Assembly: GCA_015065165.1 (NCBI GenBank)
Contig: SVQU01000020.1
Coordinates: forward strand, 1 to 34,869
Direction of reading: 5' to 3'
DNA: 34,869 nucleotides
DNA from: Oscillospiraceae bacterium
GTDB taxonomy: Bacteria > Bacillota > Clostridia > Oscillospirales > CAG-382
Translations under genes and position numbers: made by a program
The notes under the pieces: generated by a model
Told to the model about the DNA's origin: nothing
The model's database searches: none
What the model saw: the letters and a program-made list of their open reading frames with translations, nothing else
In this document: positions 1 to 34,869 of the stretch, piece by piece
Layout of the letters: the number at the start of each line of letters is the position of its first letter
How positions within the stretch are numbered: the first letter of the stretch is position 1

Positions 1-112
1 AATTGCCGTCTCGCTGTCAGCATCGCTTCTTCTCTTCCTTGCACAGAGGAGACAGCAAAAACTTGATTTGAAATTATCTTATACACTTTTTAAACAGCCC
101 ATAATAAAATTC
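1..112. other. left-edge sequence, no gene assigned
   Basis: One plus-strand frame stays open from the window edge to a TAA at 131-133. Its translation reads like a hydrophobic segment followed by basic and glutamine residues, so it could be the tail of a membrane protein, but it runs into the stem of the hairpin at 113-150. Another frame stops at 64-66. Neither can be supported as a gene without the sequence to the left. Nothing else is visible here. Confidence 0.3.
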
Positions 113-150
113 AGACACATCATTTTGGAGTAATCCATTATGATGTGTCT
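113..150. terminator. intrinsic terminator hairpin
   Basis: A perfect 10-bp inverted repeat, AGACACATCA at 113-122 and TGATGTGTCT at 141-150, encloses an 18-nt loop. On the plus strand it is followed at once by a run of six Ts (152-157), so it would end a plus-strand transcript entering from the left. On the minus strand it lies just past the stop of the small membrane protein gene and is followed by a weaker T-rich stretch, so it may serve both directions. The stem is AT-rich and modest in strength. Confidence 0.55.
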
Positions 151-155
151 ATTTT

Positions 156-641
156 TTACGAATTTACGTTATTCTGTTTTTCGGGTTCAATAATTAAAAA
201 CGGGCGGTCGATGAAGCGAAGGACGGCGACGGTCTGACCTTCATAAAAATCGCCCCAATGCCAATCGTACTCGATGGTTTTGCGTACAGTTCTTTTTTCA
301 TCTGATACTACGAAATACATCATACGTACTTCAGTGGTATCATACGTAGCGCCCGGCTGATGAGATGCGTATTTCTTTACGTTCTCTACAGTTACATTTG
401 AATATTTAATTACACCAACGAATTCTTTTGGTCTGAACAAATAATATATCTTTGAACTTTTACAGGCAATATATAACAAAATTAAAAATACGCCATACAG
501 TATTGAGTATTTGGCAAAAAAATCAGTTAATACAAGTATAACTGCAAACGTCGCAATAATCAATATCATATAAATTGAGAACTTGATTATCGTTTCCCTT
601 TGTATTTTTGCTTGTTTCTGTCGAGCTTCTTCTAACGTCAT
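156..641 (-). CDS. hypothetical two-TM membrane protein
   Basis: I do not recognise the family. The product of about 161 residues has a short charged N-terminus (TLEEARQKQAKIQRE), two hydrophobic segments (roughly residues 19-40 and 45-61 from the chosen start), and a soluble C-terminal domain of about 95 residues rich in beta-type sequence. That domain should lie in the cytoplasm if both helices cross the membrane. Start choice is uncertain: the AAGGA motif at 654-658 is 12 nt from the ATG at 641 but only 3 nt from an in-frame GTG at 650, so I prefer the ATG. The gene follows the DUF4855 lipoprotein gene on the same strand, but the hairpin at 669-693 separates them, so it probably has its own or read-through transcription. 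Confidence 0.7.
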   Translation of the reverse strand: MTLEEARQKQAKIQRETIIKFSIYMILIIATFAVILVLTDFFAKYSILYGVFLILLYIACKSSKIYYLFRPKEFVGVIKYSNVTVENVKKYASHQPGATYDTTEVRMMYFVVSDEKRTVRKTIEYDWHWGDFYEGQTVAVLRFIDRPFLIIEPEKQNNVNS

Positions 642-668
642 ATAAATCACTTTTCCTTATAAATCTCG

Positions 669-693
669 AAAAGAGAGCATTACGCTCTCTTTT
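669..693 (-). terminator. intrinsic terminator after the DUF4855 lipoprotein gene
   Basis: A perfect 10-bp inverted repeat, AAAAGAGAGC at 669-678 and GCTCTCTTTT at 684-693, has a 5-nt loop. It sits 8 bp past the stop codon of the lipoprotein gene. The minus-strand RNA would end in a short U run contained in the stem, which is typical of compact bidirectional terminators. It also lies just upstream of the ribosome binding site of the following small gene. Confidence 0.65.
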
Positions 694-701
694 CTACAAA
701 A

Positions 702-3700
702 TCATTTTACTGTAACTGTTACTTCGCAGGGTTGAGACCAGCCGAGATATTCATTATAAGCGAAGCTAAACTTAACCTCACCAATGAAATCCTTTTCGGG
801 ATAGAAGGTAAAGGTTCCATCGCCGTTCATGGAAACAGTGCCGTTTTCGGGCATCACTTCAACACGGAAATCACGAGGTAAATCGTTTGCGAATTCTATA
901 GATCCCATAACAGGAGTATTCTTATCCGCAGTATAGGTTAAGCCTGTGATTGCTTCGGGACAAATGTTTAAATCGCCCTTAATGAAGTGATAAGTCTGGT
1001 CATAAACGTTACGCGCCATTTCGGATTTGGAATTTGCAGCATCACGGAAAATCGTCAACGCCTGGTAGTACATAACGATAGTATCGTTCATATAACCATA
1101 GGTTGCACCCGAGCCGAGATATTCCATATATTTCTTATAGAACATAGGCTGGGACAGACAAGTGCCGTCAACCTCCATTTCAAAGCCCATACCGAGAAGC
1201 TTTGTAATTTCTGCACAATTCACAACGTTGCTATAAGGTGTTTCTGCCTTGAAAACGTAGTTAGGCTGCATACAAGCAACGTCAAATCCCACGTCTGCCC
1301 ACTGGTTATATCCGGGAGAGCAGTAATAAGGAATCCAGAAGAAGTCTTTATCAACCTTATGAACCGCATCGGCAGTAGCGTTAAGAAGTGCCTTGGTGTC
1401 CTTATCGTTGCTTTCCAACGCCTCGTGCCACCAATAGTAGCCGACCAATTCTATATTCTTAAGGTCTTTTTCAACAATTGTCTTTTCAATAGAATCGATA
1501 TACCATTCGATAATCTTTATTCTATCTTCAAGCTTACCTGTATTTTCTGCAACACCGTCTCCGTCAACGTCGCCGAAATCATAGGCCACAGGAAATCCCT
1601 TATCGTTATATTTATAAGGATAATAGAGCGTTACAGCATACTTAAACTTATAGTCATCGCCAAGGTTAAGTGCGGTTTTTATCTGACCTGCCGCGTCTTC
1701 TAAAGCCATAACATTTCTGCCGTCATTGAACAAATCTTCGATAGTCCACTTCCAGTCGGAAATTGTACTTCCTTTATGAGGAGAAGCTCCGCTGGGCATT
1801 TCAGAGTTATTATGAAGGAAGAGGAAACTATCGAACATAAGATCCTGAGGCTTGCCATCTTTATCAACGTATGCGAGATAAGGAATCAAATCCTCGGCAA
1901 CATAATAATTGTTCTTACTATGGTACATAAGGCAAAGGTCTTTAGCGCCACCAAGAAGTTCTTCGGAAGGCTCGATGCGACTACCCGATAAGAAGCCCTT
2001 TTGCAATTCATAACCCGAAGCGCCTGCATCGGCACCGCCGGAATTCTTTTTGCCGAACACTTCTAATTCGTCGCATCCGCACCAAACGTTAACGTTGAAC
2101 TCAAAGGCAACGTATCTTGCCTTTATGGCTTTATCTAACGTAAGCGCGCCACGATAGATTGCACTATCATCTGTAGGGTCTAAATCTACAGCAAGTTCAA
2201 CGTTACCTAACACATACCAATTATTACCGTCTATAGAGCTATAAACCGTAACCTTTGTGGGCTTAGTAACAGCCCAACTGGGTTGGTCAACAAAGCTTGC
2301 GGTAAATTTATCAACAGAAGAAATATGTTCTAAATCATAAATAACAGTTCTACCTGCGCCGTGGCAGAACTTGAAATATCCGCTTGTGCCAATATTTGTG
2401 CCAAACGCAAATCTACCGTCTGTCAAAAGCGTAGACGTAACGGGGGTATTATTACTCCACTGGTCTTCGGGAACGTTAGACGCAGACATAATCTGCTGTG
2501 TTTTACCGAGAATGAGATTAGTGTATTCACTACTTCCCTCACTGCCCCAATCTGTAGCGTCATTCTTAAGCTCGATCGAAGGATACAAGGAATCATCAGC
2601 GGGTTCGCGATATGCGTAAACACCCAATTCCTCCAACATAATATAGTTGGTTTCGGTAGCAACAAAGGTATATTCGATATATCTTGCGCTAACAGCAGTA
2701 TTAAAGGGCAGAGAGAAGCAATATGTACCTGCTTGGGTAAGGGAACTGCCGTAAAGAATGCCCAATTCGGTTCTTTCTTTATTCTCATCCAAAGCCGCAA
2801 TCTTTACGGCAACGGGCAAATATGTGCCAACGGCAATATTTGCATAGAAATTCGCTTCGATAATAGCGATATCCTCAACCTTTTCGCCAAGGTCAAGGGT
2901 AACTGTTACATCCTCGGAAGCGTCAAAACCAACCCAGGTTTCGCCCTCGTAATAGCCACTGAGCTTGCCATCGGTAAGCATTGTACCGCCAATATCCTGA
3001 AAACGCTTAGTTGCGCCGTTTACGGTATATTTTGCATCTTTAGAAATCAAAATCTTTTCTAAATCACGGTTAATTTCCACATCGGAAACAGGCTTTTTTA
3101 CAGAACCAAGGGTTTGATATGCTTGGTTAACGGCATCCTTATAAAGTGTGTTCTGCTGGTCGCCGTCAACATCAGCAATAACCATAACCTCATCAAGGAA
3201 CTGCCATGCAGAGCTTTTGGAAACGTTAAATCTTACGTAACGCGCTCTATAATAGCCTACGTTTACAAACAAGCTTGCTTCTTGAACAGTGCCGTTAAAT
3301 GCTTTAGGATCTTCTTCTGGAGGCACTGCCTTTTGAAGAGCACCTACAGAGCTCCATTTCTTGCCATCTAATGAAACAAAAACAGAAAGAGAACCGGGTT
3401 CGGCAATTGCAGCTTGGTCATAACAGAGATAACCCACCTTAAAACCGTAAATTCTTTCATTTACAGCGCCGAGGTCTACTACAATTTGAACAGACGAACT
3501 ATAACCCGACAACGCAACGTCGGAATAGTTACCGTCAACGATTTCGGATCTGATACCGTCAGTCAGCTCGGTACCGTAAGTATCCTCATATTCAGGTGCA
3601 GCACCGGGAGAGGCTGTATAAGATGCACCATTGGAAATAATAGTTTCAGAGGGATTTTCCGAAACGGGCACACCTGTTAAAACAGATTCTGCCACAGGTG

Positions 3701-3830
3701 CTTTACTGTCTTCGCCACTATTAGCGCCGCTTTCGGTTGAAGATGAATCGGAAGATTCGTTATTGCCGCAAGCGGTTACAAAAACAGAAAGCAACATTAT
3801 AATCACAAGTAAGAATGCGATTCTTTTCAT
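702..3830 (-). CDS. surface lipoprotein with three discoidin-like domains and DUF4855
   Basis: A 1042-residue secreted lipoprotein. Residues 1-20 are a signal peptide, and the lipobox VTAC places the lipidated cysteine at residue 21, followed by a Ser/Glu-rich linker. Three consecutive regions (about 55-220, 255-408 and 435-595) resemble F5/8 type C (discoidin, galactose-binding) modules: each has a TDG motif, a VDLG/YDLE-type strand and a terminal RYV/RYI-type strand. Residues about 610-955 match DUF4855, with YHSKNNYY, the YYWWHE segment and the FFWIPYY segment. The last 85 residues look like a cadherin/Ig-type repeat (GDGTFTFYPEKDFIGEVKF). The likely site is the outer face of the membrane, binding glycans. 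DUF4855 has no firmly known activity; its aromatic and acidic residues suggest a glycosidase-like barrel, which is inference. AAGGA precedes the ATG by about 8 nt. The gene starts 49 bp after the acyl carrier protein stop. Confidence 0.85.
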   Translation of the reverse strand: MKRIAFLLVIIMLLSVFVTACGNNESSDSSSTESGANSGEDSKAPVAESVLTGVPVSENPSETIISNGASYTASPGAAPEYEDTYGTELTDGIRSEIVDGNYSDVALSGYSSSVQIVVDLGAVNERIYGFKVGYLCYDQAAIAEPGSLSVFVSLDGKKWSSVGALQKAVPPEEDPKAFNGTVQEASLFVNVGYYRARYVRFNVSKSSAWQFLDEVMVIADVDGDQQNTLYKDAVNQAYQTLGSVKKPVSDVEINRDLEKILISKDAKYTVNGATKRFQDIGGTMLTDGKLSGYYEGETWVGFDASEDVTVTLDLGEKVEDIAIIEANFYANIAVGTYLPVAVKIAALDENKERTELGILYGSSLTQAGTYCFSLPFNTAVSARYIEYTFVATETNYIMLEELGVYAYREPADDSLYPSIELKNDATDWGSEGSSEYTNLILGKTQQIMSASNVPEDQWSNNTPVTSTLLTDGRFAFGTNIGTSGYFKFCHGAGRTVIYDLEHISSVDKFTASFVDQPSWAVTKPTKVTVYSSIDGNNWYVLGNVELAVDLDPTDDSAIYRGALTLDKAIKARYVAFEFNVNVWCGCDELEVFGKKNSGGADAGASGYELQKGFLSGSRIEPSEELLGGAKDLCLMYHSKNNYYVAEDLIPYLAYVDKDGKPQDLMFDSFLFLHNNSEMPSGASPHKGSTISDWKWTIEDLFNDGRNVMALEDAAGQIKTALNLGDDYKFKYAVTLYYPYKYNDKGFPVAYDFGDVDGDGVAENTGKLEDRIKIIEWYIDSIEKTIVEKDLKNIELVGYYWWHEALESNDKDTKALLNATADAVHKVDKDFFWIPYYCSPGYNQWADVGFDVACMQPNYVFKAETPYSNVVNCAEITKLLGMGFEMEVDGTCLSQPMFYKKYMEYLGSGATYGYMNDTIVMYYQALTIFRDAANSKSEMARNVYDQTYHFIKGDLNICPEAITGLTYTADKNTPVMGSIEFANDLPRDFRVEVMPENGTVSMNGDGTFTFYPEKDFIGEVKFSFAYNEYLGWSQPCEVTVTVK

Positions 3831-3846
3831 AAAATTTTCCTTTTAA

Positions 3847-3875
3847 ATTATAGATTCAAAACGAGAAAATACTTA
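3847..3875 (-). promoter_or_regulatory. possible internal promoter for the DUF4855 lipoprotein
   Basis: On the minus strand a perfect TATAAT lies at 3852-3847, in the 49-bp gap between the acyl carrier protein and the lipoprotein gene. No good -35 element is found at 16-18 bp; the best candidate, near 3870-3875, matches poorly. It could be an internal promoter or simply AT-rich gap sequence. No hairpin occurs in the gap, so read-through from the upstream genes is also possible. Confidence 0.3.
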
Positions 3876-3879
3876 AAGC

Positions 3880-4104
3880 TTATGCGTTTTCTTCCAAATA
3901 TGCAACCACATCGCCAACGGTTAGAAGTGTAGGAAGAGAAGATTCATCGAAAACAACGTTAAATCTTTCTTCACACAAAACCACAAGGTCAGCCAATTCC
4001 AAAGAATTGAAGCCGAGATCATTCATCAATTCAGCCTCGGGCTTAATGAGTTCGGGATTGATGTCCATTTCTTCAACAAGTAAATCTTTAAGTTTAGTAA
4101 GCAT
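3880..4104 (-). CDS. acyl carrier protein
   Basis: A 74-residue acidic acyl carrier protein of full family length. The DLGFNSLEL motif places the 4'-phosphopantetheine attachment serine at residue 34. The four-helix pattern is intact, with conserved acidic recognition helix residues after the serine. AGAGGT precedes the ATG with about 6 nt spacing and overlaps the stop region of the upstream acyl-activating enzyme; the genes are 13 bp apart, so they are almost certainly cotranscribed. No fatty acid synthase genes lie nearby, so this is probably a dedicated carrier loaded by its neighbour rather than the housekeeping AcpP. That role is inferred from context. Confidence 0.93.
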   Translation of the reverse strand: MLTKLKDLLVEEMDINPELIKPEAELMNDLGFNSLELADLVVLCEERFNVVFDESSLPTLLTVGDVVAYLEENA

Positions 4105-4117
4105 AACGTACCTCTTT

Positions 4118-5830
4118 TTAAGAAAGTTTATATCTTATTATTTTTTTTGTAGTAGTTTTTTCAAACTCTTCTTTTTGAATTTCAATACTGCGCACTTGCT
4201 TAAAGGATGCCAACATTTTATTTACATTTGCAACCTCGGAACGCATTTTTGCAATAATCTCTTCGTCCGAACAGTCCTTAAATTGATCGAAATCGGGATA
4301 AATCAAAGCTGTAAGAACAACTTCGCCCGAATCCTTTGTTCTGCCGACAACAACGCACTCCTTAATAGACTCGATTTTTTCAAGATATTCTTCGATTTCT
4401 TCGGGATATACGTTTTTGCCATTATTAAGAACAATAATATTCTTTTTACGACCGGTTATAAAGAGGAATCCTTCCTCGTTGAGATAGCCGTAATCACCTG
4501 TACGGAAATAACCCTCTTGCGTGAACGCGGCTTTTGTGGCGTCTTCCGCATTATAATATCCGAGCATTACGCTGGGACCCTTTACACAAATTTCACCAAT
4601 TTCGCCGCAAGGAAGATCTACTTCCCTGCCGTCTTCATCTGAAATTATTTTAACTCGTGTACCGGGAATGGGCAATCCAACAGAATCGTAATAGCAGGTA
4701 ATTAAGGGGTTTACGGCAACCAGAGGAGAACATTCGGTAATGCCGTAGCCTTGGGAAACGTTGATGCCTATATTTTCAAACCATTGAATTGCTTCGGGAT
4801 CTGTAGCCGCGCCACCGCAAATGATTCTGTTAAGCTTACCGCCCAAGGATTTGCGAATTTCAGAGAATACGATACTTCTTGTGTCGATACCAACCTTGCG
4901 TAAAGCCTTTGTTGCCTTAACACCTACATTGATAACGTTTTCTTTATTTCTCTTTTTGATCTCGTCAGAAATCTTCTTTTTGATGGTTGAGATATACAAA
5001 GGAACAACAACCAAAACCGAAGGTCTGAACATTTTTATGTTACGCATTACGTATTTAAGGCTGTTATTAATACATATGGTAACACCTATTCTGATAGCAG
5101 ACAACTGACCTGCAGTAAGTTCATAGGTATGGTGCATAGGCAAAACGCTTAACAATACGTTGTCAGGAGGAAGATTAATCATATTACAACAAGCGTTAAT
5201 GTTAGAAGTAATATTATCCTCGGAAAGCATAACACCCTTACTGGTGCCCGTTGTACCTGAAGTGAACAAAAGGGCGCACATTTTGGATGTGTCATAACGA
5301 GCATCGGCAAAAATAGTCGAACCGCTATCAAGAAGTTCATTACCCTTTTCTATCATTTCTTTGAAAGTAATACAACGTTCATCCGAACAATCGCAATTAT
5401 CAAAGCAGATGATTTTTTTGATTTTCGGAATATCCATTTGCAAAACTTTTTCAATATAAGAAGCCGAACAGAAAATAGCCTCTGCTTCGGAATATTGAAG
5501 AAAGCTTTCTATTTGAGTAGGCAAAAGTTCTTTATCCAAGGGAATTACAACTGATGCACTGCCGATGGTGGCGGCATAGGAAATTACCCATTCGGGGCGG
5601 TTTTCTGACAATATAGCAATTTTAGTATGTTGCAAACCTAAATCGGAAATTGCCGTACCAATTGCATTATACGTAGAATACAATTGATTATATGTCATTT
5701 CCGCAACATCATTAGCAGATGTAAAATACTTATATACCACCTTATCGCCGAATTTTTCTGCAGACTCACGGAAAATTTGACGCAGATTTTCGGGTGTTTG
5801 GTATACGTTTTTAATTACAGGTTTTTTCAA
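4118..5830 (-). CDS. AMP-dependent acyl-CoA/acyl-ACP synthetase
   Basis: A 570-residue adenylate-forming enzyme of the long-chain acyl-CoA synthetase type. It activates a carboxylic acid with ATP and transfers it to a thiol. The P-loop motif LLFTSGTTGTSKG is at about residues 188-199, the A5 motif GYGITECSPL at 361-370, the YFRTGDYGYL and TGRKKNIIV motifs at 441-467, and a C-terminal TTTKKIIRYKLS segment carries the expected catalytic lysine at 562 or 563. The start is a TTG at 5830: an AAAGGAG site lies 9 nt upstream and the next methionine is 45 residues in. With the acyl carrier protein gene 13 bp downstream, the acceptor is probably that carrier, but CoA cannot be excluded. Substrate chain length cannot be read from the sequence. 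Confidence 0.92.
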   Translation of the reverse strand: MKKPVIKNVYQTPENLRQIFRESAEKFGDKVVYKYFTSANDVAEMTYNQLYSTYNAIGTAISDLGLQHTKIAILSENRPEWVISYAATIGSASVVIPLDKELLPTQIESFLQYSEAEAIFCSASYIEKVLQMDIPKIKKIICFDNCDCSDERCITFKEMIEKGNELLDSGSTIFADARYDTSKMCALLFTSGTTGTSKGVMLSEDNITSNINACCNMINLPPDNVLLSVLPMHHTYELTAGQLSAIRIGVTICINNSLKYVMRNIKMFRPSVLVVVPLYISTIKKKISDEIKKRNKENVINVGVKATKALRKVGIDTRSIVFSEIRKSLGGKLNRIICGGAATDPEAIQWFENIGINVSQGYGITECSPLVAVNPLITCYYDSVGLPIPGTRVKIISDEDGREVDLPCGEIGEICVKGPSVMLGYYNAEDATKAAFTQEGYFRTGDYGYLNEEGFLFITGRKKNIIVLNNGKNVYPEEIEEYLEKIESIKECVVVGRTKDSGEVVLTALIYPDFDQFKDCSDEEIIAKMRSEVANVNKMLASFKQVRSIEIQKEEFEKTTTKKIIRYKLS

Positions 5831-5856
5831 AAAATAACACTCCTTTACAAATACTT

Positions 5857-5884
5857 ATTATATCAAAATATTTGAAAATGTCAA
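5857..5884 (-). promoter_or_regulatory. consensus sigma-A promoter for the acyl synthetase operon
   Basis: Read on the minus strand, TTGACA (5884-5879) and TATAAT (5862-5857) are both perfect consensus hexamers with a 16-bp spacer. The predicted start is near 5850, about 20 nt before the TTG start codon, and the ribosome binding site at 5846-5840 lies within that short leader. This should drive the synthetase and acyl carrier protein genes strongly in vegetative cells. Confidence 0.8.
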
Positions 5885-5899
5885 TAGAAGCGGTATATT
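5873..5899 (+). promoter_or_regulatory. possible forespore (sigma-G-like) promoter for spoVA
   Basis: Upstream of spoVAC, TGAAAA (5873-5878) and GTATATT (5893-5899) are separated by 14 bp. spoVA operons are known to be read by the forespore sigma factor G, whose consensus is about TGAATA and CATACTA, so the match is partial. It overlaps the -35 region of the divergent sigma-A promoter. The call rests mainly on the known regulation of the family. Confidence 0.35.
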
Positions 5900-5957
5900 T
5901 TCGAGTCCGATGCAAAAAATAGTAAACAAGGAAAATGAAAAGGAAAAGGATGTTTTT

Positions 5958-6392
5958 ATGACCAACAAACAATACGGAGAATATACCGAAAAGCGTTCTG
6001 AAAAATCTCCGGTTTTATCGAATTGTGTAAAAGCTTTTCTAGTCGGCGGAACAATATGTACCATCGGCGAATTATTTTCGGAACTCTTTTCTTACCTTGG
6101 CGCAGACAAGGACACGTCCCTTCTGATGGCTTCCATAATGCTTATTTTCACATCGGGTTTATTAACGGGCATTGGCGTTTTTGACAAAATAGCAAAATTT
6201 GGCGGCGGAGGAGCGCTTGTACCTATAACCGGATTTGCCAATTCTGTTGTATCTCCTGCCATAGAAGCAAAAAGCGAGGGCTACGTAACGGGGGTTGCTT
6301 CGAAAATTTTTACTATCGCAGGTCCTGTTATCGTATACGGAGTTTTTAGTTCAGTAATTTACGGTATTATCTACTTTTTATGTACAATGTGA
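5958..6392 (+). CDS. spoVAC: stage V sporulation protein AC
   Basis: SpoVAC is an integral membrane subunit of the spore channel that moves dipicolinic acid (as its calcium chelate) into the forespore and out at germination. In Bacillus the protein has mechanosensitive properties. The sequence shows several hydrophobic helices and the family hallmarks KFGGGGALVPITGFANSVVS and GPVIVYG. I chose the ATG at 5958 (144 residues, close to the usual 150) because AAGGA precedes it by 7 nt; an ATG at 5910 would add a charged extension without a ribosome binding site. It is the first gene of a spoVAC-spoVAD-spoVAE operon, the minimal set found in clostridia. The accessory spoVAA, spoVAB, spoVAEa and spoVAF are absent here. 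Confidence 0.95.
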   Translation: MTNKQYGEYTEKRSEKSPVLSNCVKAFLVGGTICTIGELFSELFSYLGADKDTSLLMASIMLIFTSGLLTGIGVFDKIAKFGGGGALVPITGFANSVVSPAIEAKSEGYVTGVASKIFTIAGPVIVYGVFSSVIYGIIYFLCTM

Positions 6393-6399
6393 GGAATAT

Positions 6400-7398
6400 A
6401 TGAAGAACAACGTTTTGAGTTTCAATAACGTCTATATTAGCGACAGCTCGGCTATTGTCGGCAAAAAAGAATACGAAGGCCCTATTGGTGAAAGCTTCGA
6501 TGCATACGAACAAGATGAATATTTCGGATGCAAAAGCTTTGAAGAAGCAGAAAGCGAAATGGTGCGAAGAAACCTCAATCTCTTACTAGGTAAAGCAAAC
6601 AAAAACTTTGATGACATTGATATTATTATGGGCGGAGATTTGATTAATCAATGTACCGTATCCAGCTTTGCCGTATGTGGCGAAAAAGTTCCCTTTTTAG
6701 GGTTATACGGTGCGTGCTCAACAATAATTGAGGCAATTATTAATGCGTCTGTTTTTATAGATGGCGGTTTTGTTAATACCGCTATCGGTATGGCTTCTTC
6801 CCATTTCTGCTCCTCCGAAAGGCAATATAGATTCCCATTGGAATATGGCAGTATAAGAACACCTACAAGCCAACATACAGTTACAGGCGCAGGCGCCGTT
6901 TTGTTGACGAAGGAAAGGTCTGAAATTTCCGTAAAAGGTGCAGTTATTGGCAGAATTGTAGACAAAGGCATTACAGACGCTAACAATATGGGAGCTGCTA
7001 TGGCATGTGCTGCTGTTGATACAATAAAAAGATTTTTTAATAACTCTAATATGTGTCCCGAAGATTTTGATATAATTTCAACGGGTGATTTAGGCATTGA
7101 AGGTCATTCGATAGCAAGAGAAATGCTTAATTTAGAGGGCATTCCTATCGGGAATAACTTTACCGATTGCGGTATGCTTATTTATGATAAGAAAAAGCAG
7201 GACACACATTCGGGCGGCTCAGGTTGCGGTTGTATTGCCAGTGTTTTATGTGGGCATTTTATGAAAATGTTAAATAAAAAAGAAATAAAAAATATTTTAG
7301 CCGTTGGCACCGGCGCACTTTTAAATCCAAACAGCGTTTTTCAGCAACGTAACATTCCTGCTATTGCACACGCCGTTCATATTTCCGCGGAGGTTTAA
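6400..7398 (+). CDS. spoVAD: stage V sporulation protein AD
   Basis: SpoVAD is the peripheral, dipicolinic acid-binding component of the SpoVA complex and has a thiolase-like fold. The 332-residue length matches the family (about 338). Visible features are GLYGACST (102-109), which corresponds to the thiolase nucleophile region with Cys106, the glycine-rich HTVTGAGAVLL segment (159-169), and the C-terminal SGGSGCGC (271-278), which is a SpoVAD signature. The ATG has GAGGAA 5 nt upstream, overlapping the spoVAC stop, and the spoVAE ATG follows its stop with no gap. It is expected to be made only in the forespore. Confidence 0.97.
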   Translation: MKNNVLSFNNVYISDSSAIVGKKEYEGPIGESFDAYEQDEYFGCKSFEEAESEMVRRNLNLLLGKANKNFDDIDIIMGGDLINQCTVSSFAVCGEKVPFLGLYGACSTIIEAIINASVFIDGGFVNTAIGMASSHFCSSERQYRFPLEYGSIRTPTSQHTVTGAGAVLLTKERSEISVKGAVIGRIVDKGITDANNMGAAMACAAVDTIKRFFNNSNMCPEDFDIISTGDLGIEGHSIAREMLNLEGIPIGNNFTDCGMLIYDKKKQDTHSGGSGCGCIASVLCGHFMKMLNKKEIKNILAVGTGALLNPNSVFQQRNIPAIAHAVHISAEV

Positions 7399-7752
7399 AT
7401 GAATTATTTATATGCCTTTTTTATCGGTGGTATTTTATGTGTACCGGCTCAAATTTTATTAGATAAAACAAAAATAACCAATGCAAGAATTCTTACGGGA
7501 TACGTGGTTGCGGGCGTTTTCCTTTCCGCATTGACTATTTACACTCCTATTGTTAATTTTGCTTCAGCAGGTGCCACTGTACCCTTAACAGGTTTTGGAT
7601 ACGCTCTTGCTAACGGTGTTCGCGATGCTGTTGACAATGATGGTCTAATTGGTGTTTTAACGGGAGGTCTTTCGGGCACCGCGGCAGGAATAACCGCCGC
7701 TATGTGTTTCGCGCTGGTTTTTACACTGTTTTTTAAAAGCAGACAAAAATAA
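7399..7752 (+). CDS. spoVAE: stage V sporulation protein AE (SpoVAEb type)
   Basis: A 117-residue integral membrane subunit of the dipicolinic acid channel. It has the SpoVAEb pattern of four hydrophobic helices and the ASAGATVPLTGFGYAL motif (about residues 55-70), which parallels the ALVPITGFANS motif of SpoVAC; the two subunits are known to be related. The ATG abuts the spoVAD stop codon and a GGAGG lies within the last codons of spoVAD, so translation is probably coupled. A strong terminator follows. Confidence 0.95.
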   Translation: MNYLYAFFIGGILCVPAQILLDKTKITNARILTGYVVAGVFLSALTIYTPIVNFASAGATVPLTGFGYALANGVRDAVDNDGLIGVLTGGLSGTAAGITAAMCFALVFTLFFKSRQK

Positions 7753-7764
7753 ACCCAACACACA

Positions 7765-7794
7765 AAAAGACTGTCGCTTATGCGACAGTCTTTT
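7765..7794. terminator. bidirectional terminator between spoVAE and the ABC operon
   Basis: A perfect 13-bp stem, AAAAGACTGTCGC (7765-7777) paired with GCGACAGTCTTTT (7782-7794), has a TTAT loop. Ts end the stem on the plus strand and the A-rich left arm gives a U run on the minus strand. It lies 12 bp past spoVAE and 17 bp past the last permease gene, so it should stop both convergent transcripts. Confidence 0.9.
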
Positions 7795-7810
7795 ATAGTT
7801 CTTTGAAAAA

Positions 7811-9001
7811 TTAGCCTGTAATACCGCTACGTTCAACGCCTTCGATAAGTGTTCTCTGAGCAAACAAATACACAATTACAAGCGGGAACAGAATTAACAA
7901 ACCGCAGGTATTTCTAATTGCAGTTTCATATGCAGCCTGAGAAATGTACTTTGTATCGAGAGTGCTGGGAATTTTAACGATGTTAGGCAACAATATAAAC
8001 TTCTTATTATTCGTATAGAACAAGCCGGTATAGAAAGTATCCGACCACTGCCACGAGAAGGAGAACATAAAGATCGTAACCATCATCGTAACAGACATAG
8101 GAAGAATTATACGCACAAAGGTCTTAATAACGCCTGCACCGTCAACGTATGCAGCTTCTTCAAGTTCATCAGGAACGCCATTGAAATACTGACGCATCAA
8201 ATAGATGAACAAACCGTTTTTGAACGCCAAACCGGTGAAAGAAAGCACCGCAAAAGGCAAAGGTGTATTAAGCATATTACCAAAGGAATAAATCGTACCT
8301 GCAGGGTTTGAGAAAATAACGTCCATAAATCCTGCATCGATGCCCTTTGCAGCAAATGCAGCAACCATAGCATCATACCATGCTCCAACGCCGCCGTCAA
8401 AGGAGAACATATCCTTAAGGTTGATAAGCAGATTTCTAAAACCGTCCCAAATTCCCCAGAAGTCAAAGTATCTAAACTTCATAAACATAGAGAACTGAAT
8501 GGTTTCATGAGGAACGATCATTGTAAAGATAACGCAAGCGAAGAGAAGTTTTTTGAATCTGAACTTAAATTTCGCAAAACCGTAACCAACGATAGTACAA
8601 ATCAAGGTCTGAGAAATACCGCAAAGTACTGAAAGTATGGTTGTATTAAACAAGGCTTGGAAATAGTCGTTTTCTGTAATGATTGCTTTATATGTATCCA
8701 AGGTAGGATTCATAGCAATCAAAAGAACTCTTACGTTTGTAAAGTCTTCTTTACTCATGAACGAGCTGGCAATTTTAGAAATGTACGGTTGAAGTATTAC
8801 GTAAGAAATACCAACCAAAAGTACAAATCTGAACAATGCCCAAATTACTTGCTTAAGGAAGTAGAAAGTAAGGTACTTATAGCGGAGTCGCATAAGAAAC
8901 GGAGTCTTTTCCTGAGCTCTGATCTTTCTCATCGCTTCTTCGCGCGCGAGCTGTTTTTTATACTCTTTTAGTTCTTTTTTTGTCATAGAGGAAGTATCCA
9001 T
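7811..9001 (-). CDS. ABC transporter permease, MalG-like, with enlarged extracellular loop
   Basis: A CUT1 carbohydrate-type permease of 396 residues, about 90 longer than usual. It starts with a charged helical cytoplasmic extension (residues 7-33, KKELKEYKKQLAREEAMRK), then a first membrane helix at about 53-72. The ATPase-coupling EAA loop is clear (DELEEAAYVDGAG, 278-290, then LPMS). Residues about 170-247 form an extra region between two membrane helices with acidic and aromatic residues, absent from standard MalG-type proteins. It pairs with the preceding permease, ends the seven-gene operon, and is followed by a strong terminator. AGGAG precedes the ATG by 8 nt. No ATP-binding subunit is encoded in the window, so a shared MsmX-type ATPase elsewhere is likely. 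Confidence 0.9.
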   Translation of the reverse strand: MDTSSMTKKELKEYKKQLAREEAMRKIRAQEKTPFLMRLRYKYLTFYFLKQVIWALFRFVLLVGISYVILQPYISKIASSFMSKEDFTNVRVLLIAMNPTLDTYKAIITENDYFQALFNTTILSVLCGISQTLICTIVGYGFAKFKFRFKKLLFACVIFTMIVPHETIQFSMFMKFRYFDFWGIWDGFRNLLINLKDMFSFDGGVGAWYDAMVAAFAAKGIDAGFMDVIFSNPAGTIYSFGNMLNTPLPFAVLSFTGLAFKNGLFIYLMRQYFNGVPDELEEAAYVDGAGVIKTFVRIILPMSVTMMVTIFMFSFSWQWSDTFYTGLFYTNNKKFILLPNIVKIPSTLDTKYISQAAYETAIRNTCGLLILFPLVIVYLFAQRTLIEGVERSGITG

Positions 9002-9018
9002 TTAAGCCACTCCTTTCC

Positions 9019-10014
9019 TTAAGTATCTTTTCTCTGGTAGAAGACGTATGCGCTGAGCACACCCGAAACGATGGCAAGCAACACAACAACGATTAGGAAG
9101 TACATCCAAGACATTGCTGTGGACACCTCGTCGTTACCCGATTTATATACCGAAGAAATGTAGGACATAACCGAGTTTGTCTTCGTTGTGAACGAGTCAA
9201 TAACCGTATAAACGGCATTTACAAGAATCATCGGGCTTATCATCGGGAAAGTAATCTTCCAGAAGGTTTCCCATGCGGACGCGCCGTCGATAAAGCAGGA
9301 TTCATAAATCGCAGGAGAGATAGACTGCAAACCGGAAAGGAATATAAGCATCTGTACACCGGATTTATTGATGATACCGTATACGTTGTTTACAAGACCA
9401 ACAACATATTTAACGATACCGCCGCCAACACGCATACCGCCAAGCAATGAATTGATATCCATGGCTGTGATGATTTGTGCGCCGCCGCCTCCGCCGATAC
9501 TTCCCTCTTCTTGACCGCCAACCTGCTGCATTGCATCAGCAAGAGTGTTTTGAACGTCAATAGATTCGATAATACCGGTAGAAACGATAACGGGGATGAA
9601 GAATATAGCTCTGAAAATTGCTCTGCCACGCATTTTCTGGTTAAGCAATACAGCCATAAACAATGCGAAAATTACAATCGCGGGAACATTAAAAACAAGT
9701 TCTTTAACGCTGCCAACCAAGGTTGTAACGAAAGCGGGGTCGTTGGAAATTGCATAACTATAGTTAGCAAAACCAACAGGTTCCAAGAAATATCCACCCG
9801 GCTGAATAACAGTATTGTTGAACGAGAAGGTTATAGATTCAACAATCATAGGTAAATATATCAAGAAGAAGCCCAGGAGGAAGGGTGCGATAAACACCCA
9901 ACCCATCCTAGATTTTTGAACGTCAAGCGAACCGCTGCGTTTACGTTTTTTGTTTTTTGCCTTCGTGGAGGGAGCAACTGCAGAAGCATTAACTGCTACG
10001 TTTTCGTTTTTCAT
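9019..10014 (-). CDS. ABC transporter permease, MalF/UgpA-like, with glycine-rich loop insertion
   Basis: A CUT1 permease of 331 residues. A basic cytoplasmic N-terminus (KAKNKKRKR, residues 18-26) precedes the first membrane helix (about 39-60). The EAA-type coupling loop is at about 236-262 (YESCFIDGASAWETFWKITFP). Residues about 151-218 form an enlarged loop between membrane helices that includes GSIGGGGGAQ and several short hydrophobic runs; ordinary partners in this operon lack it. The ATG overlaps the stop of the DUF5696 gene by one base (TAATG), so translation is coupled. It should form a heterodimer with the permease encoded immediately downstream. Confidence 0.9.
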   Translation of the reverse strand: MKNENVAVNASAVAPSTKAKNKKRKRSGSLDVQKSRMGWVFIAPFLLGFFLIYLPMIVESITFSFNNTVIQPGGYFLEPVGFANYSYAISNDPAFVTTLVGSVKELVFNVPAIVIFALFMAVLLNQKMRGRAIFRAIFFIPVIVSTGIIESIDVQNTLADAMQQVGGQEEGSIGGGGGAQIITAMDINSLLGGMRVGGGIVKYVVGLVNNVYGIINKSGVQMLIFLSGLQSISPAIYESCFIDGASAWETFWKITFPMISPMILVNAVYTVIDSFTTKTNSVMSYISSVYKSGNDEVSTAMSWMYFLIVVVLLAIVSGVLSAYVFYQRKDT

Positions 10015-12956
10015 TATTTATTACCCTCCCATACTTTGATAATTTCGCCTTCTGCGTTAAGCTTTACGTATCCGTTTACGGGAATTACAACATCTGTATT
10101 TTCAACAGTATATGCCTTTTCACCGTAGTTAACATAGAAAGCAATGCCGTTTTCGTAAACAATCTTTGCAACTTTACCGTCATTGGTTAAAATGTCGTGC
10201 TTAAGCATAGCGGAGTTTTGTACGTCTCCGATTGCCTCGTTAACATCATTATAAGCCGAAACGATATCGTCAACCCAAATGTTATAACGAACGGAATAGT
10301 AAAGTTCAATTGCGCTGTAGTTATATTTCTTTAATTCGGAGATGTTATTCATCGCAACTACGAAATAGGGGTTTGCACCGCTTTCGATAGTTTTCAACAA
10401 ATAATAATCATAGTCTCCGGCAAGGTTGAGCGCCTGACCGGTATATTCTTTATAACCGTGAAGAACCATGCTCATAAAGGGAATGGTTGCATAGGAAATA
10501 AGAAGTCTGGAGTCATCAAGAGGCACGTCAATAATATCGGTTGCATAAGGCAACGCATATTTATTACCTGCAGAAATAAGAACCTTTTTGTTGTTTTCTT
10601 TAATTGTAGAGAGCAACTGAATTACAAGTTCCTTAGAGTCTTCTCTGGTCAAAGGTCTGTCTTCGTTAAAGTCGGAGGACAAATACTGACCGAGAGAACC
10701 AACAGAAATAGAACCTACGTTATACTTAGAATAGTCTTCATATGCGGAAGCGTAAAGTTCTCTCATAAAGTTGGGAGAAATAACCGCTTCGCCGGGAGTG
10801 AGAGTTACAAAGCCCTGCCATACGGGGTTATAACCTTTTCTTCTTGCAGAACGATCATCAATAGTTCTTGCAACGTCATCTTCGGAATCAAATCCGTCGA
10901 AGGCGTTGTCGCTGTAAGCGAAAGAAAGTTCAATATCAGGGAACAAAGTAACGTTATTCTCGTTAGCGTAAGAGATGAGGTTTTTAAATCCTTCTTCCCC
11001 ACCGAGAACGTCCTCAACTTCGATTGAAGTAGCAACATCACCCATCAAGCCGCCGTTAAACCAGCCGTTCATTTTAACCTTAAGGTTATAAATGTCGTGT
11101 TTGGTTTTTAATTCATCAAGAATATCAATAGTATCCTGGAAGGTTGTAAGAGCAACCATAGATTCAACAGGAACACCGAGAACGGTCTTCTGCGATTCAA
11201 TAGCACCAAGTGTTTCAAGATAGAGAGGAATATCCTTTTCTGCGTCATCAACCTTGGTGAGTACGCCGGACTTAACGAGGTAGCTTCTATATGCCGCAGC
11301 CATATCCGAATAGGACTTATCAGCATCCAAGGAATCGGTAGCTACGTCGCCATCTTCGGTACCGTCAAGAATGAACAATCTCAACTTGAAGTTACCGGTG
11401 TATTTACGCTTGGATTCAACCGTCCACATAGATGTTGTACCAACAGAAAGACCGCCGGTAAGCATATACGAGTCCTTAGGACGAGGGTTGAAGGAAGTAT
11501 AAACAGAAGCAAAGTTATGAATAGAACCACCGTAGCTAACGTTAATCTTAGCCATGGAGTCGCCTTCCTCGATAACTGCAAGATATGCAATTTCAAGAGG
11601 AACAGAAACTTCTTTTTCTTCTTTTATCATTTCACCATTTTCGTCATAAGTATAGTTGCCGTTTTCATCAAGAACGGGAACCATATCCATAATGGTGTGG
11701 TCGTTTTCAACACGCTGATACAAGCCGAATACAGGAAGTCTGGCAACCTCGCTATTCTGACCGGAAATAGAGTGGTAGGTATAGTCCTGACCGTAAAGGC
11801 TGCTGGAATTCTCTATAACACCTGTAAGGTCGGAGAAATCGATAAGCGAGCCCGAACCATCGGGAGAGAACATATAACCGGTGTTGTTAACGTCCCCTGC
11901 ACCGCCGTAAGGAAGAACCTTTACATCAGACAAGGTGTAAATCGAAGAGTCGAAACGAATGTTACCCGCGTTACATCTGATGGTGATTTCGTCGCCCTCT
12001 ACACGATATTCAAGAGCAAGCTTGAACAAAGGCGGAGCTTCATCATCGGAAACGTATTCGGTTTCTGCATGGTCTGCATCCAATGCATCATAGTCATAAT
12101 CGGTATAGCTCTTAACAATACGTTCCAGCTTAACAAGTTCTTGTTGAGTGGTTGTAGAGTCGCAGACATAAACCGCCATGTTCTTTGTGCAGGGATACAT
12201 CTTCTGCATTTTTTCCTTTTCATCCGCAGATACAAAAGCATCGTTAGGATCCATCAATGCATACTGTGCGCTGAATTCGGTATAGTCTCTTCTTCTGGTA
12301 GAATTTTCCTGAATCTGAGTAAGAAGATTTTCGAACTTATCTTTTCTGATAAGCATAGGAACAAGGAACGTAACCTGTTCACGACCGATAGTGTATTCAA
12401 CACGAACACCGCCGCGAATATTCTTAACCGTAATCTGTCTGTTTGCGGCAGCATCGGCAAAAGAATTCAAATCGTATTCCTTATCATTTTTGGAATAATC
12501 AATGATAATCTGAGAAAGTAAATTCTCTTTATCTACGGGAGTTGTACCGTTCTGAGCACCTTTAGCCTGTGCAGCGCCTGCGTTATAAGGGTTGGTGCAA
12601 TAGAATGCGGTATATTCGGGAACATCGCCCGAAGCAATGATATCTTCTTTTGTTACGGAATCATCTTTCAAAACCAAGAAGATCATTTCACCGGTAACGA
12701 TATCGCCATAGAAGGCATAACCGTCTACTACGGTAAGCAATTGCATAGCATCAACTTCACCGTTACCAAGTATACGTTGTTTTACGTTAGAGAAAGCCGT
12801 TGTGGTGTATGCAGGATACTTTTTATTCTTCCAAGTATCTTCCCATGTTTCTTCTTCATCTTCAGCAGCAAAAGCCGAAATAGTAGCGAAGGAAGTCGTT
12901 AGCATAAACACACATAGAACGAGTGCAATCAAACGCATTAATTTATTTATTTTCAT
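10014..12956 (-). CDS. secreted DUF5696-family protein
   Basis: A 980-residue secreted protein. Residues 1-30 form a Sec signal peptide with probable cleavage after AFA. An N-terminal beta-rich region (about 50-350) and a middle region with GYMFSPDGSGSLIDF (360-374) resemble carbohydrate-active enzyme accessory folds. From about 575 to 890 the alternation of strands and helices looks like a barrel (LYLETLGAIE, NLKVKMNGWFNGG, VTLFPDIELSFAYSD). I assign DUF5696 from memory of such proteins beside sugar ABC permeases; its activity is not established. There is no lipobox or obvious C-terminal anchor, so it may be released or bound to its neighbours. AAGGAG lies 10 nt before the ATG. It is fifth in the operon. 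A glycoside hydrolase-like role is inference. Confidence 0.8.
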   Translation of the reverse strand: MKINKLMRLIALVLCVFMLTTSFATISAFAAEDEEETWEDTWKNKKYPAYTTTAFSNVKQRILGNGEVDAMQLLTVVDGYAFYGDIVTGEMIFLVLKDDSVTKEDIIASGDVPEYTAFYCTNPYNAGAAQAKGAQNGTTPVDKENLLSQIIIDYSKNDKEYDLNSFADAAANRQITVKNIRGGVRVEYTIGREQVTFLVPMLIRKDKFENLLTQIQENSTRRRDYTEFSAQYALMDPNDAFVSADEKEKMQKMYPCTKNMAVYVCDSTTTQQELVKLERIVKSYTDYDYDALDADHAETEYVSDDEAPPLFKLALEYRVEGDEITIRCNAGNIRFDSSIYTLSDVKVLPYGGAGDVNNTGYMFSPDGSGSLIDFSDLTGVIENSSSLYGQDYTYHSISGQNSEVARLPVFGLYQRVENDHTIMDMVPVLDENGNYTYDENGEMIKEEKEVSVPLEIAYLAVIEEGDSMAKINVSYGGSIHNFASVYTSFNPRPKDSYMLTGGLSVGTTSMWTVESKRKYTGNFKLRLFILDGTEDGDVATDSLDADKSYSDMAAAYRSYLVKSGVLTKVDDAEKDIPLYLETLGAIESQKTVLGVPVESMVALTTFQDTIDILDELKTKHDIYNLKVKMNGWFNGGLMGDVATSIEVEDVLGGEEGFKNLISYANENNVTLFPDIELSFAYSDNAFDGFDSEDDVARTIDDRSARRKGYNPVWQGFVTLTPGEAVISPNFMRELYASAYEDYSKYNVGSISVGSLGQYLSSDFNEDRPLTREDSKELVIQLLSTIKENNKKVLISAGNKYALPYATDIIDVPLDDSRLLISYATIPFMSMVLHGYKEYTGQALNLAGDYDYYLLKTIESGANPYFVVAMNNISELKKYNYSAIELYYSVRYNIWVDDIVSAYNDVNEAIGDVQNSAMLKHDILTNDGKVAKIVYENGIAFYVNYGEKAYTVENTDVVIPVNGYVKLNAEGEIIKVWEGNK

Positions 12957-12973
12957 TTACATTACACTCCTTT

Positions 12974-15175
12974 CTACGACCATCTATAGGACAATTCAAT
13001 GTAGAGCTGATAGAAGAACCCGATTACCTTTGCAATCAATGCGGTGAACAAACCTGCAAGGAAGATAATAAATGCAACACCGATTATAGAGCAAATAGTA
13101 GTGATAAAGTTCTTACCGAGAGAATAATCGTGAGTAACCATCATACCGAAATAAACAAGCATAAACAGCCAAGCAAAAGCGAAGCCTTCGATAAGGGTTA
13201 CAAGCTGTAATTCGGTTAAAGTCATTACATTAGAAACGATAACCGAAGGTATAATTAACATAGGAAGCGGAACGAGAGAATAGCAGGTAGCTATGAACAC
13301 GTCCTTGAAGCTGCCCTCGCCCTCGAACAAGGTGGTAATACACCAGTTAGCGATTACCCACAGTATAACGGGAGCTAAAATGGAAACGATGGAAAGCAAG
13401 ATGGACATCGAGGAACCTTCGGGGTTCTGCAAATAGCTCTTACCCAAGGATTGATATACAAAGGTAAGGCAGGTAATTGCAAGCCAGAAAATAGCACCGC
13501 GAACGGAACCGCGTTTTTCATGCTTCAAATCCCAGAAACCGTCAAAGGGATGGAAAATGATATGGAAACCGTAAAGAACTTCTTCTTTAAAGCTTCTCTT
13601 TTCTTTTTCCTTCTGTCCTTCTTTATTAACCTTATTGGCAAAGGCAAAGAATTTAGATATGCCCCAAATTACAATAATAAGAACAAGAGGAATTAACCAA
13701 ATGTTATCTTCCATCCATTCCTTACGGAACGCCTGGTAAGCTTTAGAATAATCTTCGGTATTGTAAGCGTACTTGTAATACTTCATAGCCTGTACGTATT
13801 CGCCGTCGAGATACAAGCTATCTGCAATACCTACGTATGCAGCATCATAGTTGTTGTTGTGCTGAAGAATACTGATAAAGTAGTCAACAGCTTTATCATA
13901 CTGCTGATCTTCGGTATTCTGAATAGCAGCAGCAAGCAAATCGCCGTATGCGGTACGCTTATAAACGGTGATGGAGCCTTCTCTGTCAAGCAACAACATA
14001 TTCGTTCCCTGATAATCTATGGAAACAAGGTTGTTAATATGACCAAGCTGTTTACCTTTATCACCAAACGCAAACAAGAGGTTACCATCAAAATCGTAGG
14101 TGAATACCCTGCTGCGCTTAGAGTCGATAATACTCCAAGTATTGGTAGGACCAACTGCAACGTCTACAACGGTAGAAGGACCACCGCCTACGGAAGCTTC
14201 ACGAGTTTTACCCATATCGATTTCGCCGGAAGGAGGCCAGAAACCGTTACGGTTCATAACGTCAGTACCGTTGGGGTTAAGCTTCTTAACAGGTGCATAG
14301 TCGCCGGACTTATCTTTGCCGTTAATAGCACTTTCAACCTTAGACTCTTCGATTGAAGAGGTAGTTGCGTAAATAAAGCCGTCTTTATCGATACAAAGGT
14401 TGTTATACTCTGTGGAAACGTTGGTTTTACTTGCCGCCAACTGCTCTGCGGTTTTGAACAGACGCAAGAAGTATTCAAAAGCATTGAACGCAACCTTCTG
14501 CGCACCGATAAAGCCGTTAAAGGAACCATCTCTGTTAAGAGATATGATACCAAAGGTAGAAGTAGCGGAAACAACATAAATTCTGCCTGCGTGGTCAACA
14601 GAAACAGCAACGGGCGAATAAATGTGGTTTTCGGGCATAACTTCACTCGCAGGCTCGGGTACGATATCAACGAAGTTACCAAGCTTATCGAACACAACGA
14701 TTCTGGAGTTACCGGTATCTGCAACGAAAATTTCTTCGTCGGTTACAAATACACCGCTGGGGCCGTTAAGGCTGTCGGGTACACCGAATTTATTAGTAAA
14801 TTCGTCAACAAGAAGTCTGATATTGAAGTTTTCGTCTGTAACAACAATTTGGTTTTTACTGCTGTTAACAATGTAAACATGTCCAAGTTCATCTACAAAG
14901 ATATCCTTGGGAGTATCCAAGCCGGTAAATGCTTCTGTATTTGCGTACATAAGCTTTGCGTTACTGCTGGCGCCGCCGTCAGGTCCTAAAGACTCTAACA
15001 AAGTTGTAGAGTTGATAACTTTAACGGGAGTATAGGCGTCAGGGCTACGCTGCATCTTACCGTCAACACCGTAGGTATATGTTGTATACGGTGTTATAGC
15101 ACTTGCGGAGACAGTGCCAACGAGCATTATCAGTGCTAATACGAATAAAAGCACTCTTGTGATTTTGCTTTTCAT
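12974..15175 (-). CDS. NHL-repeat / TPR / Yip1-domain membrane protein
   Basis: A 733-residue multidomain protein. Residues 1-26 are a signal peptide (cleavage near SASA). Residues about 85-410 carry NHL-type beta-propeller repeats (PKDIFVDELGHVYIVN, PSGVFVTDEEIFVADTGNSRIVVFD). Residues about 410-485 are TPR-like (YDKAVDYFISILQHNNNYDAA). A membrane helix lies at about 493-512, then a charged linker, then a five-helix Yip1-type domain (about 525-725). The propeller should face outside. The start is the ATG at 15175, which has AAAGGGG 7 nt upstream; a TTG two codons earlier is only 1 nt from that site. It sits between two permease pairs, suggesting a scaffold or sensor linking them. That function is inferred, not known. 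Confidence 0.85.
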   Translation of the reverse strand: MKSKITRVLLFVLALIMLVGTVSASAITPYTTYTYGVDGKMQRSPDAYTPVKVINSTTLLESLGPDGGASSNAKLMYANTEAFTGLDTPKDIFVDELGHVYIVNSSKNQIVVTDENFNIRLLVDEFTNKFGVPDSLNGPSGVFVTDEEIFVADTGNSRIVVFDKLGNFVDIVPEPASEVMPENHIYSPVAVSVDHAGRIYVVSATSTFGIISLNRDGSFNGFIGAQKVAFNAFEYFLRLFKTAEQLAASKTNVSTEYNNLCIDKDGFIYATTSSIEESKVESAINGKDKSGDYAPVKKLNPNGTDVMNRNGFWPPSGEIDMGKTREASVGGGPSTVVDVAVGPTNTWSIIDSKRSRVFTYDFDGNLLFAFGDKGKQLGHINNLVSIDYQGTNMLLLDREGSITVYKRTAYGDLLAAAIQNTEDQQYDKAVDYFISILQHNNNYDAAYVGIADSLYLDGEYVQAMKYYKYAYNTEDYSKAYQAFRKEWMEDNIWLIPLVLIIVIWGISKFFAFANKVNKEGQKEKEKRSFKEEVLYGFHIIFHPFDGFWDLKHEKRGSVRGAIFWLAITCLTFVYQSLGKSYLQNPEGSSMSILLSIVSILAPVILWVIANWCITTLFEGEGSFKDVFIATCYSLVPLPMLIIPSVIVSNVMTLTELQLVTLIEGFAFAWLFMLVYFGMMVTHDYSLGKNFITTICSIIGVAFIIFLAGLFTALIAKVIGFFYQLYIELSYRWS

Positions 15176-15190
15176 ACACAATCCCCTTTC

Positions 15191-16108
15191 TTAGTCTTTC
15201 ATACCGGAAGCAGACATTGTGGTAATAACGTTGCTCTGTGTAATTACGAATACCGTAATAGGAACAATCATCATAATAACCGTAGATGCTGCCGAAACAC
15301 CGGAAAGCGCAATACCTGCAGTAACGAGCTGACCTATAGCATAGTTGAAGGTCTTTAACTGTTCACTATAAATGAACATACTTGCACCCATATTCCACAA
15401 GTCTTTAAATACGAAAATGATAAGTGTAATCCATGCAGGCTTAACCATTGGCATTGCAATTTTCCAGAAGATGAGGTTTTCGCCCGCACCTTCAAGACGA
15501 GCACTTTCCAAAACAGAATCGTTAACCGAGGTTTCCATAAACTGTTTCATCAAGTACAAACCGAAAGTTGTACACCATGCAGGAACGATAACTGCAAGAT
15601 AACTGTCAACCCAACCGAGGATAGACATAGTAAGGAAGTTAGTGATACCTGTAACCGTAGAGTTAAACATCAAAGAGTAAACAACTATCGAGAACAGGAA
15701 CTGTCTTCCGGGGAACTTAATCTTCGCAAGGGCATAAGCCGCATAGGACGCGAGGATAACGTTACCGAAGGTACCCGCTACGGAGATAAATACAGTATTG
15801 AATATGTATCTCGAGAACGGAACCCAGGATTTGTTCATCAGGTTGAACAAGTCGCGGAAATTTTTAATTGTAGGGTTCATCACGAAGAATCTCGGAGGGA
15901 ACACGAACAATTCATCCAAGGGCTTTAAGGACTGGGAAATAGCATACACCAAAGGCAACACCATTATAACGGCAACAATTGCCAACATAACGAATATACC
16001 GATATCGCCGCCCTTGGAACGGTTGATAGAACGTGTAAACTGTTGTTTGTTCTGCAAACGCTTATTGTGATAGCGAACGTATTTTTGTTTCAAATCCTGA
16101 AATGACAT
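15191..16108 (-). CDS. ABC transporter permease, MalG-like (first pair)
   Basis: A CUT1 permease of 305 residues and normal length, with a basic cytoplasmic N-terminus, six expected membrane helices, and a coupling loop LESARLEGAGENLIFWKIAMP at residues 200-220. The loop has Ser where the EAA motif usually has its first Ala, a common variation. The ATG follows the stop of the upstream permease with one base between, and AGGTAGGT lies within the end of that gene. It should dimerise with the upstream permease to form a translocation pore fed by the substrate-binding protein encoded two genes upstream. Confidence 0.93.
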   Translation of the reverse strand: MSFQDLKQKYVRYHNKRLQNKQQFTRSINRSKGGDIGIFVMLAIVAVIMVLPLVYAISQSLKPLDELFVFPPRFFVMNPTIKNFRDLFNLMNKSWVPFSRYIFNTVFISVAGTFGNVILASYAAYALAKIKFPGRQFLFSIVVYSLMFNSTVTGITNFLTMSILGWVDSYLAVIVPAWCTTFGLYLMKQFMETSVNDSVLESARLEGAGENLIFWKIAMPMVKPAWITLIIFVFKDLWNMGASMFIYSEQLKTFNYAIGQLVTAGIALSGVSAASTVIMMIVPITVFVITQSNVITTMSASGMKD

Positions 16109-16109
16109 A

Positions 16110-17045
16110 TTACGTACCTACCTTTCTAAGCATCTTAGTTACAAGCATGTTTGCACCAATCATCATAAAGAACAATATGGTAGCAATTGCCGAAGCGTAA
16201 CCCATTTCAAAACGCTGTCCACCATAGTCTTCCAAATGGTGCATTATGGTGTGCGCACAGTAGTTCGGGCTGGGGAAACCAACGAGAGCAGTGATAACAC
16301 CACCAAAACCGAAGGAACCGGTGATAGCAAGAATTGCACCGAGCATCATCTGAGGACGCATTGTGGGAAGCGTGATATACCAAAGTTCCTGCCAACGGTT
16401 TTTAACACCGTCAACCGCACCTGCTTCGTAAAGAGCCTTATCTACAACCTGGAAACCTGCGATAAACGTAAGGAAGGAAGTACCGAGAGACGTCCAAAGA
16501 GCAACTGCGATAATAAGCGGGAAAATGTAATCCTCGTTTTGGAACCAAAGAACAGGCTCGTTCAACAAGCCAAGCTTCATACCCCACGCGTTTACGAAAC
16601 CGTATTGGTCGGCGGAGAAGAAGATTGTCCAAATCAAGTAAACCTGACCTGAAATCGAGGGTGCATAGAACATAAGTGTAGCGACAGCTCTGATCTTAGG
16701 ACGAAGTTCGTTAATAAACCAAGCGAACAACATCGAAAGAAGATAAGAACCGGGACCTGTGATTGCCGCAAATTTAAAGGTATTTAAAATTGCGGTAATG
16801 AAGATATCGTCATCAAGGAACAATCTTATGTAGTTATCCATAAAGACGAAATCGGGAAATTCGAGAAGGTTAAAGGTTGTAAAGCTCAAGACAAAGGACA
16901 ACAAAACGGGCAAAACCGTGAAGATGAAGAAAAGAATAAAGAACGGAGCAACCATAAAGTAGCCAACTTTGTTTTTCTTCATTTCATTTATCGTCCATTG
17001 AGCGTGTGTCATATCGGTACGAATGACGGCTTTTTCTTTTGCCAT
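16110..17045 (-). CDS. ABC transporter permease, LplB/MalF-like (first pair)
   Basis: A CUT1 permease of 311 residues. Membrane helix 1 is at about 28-54, and the coupling loop YEAGAVDGVKNRWQELWYITLP is at about 206-227. The length and the extracellular loop are ordinary, unlike the second permease pair. I chose the ATG at 17045 because AAGGAGGT lies about 7 nt upstream; a TTG at 17069 would overlap the preceding gene. The ribosome binding site overlaps the stop codon of the substrate-binding protein gene, and only five bases separate the genes, so this is clearly an operon. Confidence 0.93.
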   Translation of the reverse strand: MAKEKAVIRTDMTHAQWTINEMKKNKVGYFMVAPFFILFFIFTVLPVLLSFVLSFTTFNLLEFPDFVFMDNYIRLFLDDDIFITAILNTFKFAAITGPGSYLLSMLFAWFINELRPKIRAVATLMFYAPSISGQVYLIWTIFFSADQYGFVNAWGMKLGLLNEPVLWFQNEDYIFPLIIAVALWTSLGTSFLTFIAGFQVVDKALYEAGAVDGVKNRWQELWYITLPTMRPQMMLGAILAITGSFGFGGVITALVGFPSPNYCAHTIMHHLEDYGGQRFEMGYASAIATILFFMMIGANMLVTKMLRKVGT

Positions 17046-17050
17046 TACAA

Positions 17051-20000
17051 TTACCTCCTTCCATCCCAATCGGGATACTTATTCTTAACTACCTCAACCA
17101 TTTCCTTGATAGAATCGGTTGTGGGCAAACCAAACTCGCTTCTCTTACGTGCAAGCTCGGCATTAATATCAGGAATATAAGACTGAAGTTCAGAAACAGG
17201 TTCCGCATTGCTGTTTACAACGTCAAGGAACGCGAAAGACGTATAACGGCCGATAATGTAGCTACCGGGGAATTCGGGAGTACAAGATACCGAATTAAAC
17301 TGCGAGAACAAGTTGTTATATTCTTCAGTAGACCATGCCATATTGGCAAGAGCGTTCATATTAGATGTAGGCTGTTTTGCGGAAGGACCGAGAAGAGCAA
17401 CCATTTCGTTACCGTAAATGCTCTGTACTTCGGCATTGAGATACCACTGCATAAATGCCCAAGAGCCAAGCGCTACGTCTTCCTTAGAGCTTACGCCGTT
17501 CATCATCATAATAGTGGAAATACCGCCAACGGAATTGTTGTGTATTTCGCGAGTTTCATCATCAATGGTGCCGGGAAGAGGAGTAAATTCCCAAAGACCG
17601 TTGATTTCAGGTGCGAAGATAATAAGTGTGTTGTAAGAGGTGAAGTCCTGTACAGCGATAGGCATTTCACCGGAACGGAAACGGTTTGCAAAGTCATATG
17701 TAATCGGGAAATCATACATAGTGAAGAATTGGCAAACTTCCTTGAACTTCGCAAGAGAAACGTCAGAATCGAGGTTAATAGTCATACCATCGGTTTTAGG
17801 AATGGTATTTCCCTCTTCGTCAATGTAGGTCAAGCCTGCGTCGCTAATCTTCTGATCTACTTCAGCGAGCTGTTCCGAGCTGATGTTATCATAATCATCA
17901 CCCTCGTAATAGTAGCGTCTGAACAAATCGAGATAATAGTCATAGTCGCCCATATCGTAAAGAGGTTCATCTTCTTGATACATCAAGAACATAGAACCAC
18001 CGGTACCCTGAGGGAATCCGATATCAAGGGAGTTAGACTGAAGGCTGTACATAATATCATAGAAGTCATCCCAAGTGTTGGGAACTTCGATACCGAGTTC
18101 AACAAAGATATCTTTGCGGTAGAACATCATCGCGAAGGACATCGTCATAGGCAATGCATAGGTTTCGCCGTAAAGTGTAACAGGAATCAAAGCTTCATCG
18201 GCAAACCAAGACTTTACTTCGTCAAAATCTTTAATGGTTCCGCTTTCAATAAGTCGGTTAAACGCGGGATATTTATATTCGCCGGATTCGTTCTTAGAAT
18301 TCCAAACGGAGTTTTCGAGATCGGTAAAGTCATAACCGATCTTTGTGTTTCCGCCCTTGTGGTTCAAAGAAAGAATAGCAGAACGAATTGCATAGTTTAC
18401 AGGGTCGCCCTGAGCGCCGCCGAGATAGATATCGGGACCGGTACCTGCAAGTGTAGCAGGAAGAAGTGTGCCGGCTGCAACAAGCTGGATGTCAACTGCA
18501 ATACCTTCATAGTTAGGAGTGAAGTTATCATCAACAAGAGTTCTCAAAATCTGCGCCTGGTCTCTGGAAGAAGCGGTCCAAACAACAACGCTTACGTCAT
18601 TTGCGGAATCGCCGTCCTCAGAGGTGGTACCAAGGCTGTTATAATCACTAAAGAAGGACATATAGAACTTCTTGATTTCATACCAAAGGTTTTCGAAGAA
18701 ACCGGGTTCGGGATTGGGGCTTTCGGATTCAACAGCCTGAACACTGATATAGTCGATGCTGAGAGGCTGGTTCTGTGTATTGGAAAGCCAGGTACCGAGA
18801 GATGCGGTATAGTCCTTAAGTGTCTTCATCTGCGAAGCAATGGTAGAAGGATACATACTCATACGTTCGCAGGTAAGAGAAACTCTGTCAAGAGTAGAGG
18901 AATGCTCACCCTTTTCGCCAACGAGTCTTGTGAGTTCTTCAGAAACGGCAGTCAAACGTTCGGACTCTTTTCTGAGACCCTTCAAAACGTCGGGAATGAG
19001 TTTATCGAAACCATAGTCGCGGTATTCGTCGGCATCGGGACCGGTTATCATAAGTATCTTACGATAATATCCGTTAAGGTTGGAAAGCGAGGTTTCAACG
19101 GAACGAAGAACTTCGGCCATATCACCAAGAACAACTTCGAGTCTAATGGTGTTAGGCTTACCTGCTTCAAGGTAGAACTTAAAGTTGGTAGTGCCATCGT
19201 TCAACGGTTCAGCAAGCCATTCGGTAGAATAGGAGAATCTAAGATTGCCCGCTTCTGCAAATGGCAGTTCGCCGTTAATGTATACTTTTCTGGAAACATA
19301 AATACCGGAATAGAAGTTCTGCTGACTTCTGGGTATAATATAATAGAAGCCACTTTCGGGAACTTCGATCTGCCATTCAATCCACTGACCAACATACTGC
19401 CACTTATCACCGCCGATTTGATTCAATCGAATAAGAGACGGATCCTGAGGTTCAGAGTAGCTGGAAGATCTGTCATTAAGAGCGTAGATTGTATTACCGG
19501 AGGTTAAAACAGAATATTCACCCTGAATCTTAAAGCTTTCGCTACCGGTATAATCGTTAGCATCGGAATGAGAGTTAAGATAATCCTCATATGTGCCAAC
19601 AGAAGGCGCTTTTACAAGCTTAACGCTCTTGATAGCGAGAGGCTCTCTGATCGCCTGTAAGCTGAGAGTGTGTTCGCCCTTCGAGAAATAGAAGGACAAA
19701 GGTTCGCTATAGAAACCGGTGGAGTCATTGATATAGTCGCCGATCCACTGAGCAACAAGTGTCTTTTCGGGCTTTAATTCGTTGCCGTTAAGGTCGTTAG
19801 CAAAAAGACGTTCGCTGTCGGCAGACATATTCTCTTGGTTCAAAACGAAATCCAAGAACTGAGAGCCGTTGGACAGATAAGTATCTTTAGTGCCATCCTC
19901 GTTACGGATAGAATAGCCGTTATCATCAAGATAAGTATAAGCGTCCGCCCAAATCTTCTCGAACTTGACAGAACGAGCTTCTTTGTAAGGAACCTTACCA

Positions 20001-20509
20001 TCAACGAGAACGTAACGTTCGGCAGCGGAAGATTTCGCCACCATATTGTCGCCGAAATCGAAGTTACCGGTATAGTACTCGATGAGAATGTTATATCGAG
20101 CAGCTTCCTCGAAATTCAATTTCCACGAAACGATACTGTTATCGCCGCAGATAAGAACAGGGCCGTTAGAATCCCCGAGGCTATCAACCGTAGTAATAGC
20201 GCCCAAAGACCAAACAACATCTTTCTGTTCTTCGGTTAATTCGCCGGTAGGTTTAATATCAACATAATCGAAAATATCAATTTCGATATCTGCTCCAAAG
20301 CCTACGTTGCCGTTATTTTCGAGATACTCCTGATACGTGGTAGCCGTAAGAACGTTTTCCACATCATCGAGAGAGGTACGGTACATAGACTCAGAACCGT
20401 TGAAGTAATCACCTACAGCAGATGCAGTTATACCGCCGAAGCTCGTAAACAACAACGAGAACAGCAAGGCATAAATGCACAAACTTTTGATTCTTCTGTT
20501 TCCAGTCAT
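17051..20509 (-). CDS. giant extracellular substrate-binding protein with CBM-like N-terminal domains
   Basis: A 1152-residue secreted protein, more than twice the usual substrate-binding protein length. Residues 1-31 are a signal peptide (cleavage near TASA); no lipobox cysteine is present. Two beta-rich regions (about 60-300 and 320-460) resemble galactose-binding or CBM35-like folds: each has a WKLNFEEAARYNILIEYY or WQIEVPESGFYYIIP type strand and a late ASxKLVK or RLEVV type strand. A helical region (about 495-580) links them to a family 1 solute-binding domain (about 637-1130; VVVWTASSRDQAQILRTLV, GPDIYLGG, YALPMTMSFAMMFYRKD, NTWDDFYDIM). It is the first gene of the seven-gene operon. 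AGGAGG precedes the ATG by about 8 nt. The likely ligand is a complex or polymeric glycan, by inference. Confidence 0.9.
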   Translation of the reverse strand: MTGNRRIKSLCIYALLFSLLFTSFGGITASAVGDYFNGSESMYRTSLDDVENVLTATTYQEYLENNGNVGFGADIEIDIFDYVDIKPTGELTEEQKDVVWSLGAITTVDSLGDSNGPVLICGDNSIVSWKLNFEEAARYNILIEYYTGNFDFGDNMVAKSSAAERYVLVDGKVPYKEARSVKFEKIWADAYTYLDDNGYSIRNEDGTKDTYLSNGSQFLDFVLNQENMSADSERLFANDLNGNELKPEKTLVAQWIGDYINDSTGFYSEPLSFYFSKGEHTLSLQAIREPLAIKSVKLVKAPSVGTYEDYLNSHSDANDYTGSESFKIQGEYSVLTSGNTIYALNDRSSSYSEPQDPSLIRLNQIGGDKWQYVGQWIEWQIEVPESGFYYIIPRSQQNFYSGIYVSRKVYINGELPFAEAGNLRFSYSTEWLAEPLNDGTTNFKFYLEAGKPNTIRLEVVLGDMAEVLRSVETSLSNLNGYYRKILMITGPDADEYRDYGFDKLIPDVLKGLRKESERLTAVSEELTRLVGEKGEHSSTLDRVSLTCERMSMYPSTIASQMKTLKDYTASLGTWLSNTQNQPLSIDYISVQAVESESPNPEPGFFENLWYEIKKFYMSFFSDYNSLGTTSEDGDSANDVSVVVWTASSRDQAQILRTLVDDNFTPNYEGIAVDIQLVAAGTLLPATLAGTGPDIYLGGAQGDPVNYAIRSAILSLNHKGGNTKIGYDFTDLENSVWNSKNESGEYKYPAFNRLIESGTIKDFDEVKSWFADEALIPVTLYGETYALPMTMSFAMMFYRKDIFVELGIEVPNTWDDFYDIMYSLQSNSLDIGFPQGTGGSMFLMYQEDEPLYDMGDYDYYLDLFRRYYYEGDDYDNISSEQLAEVDQKISDAGLTYIDEEGNTIPKTDGMTINLDSDVSLAKFKEVCQFFTMYDFPITYDFANRFRSGEMPIAVQDFTSYNTLIIFAPEINGLWEFTPLPGTIDDETREIHNNSVGGISTIMMMNGVSSKEDVALGSWAFMQWYLNAEVQSIYGNEMVALLGPSAKQPTSNMNALANMAWSTEEYNNLFSQFNSVSCTPEFPGSYIIGRYTSFAFLDVVNSNAEPVSELQSYIPDINAELARKRSEFGLPTTDSIKEMVEVVKNKYPDWDGRR

Positions 20510-20526
20510 TTTGATTCCTCCTGAGA

Positions 20527-20613
20527 AGAGTGCTTTTTGATAGAGTGCACAAACGCACCACTATATATTTATGTATAGATATTAACACAGAGAGCAGTTT
20601 TTGTCAAGAGTGC
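20527..20613. repeat. three AGAGTGC direct repeats around the ABC operon promoter
   Basis: AGAGTGC occurs on the plus strand at 20527-20533, 20542-20548 and 20607-20613. The first two are 15 bp apart and lie in the predicted leader; the third touches the -35 element. A GTGCAC palindrome (20545-20550) overlaps the second copy. These may be operator sites for a sugar-responsive regulator, which is not encoded in the window. Confidence 0.45.
20579..20607 (-). promoter_or_regulatory. sigma-A promoter for the seven-gene ABC operon
   Basis: On the minus strand a perfect TTGACA (20607-20602) is followed after 17 bp by TAATAT (20584-20579), which matches TATAAT at four of six positions and is preceded by a TG extension. 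Transcription would begin near 20572, giving a leader of about 60 nt before the ATG at 20509. No other good promoter was seen inside the operon. Confidence 0.7.
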
Positions 20614-21013
20614 ATATAAAATCACCAGTAAAATAATGCAATTTACACACATCTTTCCACCGAGATAAATTTATACGTTTTTCGATGTTTTTTAGCAATT
20701 TGTTAACACTTTTTGCACAAATATAATTTTGCGCCATTATTATGTCATTTGATAATTTAAATTATATGAATTTATCGCAGAAACAACCATTGATTTTACA
20801 GTATTTTCGTCGTTCAAAAGAAACAACCATTATCATTTTGTTTGGACTTTGCGAAAATTAATAATTAACAATCCCACCTTATTATGCTCAAATAACAAAT
20901 CCTCAAACGCAAAAAATTGCTCATTTTGACAAAAAATCATTGTTATTTATATACATATTTACCGTTCATATTTTTATATATAACAAAACATATGTTTTTT
21001 AATATGTTTAAAA
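20614..21013. other. AT-rich intergenic region without genes
   Basis: No convincing coding frame occurs in this stretch. It holds two copies of a 13-bp direct repeat AGAAACAACCATT (20779-20791 and 20819-20831) exactly 40 bp apart. It also holds a CTTTCCACCGA (20653-20663) that, read on the minus strand, shares TCGGTGGAAA with the repeat array near 23950. A palindrome AAACATATGTTT lies near 20987-20998. The region is upstream of the ABC operon promoter and downstream of the VanY-like gene. Confidence 0.6.
20779..20831. repeat. 13-bp direct repeat pair at 40-bp spacing
   Basis: AGAAACAACCATT is found twice, at 20779-20791 and 20819-20831, an exact offset of 40 bp, or close to four helical turns. 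Both copies therefore face the same side of the DNA. They lie about 170-225 bp upstream of the -35 element of the large ABC operon, which fits an upstream activator site, though nothing shows that a protein binds here. Confidence 0.5.
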
Positions 21014-21032
21014 GGGCGAGTTAAACTCGCCC
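21014..21032 (-). terminator. probable terminator after the VanY-like gene
   Basis: GGGCGAGTT (21014-21022) and AACTCGCCC (21024-21032) form a GC-rich inverted repeat five bases past the stop of the VanY-like gene. In practice it makes a 7-bp stem with a 5-nt loop. On the minus strand it is followed by TTTTAAAC, a short T run, so termination is probable but not strong. The plus-strand side has no T run. Confidence 0.6.
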
Positions 21033-21037
21033 AAATA

Positions 21038-22051
21038 TTATTTTATAGGTATTTTTACCGAAACAACAAATCCTTTCGTTCCGTCGCCGGATACTTCATA
21101 AGTATATCCCGCGTTGGTAGGTACAGGAACCTTTGTAACGTTTGATGCCGTATCGGCAGGCACGTAATATATGACATAAAAGGTGTTACTTTCAATGCCA
21201 CTTTTGAACTCTATGACCTTTTCGGTTCTGAGCTTATCCAAATATTCTTCCAAGCAGAACTTATAATAGTTCATATAATAGCTATGCCCGAAGCCAACAT
21301 AGCGGAACAACCCCAAACCATCGGTATATCCGGTATAAACACTTTTCCCTTCGGGATAACGCTGAATTATGCCATATCTATAGGCTTGTTCAGCCAAAAA
21401 GCCGGATTTATCACTGGAAAAGTTACCTATTTCCAACGAATATCCTGTAGAAAGTTCCAAGGAACCGTTAGATGCCACACCGTCTTTTTTATCCACATAC
21501 GCCTTTTGAATTAACACGCTATCACTTGTCATTGTATCTGCATATTTTACAAACAAATTGTCAAAATTCTTGAAGGCATCCTCGTGAATATCAAGGGCTA
21601 CACCTGACAAGCCGTATTTTTTCGGCGTCATATTGGCATAGATATTTTTTAGCTTATCTTTGTTAACAGTGGCAAAGTATTTATTATCGCTGTTTAATAC
21701 AGCCAGAGTGCCATCCCCTATTTCGCTGTTTTTAATTTCTATATCAGAAAAAGTGAACGCGTGATAATATTGCGTGTCCTTAGGCTTTTCGGGAACAACA
21801 ACGTCAGGTACGCTTATTTCGGTTGAATTTTCGTCGCTTTCTTCTACAAAAGAGGACAACAGAGATTCGTCGGAAGATTTATCAAGCAGCCCGTCGGACG
21901 AACCGTTTGAAAACTTAAGCAACGCGACAACGAACGAAGCCATCATTACCACGGCGACAACAAGAGCTATCAACGGTATATATTTTTGGTTATAAGTATT
22001 TCGGTTTTTATTGTATAAATCGGAATTTGGTTTATTTTGTTCTTTTTCCAT
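21038..22051 (-). CDS. membrane-anchored VanY-like (M15B) protein lacking catalytic residues
   Basis: A 337-residue protein with a cytoplasmic N-terminus, one membrane helix (about 25-46), a Ser/Glu-rich linker, and an outside domain. Residues about 160-275 align by eye with the VanY D,D-carboxypeptidase family: FLAEQAYRYGIIQRYPEGK (218-236) and FRYVG (249-253) are hallmarks. The zinc and catalytic positions are changed. The EHQTGLAVD-type motif is ELSTGYSLE (199-207; His to Leu200, Asp to Glu207), and the EPWHFRYVG motif is GLGLFRYVG (245-253; Glu to Gly245, His to Leu248). It is therefore probably a non-enzymatic peptidoglycan-binding relative. AAGGGA precedes the ATG. It stands alone between a promoter and a terminator. 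Confidence 0.8.
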   Translation of the reverse strand: MEKEQNKPNSDLYNKNRNTYNQKYIPLIALVVAVVMMASFVVALLKFSNGSSDGLLDKSSDESLLSSFVEESDENSTEISVPDVVVPEKPKDTQYYHAFTFSDIEIKNSEIGDGTLAVLNSDNKYFATVNKDKLKNIYANMTPKKYGLSGVALDIHEDAFKNFDNLFVKYADTMTSDSVLIQKAYVDKKDGVASNGSLELSTGYSLEIGNFSSDKSGFLAEQAYRYGIIQRYPEGKSVYTGYTDGLGLFRYVGFGHSYYMNYYKFCLEEYLDKLRTEKVIEFKSGIESNTFYVIYYVPADTASNVTKVPVPTNAGYTYEVSGDGTKGFVVSVKIPIK

Positions 22052-22093
22052 ATCGTTTCCCTTTTACGTAAACTCACATTAGGTTTTACATAC

Positions 22094-22121
22094 ATTATAT
22101 CACTTTTTCAAAAAAAGTAAA
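22094..22121 (-). promoter_or_regulatory. promoter for the VanY-like gene
   Basis: On the minus strand a perfect TATAAT (22099-22094), preceded by TGA as an extended -10, follows TTTACT (22121-22116; four of six matches to TTGACA) after 16 bp. Transcription would begin near 22087, about 35 nt before the start codon. It lies back to back with the promoter of the YifB/ComM gene. Confidence 0.6.
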
Positions 22122-22189
22122 TAGTTTGCAAAATTTTTCTGTCGCTCTTTGGGCAATATATATTTGTATGACAATTTATGCGTTTATTA

Positions 22190-22218
22190 TTGAAACTTTG
22201 CTAAATTCGTGTTATAAT
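22190..22218 (+). promoter_or_regulatory. sigma-A promoter for the YifB/ComM gene
   Basis: TTGAAA (22190-22195) and a perfect TATAAT (22213-22218) are separated by 17 bp, with a TG extension before the -10. Transcription would begin near 22225, about 35 nt before the chosen ATG at 22260. This is a strong housekeeping promoter. Confidence 0.75.
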
Positions 22219-22259
22219 ATATAAAATTATAGGAATATACTTTATACGAGGTTATGATT

Positions 22260-23816
22260 ATGGCTATAAGCACAATTTATTCGGCTGCAATTAGAGGCAT
22301 AGACGGACTTATAGTTACCGTAGAAGCCAGTAATGCCGCCAGCCCTAATCCTCGAATAGATATAATCGGTTTGCCCGACGCCGCTATTAAAGAATCGCAA
22401 GGACGTGTTCGTTCCGCTGCACGCGCCTGCGACCTACCTTTGAAAAAAGGTGTTGTAACCGTTAACCTTGCACCTGCAGATATCCGAAAGGAAGGCACGG
22501 TGTATGACCTTCCGATATTATTATCCTTGTTAGATATTCCGGGATTGGAAAGAATCGATTTTTCGGATGCCTGTTTTTTAGGCGAGCTTTCCCTTTCGGG
22601 CGATTTACGCCCCATAAGCGGTGTTTTGCCAATGGCAGTTGCCGCAAGGGATTCCGGATTCAGGTCCATATTCGTTCCCGCAGAAAATGCCTGCGAAGCA
22701 TCTGCCGCTTGCGGTATTACCGTATTTCCTGTAAAAAATGCTTTACAGGTAATTAATCATTTTTTGAATAAAAAGAGAATAATTCCCGTACGATTTGATA
22801 AAGACGATTATTTCGGTGTAGCCGACAACATTTTGTTAGACTTTTCAGACGTTAAAGGGCAAGAGGGCGCAAAGAAGGCTTTGGAAATAGCCGCGGCAGG
22901 AGAACACAACGTTCTTCTTATCGGTCCTCCCGGTACAGGTAAAAGCATGTTGGCATCGCGTGTTCCTTATATTTTGCCACCGATAACCTTGGACGAATCT
23001 ATCGAAACTTCAAAAATATATTCAATCGCAGGACTTCACCAGGAATTAACACCTATTCTGGATCACCGTCCTTTTAGATCGCCCCACCATTCCCTATCTT
23101 CGGCGGCGCTTATCGGCGGTGGCACAAACCCAAAACCCGGCGAGATATCCTTAGCAAACAACGGTGTATTATTTCTTGACGAATTCCCAGAATTCGACAA
23201 ACACAGCTGCGAGGTATTGCGGCAACCTATAGAAGATCGCAACGTAACAATTACGCGCGTGAACGCCACGGTTAATTACCCCTGCTCTTTTATGTTAATA
23301 TGCGCCATGAACCCCTGCAAATGCGGGTATTACGGACATCCCACGAAACCCTGCACGTGTACACCGCAGGCGCGAAGAAGTTATCTTGCTATGATTTCGG
23401 GACCGATATTAGACAGAATTGACATTCAAGTTGAGGTTAACGCATTAGACTTTTCCGAGCTTGATACTACTATCGCCGCCGAATCCAGCGATAAAATACG
23501 CAGGCGTGTTAGCCGTGCCAGAGCCTTTGCAATGAAACGTTTCGAAGGCGAAAGACTCGCAAACGGACAACCATTAACCTGCAATGCAAGAATGCAGCCT
23601 AAACACGTTAGAAAATTCTGCACCTTTGATGACAGCGGAAGGGCCGTTTTGGAGCTCGCATATAAAAAATTAGGGCTTTCCGCACGCGGCTACGACAGGA
23701 TATTAAAGGTAGCACGAACCGTTGCAGACTTTGACGAAAGTGAACTTATTAAGAAGGATCATATAGCACTTGCAGTGCAGTTAAGAAGTCTCGACAGAAA
23801 ATATTTTAATAATTGA
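22260..23816 (+). CDS. comM: YifB/ComM family Mg chelatase-like AAA+ ATPase
   Basis: A full-length YifB/ComM-type protein (518 residues). An N-terminal ChlI-like Lon-fold domain (about residues 1-165; GLPDAAIKESQGRVRSA) is followed by the AAA+ core with Walker A GPPGTGKS (about 222-229), Walker B VLFLDE (about 303-308), a cysteine cluster NPCKCGYYGHP and PCTCT (about 351-368), and the C-terminal Mg chelatase-type domain. In Gram-negative species ComM is a hexameric helicase that promotes branch migration during transformation; the role in clostridia is less clear. The ATG at 22260 is chosen over 22254 because GAGGT lies 8 nt upstream of it but only 2 nt upstream of the other. The gene is transcribed alone from the promoter at 22190. 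Confidence 0.93.
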   Translation: MAISTIYSAAIRGIDGLIVTVEASNAASPNPRIDIIGLPDAAIKESQGRVRSAARACDLPLKKGVVTVNLAPADIRKEGTVYDLPILLSLLDIPGLERIDFSDACFLGELSLSGDLRPISGVLPMAVAARDSGFRSIFVPAENACEASAACGITVFPVKNALQVINHFLNKKRIIPVRFDKDDYFGVADNILLDFSDVKGQEGAKKALEIAAAGEHNVLLIGPPGTGKSMLASRVPYILPPITLDESIETSKIYSIAGLHQELTPILDHRPFRSPHHSLSSAALIGGGTNPKPGEISLANNGVLFLDEFPEFDKHSCEVLRQPIEDRNVTITRVNATVNYPCSFMLICAMNPCKCGYYGHPTKPCTCTPQARRSYLAMISGPILDRIDIQVEVNALDFSELDTTIAAESSDKIRRRVSRARAFAMKRFEGERLANGQPLTCNARMQPKHVRKFCTFDDSGRAVLELAYKKLGLSARGYDRILKVARTVADFDESELIKKDHIALAVQLRSLDRKYFNN

Positions 23817-23828
23817 TTGTTTACATAA

Positions 23829-23860
23829 TTTTCCACATAACGACGCCTCGATGTGGAAAA
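23829..23860. repeat. inverted repeat of TTTTCCACAT
   Basis: TTTTCCACAT (23829-23838) and ATGTGGAAAA (23851-23860) form a perfect 10-bp inverted repeat with a 12-bp spacer. Each arm holds TTTTCCACA, which differs at one position from the DnaA box TTATCCACA. No T run follows on either strand, so it is not a terminator for the ATPase gene just upstream. Confidence 0.7.
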
Positions 23861-23863
23861 CTC

Positions 23864-23956
23864 GGTGGACAAGCGATGATTTTTAGACTAAATCTTTAAA
23901 AATCAACGGTGTATTAAGAAAAGTTTTCCACAAAGGTGGAAAAAGTCGGTGGAAAA
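23864..23956. repeat. further TTTTCCAC-like sites and second and third inverted repeats
   Basis: Additional copies lie at 23864-23872 (read on the minus strand TTGTCCACC), 23924-23932 (TTTTCCACA, plus), 23935-23943 and 23948-23956 (both TTTTCCACC on the minus strand). A weaker 8-bp inverted repeat GATTTTTA/TAAAAATC (23878-23885 and 23897-23904) lies between. With the pair at 23829-23860 this gives six similar sites within 128 bp. A perfect 12-bp inverted repeat AAAGTTTTCCAC/GTGGAAAACTTT spans 23920-23960. Confidence 0.7.
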
Positions 23957-23965
23957 CTTTATAAT
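23937..23965 (+). promoter_or_regulatory. promoter embedded in the TTTTCCAC repeats
   Basis: A perfect TATAAT (23960-23965) lies 17 bp after TGGAAA (23937-23942; four of six matches to TTGACA). Both repeats at 23935-23943 and 23948-23956 overlap or abut the -35 and spacer, so any protein bound to them would compete with RNA polymerase. Transcription would begin near 23972, about 19 nt before the ATG at 23991, and the message has only a weak ribosome binding site. Confidence 0.5.
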
Positions 23966-23990
23966 AATTTAGAAATGAGTGTAATAATTA

Positions 23991-24644
23991 ATGGATTATC
24001 AAGGCAACTATTTTCCCGATGAACCCGACGAACATCAGTCGAAAGCATATAAAATTATCAAAGGAACGTTCAAATGGATAATGTATGGAATTTCTTTTAT
24101 AATTTATGCTTTGATTTTTGTAATTCTTTTTATAAATCGAGACAGCAAAATTCTGGAAAAGAACTATATTCACAATCTCTCGGAATACGAAAGCATCAAT
24201 ACCGAAGGAAACTCACTTTACAGAATCAATACAAAGATTTTTATGAACGAGGACGGCTCACTACAGTTACACAACCTAGATTATTCAGAGGAATTCAGCG
24301 TTATAGAAATCGGTGTTAAGTTCAATGCAAAGAAACTAACCGATGGCTTGCGAGAAAATGCATTAGATTTTGTTTTATCCGATGAAAACGGAAACATATA
24401 TCCTATTATCAACACGATAAACGAAAGCAGAGGAAGATATGGTTTCAACCGAATTATGTTCGGCGGAATTAACATTGACCTCGATTCCAATGATTTAAGA
24501 TACGATTCAGAGCATCCCACAGAAGCGCGCTCCAACGAGAAATATACCTTAAGTGTTTACAGAAAATCCGATAATTCATTGTTATACGAATTTTTAGTTT
24601 ACGATAACACCACCACCTTTTCGCGCACCGAATACAACAAGTGA
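23991..24644 (+). CDS. single-pass membrane protein of unknown function
   Basis: I do not recognise the family. The 217-residue product has an acidic N-terminus (about residues 1-18), one membrane helix (about 29-49), and an extracellular domain of about 165 residues rich in alternating beta-type sequence (FSVIEIGVKFNAKKL, ENALDFVLSDENGNIYPI, NEKYTLSVYRKSDNSLLYEFLVYDN) that resembles an Ig-like fold. The translation start is weak: only a GAG about 13 nt upstream is visible. It is followed after 14 bp by the next membrane protein gene, with which it is probably cotranscribed from the promoter embedded in the repeat array. Confidence 0.8.
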   Translation: MDYQGNYFPDEPDEHQSKAYKIIKGTFKWIMYGISFIIYALIFVILFINRDSKILEKNYIHNLSEYESINTEGNSLYRINTKIFMNEDGSLQLHNLDYSEEFSVIEIGVKFNAKKLTDGLRENALDFVLSDENGNIYPIINTINESRGRYGFNRIMFGGINIDLDSNDLRYDSEHPTEARSNEKYTLSVYRKSDNSLLYEFLVYDNTTTFSRTEYNK

Positions 24645-24658
24645 TTTGGAGAACCAAT

Positions 24659-26176
24659 ATGACTAACGAAAACATCATTGAAATCAAAAAACAACAAAAA
24701 GGCTGGTTTGGAAAGGGATTTCTTTTCCTTACATTAATGCTGGTTTCTTTATACATCTCACTTATGCCTTTAATTTCCGCCTTTGCAAACAAAAACAGTA
24801 GTATATTTTACGTTGTCGGATTTTCGCTGTTTATAATTTTCACCTTTGCTTTTGTTTTAAATATATATAAAACATGCAAGCCTGATAACGCACTTGTACT
24901 TTCTGCCCGCGGTTTTATTGATTACATAAATATCGGTGAGGGTATCGAAATAGAATGGACAAACGTTACGGCAGTAAAAATGCTGGGTAAAACCAATATG
25001 CCTTATCTTGGCGTTACATTGGAAAACACCGATTATCTCATTTCCAAAATGAAGAAAAAGGCAGCGGCGGAAATGCTGGAGAATATTACTCAAAACCTCC
25101 CTACCGTTTTGATTTCTCAGAGCACTGTTAAAGCTCCTGTAAAAGAATTGAAGGACACCTTTACAAAATTCGTACGCGAAGCCAGATTATTGGAAAAGAA
25201 CGCCCAACAAAAAACAAAGAGCAACCCATTTAGTACCGACGACGTGTTACGAGCATTCGGTAGGTTGCCAAAAGATGAAGAAAATAACGCACCCGAAAAG
25301 ACCACATCCAATATCCCAAATATCGAAGTTACATCCGATGCCAACATCGGCGAAACCAAAGAATTCGGAGAAAATGCTAACGCTAGCGAGGGTGTTAATG
25401 TAAGCACGGCTACACGTGAATTCTCTTCTGTTGAAAACGTTACCCCTTCCATACCTGCGCCTTTTGAGGTACCCGGTGAAATCACTAACGAAGCAGCAAA
25501 AGACAGCACGAGCAAATCTGCCAGCGAGTCTTTCTACGAAGCGTTGCGGTCAAAGGCAAACGCAAAAAACAATACCACTTCTGAAGCTACAGCTTTAGCA
25601 AACGAATCTACCGAAGAAGCCTCTACCGAAGAACATATTGATTCGGATATTTCAAACGAAGAAATGCCCGAAGAAATGCAAGAATTATTGAATCGTGCAA
25701 AATCTTCAAAAATTACCGAAATCGAAGAGCTCCTCTCTTCAAATGACATCCCCTATTCCCTTTCCCGCGAAAAGTCGATTTCGGAGGTTAACTTAACTAC
25801 AGAAAGCGAAGCCTTTGAAGAATCGGTGTTGGCAGACGAAACCGACAGCCAAGTTTCCGAAACGCCCGACCGGGATTCTTTCGAAAGCATTTCATTAAAT
25901 ATTTCTTTCGATGACGAAACCGAATTGCAAGCTTCCGACGATATGCCATCCCCTTCTCTTGAAAACCTATTTGACGACAATGACAACGATAACGAGAATT
26001 TAGACGTCAATATTTCTTTAGAAAGTGAAGAAAATACCGATACCGATGACGAGCCGGTTGACGACCTTGCGAGTATGATTGAAAAGGCGTTGAGTAACGT
26101 CGAAACCGATACACCCGATGATTCAAACGATGACAGCAACTTAGGCGACACAAAAGAGTTTATATTTAATCCCTAA
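24659..26176 (+). CDS. two-TM membrane protein with PH-like domain and long acidic tail
   Basis: A 505-residue protein. Two membrane helices (about residues 18-42 and 49-70) precede a compact domain of about 100 residues (VLSARGFIDYINIGEGIEIEW to the KELKDTFTKF region) that resembles the PH-like STM3941/YcxB-type membrane proteins, a tentative match. The remaining roughly 310 residues are disordered and rich in Asp, Glu and Ser, with short runs such as DDNDNDNENLD. The motif NIGETKEF (about 229-236) returns as NLGDTKEF near the C-terminus. The ATG at 24659 is chosen because TGGAG lies 7 nt upstream; an in-frame GTG at 24641 overlaps the previous gene. Function is unknown; the tail may recruit a partner. 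Confidence 0.8.
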   Translation: MTNENIIEIKKQQKGWFGKGFLFLTLMLVSLYISLMPLISAFANKNSSIFYVVGFSLFIIFTFAFVLNIYKTCKPDNALVLSARGFIDYINIGEGIEIEWTNVTAVKMLGKTNMPYLGVTLENTDYLISKMKKKAAAEMLENITQNLPTVLISQSTVKAPVKELKDTFTKFVREARLLEKNAQQKTKSNPFSTDDVLRAFGRLPKDEENNAPEKTTSNIPNIEVTSDANIGETKEFGENANASEGVNVSTATREFSSVENVTPSIPAPFEVPGEITNEAAKDSTSKSASESFYEALRSKANAKNNTTSEATALANESTEEASTEEHIDSDISNEEMPEEMQELLNRAKSSKITEIEELLSSNDIPYSLSREKSISEVNLTTESEAFEESVLADETDSQVSETPDRDSFESISLNISFDDETELQASDDMPSPSLENLFDDNDNDNENLDVNISLESEENTDTDDEPVDDLASMIEKALSNVETDTPDDSNDDSNLGDTKEFIFNP

Positions 26177-26194
26177 TCCATAACAACAAAAACA

Positions 26195-26226
26195 CCCTCC
26201 TGTGGTATATGTTAACCACAGGAGGG
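26195..26226. terminator. strong bidirectional terminator
   Basis: A perfect 12-bp stem, CCCTCCTGTGGT (26195-26206) and ACCACAGGAGGG (26215-26226), has an 8-nt loop and a T run at 26229-26234 on the plus strand. The minus strand also has a T-rich run after the stem. It lies between the convergent genes for the acidic-tail membrane protein and the parvulin-type lipoprotein. Confidence 0.92.
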
Positions 26227-26263
26227 AATTTTTTATGCTGATTATTTTTAATTGGATATAAAA

Positions 26264-27799
26264 TTAATTTTCGGTGTAAAACTCTTTTTCAAGCAAAGGC
26301 AAGGTTGAAATATCAAAGCCTTCAAAAAATCCATTATCCATTTCAACACTGTCGTAATATTCAACGATATAATCAACCAATGCTTCAACAGCCAGCTTTT
26401 CTTCTATTGTAGAGTATACTTCGCTTGTGATTTTTTCTTTTTCAAATTTAATCTTTCTGTAAATCTGAGTACCGCTGGAGGCATAATCCTTCTCGTTATA
26501 AACATTATATTCAGCCTTTTTAAGCAATTCTACCAACGCGGCATAGCTTGTATCGTTTTTATCAATAAATGCAGGCTCAACAACCATATAATAGGATTTT
26601 TTATCATCCTTTGCGGGATAAGATTCAAGCTCACCGTTTTTAAGCTTCTCGAGAGTTTCAAGAGCTTCATTACGGATTTGAGCAACACTCATAGCCTTTT
26701 TAACGGTTTCTCTTCTATCACCTGTGGTCTTTCCGTCAGTACCAACAGTGCCCTTAAGATCAGATTCCTTAAGCGGAAGTTTTTCGATAATGTGGAAACC
26801 ATATTCGGTTTCAACAATGCGAACCTCATTATATACCATACTAAAGGATTCAGTCTCAAATTCCTTTACCATTTCGCCTTTGGTGAAAACGTATTCGGAT
26901 TGAACGTCCTCGTTCTCCGACAACAAATCCTCAAAAGTTTTTTCACCGGAGGTAATGCTGTTGAGAGCTTTTTCTGCCTTTTGTTTCTTGTCGGCTTTAA
27001 CCTCGGCAGATACAGGCTTCATAGCCGAATCAACGGTTTTGTAAAGAATATGGCGCACCTTTACGAAATTTTTGTTAAAATAATCCGCTATGTCTTCATC
27101 GGAATAATCGAACATAACCTTAGTTCCGTTTGTGGAATCCACGTAAGAATAAACCGCGCCGTCAAAGTAAAAGTAATTTTCGGTAAAATAGTTCTCAATG
27201 CTTTCCTTGGAAATAGGCGCTGTTCCGTTTTCGCCGTATCTGGATTCATACAACATATCAAACATAAAAGAAAGTCTTTGATATCGTCTTATTGCATCAC
27301 GGGTAAAGCCCATTTTTACCAAAGCAATATCGAAAAGGTCCTCGCCACCGTATGCATATTCTACGTCAGAAATATAGTTTTCGATAGTTTCTACATCGGA
27401 TTCGTCGGAAATAGAAAGCTCTGCATCGTTACAAAGCTTTTCAACAATAAGTAATCTTTGTGCATACTCAACCGTGTATTTTTCAAGCAGGTCAGCATAA
27501 GTGGAATTTTCATCCACCTGCATTGCCAAAATGTCAGCCTCGCTGTAAACCTTGCCTGTTTGTTGATATAATTGATATTGTCGATTGTATATCTCAGTAT
27601 CCTTTATAAACGTAGCAATACAGTTAAATTCATCCTTTGTCAAGCCAAAGCCCTCGTAGCTCATAACTACATCGCCTTCGCCGGCTGTATCACTTTTCTT
27701 ACCGATGTCGCCGTTATTTTTGTTTTCTCCGCAGGCAACAAGAGAAAACAGCATAGCAATCAGCAATAATAACGCCGTCAGTCTCAACATTTTTTTCAT
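26264..27799 (-). CDS. PrsA-like peptidyl-prolyl isomerase lipoprotein
   Basis: A 511-residue lipoprotein. Residues 1-22 are a signal peptide; the lipobox LVAC puts the lipidated Cys at 23. An N-terminal SurA/PrsA-type helical chaperone region (about 50-235) is followed by a parvulin rotamase-type domain (about 246-342; VRHILYKT, EKTFEDLLSENED, FHIIEKLPL). Then comes an additional C-terminal region of about 165 residues of unknown fold. Family members are usually about 290-350 residues, so the C-terminal extension is notable. Such lipoproteins fold secreted proteins at the outer face of the membrane. The gene follows mfd on the same strand, as in many clostridia, but has its own promoter. AAAGG precedes the ATG by about 10 nt. 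Confidence 0.88.
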   Translation of the reverse strand: MKKMLRLTALLLLIAMLFSLVACGENKNNGDIGKKSDTAGEGDVVMSYEGFGLTKDEFNCIATFIKDTEIYNRQYQLYQQTGKVYSEADILAMQVDENSTYADLLEKYTVEYAQRLLIVEKLCNDAELSISDESDVETIENYISDVEYAYGGEDLFDIALVKMGFTRDAIRRYQRLSFMFDMLYESRYGENGTAPISKESIENYFTENYFYFDGAVYSYVDSTNGTKVMFDYSDEDIADYFNKNFVKVRHILYKTVDSAMKPVSAEVKADKKQKAEKALNSITSGEKTFEDLLSENEDVQSEYVFTKGEMVKEFETESFSMVYNEVRIVETEYGFHIIEKLPLKESDLKGTVGTDGKTTGDRRETVKKAMSVAQIRNEALETLEKLKNGELESYPAKDDKKSYYMVVEPAFIDKNDTSYAALVELLKKAEYNVYNEKDYASSGTQIYRKIKFEKEKITSEVYSTIEEKLAVEALVDYIVEYYDSVEMDNGFFEGFDISTLPLLEKEFYTEN

Positions 27800-27832
27800 A
27801 TTTTAACAACCTTTCAATAATTCATATCAAAC

Positions 27833-27861
27833 AGTATACAATATTATTTGCAATTTGTCTA
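27833..27861 (-). promoter_or_regulatory. promoter for the parvulin-type lipoprotein
   Basis: On the minus strand TAGACA (27861-27856) and TATACT (27838-27833) each match the sigma-A consensus at five of six positions, with a 17-bp spacer. The -35 overlaps the mfd stop codon, so this gene can be transcribed independently of the pth-mfd message while still receiving read-through. Confidence 0.6.
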
Positions 27862-30800
27862 CTGATTTTTTATTATTTGGGAATATCTTTCTATAATTTT
27901 TTCGGATATATCTAATATTCTGTCTCCGTTTCGCAGCTTATACGAAATGTGAGGTTTCCCTCCCAGGGAAATCATAACAGCACCCTTAAACGGTTCTTCC
28001 GAAGCGATAACAGCACATTTTTCTATATCTATAGCGGGATTATAGAAGCTTATAACACGTTCTCTTTGTTCAATTGAAGTAAAGCCTAATTCCAAAGCAG
28101 TGTTACGCAATTTTGATATTCTGATTAAATTGCTTGTAGATTCGGGAATATCGCCAAATCGGTCGTTCAATTCATCAATCAAATCGTCGCTATCGTTTTC
28201 ATCACAAACAGCGGCAATTTTTTTGTATACGTCGATTCTCAAGCGAGATGAAGTAATATAGTCCTCGGGTATGAAAGCATCTACAATCAGGTCTATAGTG
28301 CAGTTAACCTCTGCCTTAGGCGCAATTCCCTTTTCGGCGTTAATGGCATCCTCGAGAATTTTTATATACAAATCATAGCCAATCGCCTCTAAATGACCGC
28401 TTTGTTCAGCACCCAGCAAGCTACCGGCACCGCGAATTTCCAAATCTCGCATAGCAATTTTAAAGCCCGAGCCGAATTCGGTAAATTCGCGTATTGCCTG
28501 AAGTCGCTTTTCGGCAATTTCGTTTATAATACTTCCCGCTTTATAGGTTAAATACGCATAAGCCTTGCGTGTAGACCTGCCGACTCTGCCGCGTATTTGA
28601 TGAAGCTGCGCAAGTCCCATTCTGTCCGCCTGTTCTATAATAAGCGTATTTGCGTTGGGAACGTTAATACCTGATTCTATAATCGTGGTACACACCAAAA
28701 CATCAATCTTGCCGTCCACCATATCAGACCAAACGTCTGAAAGCTCTTCTTTATCCATTTTTCCGTGGGCAACCGCAACGTTACTGTCGGGAAAAGCGTT
28801 TCGTATAGAGGCGGCTTTTGAATAAATAGAATCGACAAAATTATGCAAATAAAACACTTGACCGCCGCGCCTTAACTCTCGTCGCATCGCCTCTATCAAT
28901 ATTTCATCATCCTGTTCTAAAACAAAGGTTTGAACAGGAACACGGTCGATAGGTGCTTCTTCCAGAACAGACATATCGCGAATACCGCTTAATGCCATAT
29001 TTAAGGTACGCGGTATGGGGGTTGCGCTAAGCGTTAAAACGTCAACACCTTTTGACAGTTCTTTAAGCTTTTCTTTGTGAGTTACACCAAAGCGTTGTTC
29101 CTCATCTACAACAAGCAACCCCAAATGTTTAAATTCGATATCCTTTTGTAACAGCCTGTGTGTACCGACAACAATATCCACCTTGCCTTTTTTCAGCCCA
29201 TCCAAAACTTCCGCTTGTTCTTTAGGGGTAACAAAGCGAGAAAGCATGGCAATTTTCACAGGATATCCTCTGAAACGCGCCATAATCGTCTGGTAATGCT
29301 GAAAAGCCAAGATCGTTGTAGGAACAAGCACTGCTGCTTGTTTACCGGCAAAGACGCATTTGAACACCGCGCGCAAGGAAACCTCAGTCTTACCAAACCC
29401 AACGTCTCCGCAAAGCAATCTGTCCATTGGATAGGGGTTTTCCATATCCTTTTTAATTTCATTGGCGGCACGAATTTGACCGTCGGTTTCTACATATTCA
29501 AATTCGCTTTCAAATTCATCCTGAAGTTCATCGTCAGGCGGAAAAGAATACCCTATTAAGCTTCTGCGTTCGGCATATAGCTTAATTAATTCCTTTGCAA
29601 TATTGGAGGCGGATGCCTTCGCTCTTGCCTTGGCGCGCTTCCATTCCGCACCGCCCATTTTCGAAAGTTTGGTATCCTCCGATCCGATATACTTGCTAAC
29701 CATATCGAGCTGATCGCAAGGTACGTAAAGCTTTCCGCCGTCGGCGTATACCATCTTTATAAAATCCCTTGAAACCCCTTGTGTTTCAAGATTTTGAATA
29801 CCGTCATAACGTCCGATACCGTGATTCACATGGACAACCAAATCGCCTATAGATAAATCGGCATAGGACGCGATTTTTTCGCCCTTTGAAGTCTTTGCAC
29901 CGCGCCGTCTGTGTCGCATTTCTTCACGAGGGCGCAATGACATATAGTCGGTCAAAAGAACAAAACCGCATTTAGGAAGCTCGAAGCCTTGTTTAAAAAC
30001 TTCACTGCCGTAAGAAACAACTGCCACACGGCCTTCATACAACGTTCCGCTGTAAGGAAAAGCGGGTATATCTTCACCAACAAGCATATCTATCATCGCC
30101 GATGCAGAGTGCTCACTCGAACACATCAGCAATATCTTCCGCGAAGCAGAAATATAATCTTCTATATCCTCCAAGAAAACGTCTTTTTTCTCGGTCATCG
30201 GCATAGTTGACTTTGTGAGGAAATTATATAACGATCCTGCGCCGATTTTATGACCAGAGCTTTGGAATACATCTACGGCAATAGCGTCCTTTTTGAAATA
30301 TGAAAATAAATCTTCTTCATCGCAAAATGCTTGACAATTCTTTGATTTGCATATTCCAACCGAAACCATTGATTCAATAACACCGTTATTAACCGAAGTA
30401 AAGTATTTTGCACGGTCATATATACGTTTTTCTTCAAAAAGAAAACACATTTTATCATCGATATAATCCAATAAAGTTTTCTTTTCTTTATAAATAAGGG
30501 AAAAATATTTATCTGCAAATAAATTTCTATCGCCGCGTTCTAATGCGGCAAGTTCGGAAAATAGTGTCTGACGATTCTTTTCTGTGCCTTTAAAAGAAGA
30601 TATCATTCCATTTATTTCACGGGATATGGCTTTTTGCGCCGCCTCATCTGCCATTAATTCGTTGCAAGGAATAACTTTTATTCGTTCCAGATTCTCTATG
30701 CGACGTTGAGACACGGTGTCAAAAAGACCGATTAAATCAACTTCATCGCCAAAAAAGTCTATTCTGGCAGGATAGGAATAATTAGGTGAAAAAATATCTA

Positions 30801-31335
30801 CTATTCCGCCGCGTACAGAAAACTGACCAACGCCTTCTACAATATCCGTACGGGTATATCCCATAATCTCGAGCTTTTTGCATATATCCGTTTGGGAGAA
30901 AATACCGCCTCTATGAACAGAAAAGCAATTATTTTCAAATACATCTCGAGGCATAACGTACTGCATTAACGCATCGGGAACAGTTACGATAACCTCATAA
31001 TCCCCGTCTATAACCGAGCTTTGAACCGAAAGACGTTCGTGCTCCCATTCTCTTGAATAAGCAAGTATGTTTTCAAAAACAAAATCGCGGGATGGATAAT
31101 AAATAACCTTATTGAAAAACATTTTTAAAGTTTCCGCAAGAGAAATCGCTTCCTTTTCTTCGGAAACAACGATAACACCCTTTTTATTAAGTTCTTTAAG
31201 TACAGAGGCGATAAAAAAAGGGCGCACAGAATCGCACATACCGGTAACAACAGCGGGTATGTGTGATTCCGAAAGGTTATTTAATAACGCTTTATATTCG
31301 TTATCGTTTAAAAATTGTTCAAGAATATTTTTCAT
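27859..31335 (-). CDS. mfd: transcription-repair coupling factor
   Basis: Mfd binds stalled RNA polymerase, releases it from DNA with its ATP-driven translocase, and recruits UvrA. The 1158-residue length is normal. An N-terminal UvrB-like region (about 1-340) is followed by the RNA polymerase-interaction domain (about 495-550; GDLVVHVNHGIGRYDGI), the helicase core with Walker A GDVGFGKT (643-650), DEEQ (744-747) and SATPIPRTL (770-778), and the C-terminal TRCF regulatory domain (about 1010-1110). The ATG overlaps the pth stop by one base (TAATG), so translation is coupled. Nothing unusual was seen in the motifs. Confidence 0.98.
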   Translation of the reverse strand: MKNILEQFLNDNEYKALLNNLSESHIPAVVTGMCDSVRPFFIASVLKELNKKGVIVVSEEKEAISLAETLKMFFNKVIYYPSRDFVFENILAYSREWEHERLSVQSSVIDGDYEVIVTVPDALMQYVMPRDVFENNCFSVHRGGIFSQTDICKKLEIMGYTRTDIVEGVGQFSVRGGIVDIFSPNYSYPARIDFFGDEVDLIGLFDTVSQRRIENLERIKVIPCNELMADEAAQKAISREINGMISSFKGTEKNRQTLFSELAALERGDRNLFADKYFSLIYKEKKTLLDYIDDKMCFLFEEKRIYDRAKYFTSVNNGVIESMVSVGICKSKNCQAFCDEEDLFSYFKKDAIAVDVFQSSGHKIGAGSLYNFLTKSTMPMTEKKDVFLEDIEDYISASRKILLMCSSEHSASAMIDMLVGEDIPAFPYSGTLYEGRVAVVSYGSEVFKQGFELPKCGFVLLTDYMSLRPREEMRHRRRGAKTSKGEKIASYADLSIGDLVVHVNHGIGRYDGIQNLETQGVSRDFIKMVYADGGKLYVPCDQLDMVSKYIGSEDTKLSKMGGAEWKRAKARAKASASNIAKELIKLYAERRSLIGYSFPPDDELQDEFESEFEYVETDGQIRAANEIKKDMENPYPMDRLLCGDVGFGKTEVSLRAVFKCVFAGKQAAVLVPTTILAFQHYQTIMARFRGYPVKIAMLSRFVTPKEQAEVLDGLKKGKVDIVVGTHRLLQKDIEFKHLGLLVVDEEQRFGVTHKEKLKELSKGVDVLTLSATPIPRTLNMALSGIRDMSVLEEAPIDRVPVQTFVLEQDDEILIEAMRRELRRGGQVFYLHNFVDSIYSKAASIRNAFPDSNVAVAHGKMDKEELSDVWSDMVDGKIDVLVCTTIIESGINVPNANTLIIEQADRMGLAQLHQIRGRVGRSTRKAYAYLTYKAGSIINEIAEKRLQAIREFTEFGSGFKIAMRDLEIRGAGSLLGAEQSGHLEAIGYDLYIKILEDAINAEKGIAPKAEVNCTIDLIVDAFIPEDYITSSRLRIDVYKKIAAVCDENDSDDLIDELNDRFGDIPESTSNLIRISKLRNTALELGFTSIEQRERVISFYNPAIDIEKCAVIASEEPFKGAVMISLGGKPHISYKLRNGDRILDISEKIIERYSQIIKNQ

Positions 31336-31964
31336 TACTTATCACAACTGTTTTCCATTCCTAATGGGTTGAAAATTCTGATACTTTCTTCAAGTCCGTA
31401 GTAAAACATATAGGTAAACGCATCGCGTATAGACGGAAATTTACTGCTTATTTTCTTATATTCATCTTCGGGAATAATTTCAAGAACGTATCGTGAAAGC
31501 TCGCATTCCTCGGGCTTTAAGCCTACTCCGACTTTAATTCTGATAAAATCGTCTTTACCCAGATATTCTACTATGGAACTTAATCCTTTATGCGCAGACA
31601 TATCTCCGCCTTTTACAATTTCAAAACAACCAGAGGGCAATAAGAGATCATCGTGGATAACAACGAGCTGTTTTGATTTCATACGATAATAATCCAACGC
31701 GTCCTCCACAGCCATTCCCGAGTTGCTTATATACATTTGCGGTTTTAAATAAAGAACAACGTTATCCTCAAGAACGCATTTATCCGTTAATGAAGAATGT
31801 TTTGCTTTCCTACAGCCAAAATTCATCATGCTGTCATTGTTCAAATAATCAATGACCTTAAAACCGATATTACTACGAGTATTTTCGTATTTAGGGCCGG
31901 GATTGCCCAAACCAACAATTATATAATCGGGAGACATACCGCGATTTATTCCCAATCGATCCAT
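31335..31964 (-). CDS. pth: peptidyl-tRNA hydrolase family protein with altered active site
   Basis: Pth (SpoVC in Bacillus) releases peptides from peptidyl-tRNA. The 209-residue product has the family fold: VGLGNPGPKYENTR (17-30), VVIHDDLLLPSG (101-112) and KVGVGL (144-149). Three residues known to be essential in E. coli Pth are replaced: catalytic His20 is Ser31 (TRSN), Asn68 is Ser80 (YISNSG instead of YMNLSG), and Asn114 is Lys126 (AHKG instead of GHNG). Asn10 and Asp93 are kept as Asn21 and Asp105. The frame is intact and coupled to mfd. The start at 31964 has GAGG 8 nt upstream; an ATG at 31937 would give a more typical N-terminus but has no good ribosome binding site. Activity is doubtful. 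Confidence 0.88.
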   Translation of the reverse strand: MDRLGINRGMSPDYIIVGLGNPGPKYENTRSNIGFKVIDYLNNDSMMNFGCRKAKHSSLTDKCVLEDNVVLYLKPQMYISNSGMAVEDALDYYRMKSKQLVVIHDDLLLPSGCFEIVKGGDMSAHKGLSSIVEYLGKDDFIRIKVGVGLKPEECELSRYVLEIIPEDEYKKISSKFPSIRDAFTYMFYYGLEESIRIFNPLGMENSCDK

Positions 31965-32000
31965 CTTAGAAACCTCAATTTCAAAATAATCGTATTTATT

Positions 32001-32029
32001 AGTTTAAACCCAAACTGTTTTTTTGTCAA
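32001..32029 (-). promoter_or_regulatory. promoter for pth-mfd
   Basis: On the minus strand a perfect TTGACA (32029-32024) precedes TAAACT (32006-32001; four of six matches to TATAAT) by 17 bp. Transcription would begin about 30 nt before the pth start codon. It is divergent from the ppdK promoter about 55 bp away. Confidence 0.6.
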
Positions 32030-32084
32030 GGATGTAATAAATAAACGGGGTTATTCACAGAGTTTTTAAATTTTAAGAATTCTA

Positions 32085-32112
32085 TTGACAAATATAGGAA
32101 AAAATATATAAT
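32085..32112 (+). promoter_or_regulatory. consensus sigma-A promoter for ppdK
   Basis: TTGACA (32085-32090) and TATAAT (32107-32112) are both perfect, with a 16-bp spacer. Transcription would begin near 32120, giving a leader of about 25 nt before the ATG at 32145. A TTATTCACA (32051-32059), one base from the DnaA box, lies upstream but stands alone. Confidence 0.8.
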
Positions 32113-32144
32113 AAATATGTATAATTTTAAAGTGGAGGCAAAAA

Positions 32145-34778
32145 ATGTCTAATAAGTACGTTTATCTCTTTTCTGAAGGCAATGGCAAGATGAGAGAACT
32201 TCTCGGCGGCAAGGGTGCTAACTTGGCCGAGATGACCAACCTCGGTCTCCCTGTTCCTCAGGGTTTTACTATAACCACAGAAGCTTGTACTCAGTATTAC
32301 GATGACGGCGAAGTTATCAATGCTGAAATTTCCGCACAAGTTGTTGAATATATTGCCAAGATGGAAGCTATCACCGGCAAGAAGTTCGGTGATAAAGAAA
32401 ATCCCCTTTTGGTTTCTGTTCGTTCCGGTGCAAGAGCATCTATGCCCGGTATGATGGATACCATTCTTAACCTCGGTCTTAACGAGGAGGTTGTAGAAGT
32501 TCTCGCAGCAAAATCCGGCAACCCCCGTTGGGCTTGGGACTGCTACAGAAGATTCATTCAGATGTTCTCCGACGTTGTTATGGAAGTCGGTAAGAAATAT
32601 TTTGAAGAATTAATCGACAAAATGAAAGAGCAGAAGGGCGTTACTCAGGACGTTGACCTTACTGCAGAAGATCTTAAAGAGCTTGCTAATCAGTTCAAGG
32701 CTGAATACAAGGCCAAAATCGGCGAGGACTTCCCCACCGACCCCAAGGTACAGTTAATGGCGGCTATCAAGGCTGTTTTCCGTTCTTGGAACAACGAAAG
32801 AGCAAACGTTTACCGCCGTCAGAACGATATTCCCTATTCTTGGGGTACTGCAGTTAACGTTCAGGAAATGGTATTCGGTAATATGGGTAACACTTCCGGT
32901 ACCGGCGTTGCGTTCACCCGCGACCCTGCCACCGGCGAAAAGAAGCTTATGGGCGAATTCCTTATGAACGCACAGGGCGAAGACGTTGTTGCAGGTGTTC
33001 GTACACCTCAGAAGATCGACCAGCTTAAGGAAATTATGCCCGAGGTTTATGACAGCTTTATTGCAATTTGCAACAAGCTTGAAGACCACTATAGAGATAT
33101 GCAGGATATGGAGTTTACTATCGAAGATAAGAAGCTCTTTATGCTCCAGACCAGAAACGGTAAGAGAACCGCAAAGGCTGCTCTTAAGATTGCTTGCGAC
33201 CTCGTTGCCGAAAATATGATTTCCAAAAAACAAGCTGTTGCGATGATCGATCCTCGTAACCTTGATACACTTCTCCACCCTCAGTTCGATGCAAAGGCAC
33301 TTAAAGAAGCAACACCCGTTGGTAAAGCACTTGGCGCTTCTCCCGGAGCTGCTTGCGGTAAAGTTGTTTTCACTGCAGACGATGCAAAGGCTTGGGCTGA
33401 CAACGGCGAAAAGGTTATTCTTGTTCGTCTTGAAACCTCTCCCGAAGATATTGAGGGTATGATGGCAGCTCAGGGTATCTTGACCGTTCGCGGCGGTATG
33501 ACCTCCCACGCAGCCGTTGTTGCAAGAGGTATGGGTACCTGTTGTGTTTCCGGTTGCGGCGACATCAAAATGGACGAAGAAAACAAGAAATTTACCCTTG
33601 CAGGTAAAGTATATTCCGAAGGCGATTTCATCTCCCTTGACGGCTCTACCGGTTATATTTACGATGGTGTTATCCCCACTGTTGATGCAGCTATCGCTGG
33701 CGAATTCAAGCAGATTATGGAGTGGGCAGATGAATTCCGCACTATGAAGGTTCGCACCAATGCAGACACCCCCGCAGATGCTAAAAAAGCACGCGAATTG
33801 GGCGCAGAAGGTATCGGACTTTGCCGTACCGAGCATATGTTCTTTGAATCCGACCGTATTGCCGCTTTCAGAGAAATGATTTGCTCCGACACCGTTGAAG
33901 CAAGAGAAGCTGCTTTGGAAAAGATTCTTCCTATTCAGCAAGCTGACTTCGAAGCGCTTTATACCGCCCTCGAAGGACTTCCCGTTACCATCCGTTTCCT
34001 TGATCCCCCCTTGCACGAATTTGTTCCCACCGAAGAAGAAGATATTAAGAAGCTTGCAGAAGCACAGGGCAAGAGCGTTAAGGAAATTAAAGATATTATC
34101 GTTTCCTTGCACGAATTCAACCCCATGATGGGCCATAGAGGCTGCCGTCTCTCGGTTACCTATCCCGAAATTGCAAAGATGCAGACAAGAGCAGTTATCC
34201 GCGCGGCAATTAACGTTCAGAAGGCACATCCCGATTGGACTGTTAAGCCTGAAATTATGATTCCTCTTGTTGGCGACGTTAACGAATTCAAGTTTGTTAA
34301 GAGCATCGTTGTAGAAACCGCAAATGCAGAAATTGCTGCGGCAGGTTCTGATATTAAGTTTGAAGTTGGTACTATGATAGAAATCCCCAGAGCGTGTCTT
34401 ACTGCTGACATTATCGCTCCCGAGGCTGATTTCTTCTGCTTTGGTACTAACGACCTTACCCAGATGACTTACGGCTTCTCCCGTGATGATGCAGGTAAGT
34501 TCCTTGATTGTTACTACAAAACCAAGATTTTCGAAAACGATCCCTTCGTTAAGCTTGACGTAAGCGGCGTTGGTAGACTTATGGAAACCACGATCGCTCT
34601 CGGTAAACCCGCTAACAACAACCTCCACGTAGGTATTTGCGGCGAACACGGCGGCGACCCTGTTTCTATCGAGTTCTGCAACAAGCTTGGTCTTGATTAC
34701 GTTTCTTGCTCTCCCTTTAGAGTTCCTGTTGCGCGTCTTGCTGCTGCACAGGCTGCTATCAAATATGGGGAGGACTAA
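32145..34778 (+). CDS. ppdK: pyruvate, phosphate dikinase
   Basis: PpdK interconverts pyruvate, ATP and phosphate with phosphoenolpyruvate, AMP and pyrophosphate, and serves glycolysis or gluconeogenesis in anaerobes. The 877-residue length is normal. An N-terminal ATP-grasp domain (GGKGANLAEMTNLGLPVPQGFT at about 22-43) is followed by the central swivelling domain with GGMTSHAAVVARG, where His455 is the phosphorylated residue and Thr453 the usual regulatory site. The C-terminal pyruvate-binding barrel has GLCRTEHMF, FGTNDLTQM and GICGEHGGDP with Cys832. GGAGG lies 6 nt before the ATG. Codon choice is visibly more biased toward C- and T-ending codons than in neighbours, as expected of a highly expressed gene. 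Confidence 0.98.
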   Translation: MSNKYVYLFSEGNGKMRELLGGKGANLAEMTNLGLPVPQGFTITTEACTQYYDDGEVINAEISAQVVEYIAKMEAITGKKFGDKENPLLVSVRSGARASMPGMMDTILNLGLNEEVVEVLAAKSGNPRWAWDCYRRFIQMFSDVVMEVGKKYFEELIDKMKEQKGVTQDVDLTAEDLKELANQFKAEYKAKIGEDFPTDPKVQLMAAIKAVFRSWNNERANVYRRQNDIPYSWGTAVNVQEMVFGNMGNTSGTGVAFTRDPATGEKKLMGEFLMNAQGEDVVAGVRTPQKIDQLKEIMPEVYDSFIAICNKLEDHYRDMQDMEFTIEDKKLFMLQTRNGKRTAKAALKIACDLVAENMISKKQAVAMIDPRNLDTLLHPQFDAKALKEATPVGKALGASPGAACGKVVFTADDAKAWADNGEKVILVRLETSPEDIEGMMAAQGILTVRGGMTSHAAVVARGMGTCCVSGCGDIKMDEENKKFTLAGKVYSEGDFISLDGSTGYIYDGVIPTVDAAIAGEFKQIMEWADEFRTMKVRTNADTPADAKKARELGAEGIGLCRTEHMFFESDRIAAFREMICSDTVEAREAALEKILPIQQADFEALYTALEGLPVTIRFLDPPLHEFVPTEEEDIKKLAEAQGKSVKEIKDIIVSLHEFNPMMGHRGCRLSVTYPEIAKMQTRAVIRAAINVQKAHPDWTVKPEIMIPLVGDVNEFKFVKSIVVETANAEIAAAGSDIKFEVGTMIEIPRACLTADIIAPEADFFCFGTNDLTQMTYGFSRDDAGKFLDCYYKTKIFENDPFVKLDVSGVGRLMETTIALGKPANNNLHVGICGEHGGDPVSIEFCNKLGLDYVSCSPFRVPVARLAAAQAAIKYGED

Positions 34779-34869
34779 TCTGTACTTCAGTTTTAAGGTT
34801 AATTTCGACCAAGCAGAAGCATACAGAAAATCAACAGACCAATATCTTCGTGCAAAACAGTGGGAAGAC
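34765..34869 (+). CDS. possible partial gene running off the window
   Basis: A frame is open from an ATG at 34765, inside the last codons of ppdK, to the window end (35 codons). Its GGGAGG at 34768-34773 lies 6 nt before an in-frame CTG at 34780, which could be a rare start, while the ATG itself lacks an upstream site. The translation continues NLYFSFKVNFDQAEAY and is unrecognised. It may be a real short-overlap gene or chance. No terminator hairpin was seen after ppdK, so transcription may continue. Confidence 0.3.
   Translation, partial: MGRTNLYFSFKVNFDQAEAYRKSTDQYLRAKQWED

Follow-up and report, generated by a model that had tools for sequence, protein, structure and literature searches.

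An mfd-linked Pth1 homologue with a degenerate active site, a predicted pseudoenzyme in a genome that encodes a second Pth

A pth-like gene on the minus strand of the window (the whole stretch of 34,869 nucleotides analysed here) encodes a 209-residue protein with an ATG start, a predicted Pth1 fold and a degenerate active site (31335..31964), and is predicted to specify a pseudoenzyme. We consider it somewhat probable that this Pth1 has become non-catalytic, that a second Pth encoded in the same genome carries out the hydrolysis and that the altered protein is kept for a non-catalytic binding role. Pth1 is described as essential for bacterial viability (PMC3856088), as is SpoVC (Pth) in B. 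subtilis (PMC3533761), and it has been studied as an antibiotic target (PMC4929431). Among the matches listed from open-access full text, no report of a catalytically dead bacterial Pth1 paralogue was found. A syntenic Pth that has the fold and lacks the catalysis, with another Pth1 presumably taking over, would be a natural experiment for telling the residues of catalysis from those of binding, and it warns that annotation as pth next to mfd does not by itself identify the hydrolase of the cell.

Residues lost and kept in the mfd-linked Pth

The window protein scores 156.8 bits against Pfam PF01195 (cut-off 27) and 148.7 bits against TIGR00447 (cut-off 100), as a Pth1 homologue and member of the Pth1 family, and its AlphaFold model has an intact Pth fold. 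The original prediction had described preserved fold signatures and a preserved reading frame, and both agree with the predicted structure and the single 209-residue frame. A recoded or frameshifted reading of the gene was considered and rejected, since translation table 11 yields a single open frame. A GAGG motif resembling a ribosome-binding site was read from the sequence ahead of the start codon (31973..31976, minus strand), and a sigma70-like promoter lies further upstream (32001..32029, minus strand; TTGACA at 32024-32029, a 17-base spacer and TAAACT at 32001-32006; consensus matched by eye). Sequence A3 lacks the window start Met (the reference is three bases short).

Residues were matched by alignment, with E. 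coli Pth as the numbering reference. The literature describes Asn10, His20 and Asp93 as crucial in Pth (PMC4929431), identifies His19 (E. coli His20) as the base and Asn57 (Asn68) as the oxyanion residue (PMC11994314), and has Asn10 contacting the peptide carbonyl, Tyr15 and Phe66 stacking, and a positive patch of Lys103, Lys105 and Arg133 holding the tRNA 5′ phosphate (PMC11202043). In the window protein Ser31 (AGT, 31872..31874, minus strand) occupies the position of the catalytic His20, Ile79-Ser80 (ATA AGC, 31725..31730, minus strand) that of Met67-Asn68 at the oxyanion site, and Ala124-His125-Lys126 (GCG CAT AAA, 31587..31595, minus strand) that of Gly112-His113-Asn114 in the gate loop. 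In the Glu115-Val117 stretch (31614..31622, minus strand), Glu115 and Val117 replace Lys103 and Lys105, and Lys144, equivalent to Arg133, is the sole basic residue left of the 5′-phosphate patch. The replacement of His20, Asn68 and Asn114 by Ser31, Ser80 and Lys126 had been proposed beforehand, and the alignment and the codons AGT, AGC and AAA concur; Asp105 and Asn21, which had been called preserved, align with E. coli Asp93 and Asn10. The changes at Met67, Gly112, Lys103 and Lys105 go beyond that proposal. Tyr26 (Tyr15), Asn32 (Asn21) and His125 (His113) are retained as well, together with the N-terminal loop GLGNPG..YENTR.N and the core. Measured by alignment against a functional Pth1, His20, Asn68 and the complete Lys103/Lys105/Arg133 patch are missing, and Asn10 and Asp93 are present. 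Because the residues that do the chemistry are lost, the window Pth is likely inactive.

The substitutions do not carry equal weight. Asn114 had been regarded as essential in the original prediction, a view that could not be upheld: Arg at this position supports activity in T. thermophilus Pth, as stated in PMC11994314, and the sole Pths found in five draft genomes of the genus carry Lys. The change of Asn114 to Lys is therefore weak evidence, and His20 and Asn68, not Asn114, appear from the alignment to be the telling losses.

Practically no weight is given to a sequencing, binning or chimera artefact. The genome is a draft in 42 contigs; against an artefact, the window's own cluster (P0001) is represented on 16 contigs, the longest of 293,744 bases, and synteny with relatives is intact. 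Two further clusters, P0002 and P0003 (80 and 84% identical to the window protein), are in the same degenerate state, with the signature SNIGF, ISNSG or LSNSG, and HKG common to all three. A read error, which had been argued to be excluded, is indeed excluded by this shared state and by the Ser31 codon, which is at least two changes away from any His codon. The degenerate site is a real state of the lineage.

The losses are concentrated in the catalytic cleft. Near-invariant columns, defined by both 42 intact mfd-type rows and 40 other Pths, number 35, of which the window protein has kept 30 and lost five (His20, Thr65, Met67, Asn68 and Gly112). Four of the eight cleft columns named in papers are among those lost, versus one of the 27 others (Fisher p 0.006), and the loss pattern of the window protein exceeds chance. 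The concentration is also significant for P0002-P0005 and P0035 and borderline for P0026 (p 0.06); it is absent in P0036 (p 0.52), and pooling positions lost in any of the eight degenerate sequences gives p 0.10.

A second Pth in the same genome

The genome that carries the window (G000; 1.67 Mb, 97.2% complete) encodes a second pth on another contig (locus L001, G000:C1:50086-50634; PF01195, 231 bits). The product is also a Pth1 homologue, 33% identical to the window protein; unlike the latter it keeps His20, Asn68 and Asp93, and it has Gln at the position of His113. Together with seven genus members it forms a clade distinct from the mfd-linked Pths (SH-aLRT 94), and the gene directly before it is one that we take to be trmL-like. 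Compared with bacterial Pth1 in general (PF01195, TIGR00447; E. coli Pth, 2pth), the window protein differs at His20, Asn68, Met67, Gly112, Asn114 and Lys105 and is not the only Pth1 in its genome. The original prediction had recommended searching the genome for a second pth, a Pth2 or an ArfB-like gene. In G000 this search yielded the second pth, no match to Pth2 (PF01981), and no short PF00472 protein of the ArfB type beside RF1/RF2, the only two PF00472 matches lying in frames of 358 and 381 residues, the size of release factors. The accompanying alternative, a second hydrolase or a new role such as tRNA binding, stands in its first part, the second Pth1 being a candidate hydrolase by its residues, and is weakened as to tRNA binding by the loss of Lys105.

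Two Pth matches per genome are unusual. Among the genomes listed from the 394 of the order that were searched, two PF01195 matches, fragments included, occur in G000, G006, G074, G134, G171 and G184, and 22 have none; two more matchless genomes lie outside those listed. In one genus member, G022, a second Pth coexists with an intact mfd-linked copy, and the second Pth would therefore not suffice on its own for loss of mfd-linked catalysis. In G006 a second Pth accompanies an mfd-linked copy that ends at a contig end before the His20 region and keeps the residues covered. The link between the degenerate state and a second Pth is drawn from one case, the one degenerate member represented by a genome.

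In the five drafts mentioned above (G002, G005, G007, G012 and G020; 68-82% complete), the sole Pth found is of the second type, with Lys at Asn114 and Gln at His113 (loci L076, L079, L074, L071 and L080). We note that these drafts show no full mfd match and no mfd-linked pth, a possible joint loss of pth and mfd after the second Pth. Pth2-family (PF01981) genes were seen in 2 of 60 relatives: L085 (G018:C1), besides an intact mfd-linked Pth1, and L084 (G059:C4), where no Pth1 was found. Two genus drafts, G010 (L191) and G011 (85% and 91% complete), gave neither a PF01195 nor a PF01981 match, nor a full-length mfd; either the genes lie in the missing part or this is a Pth-less species pair. 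At the usual place of pth-mfd, upstream of ppdK, G010 has a frame that we take to be RecQ-like.

Neighbourhood, distribution and constraint

The stop codon of the pth-like gene overlaps by one base (TAATG) the ATG of a gene of 1158 codons (27859..31335, minus strand) that has orthologues in relatives and that we, like the original prediction, take to be mfd; the coupling to mfd claimed there is thus retained. Divergent from pth is an open reading frame (32145..34778, plus strand) that presumably encodes pyruvate phosphate dikinase (ppdK). The pth and mfd genes adjoin on one contig in 13 of 24 genus genomes, this one included, with a one-base overlap also in G022 and G009, and a divergent ppdK likewise flanks the pair in G022, G009, G014 and G019. 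The conserved ppdK/pth/mfd order therefore places the degenerate gene at its inherited site. Elsewhere in the window, between other large frames, 10017-12956 encodes a 980-residue protein with DUF5696 (PF18952, 517 bits), a family of unknown function, and the frame at 17054-20509 carries a solute-binding domain.

Residue patterns were surveyed in 307 Pth clusters, 47 of the window type (mfd-linked) and 260 others, obtained from the best-scoring 120 of 768, 120 of 7,989 and 120 of 1,715 matches with overlaps merged. In the residue comparison of individual loci, L004, L007, L008 and L178 gave no frame and were left out. The 42 intact mfd-type rows of the alignment include two near-duplicate pairs (G022/P0011 and G009/P0022). 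Among the matches listed, His20 is kept in 39 of the 47 window-type Pths versus all 260 others, and Asp93 in 46 of 47 versus 260 of 260. The eight degenerate sequences have S, S, S, K, R, R, R and Q at the His20 position, and six of them have Ser or Gly at that of Asn68. A contig search gave no degenerate member among the best 80 Pths listed (32-44% identity in the best segment), and a plasmid search gave 80 records, all below 60% identity. One mfd-linked cluster, P0131, combines M67N, N68E and N114K with a kept His20; it may be a further partial case, a possible intermediate or a separate loss, and was counted as intact in the residue and loss-concentration tallies.

How often catalysis was lost depends on the columns used. 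In a quick tree from all columns, computed without P0001, fragment P0043 and fragment G006, the eight degenerate sequences form one clade (SH-aLRT 93). With 12 active-site columns removed they split into groups of six (98/99) and two (89/97), and a single degenerate group appears in 2% of 200 bootstrap trees; one degenerate clade is not rejected by the AU test (p 0.351). When placed singly, P0036, P0035 and P0026 each join another intact neighbour, with support ranging from weak to fair, and the best matches of P0036 are not P0035 but two intact clusters, P0011 and P0019. Long-branch attraction is therefore likely, and catalysis may have been lost one to four times.

The main rival to a retained binding protein, which we regard as unlikely, is a decaying relic: hydrolysis by the second Pth would leave the protein idle, its frame kept open only to deliver ribosomes to mfd. 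The TAATG overlap fits such a role, as does the rate of change. The Mfd of G000 shares 76% identity with those of G018 and G022, with a near-normal branch (0.178 vs 0.140 and 0.142); its Pth is 44-48% identical to theirs, on a branch about four times that of its sister (1.13 vs 0.26 for G022). The five drafts that have the second-type Pth and show neither an mfd-linked pth nor a full mfd also count in its favour, and the drift of the His20 position to S, K, R and Q would also fit plain relaxation, which counts against a pseudoenzyme with a new role. Coupling, however, selects an open frame and not residues, and 30 of the 35 near-invariant columns are kept.

The changes since the loss bear on the same point. 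Columns were sorted into thirds by their conservation in the 40 other Pths, and the expectation was taken from mutations simulated on the window DNA (1000 runs; 33% in the conserved third). The 28 changes between the window protein and P0003 fall 2, 8 and 18 in the conserved, middle and variable thirds, and none of the 1000 simulations was as low; for P0002 the distribution is 8, 11 and 18 (46 of 1000 as low). In two degenerate pairs 6 of 51 changes lie in the conserved third, versus 30 of 245 in seven intact pairs, these two and seven of 18 having been picked by eye to share no branch; with P0002 replacing P0003 the figure is 12 of 60 (p 0.021). The degenerate protein has been constrained about as intact Pths are since the loss, with a weaker signal when P0002 is used. 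Most substitutions sit in columns that also vary among other Pths, a pattern shared with intact Pths, which suggests that selection acts on more than an open frame.

Candidate roles of the altered protein

It is very unlikely that the protein is a decoy or chaperone that binds peptidyl-tRNA without cutting it. The precedent is E. coli H20R, which binds over 95% of peptidyl-tRNA at 1:1 according to PMC3856088; Arg occurs naturally at the His20 position in three degenerate clusters, and Asn10, Tyr15, Asn21 and a Lys or Arg at the Arg133 position are kept. Against it, Lys105 is lost in all eight (V, V, V, I, I, E, E, D), whereas all 42 intact mfd-type rows have Lys or Arg there, and Lys103 is lost in the window protein, P0002 and P0003; both residues hold the tRNA 5′ phosphate (PMC11202043). 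Asn68, Met67 and Gly112 of the A76/ester pocket are lost in the window protein as well. Lys105 alone is not decisive: among the matches listed, Lys or Arg is present in 250 of the 260 other Pths and is therefore not universal, and nine of the 260 combine His20 with V, T, Q or A.

Less probable still is a hydrolase with a rearranged site in which another residue, such as His125, supplies the base. Asp105 and His125 are kept, His113 is present in eight of eight degenerate sequences, and Lys at Asn114 is compatible with function elsewhere. His113 is, however, an ordinary conserved residue, present in all 42 intact mfd-type rows and replaced by Gln in 12 of the 40 other Pths, so His125 is no new gain, and the mixture of S, K, R and Q at His20 with Ser or Gly at Asn68 in six of eight offers no conserved replacement.

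The favoured reading remains a pseudoenzyme kept for binding, and we infer that the window protein does not hydrolyse peptidyl-tRNA, that the second Pth does so and that the protein itself is what selection maintains. The second Pth gene would have relieved the mfd-linked Pth of hydrolysis, whose catalytic base, oxyanion Asn and 5′-phosphate contact would then have eroded, and the scaffold with Asn10, Tyr15, Asn21, Asp93 and His113, on the peptide-facing side of the cleft, would have stayed. The positions lost belong to the catalytic base, the oxyanion Asn, the A76 pocket and the 5′-phosphate patch. Since more of the cleft survives on its peptide-facing side than on its tRNA-facing side, a peptide- or protein-binding role would be favoured over a tRNA-binding role, the latter being disfavoured because the acceptor-stem contact is lost.

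The retained scaffold may hold the end of a peptide or a partner protein, for which a plant relative of Pth offers a comparison. CRS2, a chloroplast group II intron splicing factor with the partners CAF1/CAF2, is derived from Pth and came to act through such partners; it keeps the equivalents of His20, Asn68 and Asn114 in the alignment, unlike the window protein, and the likeness is a fold match only. A broader proposal, which we consider quite unlikely, is a bacterial Pth1 pseudoenzyme family and CRS2 counterpart in which mfd-linked Pths freed by a second Pth have become non-catalytic peptide or protein binders and perhaps work alongside Mfd on stalled transcription-translation complexes. In 11 columns the window protein and P0002-P0005 share a residue that is rare in intact Pths; four of these (Thr184, Tyr185, Glu193 and Arg196) lie in the C-terminal helices, and the 11 columns may mark a new contact site.
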